From NCBI GenBank assembly GCA_021793195.1, contig JAJYTG010000001.1, positions 1 to 64,000 on the forward strand: a stretch of DNA of 64,000 bases, read 5' to 3'. Numbering within the stretch: the first letter of the stretch is position 1; the number at the start of each line of letters is the position of its first letter. The position numbers and the translations under genes were made by a program. Origin of the DNA: Pseudomonadota bacterium. GTDB lineage: Bacteria; Pseudomonadota; Gammaproteobacteria; Xanthomonadales; Rhodanobacteraceae. The notes beneath the pieces were generated by a model that saw nothing but the letters and a program-made list of their open reading frames with translations, ran no database searches and had not been told where the DNA came from. This document shows, one piece after another, positions 1-64,000 of the stretch.

Positions 1-327
1 CCGTTGTATCACCGCACCGCACTGACACGCACGACGCAGCAAAGAGGACAACACGATGACCAGCCATGGCCCGAAAGCTCAAGGCAAGAGCCTCAAGCAC
101 GCGGCGTTGACGGGAAGTCTCTTATGGCAAATGAGAGGTGCCAGATGCATGGGGGCACTCGGGTGATCGGTGTTCATGACGCGAGGGTCATCCTCGCGAA
201 TGCCAACGCAGGCGCCAGGGACGGCCGGCGCCGGGTTCGCCCGCACGCGGAAGCGGATGAAGCCCGCCGCAGCGCGTCGGGCGCGACGAAGGCTCGGGCC
301 GCAACTCTCGAACGCCAGGTCACAAAC
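1..327. other. No confident gene; left edge of window
   Basis: I see no recognisable protein here. A 36-codon plus-strand frame at 56-166 starts with ATG behind AGAGGA, but it resembles nothing I know and could be chance. A perfect 7-bp inverted repeat, CGCGAGG (180-186) and CCTCGCG (192-198), lies about 130 bases downstream of the small minus-strand membrane gene. It may be a terminator or part of a decayed integron recombination site. Plus-strand open frames crossing the region are compositional shadows typical of high-GC DNA. Confidence 0.4.
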
Positions 328-513
328 TCACCGGCGGGCCTCCCGCCAGACCATCACCGCCAGCACTGCCGCGACCAGGCATGCGACTGCACTTGCCCAG
401 AGGGGAATAGCGAAACCGTTGACGACAACCGGCCACCCCAGGATCAAGCGCAGCATCTGCAGCAGTGCGACCAGTCCGAATACCAGGGCAGCAATGAGAG
501 TGAATGGCTTCAT
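328..513 (-). CDS. Small two-helix membrane protein, function unknown
   Basis: This encodes a 61-residue hydrophobic protein starting MKPFTLIAAL. It has two predicted membrane helices, at about residues 4-22 and 29-56, separated by a short loop with a Pro and an Asn (GWPVVVN), and an Arg-rich tail (WREARR). The ATG at 513 was preferred to the upstream frame extension because AGGAG lies 7 bases before it. It is the last gene of a minus-strand row that starts next to a decayed integron integrase, so it may be a captured cassette, although I could not find a convincing attC beside it. I do not recognise a function. Confidence 0.6.
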   Translation of the reverse strand: MKPFTLIAALVFGLVALLQMLRLILGWPVVVNGFAIPLWASAVACLVAAVLAVMVWREARR

Positions 514-799
514 GTCGTTGCTCCTGCACTTTGCGGCCTGGCGCACGAGCGCGCCGGGTCCGCCGCCGTGCGGTCGGAGACACGCGCGGCCGGAGACAAT
601 GTAGCGCAGGGCTCAGACCCGCGCGGCGATGGCCTGTCGTGGTGGGTCCGGCGAGCGAGGAGCAATTGCGACAGTCCGCCCGAGCGAAGGGTCGGGCATC
701 ACCTCATCCTGAGTTCGTGATGAAGTTCGGCTGGTTTCCCTTCGGCAGGCAACGCAACGAAAACTCGGATGACGATATCGAGCCCAGGACGGCACTCAA

Positions 800-1453
800 T
801 CAGCCGGCTGGTGGCTTGCCGGCGTTGATCGCCAATTGGGCGGCGAAAGCCCGCCTGTATGCGGGCCGCGCTTCGCCACGGGCGACATAGGCAGCCAGGT
901 TCGGAAATTCGTCCAGAATGCCCGATGATTTCAGCCTGAGCAGCACCGACACCATCATCAGGTCGCCCGCGCTGAACGCACCATCGAGCCAGTCGGCAGC
1001 GCTCAGGCGAGCAGAAAGTTGGCCCAGCCGATTGCGGACGCGATCCTCGACCAGAGGCAGGCGTTCCTTGCTCCAGGGCTGGTCGCCCTCCAGAAGTCTG
1101 GCGTTTGCGAGTTCAAGGATCGGCGGCTCCACGGTGTTGAGCGCGGCAAACATCCATGCGATCGCGCGTGCCCGGGCATTGGCATCGTCCGGCAGCAGGC
1201 CCGCATGACGCTCGGCGATATGGAAGACGATCGCGCCGGTCTCGAACAGGGCGAGATCGCCTTCTTCATAGGTTGGAATCTGGCCGAAAGGATGCAGGCC
1301 CAGATGCGCGGGTTCCTTCATCGCACGAAACGAAACAAGGCGGACCTCGTAGGGTTGACCCGCTTCTTCGAGCGCCCAGCGAACGCGCGTATCACGTGCC
1401 AGTCCCTTGCCGCCATCGGGCGACCGTTCAAAGGCGGTAATGACGATGGTCAT
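800..1453 (-). CDS. Glutathione S-transferase family protein
   Basis: This is a 217-residue cytosolic GST. The N-terminal thioredoxin-like domain (about 1-80) carries the cis-proline motif GQIPTYEEG and the glutathione gamma-glutamyl-binding FETGAI segment. The alpha-helical C-terminal domain (about 90-205) includes the N-capping FSAGDLMM motif. Family members conjugate or reduce electrophilic substrates with glutathione; the substrate cannot be predicted. The ATG at 1453 was chosen because AGGAGGAG lies just upstream and because the thioredoxin fold begins at TIVITAFERS. It lies in the minus-strand row pointing away from the decayed integron integrase, with an attC-like palindrome between it and the DHFR-like gene, so it is probably a gene cassette. 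Confidence 0.88.
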   Translation of the reverse strand: MTIVITAFERSPDGGKGLARDTRVRWALEEAGQPYEVRLVSFRAMKEPAHLGLHPFGQIPTYEEGDLALFETGAIVFHIAERHAGLLPDDANARARAIAWMFAALNTVEPPILELANARLLEGDQPWSKERLPLVEDRVRNRLGQLSARLSAADWLDGAFSAGDLMMVSVLLRLKSSGILDEFPNLAAYVARGEARPAYRRAFAAQLAINAGKPPAG

Positions 1454-1491
1454 CGCGAGGCTCCTCCTCACCTTCGGGCCCGACGGACTGT

Positions 1492-1619
1492 GCTTAAGCT
1501 GTCGCCCGGTGCCTTGGCCGCCGCTGGCGCGGTCCCCTTCCGGGTGGCCACGTCTGACGGGTACCTCCTGGATGCGGCCCGCCCTGAGGGCGGCCAGCGC
1601 GCGGAGCGGGCGACTCGGG

Positions 1620-1625
<6 letters not shown>
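1492..1625 (-). repeat. attC-like imperfect palindrome (second cassette junction)
   Basis: The gap between the DHFR-like gene and the GST gene is a long imperfect inverted repeat. TCGCCCG near 1503 pairs with CGGGCGA near 1608, and TGGCCGCC pairs with GGCGGCCA further in. One edge has GCTTAAG (1492-1498), which on the minus strand reads CTTAAGC, one base from the integron core GTTRRRY. The other edge, CTGTAAC on the minus strand, overlaps the TAA stop of the DHFR-like gene. Arms that pair over more than 100 bases with degenerate core boxes at both ends fit an attC site. The cores are not perfect, so this remains a candidate. Confidence 0.45.
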
Positions 1626-2198
<573 letters not shown>

Positions 2199-2224
2199 GT
2201 GAGAGTGCCGATTGCCATAGGGCC

Positions 2225-2302
2225 GTCCAACGTTCCCGGTAATCGGCGCCGTGACCGCAGCGTGCTGCGACCGCGGCGTCCGTGTCGACTGGACGATTAG
2301 GC
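2225..2302 (-). repeat. attC-like site between first and second cassettes
   Basis: The whole gap after the methyltransferase stop codon is an imperfect palindrome. The inner stem CGCAGC/GCTGCG has a 2-base loop. Outside it, GGCGCCG pairs with CGGCGTCC with one wobble. The cassette-start edge is a perfect integron core, GTTGGAC on the minus strand (2225-2231, fits GTTRRRY). The far edge is GCCTAAT (2296-2302), one base from the R'' consensus RYYYAAC. Length (78 bases), position between a stop and the next start, and core spacing all fit an attC. Confidence 0.62.
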
Positions 2303-2309
2303 CAGTCGC

Positions 2310-3041
2310 TCACTTTTTCTTGGGAAACGGGAGGATCATCGAAACCCGTCGGCGATACTGTTCGTACGCAGCGCCGTGATACCTCACCAGATCGCGCTCC
2401 TCGAACTGGAGGGCAATCAGGATATAAGCAGTCGTGGCGACGGAGAAAAGCAGATGGGCGGCCGACATGTGTGGCGTCGCCCAAAACGCGACGATGAAGC
2501 CCAACATGATCGGGTGCCGTACCAATTTATAAAGAAACGGTGTCCTGAAACCGATATTGGTGTACTCCTGACCTTTCATATTCAGATAGACCTGGCGCAG
2601 GCCGAACAGATCGAAGTGATTAATTAAGAAGGTGCCGATCAGCACAATTACCCAGCCTATCCAGAAGAGCACCCACAAGACATTGCGCGCCGCGACGTTC
2701 TCGACCGTCCAGACTACTCCATTCATCGGCTGCCATTGCCAGTAGAGCAGAATCAATGCGAGGCTTGACAGCAAAACATAAGTGCTGCGTTCGACTGGCT
2801 GTGGAACGAACCGCGTCCACCAACGCTTGAAGGCTGGCCGCGCCATGACGCTGTGCTGGACGGCGAAGACGCCGAGCAGCAGCGCATCGATCAGCAATGC
2901 CTGACCAAACGAACCCGGTGTGCCAGAATCAATCGACTTCGGCACAACCAGATTACCGACGAATCCAATCGCGTAGAGAAATGTTGCGAAAAAGATCAAA
3001 TAGCAAACCACACCGTACAACAGAGCAAGAGTGCGACCCAT
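2310..3041 (-). CDS. mddA: Methanethiol S-methyltransferase-like membrane protein
   Basis: This is a 243-residue integral membrane protein with about five hydrophobic helices, of the MddA/NnrU/isoprenylcysteine methyltransferase-like family. Key family segments are VQHSVMARP after the second helix, VRHPIMLGF before the fourth, and the C-terminal [18 protein letters not shown]. MddA proteins methylate methanethiol to dimethyl sulfide with SAM; that substrate is inferred from family membership. Two starts are possible: ATG at 3071, directly after a cassette core site, and ATG at 3041, which has GGAGGG 7 bases upstream and is preferred. It is the gene nearest the decayed integrase and points away from it, the position of a first cassette. 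Confidence 0.78.
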
Positions 3042-3072
3042 GACATAGCCCTCCGGTAGAAAGTAATTCATG

Positions 3073-3121
3073 GCCCAACTATTATTCGGTTGCGGAGTGG
3101 AGCCTGGTTCCACCGCCTAAT
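3073..3121 (-). other. Integron core sites at cassette/attI boundary
   Basis: Positions 3073-3079 read GTTGGGC on the minus strand, a perfect GTTRRRY integron recombination core, 32 bases before the preferred methyltransferase start. A second core-like heptamer, ATTAGGC on the minus strand, lies at 3115-3121, preceded by GGCGTCCGT. The same two blocks (GGCGTCCGT then CGATTAGGC) occur in the opposite orientation at the first attC-like site near 2274-2302. The segment between here and the integrase pseudogene is where attI would be expected. Confidence 0.5.
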
Positions 3122-3239
3122 TCGTGCGTACGGACGCCGGCGATCAGAGCCGCCCTACATGAATCAACTGCTTCCAACCATCGCGCCGCCTAAAACCGCC
3201 GCCTGATCTCGCAGCCTTTTCCCCACCGCAGCGATCACG

Positions 3240-3968
3240 ATGCCGGCATCCTCCCACCCCGAATCCGCACCTGCAAGTGCGCCCGGCACCACGCCGCCGC
3301 CGCTCCTGCTCGATGTGATGCGTGCCCGCATGCGCCGGCTGGGTTTGTCCCTGCATACCGAGGAAGCTTACGAGCTGGGTGCGATGTTTCATTCTGGCCC
3401 ATGGCATGCGCCAGCCGCGGGAAATGGGCACGCCGCGAGATCACCGTGCGTCACGGCAAGGGCGGCAAGGTCGAGACCGGCGCGATGACGCGATGCGTTG
3501 AAGCGCATCGCGTGCGCCGGGCGAGTGAGGAGGCAGGAAGCCGACTGGAGATGCGCTTCAGGGATGAATCTCGCGAGTCGCGGCTTCGGCCACCTCGGCC
3601 ACGCGTCTGCCGCACGCGCTGGCACGCAAGTATCCACGCGCCGCGCGCGAATTCGGCTGGCAGTTCTCGTTTCCATCCGTGCAGCGCGCGGTCGATCCGC
3701 TGGACGGCACGATGCGCCGCCATCATTTCGACGATGCGATTCTGGCGCGTGCGCTGAAGTCGGCGCGCAATCGGGCCGGCATCGACAAGCCGCTGAGTGC
3801 GCACACGCTGCGGCATTCGTTTGCCACACACCTCATCGAGACCGGCTATGACATCAGGACGGTGCAGGAGTTGCTGGGCCACCAGGACGTGTCCACCACG
3901 ATGATCTACACGCACGTGCTCAACCGCGGTGCGGGGGCGTGCGCAGCCCGCTGAACCGGACGGCGTAG
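3240..3968 (+). pseudogene. Decayed integron integrase (IntI-like tyrosine recombinase)
   Basis: Three frames together spell an integron-type integrase. The N-terminus in frame 3240-3488 has LLDVMRARMRRLGLSLHTEEAY. The conserved ARREITVRHGKGGK of the core domain appears in the frame at about 3420-3480. The frame at 3679-3954 has [10 protein letters not shown], the integron-specific region, then [34 protein letters not shown] last shift restores the family end VRSPL, with a TAG at 3966-3968. Most of the N-terminal SAM-like domain and the first part of the catalytic domain are deleted. The HxxR, H and Y residues remain, but the first catalytic Arg region is disrupted, so it cannot be active. 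It points away from the minus-strand gene row, as intI does from its cassette array. Confidence 0.85.
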
Positions 3969-4007
3969 GCGCACCGCGCGGAAGCCGCGCCGCGCCGCGC
4001 CGGCGCC

Positions 4008-4937
4008 CTACCCCCACGCCGCATCCAGCCAGTCCAGCAGCGACGCCAGCGGCAGCGACTCGGCCCACTGCACCAGCCAGGGCAACGCCTCCACGTCGTC
4101 CATGCCGACGTTGTGGCCGGGCGGGAAATACGGCGCATAGCGGAAGTACTGGTCGCCGCCCAGCATCATGCGGCACTGGTAGTCGGCGATGCCGGAAACG
4201 CCGTCCATCATCAGCTCGATCAGCCTGGGCGCCCATTGCGCGTAACCCCAGTCCAGCGTGCTGCCGGGCACCACGCGCCGCGCGCTGCCGGTGCCCAGCG
4301 ACAGCAGGCGGATCGACTCCCAGGGCACCGGCCCGCCCGTGCGCGGATCCTGCGTCTGCGCCAGCGCGCACATCGCCGGATTGTTGGCGTACACGCCGCC
4401 GTCCACGTAGCCGTCGAAGCTGGGGAAGAACGTCGGCGCGGCGCTGGTGGCCATGGCCACCTCCCACACCCACGCGGCGCCGTCGCTGTCGCTGCCCGGC
4501 AGGTTGTGGAACAGCTTGGGCTTCCAGTCGCGGCGCAACGGATCCGCGGTTTCCGGATCCAAGTCGAAACTGGTGATCAGCACCGCGCCGCCGAGCTGGT
4601 CGAGCCGGGTGTCGGCCCCCAGCAGGGCCTGCAGCACCGCCGCGCGCGGTTCGGCCGGATAGCGCGCGCCGATGACCTGGCCCAGGCTGCGCAGGCGCCG
4701 CCACGGCCCCGCATCGAAGATGGCGGCACCGCGGTCCAGGTACAGCGCGCGCAACTGCGCCGGCGTCAGCCCCCTGCGCAGGCCCAACGCCAGCAGGCCG
4801 CCGGTGGAAGTGCCGGCCATCAGCGCGACCTCGGCCAGCAGGGCCGGCCGGGCCTGTTGCAGGCGCTGCAGCAGCACCGCGGCTACCACGCCGCGCAGGC
4901 CGCCGCCATCGAAGCTGAGGATGCGATACACCGGCAT
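4008..4937 (-). CDS. Patatin-like phospholipase
   Basis: This is a 309-residue patatin-family acyl hydrolase. Three hallmark elements are visible: the oxyanion-hole glycine cluster DGGGLRG at 10-16, the nucleophile elbow GTSTG with Ser44, and the catalytic Asp179 in VDGGVYANNP. There is no signal peptide, so it should act in the cytosol or at the inner membrane face on phospholipid or lipid ester bonds. ATG 4937 follows GGAG by 7 bases. It sits 107 bases downstream of the Spx/ArsC-like gene, in the same direction. CBASS effectors such as CapV belong to the same fold, but no nucleotide cyclase lies nearby, so a defence role is not supported. The in vivo substrate is unknown. Confidence 0.85.
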   Translation of the reverse strand: MPVYRILSFDGGGLRGVVAAVLLQRLQQARPALLAEVALMAGTSTGGLLALGLRRGLTPAQLRALYLDRGAAIFDAGPWRRLRSLGQVIGARYPAEPRAAVLQALLGADTRLDQLGGAVLITSFDLDPETADPLRRDWKPKLFHNLPGSDSDGAAWVWEVAMATSAAPTFFPSFDGYVDGGVYANNPAMCALAQTQDPRTGGPVPWESIRLLSLGTGSARRVVPGSTLDWGYAQWAPRLIELMMDGVSGIADYQCRMMLGGDQYFRYAPYFPPGHNVGMDDVEALPWLVQWAESLPLASLLDWLDAAWG

Positions 4938-5044
4938 GGCACCGCTCCGTGCACCCCCCAAGACGGCACTGTAATCGCACCGGCCGCCGGCACCCAGTGC
5001 CGCATCGGCGGCCGCGGCATGCACCGCGCCGCGGGTGCGGCTGG

Positions 5045-5410
5045 TCAGCCTGCGCCGCCGTTGAACCAGCCGCCGAACCGTGGATCGCTGAAGCCGGCGC
5101 CCAGCAACGCACCATCGCGCAGCACCAGCGGGCGGCGCAGCAGCGCGGGATGCTCGCGGATCAGCAGCGTCCATTCCGGATCGCTGGACGGGCTTTTGCG
5201 CTGCGGCAGCAGGTTGCGCCAGGTCGGGCCGGACTTGTTCACCAGCTTGTCCCAGCCGCCGGCCTGGCGCGCCCAGTCGCGCAGGGTGTCCGGTTCGGGC
5301 CGCTGCGTGCGGTAGTCCACGAACGCATACGCGATGCCGCGGCGATCCAGCCAGTTGCGCGCCTTGCGACAGGTATCGCAGTTGGGCAATCCGTACAGGG
5401 TGATGTTCAT
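5045..5410 (-). CDS. Spx/ArsC-family thioredoxin-fold reductase (YffB-like)
   Basis: This is a 121-residue ArsC/Spx-family protein. The N-terminal CDTC motif (Cys11, Cys14) follows a short beta strand, [10 protein letters not shown], and the usual [11 protein letters not shown] helix follows. The late [16 protein letters not shown] matches the family RRP-x-L segment that closes the anion site in ArsC. Members act as thiol-dependent reductases or glutathione-linked proteins; YffB is the nearest named member, and arsenate reduction should not be assumed. Its ATG overlaps the dapD stop by four bases (5407-5410), so translation is coupled in a map-glnD-dapD operon. Confidence 0.85.
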
Positions 5411-6228
5411 GCGCGCAGCAGCTCGTTGATGGCGGTCTTGGCGCGCGTCTTCGCGTCCACCTGCTTGACGATGACCGCCGCATACAGGCTGTGGCTGCCG
5501 TCGGCGGCGGGCAGGCTGCCGGCCACCACCACGCTGCCGGCGGGCACGCGGCCGTAGTGCACCGTGCCGCTGGCGCGGTCGTAGATGCGCGTGCTCTGGC
5601 CCAGGAACACGCCCATGCCGATCACGCTGCCGCGCTCGACGATCACGCCCTCGACCACCTCCGAGCGCGCGCCGATGAAGCAGTCGTCCTCGATGATGGT
5701 GGGCGCGGCCTGCAGGGGCTCCAGCACGCCGCCGATGCCGACCCCGCCGGACAGATGCACGCGCGCGCCGATCTGCGCGCAGGAACCCACCGTGGCCCAG
5801 GTATCGATCATCGTGCCGGCGCCTACGTGAGCGCCGATGTTGAGATAGCTCGGCATCAGCACCGCGTCCTTGCCGATGTGGGCGCCGCGGCGCACCAGCG
5901 CGCCCGGCACCACGCGCGCGCCCAGCGCGCGCAACTCGCCGTCACCGGCCTGCGCGAAGCGCAGCGGCACCTTGTCCCAGGCGGCCATGGCGCCGCCCTC
6001 CATGCGCCGGCTGCCGTGCGCGCGGAAGTACAGCAGCACCGCCTGCTTCAGCCAGGTGTTGACGCGCCAGCCGCCGTGTCCGTCCGGCTCGGCCACGCGC
6101 ACCGCGCCGCGCTCCAACTGGTCCAGAACCTGCTCCAGCACGGGCAGCAGGCCGGTCTCGATGGCGTGCGCGTCGAGCCGGTCGCGGTCGGCCCAGGCGT
6201 TCTCGATGGCGTCTTGCAGTGCGTGCAT
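5407..6228 (-). CDS. dapD: 2,3,4,5-tetrahydropyridine-2,6-dicarboxylate N-succinyltransferase
   Basis: This is DapD of 273 residues, the usual length. It succinylates tetrahydrodipicolinate in the lysine and diaminopimelate pathway. After an N-terminal helical domain ([17 protein letters not shown]), the left-handed beta-helix hexapeptide repeats run from about 105 to 230 ([38 protein letters not shown]). The C-terminal [22 protein letters not shown] segment completes the CoA site. The start overlaps the glnD stop by one base and the stop overlaps the next start by four, showing tight translational coupling. DapE often follows this gene set in xanthomonads but is not in this window. Confidence 0.96.
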
Positions 6229-8885
6229 CAGCGGATACCTGCGGTGGGTTCGGGCGCGCCCAGGCGCTGTTCGAGCATGTGCGCCAGCCGCGCGCGGGCG
6301 GCATCGTCCAGGGCGCGGTCGCTGCGGTCGCTCAATTCGAAGTAATCCTCGGCGCGGTCGCCGAAGGTGGCGATACGCGCATCATGCACGCGCACCGCGC
6401 ATTCGAGAAAGGCTTCGGCGATGTCGGCCAGCAGGCCGGGGCGGTCGCTGGCGCGCAGTGCCAGGCGGGTGCGGGCCGGATTGTCGGCCGCCTCGAAACG
6501 GATGCGCGGCGCGCGCTGGAAGTGCCGCAGCCGGCGCGGCAGGCTGCGCTGCGCGCGCGGGCGCCGCGCCGAACGCAGCGCCGCCTCGAGGCGCGCGCAC
6601 AGATGGGCGGCGCGCTCGGCGCTGCCGGCGCCGCCGTGCGCGTCCAGCAGCACGAAGCTGTCCAGCGCGCGGCCGCTGGGCGTGCCCAGGATGCGCGCCT
6701 CCTGCACCGAGTAGCCCTCGCGCTCCAGCGCCGCGGTGACGGTGGCGAACAGACCATCGCGGTCGGCCGCCAGGAAAAACAGCTCCAGCCCGCCGCGCAC
6801 CGAGTTCGCCTGCGCGGCCACGACCGGCAGTGTCGCGGCGGCGGCCAGCAGCGCGGCGCTCTGCCAGGCCACCTGCTCGGGCTGCTGGCGCACGAAGGCG
6901 GCCTCGGGAAAGTCCTGCCACAGCGCCGCCACCGATGCAGCCGGATGTCCCTGCCCGGTCAGCAGCGCCAGCGCCTGCGCGCGGCAGCGCGCGGCCAGGG
7001 CGGCGGCGTCGGCGGCGTCGGCATCGCCGCTGAGTACCCGCCGCGCGGCGTGGTAGAGATCGGCCAGCAGGCGGTCCTTGAAGCCGTTCCACAGACTGGG
7101 GCTGGTGCCGATGATGTCGGCCACGGTCAGCAGGTACAGCATCTCCAGCCGCGTCACGCTGCCCACGCGCGCGGCGAAGCGGGCCACCACCTGCGGATCG
7201 CCGATGTCCTGGCGCTGCGCGGTCTGGCTGAGCAGCAGGTGCTCGCGCACCAGAAAGCACACGTCCTCGATGTCTTCCTGCGGCCAGCCCAGTTGCCGCG
7301 CGAAGCCGCGCACCTCGTCCTCGCCCAGCACGCTGTGGTCGCCGCCACGGCCCTTGGCGATGTCGTGAAACAGCGCCGCCAGCAACAGCACCGGCAGCGC
7401 GCGCTGCCGCGCCCACAAGGCGTGCGCCAGCGCGAACTGCTCGGCAGCGGCGGGCGCCGCGAAGGCGGCCAGTTGCGCCAGCACACGCAAGGTGTGCTCG
7501 TCCACGGTATAGATGTGGAACAGGTCGTACTGCATGCGTCCGCTGACCGTGGCGAAGGCCGGGATCAGCGCGCCCAGCGCGCCGATACGCGCCAGCGCGG
7601 TCAGCGCCGCCGGCGCGGCGGCGCCGCGCTGCAGCAGCCGGTCGAATGCGCGCAGGGCATCGGGGTCGCGCGCCAGCGCATCCTCCAGCACGGCTTCATG
7701 CAGCACGGCGCGCGCGGCGCGCGCGGTCTCGGCGCTGAAATGCTGGATGCCGGCATCCGCATCCAGCCAGCGCGCGCCTTCGAGCAGGGCCGCGGGACGC
7801 CGCGCGATCAGGCCGGGATCGCGCGGCTCCAGCGCCGCGCCGCGCCGTTGCCAGTGCCCATCCAGCGGTGCGGCGGGCGGCGGCGGATGCTGGCGCGCGT
7901 CCAGCCGCGCCACCGCTTCGTCGACCAGCGCCGCCACGCTGGCGGCGGCGCGGTAGTAACCCTGCATGAAGCGCTCCACGGCCAGCGCGTCGGCAGCGTC
8001 GCGATACCCCAGCTGCCGTGCCAGCGCGCGCTGGTGCTCGAACAGCAGGCGCTCCTCGGCACGACCGGCCAGCAGGTGCAGGGCGTAGCGGTCGCGTGCC
8101 AGCAGCGCCTCGGCGGCATCCAGCTCATGCGCGGCCGCGGCATCGAGCAGACCGGCCACGACCAGGCCCGCCAGCGTGGCCGGTGCGCCCATGCGCAGGC
8201 CCAGCCAGTACAGCATGTCGAGGTGGCGCAGACCGCCGGGGCCGTCCTTGAGATCGGGTTCGAGGCGGTAACTGTCATCGCCGCGACGCGCGCGACGCTG
8301 CGCCTGCTCGGCGCGGCGCGCATCCAGAAATGCGGGCAGCGGCCACAGTTCTTCGTCTTGCGCCAGCCGTGCCGGTGCCGCGACCAACGCCGCGTCGCCA
8401 GCCAGCCAGCGCGCCTCCAGCATGGCGGTGAACACGCTGAGATCCTGCGCGGCCAGGGCACGCTGCCCGGCCTGCGTGCGCACCGCCTGGGCGGGTTTCA
8501 GGCCCAGATCCCAGAGCACCGCGAACACGCGCTCCAGTCCGCGCGAGGACGGCGCGGAATCGCCCTGCGTCAGCACCAACAGATCGACATCGGAATGCGG
8601 AAACAGGCGCCCGCGCCCGAACCCGCCCTGCGCGAACAGGGCCAGGCCGGCGGGCGCCCCCAGATGCAGCGTCCACACTTGCGCCACGACGCGGCTGACC
8701 AGTTCGGCGCGCGCCGCCGCCAGCACGCGCGCCTCGGCGCCGGCGGCGAACGCCAGCGCCAGCGCACGCGCGTGATCCTCGAGCAGCTGGCGCAGCGCCA
8801 AGCGCGCCTCATCGGACAGGCCGCTGCGCGGCAGCGCGAGCGGCAGCCGCGGCGGCGCGGGAATCGCGGCTTCGGCCCGGGTCAC
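6228..8885 (-). CDS. glnD: [Protein-PII] uridylyltransferase/uridylyl-removing enzyme
   Basis: GlnD senses glutamine and uridylylates or deuridylylates PII proteins to set nitrogen status. The product is about 885 residues with all four modules: the nucleotidyltransferase [17 protein letters not shown]; the HD domain [17 protein letters not shown]; and two C-terminal ACT domains, [20 protein letters not shown] and [20 protein letters not shown]. The start is uncertain. The frame opens at TTG 8978, and a GTG at 8885 is chosen because it leaves about 20 residues before the conserved helical start. No good ribosome site is visible for either. It lies between map and dapD in one operon. Confidence 0.93.
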
Positions 8886-8991
8886 GGCGCCGCGCCGCGC
8901 ACCGCGCGCACGGCGCGGCTCAGAACCTGTGGATGAATCCCCTGCCGTCGCGAGGCTGGCCACGGGCGGGCCCGGCAAGGCGCCGGGCGCG

Positions 8992-9031
8992 GAAAACCGC
9001 GCGCATCGCCCGGTCTACGCAAGCGGTTTTC
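8992..9031 (-). terminator. Possible intrinsic terminator after map
   Basis: GAAAACCGC (8992-9000) and GCGGTTTTC (9023-9031) are perfect 9-base inverted repeats with a 22-base loop, 71 bases downstream of the map stop codon. The last stem bases on the minus strand are TTTT, preceded by GC pairs, as in a hairpin with a built-in U-run. The loop is large, so efficiency is doubtful and read-through into glnD is plausible. Confidence 0.4.
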
Positions 9032-9101
9032 GTGGCCCCGGTGACGTAATGGGGCGCGCTCAGGGGCAGCCGCGGCAGGCAAGGGATTCGTTCGCGGGTT
9101 C

Positions 9102-9890
9102 TCAAGCCGCGTCGGGCCAGGGCGTGAGGATCTCGAAGCCGTTCTCGGTCACGGCCACGGTGTGCTCCCACTGCGCCGACAGCGAGTGGTCCTTGGTCAC
9201 CACCGTCCAGCCATCCGGCAGCAGCCGCGTGTGCGCCTTGCCGGCGTTGACCATCGGCTCGACGGTGAAGGTCATGCCGCGCTCCAGACGCAGCCCGGTG
9301 CCGGGCTTGCCGTAATGCAGCACCTGCGGATCCTCGTGGTAAACGCGGCCGATGCCGTGCCCGCAGTACTCGCGCACCACCGCGTAGCCCGCCGCCTCAG
9401 CCACCTGCTGCACCGCATGGCCGATGTCGCCCAGGGTGGCGCCGGGACGCACCGCGCGGATGCCGGCCATCATCGCCGCGTGCGTGGTCTCCACCAGTCG
9501 CCGCGCCAGCACGCTGGGCGTGCCGACGAAGTACATGCGGCTGGTGTCGCCGTGCCAGCCGTCCTTGATGACGGTGATATCGATGTTGAGGATGTCGCCG
9601 TCTTTGAGGGTCTTGGACGGACTGGGTATGCCGTGGCAGATCACGTGGTTGACCGAGGTGCACAGCGTCTTGGGAAAGCCGCGGTAGCCGACGTTGGCCG
9701 GGATGGCTTTCTGCACGTTGACGATGTGCTCGTAGGCGATGCGGTCCAGCTCCTCGGTGCTGACGCCGGGGCGCACGTGCGGCTTGAGGATGGCCAGCAC
9801 TTCGGCTGCCAGGCGGCCGGCCGCGCGCATTTTCTCGATGTCGGCGAGGCTTTTGGGCAGCACCGCCTGGGTTTTGTCGGGGGAACGCAT
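9102..9890 (-). CDS. map: Type I methionine aminopeptidase
   Basis: MAP removes the initiator methionine from nascent proteins. The 262-residue product is the size of the E. coli enzyme. Metal-ligand segments are visible: [20 protein letters not shown] (two Asp), [14 protein letters not shown] (His), [13 protein letters not shown] (Glu), and the final [12 protein letters not shown] (Glu). The ATG at 9890 is taken because the family start ([10 protein letters not shown], then [11 protein letters not shown]) begins there; a longer open frame to 10172 runs into the rpsB leader. It is divergent from rpsB, as commonly seen in gammaproteobacteria, and is followed by glnD. Confidence 0.96.
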
Positions 9891-10170
9891 CACTTGCCAT
9901 CCATGCGGGAGACCCGCTAACATTTCAAGGCTTTGCAGCGCCCGCATGGGGCTGCTACAGCACGAGTGTAGCCGCTCGCGGCGCCGCTCGTCCGGCCGCA
10001 AGGCCCAATCCGCACACGCATCGGCACCCGCTCCGGGGTGCCCTGTCGGGTTGCGATCCGCATGCGCCGCGCCCCGTCGCGACGCCGTCCGGAACGCCGC
10101 CACCAGGGTCGGACGGGGGATGCGTGGAAGTCCCAACCCTACGGGCCAGACGGCCCACCCGGAGTACACC
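9891..10170 (+). promoter_or_regulatory. Divergent map/rpsB control region with inverted repeats
   Basis: The 280-base gap holds no gene. CCATGCGGG (9901-9909) and CCCGCATGG (9941-9949) are a perfect 9-base inverted repeat. GCTACA (9954-9959) and TGTAGC (9967-9972) form a second short hairpin. A weak rpsB promoter candidate is TTGCAG (9933-9938), a 17-base spacer, then TACAGC (9956-9961), which would give a long 5' leader before the rpsB ATG. In enterobacteria rpsB is autoregulated through its leader, so the hairpins may be regulatory RNA; that is inference. Confidence 0.4.
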
Positions 10171-11052
10171 ATGCCTCAAGTCACCATGCGCCAGATGCTG
10201 GAAGCCGGCGTGCATTTCGGCCACCAGACGCGCTATTGGAATCCCAAGATGGGCCCGTACATTTTCGGCGCCCGCGGCAGGATTCACATCATCAATCTCG
10301 AGAAGACCCTGCCGCTGTTCGGCGACGCCATGAACTTCCTCTCCGGCGTGGCGCAGAAGCGCGGCACGGTGATGTTCGTGGGCACCAAGCGCTCGGCACG
10401 CGAAGCCGTCGAAGCCGAGGCCGCGCGCTGCGGCATGCCCTATGTGGCGCAGCGCTGGCTGGGCGGCACGCTGACCAACTTCCGCACCGTCAAGCAGTCC
10501 GTGGCGCGCCTCAAGGAACTGGAGGCCATGGAAACCGACGGCCGCTTCGAGAAGCTGGTCAAGCACGAAGTGCTGCGCCTGCGCCGCGAGCGCGAGAAGC
10601 TCGAGAAATCCCTGGGCGGCATCAAGAACATGGGCCGCTTGCCCGATGCGCTGTTCGTGATCGATATCGGCTACGAGAACATCGCCGTGCTGGAAGCCAA
10701 GAAGCTGGGCATCCCGGTGGTGGCCGTGATCGACACCAACTACGACCCGGCGCTGGTCGATTACGCCATCCCCGGCAACGACGACGCCATTCGCGCCGTG
10801 CAGTTGTACGCGCGCGCTGCCGCCGACGCCATCCTGGAGGGCAAATCCGCCGCACCGGCCGCCGCACAGGGCGACGAGAACGAATTCGTCGAACTCGACG
10901 CCGCCGGCAACCCGGTGGCCAAGGACGAGGACGCGCCGCGCCGCAAGGCCCCGCCGCGCCGCAACGCCGGCAAGCCCGGCGAGCGCCGCGACACCCGTGC
11001 CCCGCGCGCCGGCCGCGGCCGCGAGCGCGGTGGCGAAGCCGCCCCCGAGTAA
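10171..11052 (+). CDS. rpsB: Small ribosomal subunit protein uS2
   Basis: This is ribosomal protein S2, 293 residues, starting [25 protein letters not shown], with all family blocks through [34 protein letters not shown] lies 6 bases before the ATG. The body ends near residue 235. The last 60 or so residues are an unusual tail that begins acidic ([10 protein letters not shown]) and becomes Arg/Ala/Gly-rich ([20 protein letters not shown]), so the protein is longer than the roughly 240 residues of E. coli S2. It is followed by tsf after a strong hairpin. Confidence 0.97.
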
Positions 11053-11076
11053 GCGCAGCGTCACACCGCTGCCTCT

Positions 11077-11102
11077 GCCCGCGCGCACACTGGCGCGCGG
11101 GC
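11077..11102 (+). terminator. rpsB-tsf intercistronic hairpin (attenuator-like)
   Basis: GCCCGCGCGC (11077-11086) and GCGCGCGGGC (11093-11102) form a perfect 10-bp all-GC stem with a 6-base loop, 24 bases before the tsf start. No U-run follows. It may attenuate transcription, stop exonucleases or set the S2:EF-Ts ratio; the last is inference. Confidence 0.6.
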
Positions 11103-11125
11103 ATCCGCAATCAGAGGAAACACGC

Positions 11126-12004
11126 ATGCAGATCACCGCACAGACGGTCAAGGAACTGCGCGAGCGCACCGGCGCCGGCATGATGGAATGCAAGAAGGCG
11201 TTGACCGAAAACGCCGGCGATATCGACACCGCCGCCGAGTGGCTGCGCAAGCAGGGCCTGGCCAAGGCCGACAAGAAGGCCGGCCGCGTCGCCGCCGAGG
11301 GCCGCATCGCCGTGGCCCGACAGGGCGGCAGGGCGGTGCTGGTCGAGATCAACTCGGAAACCGACTTCGTGGCCAAGGACGAGAACTTCGTCGCCTTCGC
11401 CGCCGCCGTGGCGCAGGCCGCGCTGGCCTCCGGTGCCGGCGACGCCGAGGCACTGAAGACGGTCCGGCTGCCCGGCGGAGAGACCGTGGAGGAAGCGCGT
11501 GCCGCGGTCATCGCCAAGGTGGGCGAGAACGTGCAGGTGCGGCGCCTGACGCGCGTCGACAGCGCGCACACCGTGGCCGCCTACGTGCACGGCGCGCGCA
11601 TCGGCGTGCTGGTCGAGCTGCGCGGCGGCAGCGAGGAGCTGGCGCGCGGCGTCGCCATGCATGTGGCCGCCATGAACCCGCCCTACAACAAACCCGGTGA
11701 CGTGCCGGCCGCGTTCATCGCCAAGGAGAAAGAGATCGAACTGGCACGGATGCCCGGGAAGGACAAGTCCAAGCCAGCCGCGATCCTCGAGAAGATCGTC
11801 TCCGGCAAGATCGCCAAGATCGTCAACGAGAACACGCTCTACGGCCAGCCCTACGTGCTCGATACCGAGCAGACCGTGGAGGCCGTGCTGAGGGCCGCCG
11901 GCGCCGAGGTGCTGCAGTTCCAGCGCCTGGCTGTGGGCGAGGGCATCGAGAAGGTGGTGGAGGACTACGCCGCCGAAGTGATGAAGCAGGCCGGCCTGGC
12001 CTGA
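11126..12004 (+). CDS. tsf: Translation elongation factor Ts
   Basis: EF-Ts exchanges GDP for GTP on EF-Tu. The 292-residue product shows the N-terminal UBA-like domain ([22 protein letters not shown]), the [10 protein letters not shown] motif whose Asp-Phe pair inserts into EF-Tu, and the C-terminal coiled coil ending with [14 protein letters not shown]. The ATG at 11126 has GAGG 8 bases upstream. Spacing from rpsB and the shared direction place both in the conserved rpsB-tsf operon. Confidence 0.97.
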
Positions 12005-12483
12005 GCGCCATCGAGCTCCGGGCGATGCCTGTACAGGCCGTTGTGGTTGGCCGACCGCGTCATGGTGTTCGTGACGAAGTCGTACTCCCAGACGGCGATA
12101 CCGGCCATCTCCGTGGCCAGGTGCAACAACTCGTCGGTGCCCGCAGGATGCCGTGGGCCATCATGTGTTCCAGAGCGGAGTCCGTTGCCGCAAGTATGCA
12201 GCGACCCCTCCGGACAGGACCATCCCCGGAATCCGGGCCACGATGGCGGACTCGATGCTTCCGCACCGGCTTCCGGATCCTGTTCGGCGGATGCCCTGCC
12301 TGCTGTCACAGAAGCACTCGGGGCGGCAGTGACGGAAACCGCGATGGAACGACACCGTTCCCGGTCTATCGCTTCGATGTGGCCTGCGGGTCAGGCACGA
12401 TGCAACGGCGCGGCGCTGTCGCCGGCGCCTCCCGCATTCCGCGCCCGCCGCCGTCCGTACCCGGCAGCCGGATCCGCGGCACC
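12005..12483 (-). pseudogene. Broken PAS-domain sensor remnant; otherwise empty gap
   Basis: No intact gene fills this 479-base gap. The minus strand at about 12020-12150 encodes ELLHLATEMAGIAVWEYDF followed by VTNTMTRSANHNGLY, which reads like the start of a PAS sensor domain but is cut off at the tsf stop. Upstream frames (for example TDSALEHMMAHGIL near 12180) look like continuation pieces in other frames, implying frameshifts. No start, ribosome site or downstream kinase/GGDEF domain is present. I interpret it as the 5' remnant of a signalling gene whose 3' part was lost. Confidence 0.4.
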
Positions 12484-13344
12484 TCAACCGGCCTCGACCG
12501 CCCGCCTTGCATCGCTCACCCAGCCGCTCCACGAGGGCGCGTACAGGCGCGAGCCGGCAAGACCGGCGAGTTCCATGGCCAGCAGGTTGTGGCAGGCGGA
12601 CACGCCGGAACCGCAACTGTGCACCACGCGTGCGGGATCGGTGCCGCCCAGCAGCGCCTGCCACTCGGCGCGCAACTGCGCGGGCGGCTTGAAGCGGCCG
12701 CCGGCATCGAGGTTGTGCGCGAACGGGCGGTTGCGCGCGCCGGGGATGTGGCCGGCCTTGGGATCGATCGGTTCGACCTCGCCGCGATAGCGCTCGGGAG
12801 CGCGTGCATCGACGATGCAGACACTGCCGTCGCGTATGCTGCGCTCGAGCTCGGGCGTATCGACGATGGCGTGCGAATCGAAATCGCGCGTGAAAACCAG
12901 GGCAGCGGGGCGCGGTGTGCGCGGAGCGGGGGTCTCCCGCTGCTGCGGGAGGCCCGCAGCCGCCCACGCGGACCAGCCGCCGTCGAGTACCGCCGCCGGC
13001 TGACCCAACAGGCGCAACATCCACCACAGCCGCGCCGCGCCGATCGCGCCGGCGTGCGCGTCGTAGGCGACCACCGGCAGTCCGGGCCGCCAGCCCCAGT
13101 GCGACAGCCGTCCGATGAACGCGGACGCGGCGGGCAGCGGGTGCCGGCCCAGACCCTCGGCCCTGCGCGACAGATCGGAGAGGTCGCGATCGAGATGCGC
13201 ATGCACGGCGCCAGGCACGTGGCCGGCGGCATAGGCACGCGTGCCGGCCTCCGGATCCCCCAGGTCGTGGCGGCAGTCGACGACCAGTGCGGCACCGGCC
13301 GACAGTGCGGCCAACGCAGCGGCATCGAGCAGCAGATCGGACAT
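12484..13344 (-). CDS. sseA: 3-mercaptopyruvate sulfurtransferase-like two-domain rhodanese
   Basis: This is a 286-residue tandem rhodanese. The N-terminal inactive domain (about 1-140) has VVDCRHDLGDPEAG and WWMLRLLG. The C-terminal catalytic domain carries Cys244 in SCGSGVSA. A CGSGV loop is typical of 3-mercaptopyruvate sulfurtransferases, whereas thiosulfate enzymes have CRKGV. It would move sulfane sulfur from mercaptopyruvate to thiols or cyanide. It ends the Nudix-DUF1289 group: the upstream Nudix gene stops 2 bases before this ATG, so they are probably co-translated. Confidence 0.9.
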   Translation of the reverse strand: MSDLLLDAAALAALSAGAALVVDCRHDLGDPEAGTRAYAAGHVPGAVHAHLDRDLSDLSRRAEGLGRHPLPAASAFIGRLSHWGWRPGLPVVAYDAHAGAIGAARLWWMLRLLGQPAAVLDGGWSAWAAAGLPQQRETPAPRTPRPAALVFTRDFDSHAIVDTPELERSIRDGSVCIVDARAPERYRGEVEPIDPKAGHIPGARNRPFAHNLDAGGRFKPPAQLRAEWQALLGGTDPARVVHSCGSGVSACHNLLAMELAGLAGSRLYAPSWSGWVSDARRAVEAG

Positions 13345-13346
13345 GG

Positions 13347-13943
13347 TCAGGGCTCCAGGCGCTGCAGCAGGTTGAGCAAGATGCCGGCGGTGGCGCCCCA
13401 GATGCGGTGCGGGCCGTAGTTGAACTCGTGCAGGGTGCGCATGTGACCGCGGTACTCGACGCGGCGCGCGATATGGTTGGCCGGCTCGCGCAACCAGGCC
13501 AGCGGCACTTCGAACACCTCGGCCACCTCGTCCGGGTTGGGCCGCGCCACGAAGCCGGGCGCGATGCGCGCCACCACCGGCGTGACGCAGTAGCCGCTGA
13601 TGGTGTCGAAGCAGTCCAGATAACCGATGGGCCGCACTTGCGCGGCGGTCAGACCGATCTCCTCCTCGCTCTCGCGCAGCGCCGTGGCCAGCGCGCCGGC
13701 ATCTTCCCGATCGCAGCGGCCGCCGGGGAAACTCACCTGCCCCGCATGCTGGCGCAGATGCGCCACGCGCCGCGTGAACAGCACCTGCGTGCCGTCCCCC
13801 GCGGGACGCAGCGCCAGCAGTACCGCCGCCGGCGCCAGCGGCGCATCCTCCAGCAGGCCGGCCAGTTCGGCGTGATTCCAGCCCGGCGGCCGCGGCGGCT
13901 GCCGCAGCGGATGCAGCACCCGCAGCAGCCCGTCGTCAGGCAC
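13347..13943 (-). CDS. CoA pyrophosphatase-type Nudix hydrolase
   Basis: This is a 198-residue Nudix hydrolase of the CoA-diphosphatase subgroup (NudL/YeaB-like). The subgroup signature LRQHAGQVSFPGG (63-75) runs into the Nudix box ending RESEEEIGL (90-98). Members hydrolyse CoA and CoA derivatives to 4'-phosphopantetheine and 3',5'-ADP. The start overlaps the DUF1289 gene by 8 bases and the stop is 2 bases from the sulfurtransferase start, so the three form one operon. Confidence 0.9.
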   Translation of the reverse strand: MPDDGLLRVLHPLRQPPRPPGWNHAELAGLLEDAPLAPAAVLLALRPAGDGTQVLFTRRVAHLRQHAGQVSFPGGRCDREDAGALATALRESEEEIGLTAAQVRPIGYLDCFDTISGYCVTPVVARIAPGFVARPNPDEVAEVFEVPLAWLREPANHIARRVEYRGHMRTLHEFNYGPHRIWGATAGILLNLLQRLEP

Positions 13944-14130
13944 GCCGCGCCTCGATGCGACGCAGCGGCAGCACCTCGCGCATCAGGCGCAGCCGCTCGG
14001 CCTCGCTCATGCGTGACCATCCGGCGATCTCGCCCAGGCTGCGCCGGCAGCCCATGCACAGGTTGTCGCGATCGAGCCGGCAGACGCCGATGCAGGGCGT
14101 GGATGCGGGGATGTGCGGCATCACGGACAT
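13936..14130 (-). CDS. DUF1289 small cysteine-rich protein
   Basis: This is a 64-residue DUF1289 protein with the signature STPCIGVCRLD, then LCMGCRRSLGEIAGWSRM. Its four conserved Cys could bind a metal. Function is unknown in the family. ATG 14130 is taken as start, with an in-frame alternative at 14121. The segment TACACT 10 bases before ATG 14130 resembles a -10 box, so the message may have almost no leader. The 3' end overlaps the Nudix start. Confidence 0.82.
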   Translation of the reverse strand: MSVMPHIPASTPCIGVCRLDRDNLCMGCRRSLGEIAGWSRMSEAERLRLMREVLPLRRIEARRA

Positions 14131-14379
14131 GGCGCGCAGTGTAGCCCGGCACGTGCCGCACGCCACGGTGGAATTGCCGTGCGGCACAGCAGTACTAACG
14201 TCCCTGCCGGTCGCCATGCCACCGGCTCACAAGCCGGTTGCGCAGCGCTGCCGCAGGATGGATGTCTCGGATTGCCGGCCGGCGGCAGGCACGCCCGGGA
14301 GCCCGCGAAGATTCCCCTCGCCCCCATATCCACGCCCGGGCCGTCCTTTCCCGGTCGACGTGTCATGCCACGCCCGGCC

Positions 14380-14406
14380 AAAAACGAAGCCCGGCTTGCG
14401 CCGGGC
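14380..14406 (-). terminator. Rho-independent terminator of the ompA-like gene
   Basis: On the minus strand GCCCGGC, loop GCAA, GCCGGGC form a perfect 7-bp stem with a stable tetraloop, followed by TTCGTTTTT. It begins 27 bases after the stop codon of the OmpA-like gene, a textbook intrinsic terminator. Confidence 0.85.
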
Positions 14407-14433
14407 CTCGTTCTGCAGTGCGGACGGCCGCAA

Positions 14434-15495
14434 TTACTGCTGCATCTGGTTCGGATTCTGAACCTTGAACTCCACGCGGCGGTTGCGCGCACGGCCGTCG
14501 GCCGTCGAGTTGCTCGCGACCGGGTCGTCCTTGCCGAAGCCCTTGACGCCGACGATCTGCGATGCGGACACGCCGTGGGCGATCAGGTAGTTCTTCACGA
14601 ACTCGGCACGCCGGTCGGACAGCTTCAGGTTGTAGGCCTGCGAACCGATCGAGTCGGTGTAGCCATCGATCTGCACCTGCATGTCGGGGTAGCGCTTCAG
14701 CGTGTCGGCGGCCTGCTTGAGAATGGCTTCCGAATCGGCGACCGGCTTTTCGAGGATGCCGTTGATGTCGGTCTGGCCGGGCATCGGCCGCGCGAACTGG
14801 AAGTGCACGCCGCGCAGTTCGATGACCACCTGGTGCGCAGCCGGGGCCGGAGGCGGCGGCGGCGGCGGGGGCGGAGGAGGCGGAGGCGGAGGCGGCGGGG
14901 GCGGAGGCGGAGGTGGGGGCGGGGGCGCCATCGAGATCACCAGGCCCAGCGTGGCGGCCCAGTCACCGTAGTTGTTGGTGGTGGGCAGCGACACGCGGTC
15001 GCGGTTCCAGCGATAGTCGATTTCGCCGCGCAGGGCCACGCGGTCGGTCAGCGCGCGCTGCACGCCGCCGCCGACCAGGAAACCCGGACCCCAGCCGGCG
15101 TGCGTCATAAAGGCGTCGTAGCCGTACATGCCGAGGCCGCCGGCCACGAACGGACGCCAGCCGGCAAAGCCGTCACCCTTGGGGTCGCCGAAGAAATAGC
15201 GTCCGGTGACACCGAGGCTCTGCGTCTGCCAGCTGTGCGTAGCGAACGGAGAACTGGTCTTGTAGTTGGCGTCGGTGAGCGTGTACTCGAGATCCACCGC
15301 GAAATTGGGGGTGGCCCAGAAGCCCACTCCCAGGCCGCCCAGCACGGAATTCTGGGTGTCGCGCTTGGAATCGGGCACCAGCACGCCGAGGCGCGGCGCG
15401 ATGTACCAGTTGCCGTAATCCACGGCCTGCGCGGTGCCGATACCGCCACCTGCAACAGCCAGTGCGATCAGAGCGTAGAGGCCCTTTCTTTTCAT
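14434..15495 (-). CDS. OmpA-family outer membrane protein with polyproline linker
   Basis: This is a 353-residue OmpA-like protein. A signal peptide (about 1-24, cleaved after TAQA) is followed by an eight-strand beta-barrel domain (about 25-190), then an uninterrupted run of 26 prolines, then a C-terminal OmpA/MotB peptidoglycan-binding domain. The latter has DGYTDSIGSQAYNLKLSDRR and the NRRVEF end. It should anchor the outer membrane to murein. GGGAG precedes the ATG. It has its own AT-rich upstream region and a strong terminator, so it is probably monocistronic and abundant. A long Pro run would need EF-P for translation. Confidence 0.93.
   Translation of the reverse strand: MKRKGLYALIALAVAGGGIGTAQAVDYGNWYIAPRLGVLVPDSKRDTQNSVLGGLGVGFWATPNFAVDLEYTLTDANYKTSSPFATHSWQTQSLGVTGRYFFGDPKGDGFAGWRPFVAGGLGMYGYDAFMTHAGWGPGFLVGGGVQRALTDRVALRGEIDYRWNRDRVSLPTTNNYGDWAATLGLVISMAPPPPPPPPPPPPPPPPPPPPPPPPPPAPAAHQVVIELRGVHFQFARPMPGQTDINGILEKPVADSEAILKQAADTLKRYPDMQVQIDGYTDSIGSQAYNLKLSDRRAEFVKNYLIAHGVSASQIVGVKGFGKDDPVASNSTADGRARNRRVEFKVQNPNQMQQ
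14848..14925 (-). repeat. 26-codon proline tract in the ompA-like gene
   Basis: Twenty-six consecutive CCN codons encode the linker between barrel and peptidoglycan-binding domain. Codons are mixed (CCG, CCT, CCC, CCA), so the tract is not a pure triplet repeat. That limits slippage and suggests the amino-acid sequence is selected. Confidence 0.95.
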
Positions 15496-15694
15496 CGCAG
15501 TCTCCCAAGGTTTGATGATGCGCCCGTTCGGTCTGGCGTCGGCGCCACGCGGATCGCGGTTTCCGTTGCCTGCCGATCCGCCGGTGAACCGACAGCAACA
15601 GCTCCCAGCTTAGCAAAAAACAAACAAATTCCGTCGACTCCGTCACGTCCGTTCAGTTTCGCGTCAATCCCGCGAGCCTGGCGTGAAAACCGGA
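15496..15694 (-). promoter_or_regulatory. Upstream region of the ompA-like gene
   Basis: No gene is present in this 199-base gap. A strikingly AT-rich block at about 15610-15637 (minus strand GGAATTTGTTTG then TTTTTTGCTAAGC) stands out from the GC-rich surroundings about 120 bases before the start codon. It probably contains the promoter. I cannot assign clear -35/-10 boxes; GGAATTT resembles an extracytoplasmic sigma -35, but the spacing to a -10 does not fit. Confidence 0.35.
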
Positions 15695-17146
15695 TCACAA
15701 AACGAACAGGTCCATGAACCGGTCCACCGGTTGCGCGTCGAAGCGCCCGGCATCGGCGCACAGCGCCAGGATGGCGTCCGCCCGTCGCGCCGGCAGATGC
15801 CCGCGCAAGGCCTGCTCGAACTTGCGCAGCAGCACCGGCTGGCCCTCGCCCCGGCGCCTGCGATGGCCGATCGGGTAGTCGATCGAAACCTTTCGCGTGT
15901 GACTGCCGTCCTTGAAAAACACTTGCACGGCGTTGCCGATGTAGCGCTTGTCGGGGTCGAAGTAGTCGCGGGTGAACTGCGGGTTCTCACGCACGGTCAT
16001 CCTGGCGCGCAGGGCGTCGATGCGCGGGTCGGCGGCCACGGCGTCGCCGTAGTCGTCGGCGGTGAGGCGGCCGCAGATCAGCGGCACCGCCACCATGTAC
16101 TGGATGCAATGGTCGCGGTCGGCGTAGTTGGCCAGCGGCCCGGTCTTGTCGATGATGCGGCAGCCGGCTTCCTGGGTCTCGATCTCGATGCGCTCGATTT
16201 CCTGCAGCCGGTGCGCCACCTCGGGATGCAGGCGCAGCGCGCATTCCACCGCAGTCTGCGCGTGGAACTCGGCGGGATAGCTGATCTTGAACAGCACGTT
16301 TTCCATCACGTAGCTGCCGAAGAGGCGCTCGAACTCGAACGGCTTGCCGCCGAAGGCGACGTCGTAGAAACCCCAGGTCCTGGCGCTCAGTGCCGAGGGA
16401 TAGCCCACGACGCCCTTGTCGACTGCGTTCAACGCGTGGATCACCGCACGGCGACAGGCGTCGCCCGCGGCCCAGCTCTTGCGCGGGCCGGTGTTCGGCG
16501 CATGCCGGTAGGTGCGCAGGGCGCCGTTGTCGATCCAGCTGTGCGAAACCGCGCTGATGATGGCGTCCTTGTCGCCGCCCAGCATGTGCGTGGCCACTGC
16601 GGTGGAGGCCAGCCGCACCAGGATCACGTGGTCGAGGCCGACGCGGTTGAAGCTGTTCTTCAGCGCGTAGACGCCCTGGATCTCGTGCGCCTTGATCGCC
16701 CAGGTCAGCACCTCGCGCAGGGTCGGCTTCGAACCGCCCTCGCGTGCCGCCCGCCGCGCGAGATAGTCGGCCACGGCCAGGATTGCACCGAGGTTGTCGG
16801 AGGGGTGGCCCCACTCGGCCGCCAGCCAGGTGTCGTTGAAGTCCAGCCAGCGGATCTGCGTGCCGATGGCGAACGCCGCCTGCGCCGGGTCCAGCTCGTG
16901 GCTGGTGCCCGGCACACGCACGCCGCCGGCCATGGTCGCACCGGGCACCACCGGACCGAGATGCTTGACGCACTCGGGAAACTTCATCGCCAGCATGGCG
17001 CAGCCCAGCGAATCCATCAGCACGTGGCGCGCGGTGTCGTAGGCCTCTTCCGAGCGGATCTCGAAATCGGCGACGTAGTCGGCGATCGCCGCCATCGGTG
17101 CATCCGGAGCGGGCCGGCGGGCGGAGCGGATGTCGTGCTGGGCCAT
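15695..17146 (-). CDS. prpD: 2-methylcitrate dehydratase
   Basis: This is a MmgE/PrpD-family enzyme of 483 residues, the length of E. coli PrpD. Start MAQHDIRSARRPAPDAPMAAIADYV and the blocks DSLGCAMLAMKFPEC, GTQIRWLDFNDTWLAAEWGHPSDN and NSFNRVGLDHVILVRLAS are typical. It dehydrates 2-methylcitrate in propionyl-CoA catabolism. AGGA lies 8 bases before ATG 17146. The other cycle genes, prpC and prpB, are at 21169-23276 on the same strand, separated by three plus-strand genes. A 10-bp palindrome upstream (17216-17236) may be its operator. Confidence 0.95.
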   Translation of the reverse strand: MAQHDIRSARRPAPDAPMAAIADYVADFEIRSEEAYDTARHVLMDSLGCAMLAMKFPECVKHLGPVVPGATMAGGVRVPGTSHELDPAQAAFAIGTQIRWLDFNDTWLAAEWGHPSDNLGAILAVADYLARRAAREGGSKPTLREVLTWAIKAHEIQGVYALKNSFNRVGLDHVILVRLASTAVATHMLGGDKDAIISAVSHSWIDNGALRTYRHAPNTGPRKSWAAGDACRRAVIHALNAVDKGVVGYPSALSARTWGFYDVAFGGKPFEFERLFGSYVMENVLFKISYPAEFHAQTAVECALRLHPEVAHRLQEIERIEIETQEAGCRIIDKTGPLANYADRDHCIQYMVAVPLICGRLTADDYGDAVAADPRIDALRARMTVRENPQFTRDYFDPDKRYIGNAVQVFFKDGSHTRKVSIDYPIGHRRRRGEGQPVLLRKFEQALRGHLPARRADAILALCADAGRFDAQPVDRFMDLFVL

Positions 17147-17215
17147 GGGTCGATTCCTGCAGGCGATCGTCGAGACAGCCCGGCATTGTGCCAGAGGACC
17201 TGTTCGCACCCGATG

Positions 17216-17254
17216 CTGTTGCCCCCGGGGCAACAGGCCATTCGCACGGTGCGA
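17216..17254. promoter_or_regulatory. Palindromes between prpD and the dioxygenase gene
   Basis: CTGTTGCCCC (17216-17225) and GGGGCAACAG (17227-17236) are perfect inverted repeats around a single C. A second perfect repeat, TCGCAC/GTGCGA around one G, follows at 17242-17254. Both lie in the 144-base divergent gap. A one-base centre suggests protein-binding dyads rather than an RNA hairpin. The regulator is unknown. Confidence 0.5.
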
Positions 17255-17290
17255 GCTGTGCCCGGCAGCGGGCGACGCCATCATGGGCGC

Positions 17291-18094
17291 ATGTCCGATC
17301 CGATCCGTTCCGTCACGATGCCCAGCCTGTTCCTCTCGCACGGCGCGCCGACGCTGGCGCTGGAGGACAGCGCCACCGGTCGCTGGCTGGACGGCCTGGG
17401 TGCAGCGCTGCCGCGGCCGCGCGCGGTACTGGTGGCCTCTGCGCATGCGCTGGCGGGCGTACCGCACCTGGGCGCCGGCGCCCGCCCCGCGACGTTGCAT
17501 GATTTCGCGGGATTCCCGACGGCGCTCGACGCGCTGCGTTACCCCGCACCGGGGGCACCGGATCTCGTGCCGCAGGCGGCGGAACTGCTGGGTGCTGCGG
17601 GTTTCGAGGCGACCCGGGATGCCGCCATGCCTTTCGATCACGGCATCTGGGTACCGCTGATGCGGATGTACCCGGCGGCCGACCTTCCGGTGCTCGCGCT
17701 CAGCATCTCTCCGCGGCGCGATGCATCCTGGCATTACGCCCTGGGCCAGGCGCTGGCGCCTCTGCGCGACGCCGGCGTGCTGATCGTGGGCTCGGGCGGA
17801 TTCGTGCACAACCTCGGCGCACTGCAGTGGCACGAACACGATGCACCGCCGGCGCCGTGGGCACAGGCGTTCGCGCGGTGGCTGACTGCACGCGTGCGCG
17901 AGGGCGATACCGGTGCCGCGCAGGACTGGTCGGCACGGGCGCCGCATGCCTCCCGCGCGCATCCGACCCCCGAACATCTGCTGCCGCTGTTCGTGGCCTG
18001 GGGTGCGGCCGGAGGCAGCGGCACGCCGCTGCACGAGGCCTGGGAATACGGTTCGCTGGCCATGCACGCGTTCCGCTTCGGGACCCGCGCTTGA
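17291..18094 (+). CDS. DODA-type extradiol aromatic ring-opening dioxygenase
   Basis: This is a 267-residue protein of the class III extradiol/4,5-DOPA dioxygenase family (YgiD-like). Metal-ligand signatures are SLFLSHGAPTLALED near the start, VASAHAL in the first third, and FDHGIWVPLMRMYP in the middle. Members use non-haem Fe or Zn to open catecholic rings; the natural substrate in bacteria is usually unknown. ATG 17291 has only a weak ribosome site (ATGGGC), and MPSLFL 10 codons later is an alternative. It is divergent from prpD and followed by the riboswitch-TerC unit. Confidence 0.88.
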   Translation: MSDPIRSVTMPSLFLSHGAPTLALEDSATGRWLDGLGAALPRPRAVLVASAHALAGVPHLGAGARPATLHDFAGFPTALDALRYPAPGAPDLVPQAAELLGAAGFEATRDAAMPFDHGIWVPLMRMYPAADLPVLALSISPRRDASWHYALGQALAPLRDAGVLIVGSGGFVHNLGALQWHEHDAPPAPWAQAFARWLTARVREGDTGAAQDWSARAPHASRAHPTPEHLLPLFVAWGAAGGSGTPLHEAWEYGSLAMHAFRFGTRA

Positions 18095-18122
18095 CCGCGC
18101 CGGGTACAGCCTCAACACTGCG

Positions 18123-18234
18123 CGCCTGCTTCCCATCGGGAGTAGCTCCGGGCAGCCGTCATGTCTGCCTGTGCGGCGGTCGTCATCACGGGCCTCGCGC
18201 TCCGGCCGCCGTGGCAGCCTGCATGCGGCAGGCG
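18123..18234 (+). ncRNA. yybP-ykoY-like manganese riboswitch upstream of terC
   Basis: The leader of the TerC gene holds CATCGGGAGTAGCTCCGGGC, matching the conserved GGGGAGTAG core of the yybP-ykoY element. CGTCATCACGGGCC follows about 45 bases later, near where the second half of the ligand pocket is expected. A 7-bp closing helix can form between CGCCTGC (18123-18129) and GCAGGCG (18228-18234). yybP-ykoY RNAs sense Mn2+ and commonly precede TerC/YkoY genes. A downstream stem CGCGGTG/CACCGCG (18257-18278) may be part of the expression platform. Confidence 0.65.
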
Positions 18235-18307
18235 GCGGGCGAGACGCTGGGCAGGCCGCGGTGGCCGCGCGCACCGCGTTCTGCCGTTCCCGCGCGCCGG
18301 AGTACGC

Positions 18308-21129
<2,822 letters not shown>

Positions 21130-21168
21130 ATCCGGCGGGCATGCGCGCGGCCGATGACCGCCGCCGCC

Positions 21169-22323
21169 TCAGCGCTTCTCGATCGGCACGTACGCGGTGT
21201 CTTCCGGACCGGTGTAGTTGGCGCCGGGACGGATGATCTTGCCGTCCTCGCGCTGTTCGATCACGTGCGCACCCCAGCCCGAGGTGCGCGCGATGACGAA
21301 CAGCGGCGTGAACATCGGCGTGGGCACGCCCAGCATGTGGTAGGCGCTGGCCGAGTACCAGTCCAGGTTGGGGAACATGCGCTTGAGGTTCCACATCACC
21401 TGTTCGATGCGCTCGGACACCTCGAACAGCCGCGGGTTGCCGCCCTCCGTGCAGAGCTTGCGGCTGATCTCCTTGATGATCGGATTGCGCGGGTCACCGA
21501 TGGTGTACACCGGATGGCCGAAGCCGATCACGATCTCCCTGCGTTCCACCCGCGCGCGGATGTCGGCCTCGGCTTCGTCAGCACTGCGGTAGCGGGCGAT
21601 GATCTCCATCGCCACCTCGTTGGCCCCGCCGTGCTTGGGCCCGCGCAGCGCGCCGATGGCACCGGTGATGGCCGAATACATGTCCGAACCGGTGCCCGCG
21701 ATCACGCGCGCGGCGAATGTGCTGGCGTTGAACTCGTGCTCGGCGTACAGCGTCAGCGAGCGGTCCAGCGCCTGCACCTGGGCGTCGCCGGGCGCGTGCC
21801 CGTGCAGCAGGTGCAGGAAGTGCCCGGCGATGGAGGCATCTTCGGTTTCGGTGTCGATGCGCCGACCACTGTGGCTGTAGTGGTACCAGTACAGCAGCAT
21901 CGAACCGAAGCCGGCCAGCAGGCGGTCGACGATGGCGCGGGCGCCGACTGCGTCGTGCGATTCGTGCTCGGGCAGCGTGGTGCCCAGCACCGAACAGCCG
22001 GTGCGCATCACGTCCATCGGATGCGTGGCGGCCGGCAACTGCTCCAGGGCGACGCGTACCGGCTGCGGCAAGCCGCGCAGCGATTTCAGGTGCGTCCGGT
22101 AGGCGTTCAGTTCGGCCCAGTTGGGCAGTACCCCGTGCACCAGCAGGTGCGCGACCTCCTCGAAACTGGCGCGCGTGGCCAGATCGTGGATGTCATAGCC
22201 GCGATAGTGCAGGTCGTTGCCGCTGCGCCCGACGGTGCAGATGGCGGTGTTGCCGGCGGCCACACCGGAAAGAGCCACCGATTTCTTGGCCTTGGGCAGG
22301 ATCTGCTGGGTGTTCTCGTTCAT
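21169..22323 (-). CDS. prpC: 2-methylcitrate synthase
   Basis: This is a citrate-synthase-fold enzyme of 384 residues that joins propionyl-CoA and oxaloacetate. Active-site blocks are [31 protein letters not shown] (His) and [16 protein letters not shown] (His). Pairing with prpB supports methylcitrate rather than citrate synthase. Two ATGs lie 6 bases apart; GGAG is 2 bases from the first (22329) and 8 from the second (22323), so the second, MNENTQQ, is chosen. It lies 59 bases downstream of prpB in the same operon. Confidence 0.94.
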
Positions 22324-22382
22324 CGTCATGGCTCCGTGGGATGCGCGTCTGCGTCGCGGCGGCTGCAGCGGAATGCCGGGGA

Positions 22383-23276
22383 TCAACCGGGACGGCCGCC
22401 GCGCCCGAACAGCGCGTCGAGCTTCTGCTCGTAGCCGTGGTAGCCCAGCACTTCGTACAGCTCCTCGCGCGTCTGCATCTTCGGCAACAGGGCTTTCTGG
22501 GTGCCGTCGCGGCGCAGGGTCTCGTAGAAGTCCAGCGCCGCCTTGTTCATGGCGCGGTAGGCACCACAGCAGTACAGCGCGATGTCGACGCCGGCGCCGC
22601 GCAATTCCTCGAGCGTGAAGTACGGCGTGGCGCCGAACTCGGTGAGGTTGGCCAGGATCGGCACGCGCACCGCCTGCCTGAAGCGGCGATAGTCGTCCAG
22701 CGTGCGCATGGCTTCCGGGAAAATCATGTCGGCGCCCGCGTCGACATAGGCACAGGCGCGCTCGATGGCCGCGTCGAGACCCTCCACCGCGGTCGCGTCG
22801 GTGCGCGCCATGATCACGAAACCGCCGTCGCTGCGCGCATCGACGGCGGCCTTGACGCGGTCCACCATCTCTGCGCACGCCACCACCTCCTTGCCCGGGC
22901 GGTGGCCGCAGCGCTTCTGTCCGACCTGGTCCTCGATGTGCACGGCGGCCGCGCCGCAGCGCTCGAAGCTGCGGATGGTACGGGCGATGTTGAAGGCGCC
23001 GCCCCAGCCGGTGTCGATGTCCACCAGCAGCGGCATGCGCGTGGCTTCGACGATGCGCCGCGCGTCGGTCAGCACGTCTTCCATGGTGCTGATGGCCAGA
23101 TCCGGAACACCCAGCGAGTTGGCAGCCACGCCGCCGCCCGAGAGATACAACGCGCGGTAACCCGCACGCCGCGCCAGCAGACCGGCATAGGCGGTGATCG
23201 CGCCCACCACCTGCAGCGGGCTTTCGTCGGCGAGGGCGGCGCGGAACCGCGCGCCGGCGGATGCGTCTGTACCCAT
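22383..23276 (-). CDS. prpB: 2-methylisocitrate lyase
   Basis: This is a 297-residue isocitrate-lyase-superfamily enzyme that cleaves 2-methylisocitrate to pyruvate and succinate. It has the catalytic KRCGH loop in [14 protein letters not shown], the Mg-binding [11 protein letters not shown], and [15 protein letters not shown] near the N-terminus. GGAG lies 6 bases before the ATG. It leads a prpB-prpC pair 51 bases downstream of chpC; no PrpR-type regulator is visible in the window. Confidence 0.95.
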
Positions 23277-23327
23277 GGGCGCTCCGGTGAAAGCGCCTAT
23301 TGTAGTCGCGTCGCGATCGCCGGCGGC

Positions 23328-23798
23328 TCAGGCTGCCGGCTTCAGTACGGCGCGCAGTTGCGTCTCGAGGGCGGCCAGGTCGGGAATCAGCGCCGGCTCG
23401 TCGCGTACCATGACCTCGCTGCGCACGCCCGGCGGCGGTGCCTCGCTGCCGCCCGCCGGCATCAGCACCTCGTGGGTCAAGGTGACCAGTCGCGGGAAGC
23501 CCTGCGTCAGCAGCGCCAGATAGGGCATGCGCGGGTCGCCGCCGAGCGCCTTCAGCACGGCGACGCGGGCGTGCACGGTGCCTTCCGCCGGCGCCAGGCC
23601 GGCGAGTACCGAATACGCCACCAGCGGCAGCCGCCAGCCGCGCCAGGGGATGCGCCCCAGCAGCCAGTCCGGCGCGCCGGACACCGGATCGGGCGTGGTC
23701 AGCGTGATCACCTCGGCCACGCTGGCGTTGGGCAGCAGGACGCGGCCTTCCGTCACCGGGATCATCACACCGCGAATTTCCGAGCTGCTCATCAACAT
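23328..23798 (-). CDS. chpC: ChpC, CheW-like adaptor of the Pil-Chp system
   Basis: This is a 156-residue CheW-like protein ([24 protein letters not shown], then [18 protein letters not shown]). Position as the last gene after chpB in pilG-H-I-J-K-chpA-B-C identifies it as ChpC, an accessory adaptor that links chemoreceptors to ChpA and tunes twitching motility. The ATG is 3 bases after the chpB stop, and AGGG in the end of chpB is its likely ribosome site, so it is translationally coupled. Confidence 0.88.
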
Positions 23799-23801
23799 GG
23801 C

Positions 23802-25829
23802 TTAGCCCTGTGCGAGACGGGTGTTGAGTTCAGCGGCCAGCGCGCCCGGCAGTCCGCTGCGGCGCTCCAGTCGAGCGGCCCGTGCCGCGTCCACCATGGC
23901 GCTCACCACGCAGTTCTCCGGCGCCTGCGTCCAGATCTCGCCGCCGGCCGCCGCGACCGCGCGCATGCCTCGCACACCGTCGCTGGCCATGCCGGAGAAC
24001 ACCAGCGCCAACGTGCGCGCAGCAAACACGCCGGCGACGGCTGCGAACGTGTCGTCGATGGAGGGCGTGTAGCGCGCCTCGGCCGCGGGCTCGACGTGCA
24101 CGCTGCCGTCGGCACCGAGCAGCAGACGCGCACGCGGCGGCACCAGCAGCACATCGCCGGCCTGCACCCGCAGTCCTGCGCGGGCAACGTGCACGGGATG
24201 CGGCAGCGCGCGCTGGAACTGTTCGGCATATCCGGGGAAGAACGTCTCGTCCAGGTGCTGCGCCACCACCACCAGCAACGGCAGGCCCGGCTTCAGCGCC
24301 ACCAGGAATTCGCGCACGGCATCGGGTCCGCCGATGGATGCACCGATCACCACCACGCGCTCGAAATCGCGCGCTGCACCGGCCATTCGCGCCGGAGCGG
24401 CGGCATCATCCAGAGGCACCAGTTCCAGCCCCTCGGCAGCGTACGTACGGGCCGGCGGCGCGGCCATGGCCGCCACGGTGGAATCCTGCAGCGGCGCGGC
24501 CGGCGCGGCGTCGGCATCGAGCAGTCCCCATTCGGGCGCGGCGGGCGGGGCGGGGCGATCGGCCGGATTTTCGGCGGACAGCGGCTGCTCGAACATGGCG
24601 TCCAGCATCAGTTCGAGATCGGGTTCGGCATCGCCCAGATGCACCGCCACCGCGGCGGGCGCCTCCGCCGGCGCGGGCACGGCGGCGGTTTCCGCATCGG
24701 CAGCGGGTGCCGCTGGCGCGATCTCCGGCGGCGTCCAGGTTTCCGGATCGAACCCGGCCAGATCCTCGGGCAGGGCCGGCTCGGACTCCGCGTCCAGGCT
24801 GGCCAGCAGCGGATCGGCGGATCCCAGCAGGGGATCGGGTCCGGCCAGGGTCGGCAGGACCGCCGCATCGGCGGCAGGCGCCGACTGCGGCAGCAGTTCG
24901 GCCAGCAAGGCATCGAGCTCGGCACCGTCGAACGCGGGCATCGGCAGATCGGGTGCGGCCGGCGCCAGAGCCTCGTCGCGCGGGATGCGTCGCGGCAGCA
25001 CCGGCTCGTCCGCCGCGGGTCCATCCTCCGCAGGCACCCCCGCGGGGTCGACTTCCGGTGACGCCGGCGGCTCCGGAAAACCGGCCAAAAGGGCATCGAG
25101 ATCGGCCGTCGCGCCGTCGCCGTCCGGCGAGACCGCGACCGGTTCCGGGCCGGCCCGTGGCACGGCCGCCGGATCGTCCGCGGGGAAACCGCTGCGCAGC
25201 GAGGACAGCAGGACGTCAAGGTCGTCCTCCGCAACCGGCGGTGCCGGGGGCGCCGCGGCTGCGGCGATGTCAGGCAGGAGGCTTTCGGGTGCGGCGGATT
25301 CGATCAGTGCCTCGATCTCGCGTCCCAGCGCCGCATTCATGGCCGGCTCGGTCATTGCGACAGGAGCGGCCGTGTCGCGCCCCTCGGGCAACGCCCCGCC
25401 CGGGCCGGCATCCGCAGCGGCAGCTGGCAACAACGACGCCGCCGGCGGCGGCGGCTCGGCGCCGGCCGGGCGCGGCGGATCGACATCCGTACCCAGGATC
25501 TTGTTGGCCAGGTGCCGCGCCCAGCGCGCCGCATCCCAGCCGGCCAGCCCGCGCGTGGCCTCGGCATCGTTGAGCACCAGACGCTGCCGTGCCGGATCCA
25601 GCGCCTCGAACACGCGCTCCAACGCGGCGTCGTTGGCCGGATCGAGATTCAGTACGACCACTTCCGGCGCATGTTCGCAGAAGGTCTGCGGCTCGAAGGC
25701 TTCCATGCCGCCCTCGAACACGATGCGCGCGCCGCGCGCCTGCAATGCCTCACGCAGGCGTGCGCCGCTGTCGGCGTCGTCGAACAGCAGCGCGACCGTG
25801 GTGGGCTCGCGCTCAGGCGTGCTGTCCAC
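23802..25829 (-). CDS. chpB: ChpB, CheB-like methylesterase with long disordered linker
   Basis: This is a 675-residue protein, roughly twice the length of Pseudomonas ChpB. Residues 10-115 look like a degenerate receiver ([25 protein letters not shown]). Residues about 488-675 are the CheB methylesterase with Ser498 in GASIGGP, His525 in AQHLDE and Asp617 in FSGMASDG. Between them, about 120-485 is a low-complexity Ala/Pro/Asp linker with recurring acidic-hydrophobic blocks ([10 protein letters not shown] 202-211, DLDALLAGF 243-251, ELDALLAEL 304-312, DPLLASLD 339-346, [10 protein letters not shown] 404-413). It should demethylate PilJ. The start overlaps chpA by 17 bases. Confidence 0.9.
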
Positions 25830-28800
25830 CGAGCACCTCCTGCACGTTGCGCAACAGATCGGCCTCCTGGTAGGGCTTGCCCAGATAGCGCTCGACGCCG
25901 ACCTCGAGCGCGCGCTGGCGGTGCTTCTCGCCGGTGCGCGAGGTGATCATGATGATGGGCACCTGCCTGAGGCGGGCATCGCCCTTCATGTGCGTGGCCA
26001 GCTCGTAACCGTCCATGCGCGGCATCTCGATGTCCAGCAGCATCACGTCGGGCACGCGTTCCTGCAGGCGTTCCAGCGCGTCGATGCCGTCCTTGGCGGT
26101 GACCACGTCCATCTCCATGCGTTCGAGCACGCGCGAGGTGACCTTGCGCATGGTGATCGAGTCATCCACCACCATCACCAGCGGCCGCGCACGCACGGCA
26201 GCGGGCACCACCGGCGGCAGCCCGGTGGATTCGGATTCGGCCAGCGCGCGCGCGGCTTCCGCGTGCTGGCCCAGGGCGGTACCGCGGCGCACCAGCGGCG
26301 GCAGATCGAGAATCATCACCACCGAACCGTCGCCCATGATGGTGGCGCCGAACAGGCCGGGCACCGAGCTCACCTGCGGGCCGACCGACTTCACCACGAT
26401 CTCGCGCGAACCGACCACCTGGTCCACGTGCACGGCGGCGCGCAGATCGCCGCTGCGGATCAGCAGCAGCGGCAGCTGCGGCTCCTCGCTGCGACGCGAG
26501 CCGACTCCCAGCAACCGGCCCAGTTCCTGGATCACGTAGCGCTCGCTGGCGTAGGTGTACAGCGGCACTTCCTCGGCCAGCCGTGCCGCCAGGTCGTCGC
26601 GCGCGATGCGCGCCATGCCCTGCACCGAGGTCATCGGCACCGCGAACACCGACTCGCCCTGCTTGACCAGGATGGCCTGGGTCACCGCCAGGGTGAACGG
26701 CAGGCGCACCTGGAAACGCGTGCCCCTGCCGCGCTGCGAGTCGATGCTGAGCGAGCCGCCGAGCTGCTTGATCTCGCTGGCCACCACGTCCATGCCCACG
26801 CCGCGGCCAGCGATCTGGGTGACGGCCCCGGCGGTGGAAAAACCGCTCTCGAGAATGAATGCGTAGAGATCCCGGTCGGACAGCTGCGCATCCTCCAGCA
26901 GCATGCCGCGCTCAATGGCCTTGGCGCGGATGGCGTCACGGTCCAGGCCACGGCCGTCGTCGCTGACTTCCAGCACCACCTCGGTGGCTTCGCGGCCGAC
27001 GCGTATGGTGACCGTGCCCTCTTCGGGCTTGCCCGCTGCGCGGCGTTCGGCGGCCGACTCGATGCCGTGCGCCACCGCATTGCGCAGCATGTGCTCGAAC
27101 GGGGCCTTCATGCGCTCCAGCAGCGTGCGGTCCATCTCGCCGTGGGCGCCTTCGACCCGCAGTTGCACCTGGCGGCCCAGTTCCTGCGCGGTCTGGCGCA
27201 ACGTGCGCCGCAACGACGGTACCTGCGCTTCGAATGGCACCATGCGCGTACGCATCAGGCCTTCCTGCAGCTCGGAGCTGACGCGCGACTGCTGCAGCAG
27301 CAGGGTCTCGGCCTGGCGCGCGGTATCGTCCAGCAGGCTCTGCAGCGAGGTGAGGTCGGACACCGATTCGGCCAGCGCGCGCGAGTATTGCTGCAGCTGC
27401 GAGAAGCGATCCAGCTCCAGCGGGTCGAAGGCGCTGTCGGCCGCGGCGATCTGCTGTTCGCGCTGGAAGCGCGCGATGATCTGCGCCTCGGTCTCGATCT
27501 CCAGCTTGCGCAGCTGTTCACGCAGGCGGGTGACGGTCTGGTCCAGCTCGACCAGGTTGAAGCGGAACGTGGTGACCTGCTGCTCCAGGCGCGAGCGGTA
27601 GATGGACACCTCACCGGCATGGTTGACCAGGGTGTCCAGCACTTCGGAGCGCACCCGGATCATTTCCTGCGCACTGCGCTGCGGCTCGTCCAGTTCGATC
27701 GGCGGCAAGGGAGTCAGCGGGACGCGCGGCGCCTCCGTGGCCCGGCCCTCGGCTGCAGGCATGCCTTCGCCTTGCGGCTGCGCCGTAGCAACCGACGCCA
27801 ACTGCTCGAACAATCCGATGGCGCCGTCGGGGCGTGCCAGCGCCTGCCCCACCTGCACGCGCCGTACCAGCTCGTGCAGGCGGTCGAAACCTCGTTCCAG
27901 CGATCCGACCACCGCGGTATCGGCCAGGCGGCGGCCCGCAGCGACGGCATCCAGCAGGCTTTCCATGGCATGCGCGAGATCGCCCACCGGCAGGATGCCG
28001 GCCATGCGCGCGCCGCCTTTGAGGGTGTGCAGATCGCGCTGCAGTCCGATGATCGGCTCCTGCGAGTCGGGCTGGACGCGCCAGCCTGCCAGCCGTGCAT
28101 CGGCGGCATCGAGGATTTCGAGACCCTCCAGCACGAACACATCGACCAGATCCGGATCGGATTCGGCCAGCGCCAGCGCACCGTCGGGCTGGATGTCCTC
28201 GGGAAACTCCGGTATCGGCGCCTCGGGCAGACGCGCGCGCGGCGGCGGTACCGGTTCATCGGCGGCGGGTGTCGCGGACGGCGCGCCGTCGGCATCGGCA
28301 TCGACGGGAACCTCGGCATCGTCAGGCACGGACGCGGCCACGGACCCGGAGTCTTCCAGACCCTGCAGCAGCAGTGCGGTCAGCGGATCGGCAGCCAGGC
28401 CTTCCACCGATTCGGGTTCGGATGTCGCCATCGGGACGGTCGCAGCGCGCGGCAGATCATCCGCCAGTCCGAGCAGCCACGTGTCGAGCTGCGCATCCTG
28501 CAAAGCTTGCTCGCGGGCCTGCTCGGATGCTTCCCGCGCTGCAGCCTCGCGCGCCTCGGCGGCGAGGCGCTCCGCCTCGGCCTGTTCAGCCAATTGCCGG
28601 GCAGCCAGACGCTCGGCCTCGAGCTGTGCCGCCTGAGCACGCTCGGCTTCGAGACGCTCGGCTTCGAGACGCTCGGCTTCGAGACGCTCGGCTTCGAGAC
28701 GCTCGGCTTCGAGACGTTCGGCTTCGAGACGTTCGGCTTCGAAACGCTCGGCTTCGAGACGCTGGGTTTCGGCAGTTTCCTCTCCCTGCATGGACACGCC

Positions 28801-31734
28801 GTACAGCGTGCCGGCCTGCTCGGGCTCGGGCAGCGCATCGCGCAGGGCGCGGATACGGGCCGCCAGCGCAGCGGAGTCGGGTACCTGCGGCTGTGGCCGA
28901 TCGTACTGGTCCATCACGTGTTCGATCAGTGCGGCCGTTTCCGCGAGCACGGCGCGGCCCTCGGCATCCAGCGCCTGGCCGCACCCGCGCAGGCGCTTCA
29001 GGCAGGTCTCCAGCGGCGCCAGCACCTGTCCGATCACGGGAATGTCCACCATGGCAATGGCGCCGTTGAGCGTATGCACGCTGCGCAGCAGCGGCTCGCC
29101 GACGTCGCCATCACCCGGTGCGGCCAGCCATCCGCGGATGGCCTCGACGTGTTGCGCGGTTTCGCTGCGCAGGATCTCCAGCAGCACGGCATCGAGCGGC
29201 GGCAGCGGCGGACCGGCAAGACCGGAGGCATCCGCGACCGGCACGGCTTCGGTTTCGGCTGCTGGCAGCGGTTTCCACACCCGCCGCGTGACGGTGCGCC
29301 TGCGTACCGCCGGACCGGCGGCGGTCTGATCCTCCACCGTCGCGGCTTCGCCCACGGACAGCCGGTCGGCGACCTGCATGATGGCGGGCAGCGGCGCATA
29401 CACCGTCTCGCCCTGCAGCGACGCCTGCACGGCGGGCAACGCGGCGATGGCGTGCTGCACCAGCGATTGCACCAGCGGTGTGGGCGCGACGCTGCGATCG
29501 AGCACACGGTTGAGCAGGTTCTCCACTTTCCAGGCGAACTCGCCCAGCTCCATCGCCCCGACCAGGCGGCCGGAACCCTTGAGCGTATGGAATGCCCGGC
29601 GCAGACCGCGCAGCGTTTCCAGATCCTCGGGATTCGCCAGCCAGGTGTCGAACCCGCTGCGCAGGATCTGGATCTCCTCGCCGACTTCCTCGATGAACAC
29701 CTCGCGGATCTCTGCATCGGCGGCCTCGCCGTCGGTACGGAATCCCAGCAGCGGCACCTCGCCTCCTGCTGTCGTTTCCTCGATCTCCTCGCTGATCTTG
29801 ATCCACTCGCCCGGGCCTTCGCCGGCGGTCACCGTGGCATCGGGCATCGGCTCGGCGGCCTGCTGCGGCCCGGGGCCGCCCACGGCGGCGGCCCCCACGA
29901 CTTGCGTATCGTCCGCGGCCGGCACCGGCAATGCCGCAGCGGCGGCGGTGGCCTCCCCGCCTGCCGCGGCGGGCGCAGGCGCCGGCTCTTCCGCGGGCAC
30001 GGAGGTCGCGGCGGTTTTCGGCAGCGGCCGCGCGGCGGGCGCCGGCCAGTAGCCCAATGCCGCCAGGCTGCGCTGGGTGACGTCGAGAATGCGCTCGCGC
30101 TGCGGTCGCTGCTCGCGCACCGCCTCGAGGAAATATTCCACCGAGGCCAGGGCGTCGGCCAGCAGGTCCATCTGCTCGGCGGTGGGCACACGCCGGTCCG
30201 CCAGCAGTTCGTTGTGCACGAAGCGCCCGATGGCCTCGGTCAACGCCGGCAGCCGCGGCAGATCGAGCATGCGCAGCGCGCCGCCCAGTTCGTCCATCAG
30301 CGTCGGCACCGCCTCGACGCGCGCGTGGATCCACGGCGACTCGATGAAAGCCACCAGGTCGTCCTTCACTCTGGCCAGATTGGCGGAGGCTTCTTTCAGC
30401 ACCGCATCGAGCAGACGGCGCGCCTCGGCCTTGGGCAGGCTGAGGCCGGCATCGCCGCTCTCGGCGCCCAGGCGGTCGATGTGGTCATCCAGCGAGGATT
30501 CGACATACAGCAGCGCGCCGGCCACATCCAGCAGCGTGGCCTCATCCACCATGCGCGCGCCCGCGGCGATCTGCGCGATGGTCTCACGCTGCTCGTGCAC
30601 CACGCGGCGCGGAACGTTCAGGCCCAGCATGCCCAGCGTATCCGCGACGCGGCTCAGCGTGTCGGCCTCGGCGTGGAGCTGCTGCGGATCGTGCTCGGTC
30701 TTGCGCAGGTAGAGGTCCAGCGCATCCTTGACGCGCAGCAGATCCTCGCGGATGGCCCGCGCCACCGTGTCCAGCAGCATCCGGTTGTGGCCGGAGATGG
30801 CACTGGTGGCGTGCTCGATCTCGCTCTGCGAGGGCAGCAGGCGGTCCAGCCGGTAGGTGCTGTAGACGGCGGCCAGACGCTCGCTGCCGGGGCGCGCGCG
30901 CGCCACGTAGTACAGCAGGCTGCGCGCCAGCTCCTCGGATTCACCGCGCGCCAGTGCGGCCTCGCCCTGCTCGACCAGCGCGCGCACGCTGCGGTCGACC
31001 TTGCCGATCAGTTTCCTGACCTCGACGCTGTGCTCCTCGAGCAGGCCGCGTTCGAGACCCTCGACTACGCTGCCGGCGATCCACCACAGACGCCGGCCGG
31101 GCAAGGTGTAGCACTGCGCGCCGATGGCATCGAGCGTGCGGTGCATGACGGCCAGATGCTGGCGGGTATCGCCCTGGTTGCGGATCCACGCCAGCAGCGG
31201 CAGCTGCAGCTGGGTCCGCAGCGCGCCCACCGCGCGCTGCTGCGCGGCGGGCGCCGGCGCCGCGGCCAGGCCCGGCACGAATGCGGGCAGTTCGGCGCCG
31301 AGGTCGGGCATGAACAACGCCGTTTCGCCGATCTGCATCTGGCCGCGGCAGCCGCGCAGTTCGTTGAGCAGCGGCAGCAGCACCAGCGGCACATCGCGAT
31401 GCCCCCCCTGCAGGCGCTCCAGATAGTCCGGCAGCTGCATCATGCCGCGCATCAGCACGGCGAGCGCGGCGTCGCGGTCGGCCACCGCGCTATCGAGCAG
31501 CGCACGCGCCAGCGCTTCCATCTCTTCGGCGACCATGGCCGCGCCGTACAGCTCGACCATGCGCAGCGTGCCCTGCACCTGGTGCAGATAGGTGGCGCAG
31601 AAGCGCATCTGGCTGGTATCGGCCGGATCCTGCGCGTAGGCCTCCAGGGCGATGCGCGCCTGGCGCAGGGTCTCATCCAGCTCGCTCTTGACCCAGCCCA
31701 GCGTGGTGAAGTCGAGATCTTCGTCGAGTCGCAT
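25813..31734 (-). CDS. chpA: ChpA, giant CheA-type hybrid histidine kinase
   Basis: This is a 1973-residue kinase, the core of the twitching chemosensory system. The N-terminal 1-690 is a FimL-like region with a degenerate phosphotransfer site (LHQVQG, His51). Hpt domains follow with His716 (FHTLKGSGR), His887 (VHTLNG) and His1236 (LHTLKGG). A charged LEAER coiled-coil repeat sits at about 992-1032. The kinase has AVAHGIESAAERR and DDGRGLDRDAI (N and G1 boxes), then GRGVGMDVV, a CheW-like domain, and a C-terminal receiver with Asp1901 in LLDIEMPRMDGYE. Start MRLDEDLDF has AGGA 8 bases upstream. It phosphorylates PilG and PilH to control extension and retraction. Confidence 0.95.
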   Translation of the reverse strand: MRLDEDLDFTTLGWVKSELDETLRQARIALEAYAQDPADTSQMRFCATYLHQVQGTLRMVELYGAAMVAEEMEALARALLDSAVADRDAALAVLMRGMMQLPDYLERLQGGHRDVPLVLLPLLNELRGCRGQMQIGETALFMPDLGAELPAFVPGLAAAPAPAAQQRAVGALRTQLQLPLLAWIRNQGDTRQHLAVMHRTLDAIGAQCYTLPGRRLWWIAGSVVEGLERGLLEEHSVEVRKLIGKVDRSVRALVEQGEAALARGESEELARSLLYYVARARPGSERLAAVYSTYRLDRLLPSQSEIEHATSAISGHNRMLLDTVARAIREDLLRVKDALDLYLRKTEHDPQQLHAEADTLSRVADTLGMLGLNVPRRVVHEQRETIAQIAAGARMVDEATLLDVAGALLYVESSLDDHIDRLGAESGDAGLSLPKAEARRLLDAVLKEASANLARVKDDLVAFIESPWIHARVEAVPTLMDELGGALRMLDLPRLPALTEAIGRFVHNELLADRRVPTAEQMDLLADALASVEYFLEAVREQRPQRERILDVTQRSLAALGYWPAPAARPLPKTAATSVPAEEPAPAPAAAGGEATAAAAALPVPAADDTQVVGAAAVGGPGPQQAAEPMPDATVTAGEGPGEWIKISEEIEETTAGGEVPLLGFRTDGEAADAEIREVFIEEVGEEIQILRSGFDTWLANPEDLETLRGLRRAFHTLKGSGRLVGAMELGEFAWKVENLLNRVLDRSVAPTPLVQSLVQHAIAALPAVQASLQGETVYAPLPAIMQVADRLSVGEAATVEDQTAAGPAVRRRTVTRRVWKPLPAAETEAVPVADASGLAGPPLPPLDAVLLEILRSETAQHVEAIRGWLAAPGDGDVGEPLLRSVHTLNGAIAMVDIPVIGQVLAPLETCLKRLRGCGQALDAEGRAVLAETAALIEHVMDQYDRPQPQVPDSAALAARIRALRDALPEPEQAGTLYGVSMQGEETAETQRLEAERFEAERLEAERLEAERLEAERLEAERLEAERLEAERAQAAQLEAERLAARQLAEQAEAERLAAEAREAAAREASEQAREQALQDAQLDTWLLGLADDLPRAATVPMATSEPESVEGLAADPLTALLLQGLEDSGSVAASVPDDAEVPVDADADGAPSATPAADEPVPPPRARLPEAPIPEFPEDIQPDGALALAESDPDLVDVFVLEGLEILDAADARLAGWRVQPDSQEPIIGLQRDLHTLKGGARMAGILPVGDLAHAMESLLDAVAAGRRLADTAVVGSLERGFDRLHELVRRVQVGQALARPDGAIGLFEQLASVATAQPQGEGMPAAEGRATEAPRVPLTPLPPIELDEPQRSAQEMIRVRSEVLDTLVNHAGEVSIYRSRLEQQVTTFRFNLVELDQTVTRLREQLRKLEIETEAQIIARFQREQQIAAADSAFDPLELDRFSQLQQYSRALAESVSDLTSLQSLLDDTARQAETLLLQQSRVSSELQEGLMRTRMVPFEAQVPSLRRTLRQTAQELGRQVQLRVEGAHGEMDRTLLERMKAPFEHMLRNAVAHGIESAAERRAAGKPEEGTVTIRVGREATEVVLEVSDDGRGLDRDAIRAKAIERGMLLEDAQLSDRDLYAFILESGFSTAGAVTQIAGRGVGMDVVASEIKQLGGSLSIDSQRGRGTRFQVRLPFTLAVTQAILVKQGESVFAVPMTSVQGMARIARDDLAARLAEEVPLYTYASERYVIQELGRLLGVGSRRSEEPQLPLLLIRSGDLRAAVHVDQVVGSREIVVKSVGPQVSSVPGLFGATIMGDGSVVMILDLPPLVRRGTALGQHAEAARALAESESTGLPPVVPAAVRARPLVMVVDDSITMRKVTSRVLERMEMDVVTAKDGIDALERLQERVPDVMLLDIEMPRMDGYELATHMKGDARLRQVPIIMITSRTGEKHRQRALEVGVERYLGKPYQEADLLRNVQEVLGGQHA
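28641..28760 (-). repeat. 15-bp tandem repeat encoding LEAER in chpA
   Basis: Eight head-to-tail copies of a 15-base unit (GCTCGGCTTCGAGAC on the plus strand) encode repeated Leu-Glu-Ala-Glu-Arg pentapeptides with single Phe variants. Copies differ by only a base or two, so the array is young or homogenised. The encoded segment is highly charged and helical and continues into an imperfect Glu/Ala/Arg stretch. Confidence 0.95.
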
Positions 31735-31787
31735 GGTGTGGTCCTGGATCAGTGGCCGGCACGGGTGCACATGGGCGTGCCGCCGGT

Positions 31788-32654
31788 TCAGCGCCGCCGC
31801 TGGTAGGCCAGCGTGCCCTGCCAGGCCACCCGCGCCAGCGCGGGATGGTTCCAGGCGGTGACCTCGCCGGGGCCGATCAGCAGCAGGCCGTCGGGTTCGA
31901 GCAATCCGGCCAGACCGTCCAGCAGTTCGCGCCGGCGTTCGCGCGAAAAGTAGATCAGCACGTTCTGGCAGAAGACCAGATTCAGGCGCTGCAGGGGCGC
32001 CGCGGCCGCTTCCAGCAGATTGACCCGTGCGAACGCCACGCGCTTGCGCAGGCCGGTCACCGGCGAGAACGCGTTCTCGCCGCGCATTTCCACGTAGGTA
32101 CCCCGGTACAGCGGCGGAATCTCCTCGATGCGCTCGCTGCGGTAGACCGCGGTACGTGCCGCAGCCACCGCGGCAGCGCTGACGTCGCTGGCGGTGACGC
32201 CGAAATGCGCCTTGCCGCCGGCCTGCGCCAGGCCATGGTGCAGGACCATGGCCAGCGACCACGCCTCCTCGCCGCTGGCACAGCCCACGCTCCAGGCGTG
32301 CAGGTTGCCGCCACCCGCGGCCAGATGCTCCGGCAGCCAGCGGCGGGCAATCAGGTCGAACGAAGCCTGATGGCGGAAGAAGCGGGTCTCGTGCACGGTC
32401 AGGCGGTCGACCAGCGTGGCCCATTCGACCGCGCCCGCGCCGGGGGCGCGGATGTGCTGGAAATACTGCTCGAAGCTTGCGTAGCCCACCTCGCGCATGC
32501 GCGCGCGGACGGCGCTGACCAGGAAGGGCTTGCGTTGTGGCGCCACCACCACGCCGGTGCGGGCCTCCAGCAGATCCACCCAGGACGCGAACACGGCGTC
32601 GTCCATGCCGGCAAGGGCAAGGGTGGCGGCGTCGGGCGTGAGGGCGGTGGCCAT
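31788..32654 (-). CDS. pilK: PilK, CheR-like receptor methyltransferase
   Basis: This is a 288-residue CheR-family SAM-dependent glutamate methyltransferase. The N-terminal helical domain (about 15-80) precedes HETRFFRHQASF (88-99), the SAM-binding SVGCASGEEAWSLAM (122-136) and FCQNVLIYF near 220. It should methylate PilJ, opposing ChpB. ATG 32654 fits the family start; the ribosome site is weak. It sits between pilJ and chpA as in Pseudomonas. Confidence 0.93.
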   Translation of the reverse strand: MATALTPDAATLALAGMDDAVFASWVDLLEARTGVVVAPQRKPFLVSAVRARMREVGYASFEQYFQHIRAPGAGAVEWATLVDRLTVHETRFFRHQASFDLIARRWLPEHLAAGGGNLHAWSVGCASGEEAWSLAMVLHHGLAQAGGKAHFGVTASDVSAAAVAAARTAVYRSERIEEIPPLYRGTYVEMRGENAFSPVTGLRKRVAFARVNLLEAAAAPLQRLNLVFCQNVLIYFSRERRRELLDGLAGLLEPDGLLLIGPGEVTAWNHPALARVAWQGTLAYQRRR

Positions 32655-32667
32655 GAGGGATCCGGAT

Positions 32668-34698
32668 TCAGCGCGGCAGCTTGAAGTCGGCGACCGAACG
32701 GCGCAGATCCTGCGCCATCTGCGCAAGGTTGCCGATCGACTCGGCGGTCTGGCTGGCACCCATCGAAGTCTGCGAGGTGATCTCCTGGATGACGTTCATC
32801 GTCGAGGAGATGTTGGTGGCCGCCGCCGACTGCTGGCGCGCCGCCTCGGAGATGTTCTGGATGAGGTCGGCAAGGTCGTTGGAAACCTTCTCGATCTCGC
32901 CCAGCGCGGCGCCGGCGTCCTCGGCGCGGCGGGCGCCGGTGACCACCTCGGCGGTGGTCTGCTCCATCGAGCTGACCGCCTCGTTGGTGTCGGACTGGAT
33001 CGCCTGCACCAGCGCCTCGATGCGCTTGGTGGCGGCGGCGGAGCGCTCGGCCAGTCGCTGCACCTCGTCGGCCACCACCGCGAACCCGCGGCCGGCCTCG
33101 CCGGCGGAGGCGGCCTGGATGGCGGCGTTCAGCGCCAGGATGTTGGTCTGCTCGGCGATGTCGTTGATCAGTTCGACGATCGAGCCGATCTCCTGCGAGG
33201 ACTCGCCCAGTCGCTTGATGCGCTTGGAAGTTTCCTGGATCTGGTCGCGGATGGCGTCCATGCCGGCGATGGTCTGGCGCACCACCGCCGCGCCCTTGCC
33301 GGCGATCTGCACCGAGCGCTGCGCCACTTCGGCCGACTCCGACGAGTTCTTCGACACCTCGTCGATCGACACCGCCATCTCGTTGATGGCCGCCGAAGCG
33401 GAGGTGATCTGCTGCGCCTGCTGCTCGGCCGCCTCGGCCAGATGGGTGGCGGTGGCCTGCGTCTCCTGCGCGGCGGCGGACACTTGCACCGCGGTCTCGT
33501 TGATGGTCGACACCAGGCTGCGCAGGGCCTCGACCGCGAAGTTCACCGAGTCGGCGATCGCGCCGGTGATGTCCTCGGTCACCGTGGCGCGCACGGTCAG
33601 GTCGCCTTCGGCCAGCGAGCCCATTTCGTCCAGCAGCCGCAGGATGGCCTCCTGGTTGCGCTGGTTCAGCTCGCTGGAAACCGCCAGACGCTGCCGCTGC
33701 GCACGCGACTGCGCGAACACCAGCAGGATGGCGAACAGCAGTGCGCCGCCGGCCCCCAGGGCACCCAGCCAGACGTTGGGGAACAGACGCCGCAGCGGCA
33801 GCTGGTCGAGGCGCTTGGCGGTCTCGTTGGCGGCCAGCAGCACCGATTGCGAATCCACCGAGGCCTGATTGGCCGCCTGCTTGACCTCGACCAGCGTCGG
33901 TGCCGCCGCCAGCAGCTTGTTGAGCGGATCGGACACGCCCTGCCAGCCCTTGGCCACGGCCTGCAGGATGCCCTGTGCGGCGGGCTGCGGCAGGCGGTTG
34001 ACGCCGACCTCGCTGTTGCCCTGCTGCAGGCCGCTGAGCACGGCGCCGTAGAGCTGCGCATCGCGCGCCAGTCCGTCCGCGGCGGTCTGCGCGTCCTCAC
34101 CGCCGGCCTGCACCTCCAGGGCGCGCCGGATCATGCGGTCGCCCAGCAGCATCTGGCTGACCACGGTGTAGGTCTGGCCGGCGCTGCCGCCGCCCTGCTT
34201 GACGATGTTGGCGACCTGGTCCATGCGCGAATCCAGCACCGGCACCTCGCGGGTGAACGCGTCGGTCTGCTGCTTGGAATCGAGCACCAGTTCCTTGTTG
34301 TGCAGCACTTTGGTGAGATCGCCGTCCAGTTGCGCCCACGCCTTGTCCAGCGCGGTGACCGCGGCGCCCACACCGGCACCGGCGTTGCCGTAGCCGGGCA
34401 TGCCGCTCTGCGGGTTGCCGCTTTTCAATCTGCGGTTCAGCGTGTCCAGGGTGGCACGGGTGGCGTCGAGCTCCTTGAACGAGTCCAGGTTGCCCGATGC
34501 CGCCTCCAGCGCGAACTTGGCCGCGGACTGCGAGAGCACCTGGATCTGCGTAGTCAGATTGGACGCTTCGCGCTCGTTGCGGCTGTTGTAGGTCAACAGT
34601 CCGAAATCGACCGCCGCCAGCGCGATGGATGCCAGCAGCAGCACGATCAGGACCGTGTTGCTGCGCTCCTTGCCGATGACGTTGCTGGTTGCACTCAT
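32668..34698 (-). CDS. pilJ: PilJ, methyl-accepting chemoreceptor for twitching motility
   Basis: This is a 676-residue chemoreceptor. The first membrane helix is at about 13-32 (TVLIVLLLASIALAA), a periplasmic PilJ sensor region runs to about 305, and the second helix (LGALGAGGALLFAILLVFA) is at about 317-335. HAMP and the cytoplasmic coiled coil follow. The signalling tip reads IVELINDIAEQTNILALNAA then GRGFAVVADEVQRLAERS. It would pass surface or pilus signals to ChpA through PilI/ChpC. GAGG 6 bases before ATG 34698 supports MSATSN as start over an upstream GTG. Confidence 0.95.
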   Translation of the reverse strand: MSATSNVIGKERSNTVLIVLLLASIALAAVDFGLLTYNSRNEREASNLTTQIQVLSQSAAKFALEAASGNLDSFKELDATRATLDTLNRRLKSGNPQSGMPGYGNAGAGVGAAVTALDKAWAQLDGDLTKVLHNKELVLDSKQQTDAFTREVPVLDSRMDQVANIVKQGGGSAGQTYTVVSQMLLGDRMIRRALEVQAGGEDAQTAADGLARDAQLYGAVLSGLQQGNSEVGVNRLPQPAAQGILQAVAKGWQGVSDPLNKLLAAAPTLVEVKQAANQASVDSQSVLLAANETAKRLDQLPLRRLFPNVWLGALGAGGALLFAILLVFAQSRAQRQRLAVSSELNQRNQEAILRLLDEMGSLAEGDLTVRATVTEDITGAIADSVNFAVEALRSLVSTINETAVQVSAAAQETQATATHLAEAAEQQAQQITSASAAINEMAVSIDEVSKNSSESAEVAQRSVQIAGKGAAVVRQTIAGMDAIRDQIQETSKRIKRLGESSQEIGSIVELINDIAEQTNILALNAAIQAASAGEAGRGFAVVADEVQRLAERSAAATKRIEALVQAIQSDTNEAVSSMEQTTAEVVTGARRAEDAGAALGEIEKVSNDLADLIQNISEAARQQSAAATNISSTMNVIQEITSQTSMGASQTAESIGNLAQMAQDLRRSVADFKLPR

Positions 34699-34732
34699 GC
34701 TCCACCTCACCCCGGATTCTGGACCGCGCCGC

Positions 34733-35272
34733 TCATGCGGCGGCTTGCTGGAAATCGGCCGCGCGCGTCAGGCGCGGCATGCTGAACAGCCCCAGGCGCT
34801 GGCCGTCCACGCGTACGTTGCGTTCGACGAAGCGCTGCAGCGCCGGATCATCCTCGCCCTCGGCGTCTGCCTGCATCTCCATCGTCAGGCTGCGCTGGCC
34901 GTACACCTCGTCGACCAGCAGCCCGACGCTGCCGCCGGCGCCCTGCCGCACCAGCAGTACGCGCACGCGATCACCCGGCGCGGTGGCACTGCCGAAGAGG
35001 AAATGACCGAGATCGATCACCGGCACCAGGTTGCCGCGCACGTTGGCCACGCCCAGCAGCCAGGGCCGGGTACCCGGCACCGGCGTCAGCGCCTGCGGCA
35101 GGGTGATCTCGTTGACCTCGGCGATGCTGCTGGCCAGGCGGCGCGCGCCCACCCGGAAGGCGATGCCGCGCCAGAGACCCGGCGCCTCGATCTGTTCGGG
35201 CGGGCCGGCCGAGTGCGCCAGGCTGAGACGCTCGTATTCGGCCAGGATGGCGAAGGGCATCTCGACATTCAT
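34733..35272 (-). CDS. pilI: PilI, CheW-like coupling protein
   Basis: This is a 179-residue CheW-domain protein (WRGIAFRVGARRLASSIAEV, LLGVANVRGNLVPVIDLGHFL, VGLLVDEVYG). It physically couples PilJ receptors to ChpA. The gene is 10 bases downstream of pilH and 34 upstream of pilJ, all within the single pil-chp operon. Confidence 0.93.
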   Translation of the reverse strand: MNVEMPFAILAEYERLSLAHSAGPPEQIEAPGLWRGIAFRVGARRLASSIAEVNEITLPQALTPVPGTRPWLLGVANVRGNLVPVIDLGHFLFGSATAPGDRVRVLLVRQGAGGSVGLLVDEVYGQRSLTMEMQADAEGEDDPALQRFVERNVRVDGQRLGLFSMPRLTRAADFQQAAA

Positions 35273-35282
35273 CGCGCGCCCC

Positions 35283-35654
35283 TCACGCGGAAGATCCCAG
35301 CAGCTTGTTGATGCGCGCCAGCAGTTCCTTCTCGCCCACCGGCTTGGTCATGAAATCCTTGGCACCCTGGCGCAGTCCCCAGACGCGGTCGGTTTCCATG
35401 CTCTTGGTGGTGATGATCAGCACCGGCACGTTCTGCGTGCCCGGATCGCGGCTGAGCGTGCGCGTGGCCTGGAATCCGTTCATGCCCGGCATGATCACGT
35501 CCATGATCACCAGGTCGGGACGCATGCTGCGCGCCATCTCGATGCCCTGCTCGGCGGTGGCGGCGCTGGAGACGCGGTGGCCGGCCTTTTCGAGCAGCGT
35601 GGTGAACACGCGCACGTCGGTTGGCGAGTCGTCGACGATGAGGATGTGCGCCAT
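35283..35654 (-). CDS. pilH: PilH, CheY-like response regulator
   Basis: This is a 123-residue stand-alone receiver: acidic pair Asp8-Asp9 (IVDDS), phosphoacceptor Asp52 (VIMDVIMPGMNG) and the conserved Thr-Lys/Lys-Pro (TTKS, TKPV). PilH works downstream of ChpA, in Pseudomonas mainly promoting pilus retraction or acting as a phosphate sink. It starts 10 bases after pilG. Confidence 0.95.
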   Translation of the reverse strand: MAHILIVDDSPTDVRVFTTLLEKAGHRVSSAATAEQGIEMARSMRPDLVIMDVIMPGMNGFQATRTLSRDPGTQNVPVLIITTKSMETDRVWGLRQGAKDFMTKPVGEKELLARINKLLGSSA

Positions 35655-35664
35655 GACCGGGCCC

Positions 35665-36063
35665 TCAGTGGGTGTCCACGTGGGCGCGGATGGCTGCCAG
35701 CAGCTCGTCGCGCGTGAACGGCTTGGTGAGGTACTGGTCGGAACCGCAGATACGGCCGCGCGCCTTGTCGAACAGGCCGTCCTTGGAGGACAGCATGATC
35801 ACCGGCACGTGGCGGAAGTTCTGGTTGTTCTTGATCAGTGCACAAGTCTGGTAGCCGTCCAGCCGCGGCATCATGATGTCCACGAAGATGATGTGCGGCT
35901 GCAGGTCGGAAATCTTGGCCAGGGCCTCGAATCCGTCCACCGCCGTCACCACCTCGTAGCCTTCTTTTTTCAGCAGCGTCTCGGCGGTGCGGCGGATGGT
36001 CTTGGAATCGTCGATGACCATCACGCGCAGCGTCGGGCTGCCGGTCTTGCTGTCTGCGAGCAC
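35665..36063 (-). CDS. pilG: PilG, CheY-like response regulator
   Basis: This is a 132-residue receiver with Asp18-Asp19 (VIDDS), phosphoacceptor Asp62 (IFVDIMMPRLDG) and TKPF. PilG is the first gene of the pil-chp operon and in Pseudomonas favours pilus extension. The frame begins with GTG at 36063 behind GGGGGT; MVIDDS, the next ATG, would delete the first strand, so the GTG start is preferred. A consensus-like promoter lies about 120 bases upstream. Confidence 0.94.
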   Translation of the reverse strand: MLADSKTGSPTLRVMVIDDSKTIRRTAETLLKKEGYEVVTAVDGFEALAKISDLQPHIIFVDIMMPRLDGYQTCALIKNNQNFRHVPVIMLSSKDGLFDKARGRICGSDQYLTKPFTRDELLAAIRAHVDTH

Positions 36064-36182
36064 TTGTCACCCCCGCCGCGTCAGGGCCGCTGCGGCACCA
36101 ATGAGCATGCAAGGCGCATGCCGTGGACAGGACACGCTGCGCGATGCACGTGGACGGAACCCTGTTCCGCGCTTGTCGGACT

Positions 36183-36211
36183 GTTTAGCGCGCGTTTATG
36201 AGAAGTGTCAA
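36183..36211 (-). promoter_or_regulatory. Sigma-70-type promoter of the pil-chp operon
   Basis: On the minus strand a perfect -35 TTGACA (36206-36211) is followed after 17 bases by CTAAAC (36183-36188) as a -10. It sits in a locally AT-richer stretch of the 235-base gap between divergent pilG and gshB, leaving a leader of about 110 bases before the pilG GTG. Confidence 0.65.
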
Positions 36212-36298
36212 GTTGAGCGCGCAAGTCGTTGTCGGCGATCATGGTTTCGTTCCGCCCACGCTGCGTGACGCGGGTCACGCCACATCCCGGGAGCGCGC

Positions 36299-37258
36299 AT
36301 GACCACAAGCCCCAGCCGCAGTCTGGCCGTGCTGATGGATCCCATCGCCGGCATCCGGCCCTACAAGGACACCACCCTGGCCATGCTGCTGGAGGCACAG
36401 CGGCGCGGCTGGGCGCTGCACTACGCCGAACAGGGCGATCTGGCGCTGCGCCAGGGCGAGGCCTGGGGCCGGCTGCGGCCGCTCGGCGTGCGCGACGATG
36501 CGCACGACTGGTACCGGCTGGGTGACGCGCAGTGGCAACCTCTGACGCGCCAGCGCCTGATCCTGGCCCGCAAGGACCCGCCGCTGGACGCCGAATTCCT
36601 CTACGACACGCAGGTCCTGGAACGCGCCGCCGAGGCCGGCGTGCTGGTGGCGAACCCGCCGCAGGCCCTGCGCGACTGCAACGAGAAGCTCTATGCGCTG
36701 CGCTTTCCGCAGTGCTGCGCGCCGACCCTGGTGGCGCGCAGCCGGAGTGAACTGCGTGCGTTCGCCGCCGAGCACGGCGAGATCGTGCTCAAGCCGCTGG
36801 ACGGCATGGGCGGTCGGGGCATCTTCCGCAGCAGCGCGCATGACCCCAATCTCAACGTGATCCTGGAAACGCTGGTCGGCAACGACCAGCGTTTCGCCAT
36901 CGCGCAGCAATTCATCCCGGCCATCCGCGAGGGCGACAAGCGCATCCTTGTGGTGGACGGCGAGCCGGTTCCCTTCGCGCTGGCGCGCATTCCGCAGGGC
37001 GACGAGTTCCGCGGCAACCTGGCCGCCGGCGGGCACGGCGTCGGCGTGCCGCTCACGCCGCGGGACCGCTGGATCGTGGCGCAGGTGGCCCCCGACCTGC
37101 GACGGCGCGGCCTGCTGTTCGCGGGACTGGACGTGATCGGCGAATGGCTGACCGAGATCAACATCACCTCGCCCACCTGCGTCCGCGAGCTGGACGGGCA
37201 GTACGGGCTGAACATCGCCGGCCTGCTGTTCGACGCCATCGAGCAGCGCATCGCGTGA
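36299..37258 (+). CDS. gshB: Glutathione synthetase
   Basis: This is a 319-residue ATP-grasp ligase joining gamma-glutamylcysteine and glycine. N-terminal block SLAVLMDPIAGIRPYKDTTLAMLLEA, RKDPPLDAEFLYDT, the ATP loop VLKPLDGMGGRGIF and the late GLDVIGEWLTEINITSPT are diagnostic. GGGAG is 4 bases before ATG. It is divergent from pilG, the same neighbourhood as in Pseudomonas, and its stop overlaps the tonB-like start. Confidence 0.97.
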   Translation: MTTSPSRSLAVLMDPIAGIRPYKDTTLAMLLEAQRRGWALHYAEQGDLALRQGEAWGRLRPLGVRDDAHDWYRLGDAQWQPLTRQRLILARKDPPLDAEFLYDTQVLERAAEAGVLVANPPQALRDCNEKLYALRFPQCCAPTLVARSRSELRAFAAEHGEIVLKPLDGMGGRGIFRSSAHDPNLNVILETLVGNDQRFAIAQQFIPAIREGDKRILVVDGEPVPFALARIPQGDEFRGNLAAGGHGVGVPLTPRDRWIVAQVAPDLRRRGLLFAGLDVIGEWLTEINITSPTCVRELDGQYGLNIAGLLFDAIEQRIA

Positions 37259-38130
37259 ACGCCGCGCCCGCCCCCGACCTGGGCCGCGAGCGGATCGGCG
37301 TGACCCTGCTGTTCTCGCTGATCGTGCATGCCGTGCTGGTGCTGGGGCTGGGCTTCACGCTGCAACCGCCGCGGCCCAGCCTGCCGGCGCTGGACATCAC
37401 CCTGCTGCACACCGCCAACGCGCAGACCCCCGCACGGCCGGATTTCCTGGCCCAGGCCGACAATGCCGGCGGCGGCACCCGCGCGCGGCCGCGCAGGCCC
37501 GGTGCGCCGTTCTCCACGCCGCTGCCGGACAGCCGCGGCCAGGCTCCGCGGCCGCTGGTCCCGGCCGCACCGGCGCCCATGCCGGCGCGCGGCCCGCAGC
37601 TGGTGACCACCCGCGGCGCCAGCCGCTACAGCGTCGACACGCAGCCACGCAGCGATGCGGCACCGCCGCTGCCACTGCCGCAAGCGGCGCTGCCGGCCGC
37701 ACAGCAGCAGGAAATGGCGCAGTTGAGCGCGGAGATCCGCGCCGAACGCGAGGCCTACGCCCGCCGGCCGCACCGCAAGTTCATCTCGGCCAACACGCGC
37801 CAATACGCCTACGCGGCGTATATGCTGGCCTGGGTGGCGCGCATCGAGCGCATCGGCAACCTCAACTATCCGCGGGCGGCGCGCCAGCGGCGGCTGCACG
37901 GCAACCTGATTCTCACCGTCTGCATCGCGCGCGACGGCGGACTGTGCGGCGTGGACGTCGTGAAACCCTCCGGCATTCCGCTGCTGGACCGTGCCGCCGA
38001 ACGCATCGTGCGCATCGCCGCGCCGTTCCCGCCGCTGCCGCAGGGGGACGGCCGCCTGGACCAGCTGTTCATCACCCGCACCTGGCAGTTCCTGCCCGGC
38101 GGCCGCCTGCGTGAGCGCACGCCGCCCTGA
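37255..38130 (+). CDS. TonB-family energy transducer (TonB3-like)
   Basis: This is a 291-residue protein starting with GTG that overlaps the gshB TGA (GTGA). One N-terminal membrane helix (GVTLLFSLIVHAVLVLGLGF, about 15-35) precedes a Pro/Ala-rich periplasmic spacer to about 150, a coiled segment (EMAQLSAEIRAEREAYARRP), and a C-terminal TonB domain (NLNYPRAARQRRLHGNLILTVCI, PPLPQGDGRLDQLFI). It would couple proton-motive force to outer-membrane machinery. In Pseudomonas the gene at this place, tonB3, affects twitching; that role is inferred from synteny. Confidence 0.87.
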   Translation: MNAAPAPDLGRERIGVTLLFSLIVHAVLVLGLGFTLQPPRPSLPALDITLLHTANAQTPARPDFLAQADNAGGGTRARPRRPGAPFSTPLPDSRGQAPRPLVPAAPAPMPARGPQLVTTRGASRYSVDTQPRSDAAPPLPLPQAALPAAQQQEMAQLSAEIRAEREAYARRPHRKFISANTRQYAYAAYMLAWVARIERIGNLNYPRAARQRRLHGNLILTVCIARDGGLCGVDVVKPSGIPLLDRAAERIVRIAAPFPPLPQGDGRLDQLFITRTWQFLPGGRLRERTPP

Positions 38131-38163
38131 ACGCGGACGGCCGCCCGCCGCTACAATGCCGGC

Positions 38164-38727
38164 ATGATCGATGTCCGCTCGCTTACCGGAGATCTGCTGG
38201 TCGCCATGCCCGGCCTGCGCGATCCCAACTTCGAGCACACCGTCACCCTGGTCTGCCAGCACAACGAGGACGGCGCGCTGGGGCTGGTGATCAACCGGCC
38301 GTCCGACTACCGGCTGGGCGAGTTGCTGCGGCATCTGGATCTATCCAGCGACGACGACGGGCTGACCGGACAACCGGTGCTCAACGGCGGCCCGCTGCAA
38401 CGCGAGCGCGGTTTCGTGCTGCATCCGCCGGACGGACACTGGGCCTCGACCCACACCATCGACGCCGGCCTCAGCCTGACCACTTCGCGCGACATCCTCG
38501 AAGCGCTGGCCGCCGGTCGCGGCCCCGCGCGCGCGCTGGTGGCACTGGGCTACGCCGGCTGGGAGCCCGGACAGCTCGAGCGCGAACTGCGCGACAACGC
38601 CTGGCTCACCGTGGGCGCCGACCACGAGCTGCTGTTCAGCGTGCCGCTGGAGCAGCGCTGGAGCGCCGCCGCAGCGCGCATGGGCGTGGACGCGCAGCGC
38701 CTCAGCCCCTATGCCGGCAACGCATGA
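38164..38727 (+). CDS. yqgE: YqgE/AlgH family protein
   Basis: This is a 187-residue DUF179 protein with LTGDLLVAMPGLRDPNFEHTV, DGALGLVINRPSD and GGPLQRERGFVLHP. The biochemical function is unknown; AlgH was linked to alginate regulation in Pseudomonas. The stop overlaps the ruvX ATG (ATGA), and a yqgE-ruvX pair is common in gammaproteobacteria. Confidence 0.94.
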   Translation: MIDVRSLTGDLLVAMPGLRDPNFEHTVTLVCQHNEDGALGLVINRPSDYRLGELLRHLDLSSDDDGLTGQPVLNGGPLQRERGFVLHPPDGHWASTHTIDAGLSLTTSRDILEALAAGRGPARALVALGYAGWEPGQLERELRDNAWLTVGADHELLFSVPLEQRWSAAAARMGVDAQRLSPYAGNA

Positions 38728-39170
38728 GCCCGCCGGCGCTGGCGGCTGCGGGCAGCGTGCTGGGATTCGATTTCGGGCGCCGCTGCATCGGCGTGGCCGT
38801 GGGCGAGACGGTGACCGGCGGCGTGCGGCCGCTGGCGGCGCTGACGGCGCGTAACGGCGAGCCGGACTGGCCGGCCCTGGACACGCTGCTGCACACATGG
38901 ATGCCCGCCGCACTGGTGGTCGGCCTGCCGCTGGACCACGACGGCGGCGGGCGGGCGATTACCGCCGCCGCGCGCGCGTTCGCCGCACAGCTCCGGGCAC
39001 GCTACGCACTGCCCGTGCATCTGTACGACGAGCGGCACAGCTCGCAGGAAGCCACGCGCCGTTTCGCCGCCCAGCGCGCACGCGGGCAGCGCCGCCGTCG
39101 CGATGCGGCACGGCTGGATGCCGTGGCGGCGGCGGTCATCCTCGAATCCTGGCTGGGCGCATCCCGATGA
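38724..39170 (+). CDS. ruvX: YqgF/RuvX-type RNase H-fold nuclease
   Basis: This is a 148-residue RNase-H-like protein: GFDFGRRCIGVAVGE (first Asp), VVGLPLDHDGG, LYDERHSSQEA (second acidic residue), and the final LDAVAAAVILESWL (third Asp). The family is implicated in 16S rRNA 5' maturation or Holliday junction resolution. It overlaps yqgE before it and pyrB after it by four bases each. Confidence 0.93.
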   Translation: MSPPALAAAGSVLGFDFGRRCIGVAVGETVTGGVRPLAALTARNGEPDWPALDTLLHTWMPAALVVGLPLDHDGGGRAITAAARAFAAQLRARYALPVHLYDERHSSQEATRRFAAQRARGQRRRRDAARLDAVAAAVILESWLGASR

Positions 39171-40093
39171 GCACGCACCTCCGCCACCTGATCACCCTGC
39201 AGCATCTGGACGCCGCCACGCTGCAGCGTCTGCTGGACCGCGCCGAATCGCTGCGCGACGCCTGTGCGCACGGCACGCGCAGGCTGGACCTGCTGCGCGG
39301 ACGCACGGTACTCAACCTCTTCTTCGAGCCGTCCACGCGCACGCGCACCTCGTTCGAGCTGGCGGCGCGGCGGCTGGGCATGGACGTGGTGAACTTCGAC
39401 ATCACCAGCTCCTCCACCAGCAAGGGCGAAACGCTGCTGGACACGCTGCACACGCTGGAGGCGATGCATCTCGATGCGCTGGTGGTGCGCCACCGCGAGA
39501 GCGGCACCCCCGATTTCCTGGTGCGCCACGCCGCCAGCGCCGTCAGCATCATCAACGCCGGTGACGGCAACCACGCGCACCCAACCCAGGGCCTGCTGGA
39601 CGCGCTGACCGTGCGCCAGCACCGGCGCCGTTTCGACACGCTGACCGCCACCCTCTGCGGCGACGTACTGCACTCGCGCGTGGCGCGTTCGGACGTGCAC
39701 GCCCTGCAGACACTGGGCGTGCGGCGGCTGCGGCTGTGCGGGCCGCCGGCACTGCTGCCGGCGGCGGCCGATTTCCCGGGCTGCACCCTGCACGACGACT
39801 TCGACGCCGCCATCGAGGGCAGCGACGTGGTCATCATGCTGCGCCTGCAGAAGGAGCGCATGGTGGCGACGCTGCTGCCGGACGAAGCGGCCTATTTCCA
39901 GCGCTACGGCCTCACCGCGGACCGGCTGCGCCGCGCCGCGCCCGAGGCACTGGTCCTGCACCCGGGTCCGATCAACCGCGGCATCGAGATCGCCTCCGAA
40001 GTGGCCGACGGCCCGCAATCGCGCATCCTCGAGCAGGTGGCCAACGGCGTGTTCGTGCGCATGGCCGTGCTGGCCGATCTGCTGGCGCGCTGA
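39167..40093 (+). CDS. pyrB: Aspartate carbamoyltransferase catalytic subunit
   Basis: This is a 308-residue ATCase catalytic chain for pyrimidine synthesis. The carbamoyl-phosphate motif FFEPSTRTRTSFELAARRLG, the SSSTSKGETLLDTL loop, GDGNHAHPTQGLLDALT, GDVLHSRVARSD and HPGPINRGIEI are all present. It starts within ruvX (ATGA) and ends the gshB-tonB-yqgE-ruvX-pyrB operon. No regulatory chain (pyrI) or pyrC-like partner follows; pilU is convergent. Confidence 0.96.
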   Translation: MSTHLRHLITLQHLDAATLQRLLDRAESLRDACAHGTRRLDLLRGRTVLNLFFEPSTRTRTSFELAARRLGMDVVNFDITSSSTSKGETLLDTLHTLEAMHLDALVVRHRESGTPDFLVRHAASAVSIINAGDGNHAHPTQGLLDALTVRQHRRRFDTLTATLCGDVLHSRVARSDVHALQTLGVRRLRLCGPPALLPAAADFPGCTLHDDFDAAIEGSDVVIMLRLQKERMVATLLPDEAAYFQRYGLTADRLRRAAPEALVLHPGPINRGIEIASEVADGPQSRILEQVANGVFVRMAVLADLLAR

Positions 40094-40110
40094 GCCGCGC
40101 CGGCGACACC

Positions 40111-41259
40111 TCAGCGCCGGTAGTCGCTGGGCGTGGCCTCCAGCACCTCGACATCGCCCAGGCCCTGCGCCAGCGTGTTGGCGTCGCCTCCCTGCGCCAG
40201 CTTGATCGCCAGGCGCACTTCGTTGGCGCTGTCGGCGTGGCGTAGCGCGTCGTCGTAGGTGATCTCGCCGGCGTGGTACAGCTCGACCAGGCTCTGGTCG
40301 AAGGTCCGCATGCCGAGCTGCGTGGAGTCCTTGATCACTTCCTTGAGCTTGTGGACCTCGCCCTTGCGGATGTAATCCGACACCAGCGGCGTGCCCAGCA
40401 TCACCTCGACCGCCACGCGCCTGGCCTTGCCGTCCGGGGTGGGGATCAGCTGCTGCGCGATCACGCCCTTCAGGTTGAGCGAAAGGTCCATGAACAGCTG
40501 TTCGCGCACGTCCACCGGAAAGAAATGGATGATGCGCTCCATCGCCTGGTTGGCGTTGTTGGCGTGCAGCGTGCACAGCACCAGGTGGCCGGTCTCGGCG
40601 AAGTTGATGGCATGCGACATGGTCTCGCGCGTGCGCACCTCGCCGATCATGATCACGTCCGGTGCCTGGCGCAGGGTGTTCTTCAGCGCGTTCTCCCAGC
40701 TGTCGGTATCGATGCCCAGCTCGCGCTGGGTCACGATGCAGCCTTCGTGGCGGTGCACGTACTCGATGGGATCCTCGATGCTGATGATGTGGCCCGTGGA
40801 GTTCTGGTTGCGGTAGCCGATCATGGCCGCCAGCGTGGTGGACTTGCCGGCGCCGGTGGCGCCCACCACGATGATGATGCCGCGCTTGGTCATCGCCAGC
40901 TGCTTGAGGATGGGCGGCAGGTTCAGCTCCTCCACCGTGGGAATGCGCGTCTCCAGGCGGCGCAGCACCATGCCCACGCAGTTGCGCTGGTAGAACGCGC
41001 TGACGCGGAAGCGTCCCACCCCCGAGAGGCTGATGGCGAACTGGCACTCGTGGGTCTTCTCGAACTCCTCGCGCTGCGCCGGCGTCATCACGTTGAGCAC
41101 CATGTCGCGCGACTGGCTGGCGGTCAGCGGCGTCTGCGTGATCGGCGTGATGCGGCCGTTGATCTTGATCGAAGGCGCCACGCCCGCGGTGACGAACAGG
41201 TCCGAGGCCTTCTTGTGCGCCATCAACTTGAGGAAACTGGTGAAATCCGGCGTGCTCAT
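40111..41259 (-). CDS. pilU: PilU, type IV pilus retraction ATPase paralogue
   Basis: This is a 382-residue secretion-superfamily ATPase. Walker A VVGATGAGKST (131-141), the Asp boxes (SIEDPIEYVHRHEG; DVIMIGEVRTRETM) and the His box (TLHANNANQAMERII) are intact. The longer C-terminus and lack of the PilT AIRNLIRE motif mark it as PilU, which assists PilT in retraction. It lies 102 bases downstream of pilT on the same strand. Confidence 0.95.
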   Translation of the reverse strand: MSTPDFTSFLKLMAHKKASDLFVTAGVAPSIKINGRITPITQTPLTASQSRDMVLNVMTPAQREEFEKTHECQFAISLSGVGRFRVSAFYQRNCVGMVLRRLETRIPTVEELNLPPILKQLAMTKRGIIIVVGATGAGKSTTLAAMIGYRNQNSTGHIISIEDPIEYVHRHEGCIVTQRELGIDTDSWENALKNTLRQAPDVIMIGEVRTRETMSHAINFAETGHLVLCTLHANNANQAMERIIHFFPVDVREQLFMDLSLNLKGVIAQQLIPTPDGKARRVAVEVMLGTPLVSDYIRKGEVHKLKEVIKDSTQLGMRTFDQSLVELYHAGEITYDDALRHADSANEVRLAIKLAQGGDANTLAQGLGDVEVLEATPSDYRR

Positions 41260-41361
41260 AACGCCCTCCCGCGATGCGCCGCGCCCGCGCGCGGCGGAAC
41301 CTGCTGATTGCGCGCGGCGTACGCCGCGCCCCGCAACCCTACACCCGCGCGCGCCGCGCGG

Positions 41362-42402
41362 TCAGGCCTTGAAGATCTCCTTGTTCTTGGCGTATTCCAG
41401 CGCCTGCTGACGCGTGACCGCACCACGCTTGACCATGTCCTGCAGGCACTGGTCCATGGTCTGCATGCCGTACTGCTGGCCGGTCTGGATCGAGGAGTAC
41501 ATCTGCGCCACCTTGTCCTCGCGGATCAGGTTGCGGATGGCCGGAATGCCGACCATGATCTCGTGCGCGGCGATGCGCCCGCCGCCGATCTTCTTCAGCA
41601 GCGACTGCGCGATCACCGCGCGCAGGCTCTCCGAAAGCATCGAGCGCACCATGGGTTTCTCGCCGGCCGGGAACACGTCGATGATACGGTCGATGGTCTT
41701 GGCCGCCGAGGAAGTGTGCAGCGTGGCGAACACCAGGTGGCCGGTTTCCGCCGCAGTCAGCGCCAGGCGGATGGTTTCGATGTCGCGCATCTCGCCGACC
41801 AGGATGTAGTCCGGGTCCTCGCGCAGCGCCGAGCGCAGCGCTTCGTTGAAGCCGTGGGTGTCGCGGTGCACCTCGCGCTGATTGACCAGGCACTTCTGCG
41901 AGGTGTGCACGAACTCGATCGGGTCCTCGATGGTGAGGATGTGGCCGTAGTGGTTCTTGTTGATGTGGTCGACCATCGCCGCCAGCGTGGTGGACTTGCC
42001 CGAGCCGGTCGGCCCGGTGCATAGGATCAGGCCCTGCGGCTGGTCGATCAGTTCCTTGAAGATCTTGGGCGCGCCGAGATCCTCCAGCGTCCACACCTCG
42101 GAGGGAATGGTGCGGAACACCGCCGCCGCGCCGCGGTTCTGGTTGAAGGCGTTGACGCGGAAGCGCGCCAGTCCGGCGATCTCGAACGAGAAGTCGACTT
42201 CGAGGAACTCCTCGTAGTCGCGCCGCTGCTTGTCCGACATGATGTCGTAAATCAGCGTATGCACCTGCTTGTGTTCCAGCGCCGGCACGTTGATGCGGCG
42301 CACGTCGCCGTCGACGCGGATCATCGGCGGCAGGCCCGCCGACAGGTGCAGGTCCGAAGCCTTATTCTTCACCGAGAAGGCCAGCAGTTCGGCGATATCC
42401 AT
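41362..42402 (-). CDS. pilT: PilT, type IV pilus retraction ATPase
   Basis: This is a 346-residue hexameric retraction motor. It has Walker A CTGPTGSGKST (128-138), TIEDPIEFVHTS, ILVGEMRDIETIRLAL, TLHTSSAAKTIDRII and the PilT-specific GIPAIRNLIRED helix. It depolymerises the pilus for twitching and acts on the output of the Pil-Chp system. A TATACT -10 sits about 50 bases upstream of the start. It is divergent from yggS. Confidence 0.97.
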   Translation of the reverse strand: MDIAELLAFSVKNKASDLHLSAGLPPMIRVDGDVRRINVPALEHKQVHTLIYDIMSDKQRRDYEEFLEVDFSFEIAGLARFRVNAFNQNRGAAAVFRTIPSEVWTLEDLGAPKIFKELIDQPQGLILCTGPTGSGKSTTLAAMVDHINKNHYGHILTIEDPIEFVHTSQKCLVNQREVHRDTHGFNEALRSALREDPDYILVGEMRDIETIRLALTAAETGHLVFATLHTSSAAKTIDRIIDVFPAGEKPMVRSMLSESLRAVIAQSLLKKIGGGRIAAHEIMVGIPAIRNLIREDKVAQMYSSIQTGQQYGMQTMDQCLQDMVKRGAVTRQQALEYAKNKEIFKA

Positions 42403-42449
42403 GCGCGTATCCCCCACAGCCGCCCCGGGCGGCGACGACACCCGTTTCG

Positions 42450-42455
42450 AGTATA
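42450..42455 (-). promoter_or_regulatory. -10 box of the pilT promoter
   Basis: TATACT on the minus strand is the best -10 match in the 87-base pilT/yggS gap and leaves a leader of about 40 bases. No convincing -35 is seen at 17 bases, so an activator or a weak -35 is likely. Confidence 0.45.
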
Positions 42456-42489
42456 GCCGGCGGCCATCGGCGCGCAGCAGGCGCGGGCC

Positions 42490-43161
42490 GTGAGCGCGCG
42501 CTGCGTCACGCTCGAGGCGGTGTGCCGGCGCATCGCGGCGGCGCAGGGCGATGGTCCCGGCGTGCGCCTGCTGGCGGTCTCCAAGAGGCAGCCGGCCGCC
42601 GCGCTGCGCGAACTGGCCGGCTGCGGGCAGCGCGCCTTCGGCGAAAACTATGTGCAAGAGGCGCTGGCCAAGCAGCGCGAACTGGCCGGACTCGGCATCG
42701 AGTGGCACCTGATCGGCCCGCTGCAGTCCAACAAGTGCCGCGAGGCGGCGCGGCACTTCGACTGGCTGGAAAGCCTGGACCGCGCCAAGCTGGTCCCCCT
42801 GCTGGCGGCCGCGCGCCCGCCGCAGCGGCCGCCGCTGAACGTGCTGATCCAGGTCAACATCGAGGGCGAGGCCGGCAAGTCGGGCTGCGCGCCGCAGGAC
42901 GTCGAAACGCTGGCACGGCAGGTGGCGCAAGCGCCGGCGCTGGCCCTGCGCGGGCTGATGGCCATCCCGGCACCGCACCCGGACAGCGCGCGGCGCGTGG
43001 ACGCCTTCCGCCGCATGCGCGCGCGATTCGAAACGCTGCGCGCGGAGTTCCCCGGCATCGACACGCTGTCGATGGGCATGTCCGAGGACTTCGAACTGGC
43101 CATCGCCGCGGGCGCGACCGAGGTGCGCATCGGCAGCGCGCTGTTCGGACCGCGCGGGTGA
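42490..43161 (+). CDS. YggS/PLPBP pyridoxal-phosphate homeostasis protein
   Basis: This is a 223-residue single-domain PLP-binding TIM barrel. PLP lysine is Lys32 in LLAVSKRQP. FGENYVQEALAKQ, WHLIGPLQSNKCR and MSMGMSEDFELAIAAGATEVRIGSALFG complete the family pattern. It buffers free PLP and is not a known enzyme. The frame starts with GTG at 42490. It is placed upstream of proC as in many proteobacteria. Confidence 0.93.
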   Translation: MSARCVTLEAVCRRIAAAQGDGPGVRLLAVSKRQPAAALRELAGCGQRAFGENYVQEALAKQRELAGLGIEWHLIGPLQSNKCREAARHFDWLESLDRAKLVPLLAAARPPQRPPLNVLIQVNIEGEAGKSGCAPQDVETLARQVAQAPALALRGLMAIPAPHPDSARRVDAFRRMRARFETLRAEFPGIDTLSMGMSEDFELAIAAGATEVRIGSALFGPRG

Positions 43162-43165
43162 AATG

Positions 43166-43383
43166 CCGGGACTCGGGACTCGGGAAAAGTCCGAAAATCA
43201 AATAACCAAGCACAAGCTCCTTGCTCCCGGCTCCCGCCCCCTCTGCCGATCCTGATTAACCCCTAGAATTCAGGGAACCCGGATGTCTCCGGATCGTCGG
43301 CTCCCAGCATGAATTCGCTTCCACCCGAGTCCCGAGTCCCGAATCCCGAGTCCCGGGCATCTGTTTCGAGTCCCGAGTCCCGC
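43166..43383. repeat. GAGTCCCG-type short repeats flanking and entering proC
   Basis: Directly after yggS the plus strand reads CGGGACTCGGGACTCGGGA (43167-43185). About 140 bases later come many opposite-orientation copies of CCGAGTCC (43324-43357, 43367-43383). The two groups are inverted repeats of each other. Similar tandem GGGACTCGGGA or GGGATTCGGGA units are familiar between genes in xanthomonads. The right-hand group lies inside the open reading frame of proC. Confidence 0.8.
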
Positions 43384-44211
43384 ACACCCGGCGCCATCGT
43401 CTTCCTCGGCGGCGGCAATATGGCACGCGCGCTGATCGGCGGGCTGCTGCGCGGCGACGGCGACGCCGCGCGCATCCGCGTCGCCGAGCCGCGCCCCGAG
43501 GCGCGCGACGAACTGGCACGGACGTTCGGCGTCGGCGTCCACGCGGACAACGCCGAAGCGGTACGCGGCGCCGCCCTGTGGGTGCTGGCGGTCAAACCGC
43601 AGGTGCTGCGTGAGGTCTGCCGCGGCCTGGCGACGCCGGCCCAGCGCGAGCGGCCTACGGTGCTCTCGATCGCCGCCGGCATCCGTTGCGATGCGATCGC
43701 AGGCTGGCTGGGCGGCGGCCTCGCGGTGGTGCGCGCCATGCCCAACACGCCGGCGCTGCTGGGTGCCGGCGCCACCGGCCTCTATGCCAATGCTCGCGTG
43801 GATGCCGCTGGGCGCGCGCACGCGGAACGCATCATGGCCGCGGTGGGCGCGGTCTGCTGGATCGCCGAAGAGGGCTGGATGGACATCGTCACCGCACTGT
43901 CGGGCTCGGGGCCGGCCTATTTCTTCCTGCTGGCCGAGGCCATGGAAGCTGCCGCGGTGGCGCAGGGTCTGCCGGCGGAAACGGCGCGCCTGCTGGCGGC
44001 ACAGACCTGCCTGGGCGCCGGTCGCATGCTGCGCGAGGACGGCGCCGACGCGTCCATCCTGCGCCAGCGGGTGACCTCGCCGGGCGGCACCACCCAGGCC
44101 GCGCTGCAGGTGCTGCAGCGCGGCGGATTCGCCGAACTGGCGGTACAGGCCGTCGCCGCGGCCGCGCGGCGCGCAGCCGAGCTGGCAGCCACGGCCGGGG
44201 CCGCGCCGTGA
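43309..44211 (+). CDS. proC: Pyrroline-5-carboxylate reductase
   Basis: ProC makes proline from pyrroline-5-carboxylate with NAD(P)H. The 300-residue product has the Rossmann start IVFLGGGNMARALIGGLL, AVKPQVLREV, VRAMPNTPALLGAGATGLY and the C-terminal SGSGPAYFFLLAEAMEAAA with VTSPGGTTQAAL. ATG 43309 is the only ATG before the Rossmann strand. It gives an odd 28-residue leader, PESR/NPESR/SPESR, encoded by the GAGTCCCG repeats, so the true start could lie later at a non-ATG codon. The stop overlaps the next gene (GTGA). Confidence 0.93.
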   Translation: MNSLPPESRVPNPESRASVSSPESRTPGAIVFLGGGNMARALIGGLLRGDGDAARIRVAEPRPEARDELARTFGVGVHADNAEAVRGAALWVLAVKPQVLREVCRGLATPAQRERPTVLSIAAGIRCDAIAGWLGGGLAVVRAMPNTPALLGAGATGLYANARVDAAGRAHAERIMAAVGAVCWIAEEGWMDIVTALSGSGPAYFFLLAEAMEAAAVAQGLPAETARLLAAQTCLGAGRMLREDGADASILRQRVTSPGGTTQAALQVLQRGGFAELAVQAVAAAARRAAELAATAGAAP

Positions 44212-44798
44212 ACGGCTATTTCGCCAGTGCGGCGCAACTGCTGATCACCTTCGTCTTCGGCGCGGCGATGGCGATGTTCGTGCTGCGCCTGCTGGCCGAA
44301 CTGGCGCGCGTGAATTTCTACAACCCGGTCTGCCAGTTCCTGTTCCGCGGCACCCACCGGCTGGTGGCGCCTCTGCGGCGCTTCGTGCCCAGCCTGCATC
44401 GCGTGAGCCTGGCGCCGCTGCTGCTGGCCTACCTGCTGGCGGCATTCAAGGTTGCGCTGCTGGTGCTGCTGCAGGGAGCGCTGCCGCAGCCCGCCGGCCT
44501 GCTGCTGATGGCGCTGGCCGACCTGCTGGACTTCGTGCTGGTGCTCTACCTCGCGATCATCTTCGCGGCCGCGCTGATGAGCCTGTTCGCGGTGGACCCG
44601 CAGCATCCGCTGGTGCCTTTCATCAGCCAGATCGCCGAGCCGGTGCTGCGCCCGCTGCGTCGCGTGGTGCCGGCCCTGGCCGGGCTGGACTTCTCGCCGG
44701 CCATCGCCATTCTGCTGATCATGCTGGCGCGGCTGCTGCTGGTGCAGCCGCTGTTCGATTTCGCGACGCGCCTGGCGCTGGGCGGTGCGGGATCGTGA
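44208..44798 (+). CDS. YggT-family membrane protein
   Basis: This is a 196-residue protein with two YggT repeats, each a pair of hydrophobic helices joined by a conserved FYNPVCQFLFRGTHRLVAPLRR-type segment and HPLVPFISQIAEPVLRPLRR. YggT proteins are linked to osmotic and potassium homeostasis; the mechanism is unknown. It starts with GTG overlapping the proC stop. Confidence 0.9.
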   Translation: MNGYFASAAQLLITFVFGAAMAMFVLRLLAELARVNFYNPVCQFLFRGTHRLVAPLRRFVPSLHRVSLAPLLLAYLLAAFKVALLVLLQGALPQPAGLLLMALADLLDFVLVLYLAIIFAAALMSLFAVDPQHPLVPFISQIAEPVLRPLRRVVPALAGLDFSPAIAILLIMLARLLLVQPLFDFATRLALGGAGS

Positions 44799-44823
44799 GC
44801 CGGACCCGGTCCCATCGGCAGAC

Positions 44824-45519
44824 ATGCAGGCGCTGCTGATCCGGCACGCCCAGGCCGACTGGGGCGGTTCCCGCTACGACCGGCTCAGCGATCGCGGCCG
44901 ACGGCAGGCCGCGCAGCTGGGCCGCTGGCTGGCCGGCAGCCCGGACTGGCGCCCGCAGCGTCTGCTCTGTGGACCGCGCCGGCGCCACCGCGACACCGTG
45001 CAGGCGATCCGCGCCGCGTATCGCGCCGCCGGCATCGCCACGCCGGCCGTCGAGGTCGAACCGGACTGGGACGACGGCGATGCCGAGGCATTGCTGCGGG
45101 CATTCCGCAGCACCTATCCGGATGCGCCGGAGCTGGCCTACGTCGCCGCCGGTGCCACCGCGGCCCAGGGACGTGCGTTGCTGCGTGTGGTGTTCGCCGC
45201 CTGGCGCAGCGGCAGGCTGGATGCAGACATGCCCGAGCGCTGGGATGCCTTCGCCGCGCGCGTGGCGCGCGCCCGCGCGGCGCTGGCGGCGCAACCCTGC
45301 GCGCAGGTACTCGTCGTCAGTTCGGCCGGCGCCATCGCGCGCTGCGCACAGGCTGCGCTGCGCCTGGATGATGCCGCGCTGGTGGAACTGAACGTGCGCC
45401 TGGCCAATGCGGCGCTGGCCCTGTTCAGCATCGAGGAAAACCAGTGGTACCTCGAGGCCTGGAACCTGCAGCCGCTGGTCTGCGCCGGCGCGGACGCGGA
45501 GCTGGCCAGCAGCCACTGA
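44824..45519 (+). CDS. Histidine phosphatase superfamily protein
   Basis: This is a 231-residue phosphoglycerate-mutase-like protein. The catalytic LIRHAQADW (Arg7, His8) opens the protein. A CGPRRRHRDTVQAI segment (Arg) and VLVVSSAGAIARCAQAAL, where the usual second catalytic His (SHG) is replaced by Ser-Ser-Ala, raise doubt about full activity. Start ATG 44824 gives the family N-terminus. The substrate is unknown. It is the last gene of the yggS-proC-yggT run and is convergent with the BtuF-like gene. Confidence 0.82.
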   Translation: MQALLIRHAQADWGGSRYDRLSDRGRRQAAQLGRWLAGSPDWRPQRLLCGPRRRHRDTVQAIRAAYRAAGIATPAVEVEPDWDDGDAEALLRAFRSTYPDAPELAYVAAGATAAQGRALLRVVFAAWRSGRLDADMPERWDAFAARVARARAALAAQPCAQVLVVSSAGAIARCAQAALRLDDAALVELNVRLANAALALFSIEENQWYLEAWNLQPLVCAGADAELASSH

Positions 45520-45525
45520 GCTCAC

Positions 45526-46317
45526 TCAGCGCCGGGCCCAGGCGCGGATGCGCGCATGCAGCGCGTCCAGCCCGTCGGTGAGCGCCGCCGGTCCCGGCTG
45601 CAGGATCAGCGGCGAGCGGATTTCGAACACCTGCCCGGTGCGCACGGCGGTGATCGCCGCCCAGCCCGGCCGCGCGGCCAGCCGTTCGGGACGGAAGCGC
45701 TTGCCGCACCAGGAGGCGAGGATGATCTCGGGATCGCGCCGCACCACCTCCAGCGGATCGGCCAGGATGCGGTCGCGCGCCAGGGGTTTTTCCGCCCGCT
45801 CCGGAAACACGTCCTCGCCGCCGGCGATGCGCACCAGTTCCGTCACCCAGCGGATTCCGGTGATGGGCGGCTCGTCCCATTCCTCGAAATACACGCGCGG
45901 ATGCCGCAGCAGCGCCGCCCCCGCCGTACGCACCGCTTCCAGGTGCCCCGCGAGCCGCGTGGCATAGGCGGCGGCCGCGGCCGCTTCGCCCACCAGCGCG
46001 CCCAGCCGGCGCACATAGTCGAGGATGCCGTCCACCGAGCGGTGGTTGCTGATCCATACCTCGATGCCGGCCTTGACCAGATCGTGCGCGATGCCGGCCT
46101 GGATGTCGGAAAAACCGATGGCGAGGTCCGGTTCCAGCGCCAGGATCGCGTCCAGCCTGGCGCGGGTGAATGCCGAGACCCTGGGTTTCTCCCTGCGCGC
46201 CCGCGGCGGGCGCACGGTGAAGCCGCTGATGCCCACGATGCGGTCCTGCGCACCCAGGGCGTACAGCACCTCGGTGGGCTCTTCGGTCAGACAGACGATG
46301 CGCCGCGGACCGTGCAT
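45526..46317 (-). CDS. BtuF/FepB-like periplasmic-binding-fold protein, no signal peptide
   Basis: This is a 263-residue class III binding-protein fold: IVCLTEEPTEVLYALGAQDRIVGIS, LDAILALEPDLAIGF, then VWISNHRSVDGILDYVRRLG. In transporters it binds cobalamin or iron chelates. There is no signal peptide (MHGPRRIVCL) and no permease or ATPase nearby, so it may be cytosolic or act with a distant transporter. The B12-dependent reductase 1.7 kb away makes a cobalamin link attractive, but that is inference. It starts 19 bases downstream of the protease gene. Confidence 0.8.
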   Translation of the reverse strand: MHGPRRIVCLTEEPTEVLYALGAQDRIVGISGFTVRPPRARREKPRVSAFTRARLDAILALEPDLAIGFSDIQAGIAHDLVKAGIEVWISNHRSVDGILDYVRRLGALVGEAAAAAAYATRLAGHLEAVRTAGAALLRHPRVYFEEWDEPPITGIRWVTELVRIAGGEDVFPERAEKPLARDRILADPLEVVRRDPEIILASWCGKRFRPERLAARPGWAAITAVRTGQVFEIRSPLILQPGPAALTDGLDALHARIRAWARR

Positions 46318-46336
46318 GCTCGCCGCCCGGGCCCGC

Positions 46337-47710
46337 TCAGCGCACTTCCAGGTAGTAGCCGCGGTTGCCGCGCAGAATGGTGAGCACCAGCGGGTGCAGG
46401 TGCCGGCGCAGCAGCGCGTCGAGGCCGTGCAGCCCGATCACGCCGGCGCGGTTGACGGCGATCACCACATCGCCCACGCGCAGCCCGGCGCGTGCCGCGG
46501 CGCTGCCCGGCAGCACGCGCGTCACCGCCACGCCGTAACGGCCCTGTTCACGCTGGCCGGGCGGAATGTCGCTGAAGCTGGCACCGGCCAGGCGCGGATC
46601 CAGCGCCCCGCCTTCGCTGTCGGCGATGCCGGGCCCCTGCAGCACCGCGGCGAGGCCCAGCGTGCGGCCCGCGCGCAGCACCTGCATGCGCACCCTGCGG
46701 CCCACCGGCAGCAGGCCTTCCAGGGTGCCCAGCGCCAGATCCGAATCGACCGCCTGTCCGTTGACCGCCTGCAGCACATCGCCCACGCGTACGCCGGCGC
46801 GTGCCGCGGTGGAACCGGCCGCCACCCGCGTCACCACCACGCCGGCCGTTCCCGCCGGCAGTTTCAGCGCGCGCCGCAGCGGCGGGTCCAGGCGCTGTAC
46901 CTGCACGCCCAGCGTGCCGCGCCGCACGCTGCCGTAGTCGATCAGCTGGCGCATCACGTCCAATGCCAGATCGGAGGGGATGGCGAAACCGATGCCGACA
47001 TTGCCGCCGCTGGGGCTGATGATCATGGTGTTGATGCCCACCAGCTGCCCGGCCAGATTCACCAGTGCGCCGCCGGAATTGCCCGGGTTGATCGAGGCAT
47101 CGGTCTGGATGAACTCCTGGTAGCCGTCACCCACGCCGCTGCGCCCGAGCGCCGAAACGATCCCCGAGGTCACGGTCTGCCCCAGGCCGAACGGATCGCC
47201 CACCGCCACCACGAAGTCGCCCACCTGCAGCTTCGAGGAATCGGCCACCGGCAGCGCGTGCAGCGACTGCGCGGGAATCTGCAGCACGGCCAGGTCGCTG
47301 CCCGGATCGGCACCCAGCACGCGCGCGTCGAAGCTGCGCCCGTCCTGCAGGGTGACGCGGATGCGGTCGGCGCCGGCGATGACGTGGTTGTTGGTCAGCA
47401 CGTAGCCTTTGCGCGCGTCGATGATCACGCCCGAGCCCAGCGACTGCTCGGTGCGCTCCTGCTCGGGCGGCAGGCCGAAGAACTGCCGGAACACCGGGTC
47501 GTCGAAGAACGGGTTGCGCTCGCGTACGCGCGTCTTCGAGGCGATGTTGACCACCGCCGGAGTGACGTTTTTCAGCATCGGCGCCAGCGAGGGCAGCGCC
47601 TGCCCGCCCACCGTGACCGGCAGCGTGCCGGCGGCGGCGGGTAGCGCGGGCAGCGCCGCGCAAGCGCCCAGAACCAGCCGCAACAGCACCGCGCCGGATG
47701 TCTTTCGCAT
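46337..47710 (-). CDS. DegP/DegQ-type periplasmic serine protease
   Basis: This is a 457-residue HtrA protease. The signal peptide is about 1-27 (ALPAAAG). The catalytic triad is His109 (TNNHVIAGAD), Asp139 (GSDLAVLQ) and Ser212 (NPGNSGGALVN). Two PDZ domains lie at about 265-350 (GVQVQRLDPPLR, GSTAARAGVRVGDVL) and 375-455. The short LA loop favours DegQ over DegP. It degrades or refolds misfolded periplasmic proteins. Confidence 0.94.
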   Translation of the reverse strand: MRKTSGAVLLRLVLGACAALPALPAAAGTLPVTVGGQALPSLAPMLKNVTPAVVNIASKTRVRERNPFFDDPVFRQFFGLPPEQERTEQSLGSGVIIDARKGYVLTNNHVIAGADRIRVTLQDGRSFDARVLGADPGSDLAVLQIPAQSLHALPVADSSKLQVGDFVVAVGDPFGLGQTVTSGIVSALGRSGVGDGYQEFIQTDASINPGNSGGALVNLAGQLVGINTMIISPSGGNVGIGFAIPSDLALDVMRQLIDYGSVRRGTLGVQVQRLDPPLRRALKLPAGTAGVVVTRVAAGSTAARAGVRVGDVLQAVNGQAVDSDLALGTLEGLLPVGRRVRMQVLRAGRTLGLAAVLQGPGIADSEGGALDPRLAGASFSDIPPGQREQGRYGVAVTRVLPGSAAARAGLRVGDVVIAVNRAGVIGLHGLDALLRRHLHPLVLTILRGNRGYYLEVR

Positions 47711-48017
47711 GGCCGTGGATCCATCGGGAAAGCGTCCCAAGGTGCACCGGCGCGGCGATGCGCGCAAGCGCTGCCGGACGCATTGACACCCTGCCATGCC
47801 GGCGCTAGCGTTGCAGATGCCCCATCACAAGATGTTGTGGCCAGATCGCCCGCACCGACACAACCGGTGGGGCCGCTGTCCATCCGGGAGGGAACGTCCG
47901 ATGCTGTCACCGCCGCCGTGCCGCGTGCGCTCCGCCCGTGGTCGAGGGCGCGACGTCGCGTACCGCTGAGCACCCGATCCCCGGCTTATCATCACCTATC
48001 CAGGAGTTCCAACACCG
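47711..48017 (+). promoter_or_regulatory. nrdJ upstream region: promoter and NrdR-like boxes
   Basis: No gene is present. A consensus -35 TTGACA (47783-47788) is followed after 17 bases by TAGCGT. CACAAGATGTTGTG (47826-47839) is a palindrome matching most positions of the NrdR box core CWATATATWG. A weaker CACAACCGGTGGGG lies 33 bases further (47859-47872), close to the three-turn spacing of paired NrdR boxes. I looked for a cobalamin riboswitch (B12 box) and saw none. AGGAG lies 11 bases before the ATG. Confidence 0.5.
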
Positions 48018-51000
48018 ATGAGCACGGTTCGCGCCTCCTCCGCTCTGCCCAGCGCCGCGGAAATTCCGCTGCAGCCGGCGTCCTACGACATCTGGGACAA
48101 GAAGTACCGGCTGAAGACCAAGCAGGGCGCGGCGGTGGACGCGGATATCGACGCCAGCTACCAGCGCATCGCGCGGGCGCTGAGCGAGGTGGAGGCCACG
48201 CCGGAGCTGCGCGAGCACTGGCGCGAGCGCTTCCTGTGGGCGCTGCGCCACGGCGCCATTCCCGCCGGACGCATCACCTCCAACGCCGGCGCGCTGGCGC
48301 ACAAGCCGGCTACCAGCACCATCAACTGCACGGTGTCGGGCACCATCCGCGACTCGATGGACGACATCCTCGAGAAGGTGCACCAGGCCGGGCTGACGCT
48401 GAAGGCCGGCTGCGGCATCGGCTACGAGTTCAGCACCCTGCGCCCGCGCGGCGCCTACGTGTCCGGCGCCGGTGCCTACACCTCGGGGCCGCTGTCGTTC
48501 ATGGACATCTACGACAAGATGTGCTTCACCATCTCCAGCGCCGGCGGCCGTCGCGGCGCGCAGATGGGCACCTTCGACGTCTCGCACCCGGACGTACGCG
48601 AATTCATCCGCGCCAAGCGCGAGGACGGCCGCCTGCGCCAGTTCAACCTCTCGCTGCTGGTCACCGACGGCTTCATGCAGGCCGTCGAACGGGATGCCGA
48701 GTGGCCGCTGGTATTTCCGGTGCACGTCAAGGAACGCGACGAGGTCGACCTCGCCGACCCCGCACAGGTGGTCTGGCGCGAATGGCCCACCCACGAGAAT
48801 TACATCGCCCGCGAGGACGGGCTGGTGGCCTGCAGGATCTACGGACGCGTCAAGGCGCGGCACCTGTGGGACATGATCATGGTCTCCACCTATGACTATG
48901 CCGAACCGGGCTTCATCCTGATCGACCGCGTCAACGAAATGAACAACAACTGGTGGTGCGAGAACATCCGCGCGACCAATCCCTGCGTCACCGCCGACAC
49001 GCGCCTGGCGACTCAGTACGGCTTGGTGCCGATAGGCGAGCTGTGCGCAACCGGCGCTCACTTGTCGGTGACGGTCGACAAGCGCTCACTCGGCATGAAA
49101 GACCGAGGCGTGGACACCCGATCCGCCGAGCCGGCTTTCATGACTGCGGCGCGCGCATCCGTTTATCGCGTTCGGACCGAGGACGGCTACGAGATCAAGG
49201 CCACCGAATGGCACGACTTCTATGTTGAACGCGGCAAGATCAAGCTGCGCGACCTCAAGATCGGCGACCATATCCTGGTGCAGTCCGGCAAAGGGCAGTT
49301 CGGACAGCAGGGCAGCGAGGATCTGGGACTGCTGCTGGGGCTGGTCACTGGCGACGGGCATTTCACCAACCGCGGCAAGGAGCGACGCGCTGCAGTCGTG
49401 ACCCTGTGGGGCGAGGAACGCGCCCTGGCTGATTGGGTTGCGGCCTATGTCAACACCTTGATTGCGCATACAGCAAACACCGGGCGTGACTACCAGGTCT
49501 CGCCGGTAGCCGTTCCGCAACGCCGGCAGGTGTTCATCCGCTCCGTATTGCTCGCTCGTCTGCTCGAACACTACGGCTTCAGCGCCGCCACCAAGCTGCG
49601 GGTACCCGAAGTGATCTGGCGTGGTTCGGAGGCATGCGTCAGGGGATACCTGCGCGCTCTGCTCCAATGCGATGGCACGGTGAACATTTCGAGCGCCAGC
49701 CAGAATTGCTCGATCCGCTTGGCATCCAGCGAAGAGGGGCTGCTCAAGGACGTGCAGATGCTGCTGGCCAACTTCGGTGTGTTCTGCCGCATCCGCAAGC
49801 GGCGTGACGCGCGGCTGGCGAGCCTGCCCGATGGACACGGCGGAGATCGCGTCTATCGCTGCCTTGCGCAATACGAGCTGATCATTGATGGCGAGTCGCG
49901 CGAGCGCTTCATGGATGAGATCGGCTTCCTGTTGCCGGCCAAAACCGAGCGCTACCGCGCCTGGAGGGCGGACAAGATCCTGCGCAAGCAGCAACGCTTC
50001 ACCTCCCGCATCGAGAGTATCGACTACGTGGGCGAAGAGGCGGTGTTCGACACCACGCAGCCCGACCACAATGCAGTGATCCTCAACGGGCTGGTCACCG
50101 GACAGTGCGGCGAGCAGCCGCTGCCGCCGTACGGCTCGTGCCTGCTGGGTTCGGTCAACCTCACCCTGTTCGTGCGCGATCCCTTCGGCCCCAAGGCGCG
50201 CTTCGACTGGGACGAATACCGCGAGGTGGTGCGCGTATTCACGCGCATGCTGGACAACGTGGTGGAGATCAACGGCTTGCCGCTGCCGCAGCAGCGCGAG
50301 GAGATTCTGCGCAAGCGTCGCCACGGCATGGGTTTCCTGGGCCTCGGCAGCACGCTGGCCATGCTCAAGCAGCGCTACGGCAGCAGCGATGCCTGCAAGT
50401 TCACCGAGGACGTCGCGCGCGAGATGGCCATCGCCGGCTGGGAAGTGGCGCTGCAGCTGGCCGAGGAAAAAGGCCCCGCGCCCATTCTCGCCGAGGATTT
50501 CGAGGTCACCGGCGCCATGCTGCGGCAGCGTCCGGAGATGGCGCGCGACGGCTACAAGGCGGGCGACAAGGTGCCCGGGCGCGTGCTGCACGCCAAGTAC
50601 AGCCGCTACATGCAGCGCATTGCCGGGGTGCGCCCCGACCTCACCGAAAAACTGGCCCAGGTCGGCGCACGTTTCACCCACCACAGCTCGATCGCGCCCA
50701 CCGGCACCATTTCGCTGAGCCTGGCCAACAACGCCAGCAACGGCATCGAGCCCAGCTTCGCGCACCATTACTCGCGCAACGTCATCCGCGAGGGGCGCAA
50801 GACCAAGGAGAAGATCGCGGTGTTTAGCTTCGAGCTGCTGGCCTACCGCGCGCTGATCAATGCCGAGGCCATGCCCTCCGGCGACGACCCCAAGACAAGG
50901 TTGCCCGAGTACTTCGTCGCCGCCGACGACATCACCCCGAAGGAACACGTCGACATCCAGGCCGCCGCGCAGATCTGGATCGATTCCTCGATCTCGAAGA

Positions 51001-51287
51001 CGGCCAACGTGCCCACCGAGTATCCCTTCGAGGCATTCAAGGACATCTACCGCTACGCCTACCAGCAGGGCCTCAAGGGCTGCACCACCTTCCGCTTCAA
51101 TCCGGCGGCGTTCCAGGGCGTACTGGTCAAGGATTCCGATCTCGAAAACACCCTCTACCGCTTCGAGTTGGAAGACGGTAGCGTTGTCGAGGCGAAAGGC
51201 AACGAGGAAATCGAATACGACGGCGAGACGCACACCGCCGCCAATCTGTTCGATGCACTGAAAGAAGGGTATTACGGCAAGTTCTGA
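48018..51287 (+). CDS. nrdJ: Adenosylcobalamin-dependent ribonucleotide reductase, NrdJa, with intein
   Basis: This is a 1089-codon frame that encodes a class II reductase interrupted by a 374-residue intein (residues 323-696), so mature NrdJa is about 715 residues. Host motifs are TINCTVSGT (first redox Cys), ATNP joined to CGEQPLPPYGSC (the thiyl-radical Cys and Glu), IAPTGTISL, and the C-terminal FEVELEDG-like beta region. It makes deoxyribonucleotides with B12 under any oxygen tension. The tail of the reductase is a separate gene, NrdJb (51882-52619). Without splicing the enzyme lacks a formed active site. Confidence 0.95.
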   Translation: MSTVRASSALPSAAEIPLQPASYDIWDKKYRLKTKQGAAVDADIDASYQRIARALSEVEATPELREHWRERFLWALRHGAIPAGRITSNAGALAHKPATSTINCTVSGTIRDSMDDILEKVHQAGLTLKAGCGIGYEFSTLRPRGAYVSGAGAYTSGPLSFMDIYDKMCFTISSAGGRRGAQMGTFDVSHPDVREFIRAKREDGRLRQFNLSLLVTDGFMQAVERDAEWPLVFPVHVKERDEVDLADPAQVVWREWPTHENYIAREDGLVACRIYGRVKARHLWDMIMVSTYDYAEPGFILIDRVNEMNNNWWCENIRATNPCVTADTRLATQYGLVPIGELCATGAHLSVTVDKRSLGMKDRGVDTRSAEPAFMTAARASVYRVRTEDGYEIKATEWHDFYVERGKIKLRDLKIGDHILVQSGKGQFGQQGSEDLGLLLGLVTGDGHFTNRGKERRAAVVTLWGEERALADWVAAYVNTLIAHTANTGRDYQVSPVAVPQRRQVFIRSVLLARLLEHYGFSAATKLRVPEVIWRGSEACVRGYLRALLQCDGTVNISSASQNCSIRLASSEEGLLKDVQMLLANFGVFCRIRKRRDARLASLPDGHGGDRVYRCLAQYELIIDGESRERFMDEIGFLLPAKTERYRAWRADKILRKQQRFTSRIESIDYVGEEAVFDTTQPDHNAVILNGLVTGQCGEQPLPPYGSCLLGSVNLTLFVRDPFGPKARFDWDEYREVVRVFTRMLDNVVEINGLPLPQQREEILRKRRHGMGFLGLGSTLAMLKQRYGSSDACKFTEDVAREMAIAGWEVALQLAEEKGPAPILAEDFEVTGAMLRQRPEMARDGYKAGDKVPGRVLHAKYSRYMQRIAGVRPDLTEKLAQVGARFTHHSSIAPTGTISLSLANNASNGIEPSFAHHYSRNVIREGRKTKEKIAVFSFELLAYRALINAEAMPSGDDPKTRLPEYFVAADDITPKEHVDIQAAAQIWIDSSISKTANVPTEYPFEAFKDIYRYAYQQGLKGCTTFRFNPAAFQGVLVKDSDLENTLYRFELEDGSVVEAKGNEEIEYDGETHTAANLFDALKEGYYGKF
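48984..50105 (+). other. NrdJ intein with LAGLIDADG homing endonuclease
   Basis: The intein starts at Cys1 (CVTADTRLAT, block A). Block B is VYRVRTEDGYEIKATEWHDF with the TxxH-like TEWH. A LAGLIDADG-type endonuclease has dodecapeptides LLLGLVTGDG and LRALLQCDG. Block F is AVFDTTQPDH. The end reads NGLVTGQ before the host Cys, so the last two residues are Gly-Gln, not the usual His-Asn. Removal joins NP to CGEQPL, the intact reductase motif. Both dodecapeptide acidic residues are present, so the endonuclease may be active. Confidence 0.93.
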
Positions 51288-51352
51288 GCACCCAGGGAAT
51301 GCATGCGCGTCCCGCAAGGCTCAGTATCCAACCACTGTCGGAGCTGATCACC

Positions 51353-51817
51353 ATGCAAAGCGAACACACCAACCCCGAGATCCCGATGGGCGAGAGCTTC
51401 ATCTCCATCGCGCCCGCACCGGCGGCGCCCGCCGCGCCCGCCGCCACGGCGGCAGCGAGCGCCCGGCCCGCCAAGAAAACTGCCCCGAAGCGGGCCGCGG
51501 CGCGCAAGCCGGCTGCCCCGAAGGCCGTGAAAAAAGCCGTCAGAAAAGCCGCGAAGAAGGTCGCGAAGAAAAAGAAGGCTGCCGCCAAGCCTGCACGCAA
51601 GGGCCCGGCCAAGACCGCCAAGGCGTCCAAGAAGGCGGTCAGGAAAGCCGTCCGGAAAACCACCAAGAAAGCCGTGAAGAAGGCCGCGAGGAAGGCCGCC
51701 AAGAAAACGGTCAGGAAGGCCGTCCGCAAGACGGCCGCCAGGAAAGCGGTCCGCAAGGCCGGCAGGCCGGCCGGTCGCAGGAAGGCCGCACGCAAGTCCA
51801 CTGCCAAGAAGAAGTAA
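51353..51817 (+). CDS. Histone H1-like lysine/alanine-rich protein
   Basis: This is a 154-residue protein. An acidic or neutral N-terminus (MQSEHTNPEIPMGESFISIA) precedes an Ala/Pro hinge and a very basic tail built from KKAVRKA/KKTVRKAVRK units, resembling eukaryotic H1 C-termini and bacterial AlgP/Hc1-like proteins. It probably binds DNA or RNA without sequence specificity. GGAG lies 9 bases before ATG 51353. It sits between the two halves of the ribonucleotide reductase, an arrangement that may be operon-linked. Confidence 0.85.
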   Translation: MQSEHTNPEIPMGESFISIAPAPAAPAAPAATAAASARPAKKTAPKRAAARKPAAPKAVKKAVRKAAKKVAKKKKAAAKPARKGPAKTAKASKKAVRKAVRKTTKKAVKKAARKAAKKTVRKAVRKTAARKAVRKAGRPAGRRKAARKSTAKKK

Positions 51818-51881
51818 CGCAGCCGTGCCGGGCGGGCGCCGGCCGGCGCCCGTCCCTTTCCGCCCCGGGAACGCCGTCACC

Positions 51882-52619
51882 ATGAGCATCCACATCACCA
51901 GGAAGATCAAGGGCTACAGCGTCAAGCGGCCCGAATCCCAGGCCGCCGTACCCGCCGCACCCGCCGCGCCGTCCGAGCCGCAGGCCGAAGTGATCCAGAT
52001 GCACGAGCGCCTGGAGCGCCCGGACGTGCTGGTCGGCGCCACCTACAAGATCAAGTCGCCGCTGTTCGAACACGCGCTGTACGTCACCCTCAACGACATC
52101 GTGCTCAACGCCGGCACCCCGCACGAGTCGCGCCGCCCCTTCGAGATCTTCATCAACTCGAAGAACATGGACCACTTCCAGTGGATCGTGGCGCTGACGC
52201 GCATCATGTCCGCCGTGTTCCGCAAAGGCGGCGACGTCACCTTCCTGGTCGAGGAACTGAAGGCGGTGTTCGATCCGCGCGGCGGCTACTTCAAGCCCGG
52301 CGGCACCTACATGCCCTCGATCGTGGCCGAACTGGGCCTGATCGTGGAGCAGCATCTCAAGAGCATCGGCCTGATCCAGGACGGCGAACTCTCCGCGGCG
52401 CAACGCGCGCTGATCGACGAGAAGCGGGCGGCCTACGAACAGCATCGCGGCGGCGCGAAAAAAAAGTCCGACACGGGTCCGGCGACCGCTGACGCCGCCG
52501 GGGACCCCGGTGCGTTCCCGTCCACCGCCACGCTGTGCGGCAAATGCGCCGCCAAGGCGGTGGTGCTGATGGATGGGTGCTCGACGTGCCTGAACTGCGG
52601 ATACAGCAAGTGCGGGTGA
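51882..52619 (+). CDS. NrdJb, C-terminal part of split class II ribonucleotide reductase
   Basis: This is a 245-residue protein: KIKSPLFEHALYVTLNDIVL, PFEIFINSKNMDHFQWIVALTRIMSAVFRKGGD and FKPGGTYMPSIVAELG correspond to the TSCPD/C-terminal region of long NrdJ proteins. A flexible linker leads to a zinc-ribbon-like end, CGKCAAKAVVLMDGCSTCLNCGYSKCG, where the terminal Cys pair is expected to re-reduce the active site. Split NrdJa/NrdJb enzymes are known in Pseudomonas. ATG 51882 follows CGGGAA weakly. Confidence 0.88.
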   Translation: MSIHITRKIKGYSVKRPESQAAVPAAPAAPSEPQAEVIQMHERLERPDVLVGATYKIKSPLFEHALYVTLNDIVLNAGTPHESRRPFEIFINSKNMDHFQWIVALTRIMSAVFRKGGDVTFLVEELKAVFDPRGGYFKPGGTYMPSIVAELGLIVEQHLKSIGLIQDGELSAAQRALIDEKRAAYEQHRGGAKKKSDTGPATADAAGDPGAFPSTATLCGKCAAKAVVLMDGCSTCLNCGYSKCG

Positions 52620-52711
52620 GACGGGCAGCCATGGGCTTCGTGGCGTAGGGCCGGGAAAGAACATCACCGCCGGCCACCGCCGGGGCCCGCGGGCCCTTGC
52701 GGGACGCCCGT

Positions 52712-53731
52712 TCAGGGCCAGACCAACATGGCGTCGCCGTACGAGAAGAACCGGTAGCGCGCCTGTACCGCGTGCCGGTAGGCCGCCAGCACGTGCTCGC
52801 GCCCGGCCAGCGCCGCGACCAGCATCAGCAGGGTCGATTCGGGCAGGTGGAAATTGGTCAGCAGGCCGTCGATCTGGGTGAACCGGTAGCCAGGCAGGAT
52901 GAAGATGTCGGTCTCGCCGGCGAACGGCGCCAGTACGCCGCGCGGGGCCGCCGACTCCAGCGCGCGCACCACCGTGGTGCCCACCGCCACCACCCGCCCA
53001 CCGGCGGCGCGTGTGTCGCGGATCTGCCGGACCAGCGGGGCGCCGACGTTGATCCACTCGCGGTGCATGCGGTGCTGCTCCAGCGCCTCGCCGCGTACCG
53101 GCTGGAACGTGCCCGCGCCCACGTGCAGCGTGAGCTGCCCGAATCGCACGCCGCACGCCGCCAGCGCGTCCAGCAGCGGCGCGTCGAAATGCAGTCCCGC
53201 CGTGGGTGCGGCCACGGCACCCGGCACGCGCGCATACACCGTCTGGTAGCGTTCGGCGTCCTGCGGCTGTGCCGCGCGTCTGATGTAGGGCGGCAGCGGC
53301 ATCCGGCCCAGCCGAGCCAGCAGCTTCTCCAGCGGCTCGACGGATTCGAAGCGCAGGCGGAAAAACGCGTCCTCGCGACCCAGCACGCGCACGCGGCTGC
53401 CATCGGCCAGCAGCAGGGCCGAGCCGGCGGCGGGTTTCTTGCTGACGCCCAGCTGGGCCAACGCCTCGTGGCCGCCGGTGATGCGCTCGATGAGGATCTC
53501 GGCGGTCCCGCCGGTCTCCTTGCGCGCCGGAAGCCGTGCCGGAATCACACGGGTGTCGTTGAACACCAGCAGGTCGCCCGCGCGCAGTTCCTGCGGCAGC
53601 GCGCGGATGCCGCTGTCGCGCCAGCCGCCGCCGGATTCCAGCACCAGCATGCGGCTGTCGCTGCGCTGCGGCAGCGGCTGCTGGGCGATCAGCCCGGGCG
53701 GCAGCTCGAAGCGAAAATCGGACTTCTTCAA
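52712..53731 (-). CDS. queA: S-adenosylmethionine:tRNA ribosyltransferase-isomerase
   Basis: QueA is a 339-residue enzyme that transfers and isomerises the SAM ribosyl group to form epoxyqueuosine in t[73 protein letters not shown] and [11 protein letters not shown] are diagnostic. It is divergent from the LacI-type regulator. Its usual partner tgt is not seen downstream, where the convergent nrdJb ends. Confidence 0.96.
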
Positions 53732-53849
53732 ACGCGCGCTCGCGACGGATCGGGGGCGCGATTATCCCAGTCCGTCCATGTTGCAGCACAAGCTGTAACG
53801 CGCGGACGTCGCGCCTAGACTGCGGCCAGCGTCACCGCCGGTACCGGCC

Positions 53850-54965
53850 ATGGTCGTGAAGGGCAAAGCCAATTCGCTGGACATCGCGCACCTGGCCGGA
53901 GTCTCGCAGGCCACGGTCTCGCGCGCGCTGCGCGGCCATCCCGCGGTCAACCGCGCCACCCGCGAACGCGTGATGGAGATCGCGCGCCAGCTCAACTACC
54001 AGGTGGACAAGAACGCCTCGAACCTGCGCACGCAGCAGTCCGGTACGCTGGCGGTGCTGCTGTTCGAGGATCCCACGGTCGACGACTCCAGCATCAACCC
54101 GTTCTTCCACTCGATGCTGGGCTCGATCACGCGTGCCTGCGCGCAGCGCGGCTACGACCTGCTGATCTCGTTCCAGCAGCTCTCGCGCGACTGGCATGCC
54201 GATTACGAGGACAGCCACAAGGCCGACGGCCTGATCCTGCTGGGCTACGGCGATTACCGTGAATACCGCAGTCGCCTCGAGGCACTGGTGGCGCAGGGCA
54301 CGCATTTCGTGCGCTGGGGCGCGGTGCTGGCCGGACAACCGGGCCTGTCCATCGGCTGCGACAACCATGCCGGGGGACTGGCCGCTACCCGCCACCTGCT
54401 GTCGCTGGGGCGCCGCCGCATCGGCTTTCTCGGCCACGCTTCGCAGGGAGCACCCGAGTTCCTCGAACGCTACCAGGGCTATGCGTGCGCCTTGCGCGAG
54501 GCGGAGCTGACGCCCGATCCCCTGCTGCAGGCGGAAGCCATCTCCACCGAGCAGGCCGGCCGCGAGGCAGCCGAACTGGTGCTTGCCCGCGGCGCGCGGC
54601 TGGATGCACTGGTCTGCGCCAGCGATCTGATCGCGATCGGCGCGCTGCGCGCACTGCAGGGCCACGGCCTGCGCGTGCCGGAGGACGTCGCCGTGGTGGG
54701 CTACGACGACATCCCCATGGCGCAATACGCGCACCCGGCGCTGACCAGCGTGCAGCAGGACACCCGTCGTGCCGGCGAACTGCTGGTGGATACGTTGCTG
54801 CGCCTAGTGCACGGCGAGGAGGCGCAACCGGTCAAGCTGCCGCCGCTGCTGATGGTGCGCCAGTCCTGCGGCGCCGGCCTGCCGGCGCCGCCGACACGCC
54901 GCAGTGCCACCGTCACCGCGCTACGCAGCGGCGCCCGCAGCGGTACCCGCCGCACGCCGCGCTGA
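53850..54965 (+). CDS. LacI-family repressor, probable maltose regulator
   Basis: This is a 371-residue LacI-type protein. The helix-turn-helix is at about 9-30 (SLDIAHLAGVSQATVSRALRG), the hinge helix near 50-60 (VDKNASNLRTQQSG), then a periplasmic-binding-like sugar domain (GLILLGYGDYREY, DALVCASDLIAIGALRALQ, VAVVGYDDIPMAQYAHPALTSV). A Ser/Arg/Thr-rich tail of about 30 residues is unusual. It is convergent with the sugar transporter and linked to the amylase/glucosidase operon, so it is a candidate repressor of that operon; the effector is unknown. Confidence 0.92.
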   Translation: MVVKGKANSLDIAHLAGVSQATVSRALRGHPAVNRATRERVMEIARQLNYQVDKNASNLRTQQSGTLAVLLFEDPTVDDSSINPFFHSMLGSITRACAQRGYDLLISFQQLSRDWHADYEDSHKADGLILLGYGDYREYRSRLEALVAQGTHFVRWGAVLAGQPGLSIGCDNHAGGLAATRHLLSLGRRRIGFLGHASQGAPEFLERYQGYACALREAELTPDPLLQAEAISTEQAGREAAELVLARGARLDALVCASDLIAIGALRALQGHGLRVPEDVAVVGYDDIPMAQYAHPALTSVQQDTRRAGELLVDTLLRLVHGEEAQPVKLPPLLMVRQSCGAGLPAPPTRRSATVTALRSGARSGTRRTPR

Positions 54966-54971
54966 GCGGCC

Positions 54972-56474
54972 TCAGCGCGCGGTCGACACCACCGGCTCGC
55001 GTACACGCAGCACCGCCAGCCCGGCGATGAACAGGCTGAACGCGCCCAGCGCCAGCGCGCCCATCGGCTGGCCGTGGAAGACCGCCTGCACCAGCAGCCC
55101 CAGCACGCTGGCCGCCAGCAACTGCGGGATCACGATGAAGAAATTGAAGATGCCCATGTACACGCCCATCTTGCGCGCCGGCAGGTGGTCGGCCAGCAGC
55201 GCGTAGGGCAGCGACAGGATCGAGGCCCAGGCGATGCCGACGCCGAGCATCGAGGCCAGCAGCCAGTGCGGATCGCGGATCAGCGTGATCGAGAACAGCC
55301 CTGCCGCGCCCAACCACAGGTTGAACAGATGCGCGCGGCGCAGGCCCAGCAGGCGCACCAGCGGCGCCAGCAGCGCCGCCGCCAGCGCGGCCACGCCGTT
55401 GTAGGTGCCGAACAGCACGCCCACCCAGTTGGCTCCCGTGTTGTAGGCCGCCGATTGCGGACCGCCGGCATGGAACTGCACCGCAGTCACGGCCGGCGTG
55501 GTGTAGATCCACATGGCGAACAGCGCGAACCACGAGAAGAACTGCACCCAGGCCAGGCGCCGCATCGCCTCGGGCATGGTGTACAGGTCACGCAGGATCT
55601 GCGCCCAGGCCGGCGTCGCGGCCGCGTCATGCCGCGTCCCGCCACGCGCGGCCAGCACCGCCAGCAGCACGCCGTAGGTCAGCAGTCCCGCGGCCAGCAG
55701 GTACACCTCCGGCTTCAGCGCCAGCGCGACCACGGCCAGCGCCACCAGCAGGCCCGCCGCCGACCATGCCGCCGCGCTGCGCCGCAGCCGCGCCGGCACG
55801 ATTTCCGCCGCCGGCTCCTGCGTGGAACCGGATTCGAACGACTGCAGTTGCTGCGGCGGATACTCGCGGGTATTGCCCACGGTCCAGAGAATCGACAGCA
55901 ACAGCACCACTGCGCCGGCGTAGAACGCGTAGCGCACCGTCTGCGGAACCATGCCGGGCGCCGCGGTGTTGTCGAAACCGATCTGCGCCAGCAGCCAGGG
56001 CAGCACCGAGGCCACCACCGCACCGACGCCGATGAAGAACGTCTGCATGGCGTAGCCGGCCGGACGCTGGTGCTCGGGCAACTGGTCGGCCACGAAGGCG
56101 CGGAAGGGCTCCATCGAAACGTTGAACGAGGCATCCATGATCCACAGCGTCAGCGCCGCGAACCACAGGGCCGGTGCGTTGGGCATCACTAGCAGCGCCG
56201 CCGTGCTGAGGATGGCGCCGGCCAGAAAGTACGGCCGGCGCCGGCCCAGTCGCGTCCAGGTGCGGTCCGAGTAGTGGCCGATGATCGGCTGCACCAGCAG
56301 CCCGGTCAGCGGTGCCGCGATCCACAGGATCGGGATCTGCTCGACGCTGGCGCCGAGAGTCTGGAAGATGCGGCTGACGTTGGCGTTCTGCAGGGCGAAG
56401 CCGAACTGGATGCCCAGAAAGCCGAAGCACATGTTCCAGATCTGCCAGAACGACAGCGCGGGCTTGCGATTCAT
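54972..56474 (-). CDS. MFS (GPH-type) maltose/sugar transporter
   Basis: This is a 500-residue, twelve-helix transporter of the sucrose/maltose type: LSFWQIWNMCFGFLGIQFGFALQNANVSRIF, LIGHYSDRTWTRLGRRRPYF-like A-loop (GHYSDRTWTRLGRRRPYFLAG) and NVSMEPFRAFVADQLPEHQR. Xanthomonad relatives import maltose. The start overlaps the upstream glycosidase-like gene by 4 bases (ATGA), so the operon is coupled; it takes the sugar released in the periplasm into the cytosol. Confidence 0.92.
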   Translation of the reverse strand: MNRKPALSFWQIWNMCFGFLGIQFGFALQNANVSRIFQTLGASVEQIPILWIAAPLTGLLVQPIIGHYSDRTWTRLGRRRPYFLAGAILSTAALLVMPNAPALWFAALTLWIMDASFNVSMEPFRAFVADQLPEHQRPAGYAMQTFFIGVGAVVASVLPWLLAQIGFDNTAAPGMVPQTVRYAFYAGAVVLLLSILWTVGNTREYPPQQLQSFESGSTQEPAAEIVPARLRRSAAAWSAAGLLVALAVVALALKPEVYLLAAGLLTYGVLLAVLAARGGTRHDAAATPAWAQILRDLYTMPEAMRRLAWVQFFSWFALFAMWIYTTPAVTAVQFHAGGPQSAAYNTGANWVGVLFGTYNGVAALAAALLAPLVRLLGLRRAHLFNLWLGAAGLFSITLIRDPHWLLASMLGVGIAWASILSLPYALLADHLPARKMGVYMGIFNFFIVIPQLLAASVLGLLVQAVFHGQPMGALALGAFSLFIAGLAVLRVREPVVSTAR

Positions 56475-58705
56475 GGTGCGTCTCCGGCGGCGGGCCGTGG
56501 TGCCGCCGCTGGCTGCGGCGACGCCGAAATCAGCAGATCGCCGATGCCGGCCTCGTTCAGCGGCCCGGCGCTGCCGCCCGCGCCGCCGGTATACAGCGCG
56601 GCCTGGGCCAGGAAGCTCATGTTGAAGCCCTGCTCCAGCGCGAAGCTGCAGCGGGCGCCGGCGTCCGCGCGGAAGTACGCCGTGGTGGAGCGCGCGGTAC
56701 CCACGGCCTGCGGCATCACCACCGGCACGGTCCGCGCGGGCGCATTGCCGCAGCGCACGATGATGCGCTTCACCGCCGCGGTGATGCCGGTGTTGATGGG
56801 GCCGTGCGGATTCGCGTAGTTCAGCCGCAGCACGTACAGGCCGGTGGCCGGCGCCGTCCATGCGCGCGGCCAGGCGCCGCCGACACGCGCGGTATCGCCC
56901 ACGCACAACGGCCGGCTGGGCAGCGAATCCACACCGTGGCGGCGCACGGTCAGGACCAGGCAGCGGCGTACGCCGTCGGCGGGGAGGGTCCACGCGCGCG
57001 CGGGTGCGCCGCCCTGCGCGCGGCCGTCCACCCACAGCGTGGCCGGTTCGGCGCTGGCGACCTGCCACCGGCCGTCCCGTTTTCGCACGACGGGCGGCGC
57101 GGGCGTGCGCGGCGCGAACTCAGGATGCGGCGCGTGCAGCGGCGGATCGGGCACCGTGATGGCCGCGAGCCGGACCGTGGTGGTGCCGCGCCGTGTCTGC
57201 TGCCGCGCGGCCACCAGCAGGTTGCCGGCAAGCCGCCGCGGCCGGTGCAGGACCACCGTCCGCGCGGGCGTGTGCAGCGTGATCGTGGTGCGGTCGCCGA
57301 ACAGCATGGGCACCAGGCTCACCGGGATCTCCGGGGCCACGCGGTCGCCGGATTCCAGTCCGAACACGCCCTCGACCACCGCATCGAGGTAGCCCGCCAC
57401 CGACCACAACTGCCGGCGCGAATCCACCACCGGGCCGCCGAGCCTGCCGGGCAGACGGGTGCTGAGCTGCGGCAGCGCGAAGTTCTCCATGTCCGAGCCG
57501 CTGAGCGCCGCCGCGCGGATTACGCTGCGCAGTTCGTGGGCGATGCGGTCGGGCTGGCGCAGCACGCGCGCGGCGCGCAGCGCGTAGGCGCTGACGAAGG
57601 GCCACAGCGCGCGGTTGTGGTACACGGGCTGGCTGGCGCGCTCGGGCCAGATCACCGGGCTGCCGGCCGGCCAGGTGGGGTAATGCGCCAGCGCCTGCTG
57701 CGCGCGCGCGCCGTCGGCCACGCCGCTGGTGATCGCCAATGCGGTGCCCAGCAGGTCGTATGCATCCACCGGCAACGGTGGATCGCCGGGGCCCAGGTAG
57801 CTGCGGTACAGGCCGCGGCGCGGGTTCCAGAACCAGCGGTTGATGGCGGCCTTCAGCCCGGCGGTCTGCGCGGCGTAGCGCGCGGCCAGCACCGCATCGT
57901 GATGCTGCCTGGCCAGCCGCGTGCCTAACTGCAGCGCCTGGTAATGCAGCACGTTGGTGGACAGCGCATAGGAGCCGGCAATGAAGCGCACGTCGTCCTT
58001 CGTCCAGCCGGGATAGGTCTGCTCGCGCCAGTCCATGAACGAGGTCTCGCCGCGGTACAGGCCCACGCGCGCGTCGAAGGCATAGGTGCGGTCCTGCGCC
58101 AGGGTGTCGCGCAGCGCCCGCCAGGCGGTGACGGCGAAGGCGCGGTCGTCCAGCAGGTGCCGCGCACCCAGGAACCACACCACGCGGTCGGTGCTGACCG
58201 GCCAGCTGCCGCCGGAACCGGTGTCCTGCAGCACATACAGTCCCTGCGGCGCATCCGCGACGCGCACCCCGGACACCTTGAACGCCAGCGAGCGCCGCGC
58301 GCGCGGTGCATCGAAGCGCCACAGCGCGAGATCGGTCGAGTAGGAAAGATCACGCGTCCACACGAACGGCCACTGCTTGCCGGCGATGAAGCATTCGCAG
58401 GGAATGGGCCGGCCGTGGTTCCAGGCGCCGTCGGTGATCTGCGCGACGGCATCGCGGCGCAGGTCGTCCTGGGCCATGGCGAACAGCCCGTCGAACAGGG
58501 TGCTGGCGGTATCGGCGCGCCAGGCCGGCGCCGGGATGCGGCGTGCGCCCCGTGCGGTGTGCAGCACGAAGCCCGCACCCTCGCGCCGCATCGAGGCCGT
58601 ACGGCCCTGCCAGTCCAGCCGGGTGTGCCAGGCGTCCGCAGCCTGGGCGCGCAGCGGCAGCACTGCCGCCAGCACCAGCAGCGCCGCGCCCGCAAGCCGC
58701 ATCAC
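56471..58705 (-). CDS. Secreted six-hairpin glycosidase-like protein
   Basis: This is a 744-residue protein with a signal peptide (about 1-22, LRAQA). Residues 60-460 resemble (alpha/alpha)6 glycosidases: QWPFVWTRDLSYSTDLALWRF, SFMDWREQTYPGWTKDD and MENFALPQLSTRLPG. About 500-744 seems to be beta-rich accessory domains, with LYVLRLNYANPHGP near the end. The exact glycoside-hydrolase family and substrate I cannot name. Operon context with GH31 and GH13 enzymes suggests trimming of alpha-glucans in the periplasm. It overlaps both neighbours by four bases. Confidence 0.78.
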   Translation of the reverse strand: MMRLAGAALLVLAAVLPLRAQAADAWHTRLDWQGRTASMRREGAGFVLHTARGARRIPAPAWRADTASTLFDGLFAMAQDDLRRDAVAQITDGAWNHGRPIPCECFIAGKQWPFVWTRDLSYSTDLALWRFDAPRARRSLAFKVSGVRVADAPQGLYVLQDTGSGGSWPVSTDRVVWFLGARHLLDDRAFAVTAWRALRDTLAQDRTYAFDARVGLYRGETSFMDWREQTYPGWTKDDVRFIAGSYALSTNVLHYQALQLGTRLARQHHDAVLAARYAAQTAGLKAAINRWFWNPRRGLYRSYLGPGDPPLPVDAYDLLGTALAITSGVADGARAQQALAHYPTWPAGSPVIWPERASQPVYHNRALWPFVSAYALRAARVLRQPDRIAHELRSVIRAAALSGSDMENFALPQLSTRLPGRLGGPVVDSRRQLWSVAGYLDAVVEGVFGLESGDRVAPEIPVSLVPMLFGDRTTITLHTPARTVVLHRPRRLAGNLLVAARQQTRRGTTTVRLAAITVPDPPLHAPHPEFAPRTPAPPVVRKRDGRWQVASAEPATLWVDGRAQGGAPARAWTLPADGVRRCLVLTVRRHGVDSLPSRPLCVGDTARVGGAWPRAWTAPATGLYVLRLNYANPHGPINTGITAAVKRIIVRCGNAPARTVPVVMPQAVGTARSTTAYFRADAGARCSFALEQGFNMSFLAQAALYTGGAGGSAGPLNEAGIGDLLISASPQPAAAPRPAAGDAP

Positions 58706-61125
58706 GGTGCCTCCAGCGTCAGTTGCTCGCCCTGTCCGGCCGGCAGGCGGATGTAGGTGACGGCGCCGTAGCGGTCGCGCCCGGTGGTCCAGCCCGGCGC
58801 GGTGCCGGCTTCCAGCGCGCGCAGGCCGGCGCGCCGCGGCAACGCATCGCCCGAACTGCGCAGCGCCCGTGCCGAGATGCCGTGCACGGCGAACAGGTAC
58901 GTGCGCAGGGCCGGCCGGAAGCCGCCCTGCGGCGGCGACAGCGTCAGCCGCACCGAACCGCCCAGCCGCTGCGTGCCGATGCGCTGCACGAAGTAGGCCC
59001 CGTGCTCGTAGGCGTAGCTGTCGCCGTCATCGTCGTAGTAGTCGAAGTCGCTGCGGGCGGCGGCGGGAAACACCTCGACCGTGATCTGCGTCACCGGCTT
59101 CTGGTGCACGTACTCCATCACCGGCTGCATCGGGATGATGGCCCCGGCACGGATGAACAGCGGGATGTCGGCCCAGGTCTTCGCGTCCACCGGGAGCGTG
59201 ATGGTTCGCCCGCCGGCGTAGATCCGGCCGCTGCTCCAGTCGGTCCAGGTACCCGGCGGCAGCCGGAGCGTCTTCTCGGTCTGGCCCTGCCGCATCACCG
59301 GCGCCACCAGCAGTCCGTCGCCGAACATCCAGGCATCGATGTCGTTGCGCAATGCGGCATCGTCCGGGAAGGCCATCGCCAGCGGACGCACGGGACCGAC
59401 CCCGCGCCGATGGTCCTGCCAGGCGTAACTGTAGATGTAGGGCAGCAGCCGGTAGCGCAGGCGTATGGCCGCCACCGCGGCGGCCTCGGCCTTGGGCCCG
59501 TACACCCAGGGCTGCCGGCGCTGGTCGAAGGTGCCGTGCACGCGGAAGATCGGGCAGAACGCGTCGAACTCGATCCAGCGCGCGTAGTTTTCCGGGCTGG
59601 GATGGCCGTTGAAGCCGCCGCCGTCCATGCCCCACCACATCTCGCCGGCGTTGACGGCACTCAGCATGCGCTCGCGCTGGGCCGCCATGCTGGAGAAACC
59701 GGTGTCGATGTCGCCCGACCACAGCGCGTAGGCGTAGCGCTGCGCGCCGAGGTAGAAGTCGCGGTTCAGCGAGAACACGCGCGTGTCGGGGAAATACTTG
59801 CGCTGGCCGTCGTACAGCGCGCGCTCCATGTTCATGAACTGGGTGTCGTCGGGCGTGGTGTCGGCCTCGTCGTTCCACCAGCCGACGATGCCGGTGGCGA
59901 AACTGTGGCGCAGCGCCGGGTTGAAGAACCAGGCGCGCACCGCCGGGTTGTCGAAGGCCAGATCCTGCACCAGCTTGTGCGAGAAGTAGTCGGGCTCGGC
60001 GGCGAGGCCGGGGAACCAGAAATCGTGTGCACTGGCGTACTCGCCTTCGATGGTCGCCACGTGGATGCGCGGCTTCATGATGCCGATCAGGTGGACACCG
60101 AGCCGGTCGAGCTGCTTTTTCAGCGAACCGTCGGGGCCGCCCGGGAATTTCTTCGTATTCCAGCGGAATTCGCCGTAGTCATTGCGGCCCCAGGCCTTCC
60201 AGTCGAAGTCCAGCGCGAAGGCATCCAGCGGAATCTGCAGCGCGCGGTACTTGCGCACGATGTGCAGCAACTCGCGCTGGTCCATGCCCCACTGGCTGTT
60301 GATGAAGCCCAGCGACCACTTGGGGAACAGCGGCGCCGCGCCGCTGAGCGTGCGCAGGCCGGCGAACAGCGCATCGGGCGTACCGGCCAGCACGAACAGG
60401 TGCGTGTCCGGCTTGGACAGGCTGCTCCAGGCGATGCGCCCGTCGTCGATGGACACGTCGGCGCCGAGGGTATCGACCAGCACGCCCCAGCCCGCCGTGC
60501 TCCACAGCCACGGCGCGCCGGGGTGGCCCTGCTCGCCGGCCTTCACCGCCCATGCACCCGTGCGCAGGATGCCCGCGCTCGAATCGCTGGACTTGCTGTA
60601 GCCGCCCAGGCCATACAACGCGTCGTCGGGTGCTGCGCGCAGGTCGATGCGTCCCCGCGCCAGCAGGCCGACGCCGTCCACGGTCAGCAGCGGCCTGCCG
60701 GCGGCATCCTCGATGCGCAGCTGCTGCCGCGCTGCGCGCCACAGCACGCGCATCGCCGGCGAACGCTGGGTGATGTCGCCCTGCGCGTCCTGCCGCACCT
60801 GCGGCGCGTAGCGCGCGGGCATGCGCTGCGGGTCGAGCACCGGCGTGTCCGGGCCGGCGTGGGCATCGGGCAGCAGGTGCAGTTCGACGACACCGGGCGC
60901 GCACCAGCGCACGCTGAGCACGTCGGTTCCCCAGGGGGTCTTCGCGGCGGGCGTGCCCGCTGCGGCGGCGGACGTCGGCACGCGCAGGCTGCGCAGATCG
61001 AAGCCGTAGCGGTGCGCGCTGACCAGCGCGAAACGCACCGCTGTCGCGGGCTGCGCCCGCGCCGGCAGCGCAGTCGTCAGCGCCAGCAGCGCGCCGGCGA
61101 GGAGAACGGTGGTGAAGGTGCGCAT
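58702..61125 (-). CDS. GH31 alpha-glucosidase, exported
   Basis: This is an 807-residue family 31 glycosidase. A signal peptide is at about 1-24 (ALPARAQ). The catalytic barrel has LGFINSQWGMDQRELL, the nucleophile Asp419 in GIVGWWNDEAD and the acid/base Asp472 in LWSGDIDTGF. The C-terminal beta domain has WSSGRIYAGGRTI and DYYDDDGDSYAYE. It should release glucose from maltose or maltooligosaccharides in the periplasm. Start and stop overlap the amylase gene by 1 base and the next gene by 4. Confidence 0.93.
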   Translation of the reverse strand: MRTFTTVLLAGALLALTTALPARAQPATAVRFALVSAHRYGFDLRSLRVPTSAAAAGTPAAKTPWGTDVLSVRWCAPGVVELHLLPDAHAGPDTPVLDPQRMPARYAPQVRQDAQGDITQRSPAMRVLWRAARQQLRIEDAAGRPLLTVDGVGLLARGRIDLRAAPDDALYGLGGYSKSSDSSAGILRTGAWAVKAGEQGHPGAPWLWSTAGWGVLVDTLGADVSIDDGRIAWSSLSKPDTHLFVLAGTPDALFAGLRTLSGAAPLFPKWSLGFINSQWGMDQRELLHIVRKYRALQIPLDAFALDFDWKAWGRNDYGEFRWNTKKFPGGPDGSLKKQLDRLGVHLIGIMKPRIHVATIEGEYASAHDFWFPGLAAEPDYFSHKLVQDLAFDNPAVRAWFFNPALRHSFATGIVGWWNDEADTTPDDTQFMNMERALYDGQRKYFPDTRVFSLNRDFYLGAQRYAYALWSGDIDTGFSSMAAQRERMLSAVNAGEMWWGMDGGGFNGHPSPENYARWIEFDAFCPIFRVHGTFDQRRQPWVYGPKAEAAAVAAIRLRYRLLPYIYSYAWQDHRRGVGPVRPLAMAFPDDAALRNDIDAWMFGDGLLVAPVMRQGQTEKTLRLPPGTWTDWSSGRIYAGGRTITLPVDAKTWADIPLFIRAGAIIPMQPVMEYVHQKPVTQITVEVFPAAARSDFDYYDDDGDSYAYEHGAYFVQRIGTQRLGGSVRLTLSPPQGGFRPALRTYLFAVHGISARALRSSGDALPRRAGLRALEAGTAPGWTTGRDRYGAVTYIRLPAGQGEQLTLEAP

Positions 61126-62732
61126 CAGCGGTTCTCCATGGCGGCGGCCGTTGCGGATCCGGCGCGCCCCTCCAGCACGGCGCTGCCGTAGGCGGGCAGC
61201 CGCAGCACACCGGCCTCGAGGCGCGTGGCCGGTTCGCTGGCGCGCAGCAGTGCGTCGTAGGCATAGCCCCGCACCGGCCGCAGCCGCAGGCTTTGCGCGC
61301 GCGCCGAGAGGTTGTGTACCACCAGCACGCGGCCGGATTCATCCTGCAGTCGCCACGCCGCCAACACCGGGTTGCCGGTGGCGTATTCGCCGGCCACACC
61401 GTCGCGCAGCGGCGCGATGGTCTCGCGCCAGCGGATCAGCATGCGGTAGCGGCTGAGCAGCGAGTGCGGATTGCCGTTCTCGGCCTGCACCGAGACATCC
61501 TGACTCATCGGTACCGGCGAGGTTTCCCACGTCGTTTCGCCCCGCGCGCTGCGGCTGAGGTTCCAGCGCATGGGTTCACGGATGTGCGGGTCGGGCTTCA
61601 CCCCGCGCATGCCGATCTCCTCGCCGTAGTACACGAACGGGTTGCCCGGCAGGGTCATCAGCATGGCGGCAGCCAGCTTCATCTTGCCGAGGTTGCCGCC
61701 CAGATCGCTCATGACGCGGTTCTGGTCGTGGTTGCTCAGGAACGGCGCGTCCATCACGTAGTGCCCGGCGGCCGCCCGGTACACGGTCTGCATGTGCACC
61801 AGAGCATCGCCAATGCCGTCATCGCGCCCGCTCCTGGCGCTCTTGACCAAACGCACCGCCATCGGGAAATCGAACACCGCGTTCAGCGGCTTCACGAAAG
61901 GCGCGTTCAGCCTGTAGCGGTTGCCCGTCACCTCGCCCACCAGATAGGCGTGCGGGTCGACGCTGTCGAGGCCTCGCCGGTACTCGTCCCACCACGTCGC
62001 GTCCTTGTCCATGATCGCCATGCTGTGGTCGTCCTGCTCGAGCTTGTCGAAGATGTGCTTGGCGGCATCCAGCCGGAAGCCGTCGGCGCCTTGGCGCAAC
62101 CAGTAGCGTCCGATCGAAATCATCTCGTTGCGCACGGCGGGATTGTTGTAGTTCAGATCGGGCATGCACCCGCAGAAAATGCCCATGTAATGCTGCTTGC
62201 CCGACGTGCGCCACACCGGGCCGCCCCACGGGCTTTTCTCGTCGAGGTTGGTATGCGGTCCTGCCCAGAGGTACCAGTCGTGGTAGGGGCTGGCCGGATT
62301 CTGCGCGGCGACGAACCATGGATTCCGGTCGCTGGTGTGGTTGATCACCATGTCCAGGATCACCTTGATGCCGTCGGTGTGCGCGGCCTTCACCAGGCGT
62401 TCGAAGTCGGCCATCGTGCCGTACTGGGGATTGATGGCGCGGTAATCGGTGATGTCGTAGCCGTGATAGCTGGGCGAGGAGAAGATCGGCATCAGCCACA
62501 GCCCGCTGACGCCGAGGCTCTTGAGGTAGGGAAGCTTGGCGGTGACGCCGTCGAGATCGCCGATGCCGTCACCGTTGCTGTCGTAAAACGAACGCACGAA
62601 GACCTCGTAGTACACGCCCGAGGGCGCCGGTGCACCGATGCCGGGGGCGGTATGTGCGCGCGCGGCGAGCGGCAGCAGGGGCATCAGCAGCAGTGCGGGC
62701 AGCAGGCTGCGCAGCGGACGTCTTGGCGTCAT
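61125..62732 (-). CDS. GH13 alpha-amylase, exported
   Basis: This is a 535-residue family 13 enzyme with a signal peptide (about 1-24, LPLAARAH). Conserved regions are DMVINHTSDRN, GADGFRLDAAKHIF (nucleophile Asp222), YLVGEVTG (acid/base Glu267) and SNHDQNRVM (Asp336). VYYEVFVRSFYDSNGDGIGDLDG is the usual first strand. ATG 62732 is preferred to ATG 62741 because GGGAG is only 2 bases from the latter and 11 from the former. It heads a four-gene operon, with a LacI-type operator about 85 bases upstream. Confidence 0.92.
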   Translation of the reverse strand: MTPRRPLRSLLPALLLMPLLPLAARAHTAPGIGAPAPSGVYYEVFVRSFYDSNGDGIGDLDGVTAKLPYLKSLGVSGLWLMPIFSSPSYHGYDITDYRAINPQYGTMADFERLVKAAHTDGIKVILDMVINHTSDRNPWFVAAQNPASPYHDWYLWAGPHTNLDEKSPWGGPVWRTSGKQHYMGIFCGCMPDLNYNNPAVRNEMISIGRYWLRQGADGFRLDAAKHIFDKLEQDDHSMAIMDKDATWWDEYRRGLDSVDPHAYLVGEVTGNRYRLNAPFVKPLNAVFDFPMAVRLVKSARSGRDDGIGDALVHMQTVYRAAAGHYVMDAPFLSNHDQNRVMSDLGGNLGKMKLAAAMLMTLPGNPFVYYGEEIGMRGVKPDPHIREPMRWNLSRSARGETTWETSPVPMSQDVSVQAENGNPHSLLSRYRMLIRWRETIAPLRDGVAGEYATGNPVLAAWRLQDESGRVLVVHNLSARAQSLRLRPVRGYAYDALLRASEPATRLEAGVLRLPAYGSAVLEGRAGSATAAAMENR

Positions 62733-62815
62733 GATCGGCATCTCTCCCGTGGTAGGGCCGGTGGTGGCGGCGGCACCGGTCGATGGTAGGCCGCCGCGCC
62801 GCCGTCTGCAGCGGG

Positions 62816-62829
62816 TGCATACGTATTCA
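62816..62829. promoter_or_regulatory. LacI-type operator candidate of the maltodextrin operon
   Basis: TGCATACGTATTCA is a palindrome with one mismatched pair and a central ACGT, the form bound by many LacI-family repressors. It lies about 85 bases upstream of the amylase start in a 160-base gap otherwise without features. The nearby LacI-type regulator at 53850-54965 is the obvious candidate protein. Confidence 0.5.
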
Positions 62830-62892
62830 TCGGGACCCGTGTGCGGCACCGTGGGGCCGCGACCACGGACGCCGCGCGCGGCGGCGGCGGAA

Positions 62893-63360
62893 TCAGGCGC
62901 CCGGAACGGGATGCAGCTGCCTGCCCTCGGCGTCGATCACGCGCGCGCTCACCTCGATGCCCTCGCGCACGCTCTGCGTCACCACGCAGAACTGCTCGAA
63001 CTGCCCGAGGATGCGTTCGAGCTGCTGGTGGCCGGCGGCGGATTCGGCCAGCCGCAGTTCGACCTCCACATGCGGCACGCGCCAGCGGCCCTCGGCGTTG
63101 CGCGCGGGCGTGGCGCGCACGCGCACCGTGAGCGGCCCCGGTCGGTTCCTGAACTTGCGCAGCGCGAACACCAGGCTGGCGCCCATGCAGTTGCCGATCG
63201 CGGCCAGCAGCAGGCGCGAGGGATTGGGTCCTGCGCCCTGCCCCAGCGGCGGCGGCTCGTCGCCCAGCAGCGCCGGCACACCGGCACCGTCGAATTCGAT
63301 GCGGAAGGCGTAGTCGCCGACCTGGGTCAGGTGCAGCAGCAGCTCGCTGTCGATGCTCAT
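62893..63360 (-). CDS. OsmC-family peroxide/thiol protein
   Basis: This is a 155-residue OsmC/Ohr-like protein. The first conserved Cys is in AIGNCMGASLVFALRK and the second in FEQFCVVTQSV; both are needed for peroxidase activity in the family. GRWRVPHVEVELRL sits between them. ATG 63360 gives the family start, MSIDSELLLHL. Substrate is unknown; it lies 19 bases downstream of radA. Confidence 0.87.
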   Translation of the reverse strand: MSIDSELLLHLTQVGDYAFRIEFDGAGVPALLGDEPPPLGQGAGPNPSRLLLAAIGNCMGASLVFALRKFRNRPGPLTVRVRATPARNAEGRWRVPHVEVELRLAESAAGHQQLERILGQFEQFCVVTQSVREGIEVSARVIDAEGRQLHPVPGA

Positions 63361-63379
63361 CGCGACATTCCGGAACGGT

Positions 63380-64000
63380 TCAAAGACACGCGGCCAGAGC
63401 CTGATCGAGGCGCTCGGCGGCGACGATTTCCAGCGCGCCATGATGGCCCTTCCTGGGCGCATTGGCGCGCGGCACGATGGCGCGCGCGAAGCCGTGCGTG
63501 GCGGCTTCCTTCAGGCGTTCCTCGCCGTTGGGAACCGGCCGCAACTCGCCGGACAGGCCCACTTCGCCGAAGGCGACGGTCTTGCCGAGCAGTGCGCGGT
63601 CGCGGAAGCTGGAGTACACGGCCAGCAGCACCGGCAGATCGGCCGCGGTCTCCTGCACGCGGATGCCGCCGACCACGTTGACGAACACGTCCTGGTCGTA
63701 CACCGCGGCACCGCCGTGGCGGTGCAGCACCGCCAGCAGCATGGCCATGCGGCTGCCGTCCAGGCCCAGCGCCACGCGCCGCGGGTTGGCCAGCGGCGAG
63801 GCGTCGACCAGCGCCTGCACTTCGACCAACAGCGGGCGCGTACCCTCGCGCGTGGCCATCACCGCGCTGCCCGGCGTCGGCCCGCTGTGCGCGCCGAGGA
63901 AGATCGCCGAAGGATTGCTCACCTCGCGCAGGCCACGCTCGCCCATGGCGAACACGCCCAGCTCGTTGACCGCGCCGAAGCGGTTCTTGAACGCGCGCAG
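63380..64000 (-). CDS. radA: RadA DNA-repair ATPase, C-terminal part (cut by window edge)
   Basis: The frame continues to the right edge, so only the last 206 codons are seen. The RadA-specific KNRFG motif (LRAFKNRFGAVNELG) opens the fragment. Then VFAMGERGLREVSNPSAIFL and a Lon-like domain follow (LGLDGSRMAMLLAVLHRHGG, DQDVFVNVVGGIRVQETAADL, GEVGLSGELRPV). RadA processes recombination intermediates. The zinc finger and Walker A would lie outside the window. Confidence 0.96.
   Translation of the reverse strand: MRAFKNRFGAVNELGVFAMGERGLREVSNPSAIFLGAHSGPTPGSAVMATREGTRPLLVEVQALVDASPLANPRRVALGLDGSRMAMLLAVLHRHGGAAVYDQDVFVNVVGGIRVQETAADLPVLLAVYSSFRDRALLGKTVAFGEVGLSGELRPVPNGEERLKEAATHGFARAIVPRANAPRKGHHGALEIVAAERLDQALAACL

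Follow-up and report, generated by a model that had tools for sequence, protein, structure and literature searches.

A heptameric G-rich repeat of a known class in coding position at the start of proC, most likely adding a tolerated disordered tail

The window analysed here is a stretch of 64,000 nucleotides from a Rhodanobacteraceae genome (contig JAJYTG010000001.1), in which proC, the gene for pyrroline-5-carboxylate reductase, lies on the + strand at 43309..44211 and encodes 300 amino acids from an ATG at 43309. Its product contains an F420_oxidored domain (residues 30-124) and a P5CR_dimer domain (residues 189-292) and aligns over residues 29-296 with the solved P5C reductase PDB 3tri, such that both the NADP-binding and the P5CR dimerisation domains are present, along with the conserved motifs of the enzyme. 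The conserved core begins with strand 1, IVFLGGGNM, at 43396..43422 (+ strand), as placed from sequence, alignment and predicted structure. The next gene upstream, at 42490..43161 on the + strand, is an open reading frame of the yggS/PLP-homeostasis type (Ala_racemase_N, Pfam PF01168, E 3.6e-22). Between the two genes stands a promoter-like -10 box, TAGAAT, at 43264..43269 (+ strand), 45 nt 5' of the start ATG, and such a box is found 35-45 nt 5' of the ATG in nine loci of the genus with an N-terminal extension. This conserved box is all that is left of the promoter signals sought in 43100-43400, where no consensus promoter, full sigma-70 promoter or terminator was found; moreover, there is no clear Shine-Dalgarno sequence 5' of ATG 43309, and no Rfam family matches the locus.

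Three arrays with a period of 7 nt lie near the proC start, as detected by TRF. The upstream array, (GGGACTC)2.7 at 43167..43185, is G-rich on the + strand, adjoins the end of the yggS-type gene 5 nt past its stop and has three G-tracts only. The other two have the opposite orientation and fall within the proC reading frame: array 1, CCC(GAGTCCC)2GAATCCCGAGTCCCG, at 43324..43355 (+ strand, C-rich, 4.6 copies), codes for approximately residues 6-16, and array 2, CGAGTCCCGAGTCCCG, at 43367..43382 (+ strand, 2.3 copies), for approximately residues 20-25, with a repeat-free spacer at 43356..43366 (+ strand) between them. The whole insert consists of heptamer units in tandem with a short spacer and is under 60 nt long. 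Array 1 has five CCC tracts spaced 4 nt apart, giving a G3N4 motif with five tracts and 4-nt loops on the - strand, the template strand of proC, and hence a putative quadruplex. There is perfect complementarity over 18 nt between the upstream array and the in-ORF array. Within the window, the dimer GAGTCCCGAGTCCC has five matches at up to 2 mismatches, all of them at the proC locus, where 0.70 are expected, and a count of five was reached in 0/100 dinucleotide shuffles; evidence from the 8-mer by itself is weaker (7 matches in the window against 3.0 expected). A sequence-only reading of this DNA had claimed Xanthomonad-type repeats inside the start of ProC, which the TRF arrays and the dimer statistics bear out; it had assigned them to residues 5-26, where arrays are indeed present, although the exact positions are residues 6-16 and 20-25.

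ATG 43309 lies 15 nt 5' of array 1, and from there to the core no other in-frame ATG, GTG or TTG occurs. The next in-frame ATG (43420) falls within the GGGNM motif and cannot, therefore, start a working enzyme. Upstream regions of proC were drawn from the genus, from named genomes and from the family, giving 214 loci in which the 150 nt 5' of the core were scanned for arrays, blind to frame. In 15 of the 214, an array lies past the last ATG upstream of the core. These loci differ in heptamer type, spacer and number of units, yet in 15/15 the ATG shares the reading frame of the core, the chance being 1/3 for each; there is some dependence among them, L001 and L002 having one and the same sequence, which L003 closely resembles. 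None of the 15 has an ATG, GTG or TTG between array and core. Two further loci carry the array 5' of the ATG; L109, interrupted by N, was left out, and simple ORF calls running through the arrays of L096 and L110 were left uncounted, as they may be spurious where arrays are without stops. The heptamer types at array-bearing loci include GAGTCCC, GATTCCC, CAGCCCC, GGTCCCC, GAATCCC and CATTCCC. The comparison of starts in relatives, which the sequence-only reading had proposed as a check, thus supports its suggestion that the repeat extended the N-terminus of ProC; its statement that the repeat had 'invaded' proC is a fair one, save that the event is old, the site being common to several species of the genus.

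In the AlphaFold model, residues 1-25 of ProC have a pLDDT <50 and the fold begins with the first strand at residue 30. The N-terminal tails of other ProCs are unrelated and vary, MTTPVASTSSSSSSC being one example, and it follows that this position of the protein tolerates extra sequence. A 15-nt repeat encoding MTSAS five times occupies the same N-terminal place in locus L020, from a Lysobacterales MAG, so the site tolerates other tandem repeats too. A separate observation concerns locus L005 (relative G011), which carries, within 250 bases ahead of the proC start, a very long, different heptamer array that is C-rich on the proC strand and made up successively of CTCTTTC, GCTTTCC and GCTCCCC units.

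Heptameric G-rich repeats were described by Rehm et al. 2015 (PMC4692102), with units of GGGNATC in Xanthomonas and GGGGA(T/C)T in Nostoc. In two Xanthomonas genomes these occupy 186 and 183 loci, with 2-26 units of which four are favoured, and form 70 and 75 convergent pairs, the G-rich strand being antisense near starts and sense just past stops; 11% and 7% overlap ORFs, quadruplexes form in vitro and no regulatory role was identified (PMC4692102). Many of the genes concerned are metabolic, and some of the repeats are intragenic. The arrays at proC share with them the 7-nt unit in tandem runs of at least two, the GGG tract, a genome-wide occurrence, the convergent inverted pairs and the placement at starts and stops. 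In this regard, a census of the window's own genome (G000), made up of pattern matches and 20 fetched stretches, gave 101 dimer matches (<=2 mismatches) in 1.78 Mb against 2 for a reversed-pattern control, several of the fetched sites having the array directly past a stop or before a start. The arrays at proC are themselves a convergent pair, and the nine close opposite-strand pairs in the G092 list are likewise all convergent. The search of Xcc and Xac required GGGAATC at least once, with other units of GGGANTN (PMC4692102). At the proC locus the units are GGGACTC and one GGGATTC, both fitting GGGANTN, and with no GGGAATC unit the locus is accordingly a sister type of the class and not part of the strict GGGAATC set; at the same site in other genera, the units are of GGGAATC (the reverse complement of GATTCCC), GGGATTC, GGGAATG or GGGGACC type. 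Unlike the GGGNATC repeats, the GAGTCCC/GGGACTC arrays are found in N-terminal coding sequence, keep the frame across species and genera and recur in the linkers of AceE and MetG. The words 'in-frame', 'linker' and 'amino acid' gave no match in a text search of PMC4692102, though intragenic repeats are counted there.

Two other systems bear a likeness to the proC arrays. Rickettsia palindromic elements (reviewed in PMC10969869) also place repeat DNA in frame within housekeeping genes, adding peptide, but are palindromic, MITE-like elements of about 150 bp and not 7-nt tandem arrays, and the short in-ORF insert of heptamers and spacer is not one of them. The TAACTGA repeats of Beggiatoaceae and cyanobacteria (PMC4679880) are tandem heptamers near start codons, with indels in 7-nt increments between strains; they differ in their sequence, are not G-rich and are mostly intergenic direct repeats. 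A literature search by repeat sequence found nothing relevant.

In-frame arrays are also present in other core enzymes. In AceE of G000 (L105:1951-1982) an array lies in frame between the PDH_E1_M domain (407-626) and the C-terminal domain (675-801); this linker has four units in G000 and G011 and one in G007 and G003, and in alignment the G011 and G007 sequences differ here by exactly 21 nt. In methionyl-tRNA synthetase, MetG (G000, L106:3959-3986), an in-frame array precedes the tRNA-binding domain (615-708) and varies in type and number among species, the G003 and G000 alignment differing by a 21-nt block of three units plus 6 nt. Linkers with and without arrays occur among the AceE and MetG homologues of the genus. 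A heptamer array is seen, too, in the C-terminal tail of CarA, the small chain of carbamoyl-phosphate synthase (L107:1021-1054), beside a longer, degenerate peptide repeat (GRAEDRDPG-like).

The common heptamer type varies between genomes. By exact-dimer counts of five types, the five genomes of the window's genus have GAGTCCC and none of the other four, except for one match in G007, while G069 has 170 GAATCCC, its congener G144 has 121 CATTCCC and 36 GAATCCC, G096 has 14 GATTCCC and G092 has 66 GGTCCCC and 71 GAGTCCC; G016, another congener of G069, has none of the five. In G000, G009, G092, G069, G144 and G096 the proC array is of a common type of its genome, the exception being G104, with a CAGCCCC array at proC and GAGTCCC as the commonest type tested. 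This pattern suggests that the heptamer arrays are under concerted turnover, part of which shared descent within genera can explain. A bolder proposition, which we regard as distinctly unlikely, is that the arrays, coding ones included, are written or rewritten in trans, by templated addition or genome-wide gene conversion, and that selection then keeps only the in-frame outcomes. Were it true, the arrays would provide core enzymes with peptides for linkers and tails, and would not be local repeats in slow drift.

Tandem repeats in coding sequence near N-termini are classic contingency loci. A phase-variation switch, whereby one-unit slippage of 7 nt would turn ProC off, giving proline auxotrophy, and on again, is one account of a unit that is not a multiple of three, and the contingency role of such repeats is also raised in PMC4692102. 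It is, nevertheless, a very improbable one here: the arrays are short and interrupted, the genes are housekeeping ones, the sampled proC loci are all in frame, AceE and MetG differ by three-unit steps, and no frame-switching variation in unit number was seen between species; Rehm et al. (PMC4692102) also deemed phase variation unlikely for their repeats. There is similarly very little likelihood that the array is 5' untranslated sequence and that ProC initiates further downstream, from a rare codon such as ATC 43396, even though the missing Shine-Dalgarno sequence ahead of ATG 43309 and a placement that mimics the intergenic rule of the class, C-rich just 5' of a start, would suit it. A downstream non-ATG start, the other option offered by the sequence-only reading, is rejected by the frame test, and the sole candidate codon common to all loci is the ATC/ATT that codes for the strand-1 Ile (or Val). 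Moreover, the commonest array-less relatives begin with an ATG immediately before the core (MTRIAFIGGG type). An artefact of assembly might be suspected in a draft MAG with a binning conflict. Indeed, over the stretches compared, 11067-14000 and 41390-46208, the window shows 100% identity with a 41,868-bp contig from a second MAG in the genus (G004:C92, by coordinates JAJYTR010000016.1, DX2.bin25). Between these two MAGs, by contrast, MetG and AceE reach no more than 80-83% identity, and contig G004:C11 carries a 91% copy of the region adjoining the match; the contig is probably mis-binned in one of the two. As an explanation of the array itself, however, artefact has a negligible probability, the same site being filled, with different sequences, in separate assemblies of several species.

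A further account, which could add to the coding one, is that the inverted pair is a regulatory structure that tunes proC expression, either through a hairpin in read-through RNA or through a template-strand quadruplex about 50-80 nt past the putative transcription start. RNA from 43150-43450 pairs both arrays (MFE -119.8, z -2.23), and the 18-nt complementarity of the arms, the five-tract motif on the template strand and the quadruplex formed in vitro by a sister sequence (PMC4692102) all speak for such a role, as may the G-rich upstream arrays of L001, L004, L230, L240 and L247, which match the heptamer type of the in-ORF array. The putative promoter box, however, lies between the upstream and in-ORF arrays. 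Necessarily, therefore, any fold over the start requires read-through from yggS, and RNA beginning near the putative transcription start (43275) has less structure than its shuffled versions (z +2.17). In other words, the sequence-only reading's suggestion that opposite copies fold over the start may hold for a yggS-proC read-through RNA but does not for RNA from the putative promoter of proC itself. Moreover, L006 and L007 lack the upstream array but keep proC and a degenerate in-ORF array, the upstream array of the window has only three G-tracts, and Rehm et al. (PMC4692102) could not identify a regulatory role. The type match may merely mirror the genome-wide heptamer type, and is not claimed as a sign of hairpin selection, since types are mixed within the convergent pairs of G000 and confounded with the genome-wide type between genomes. 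On balance, a regulatory structure appears rather unlikely.

We consider it highly probable that the proC array is a heptameric G-rich repeat inside coding sequence, between the real ATG at 43309 and the first ProC strand, where it adds a tolerated disordered tail. As fitted to the known class, it is a coding-sequence variant, and its effect on ProC is probably near-neutral. Its placement is the usual one for the class, at a gene start, with the C-rich strand as the coding strand and an inverted, G-rich partner just past the stop of the preceding gene. The heptamer has no stop in any frame and codes for a hydrophilic heptapeptide, ESRVPSP, and so would add a disordered N-terminal tail that the enzyme may tolerate. 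Heptamers of this kind lack stops in all six frames, as do 204/256 of the GGGNNNN heptamers, so that the absence of stops is helpful without being distinctive. Since translation of proC has to be preserved, only frame-keeping changes in unit number would be allowed, that is, steps of three units (21 nt, or 7 codons), as seen in AceE and MetG though not directly in proC. We infer that the tail undergoes translation with near-neutral effect, that the promoter element is TAGAAT and that hairpin or quadruplex effects, if any, are minor.

At proC, then, a known class of repeat most likely occupies coding DNA, subject to a frame rule, and gives the enzyme a tolerated disordered tail. Annotators of such genes should be cautioned not to trim the starts, and the genome-specific heptamer types make the spread of the arrays testable. 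How a non-triplet repeat may persist in coding DNA is simply explained if it is stop-free in any frame, encodes a hydrophilic peptide and falls in a disordered site. The class has been described as mainly intergenic; here, across several genera, it turns up repeatedly in a housekeeping gene, at one and the same coding position and without exception in frame.
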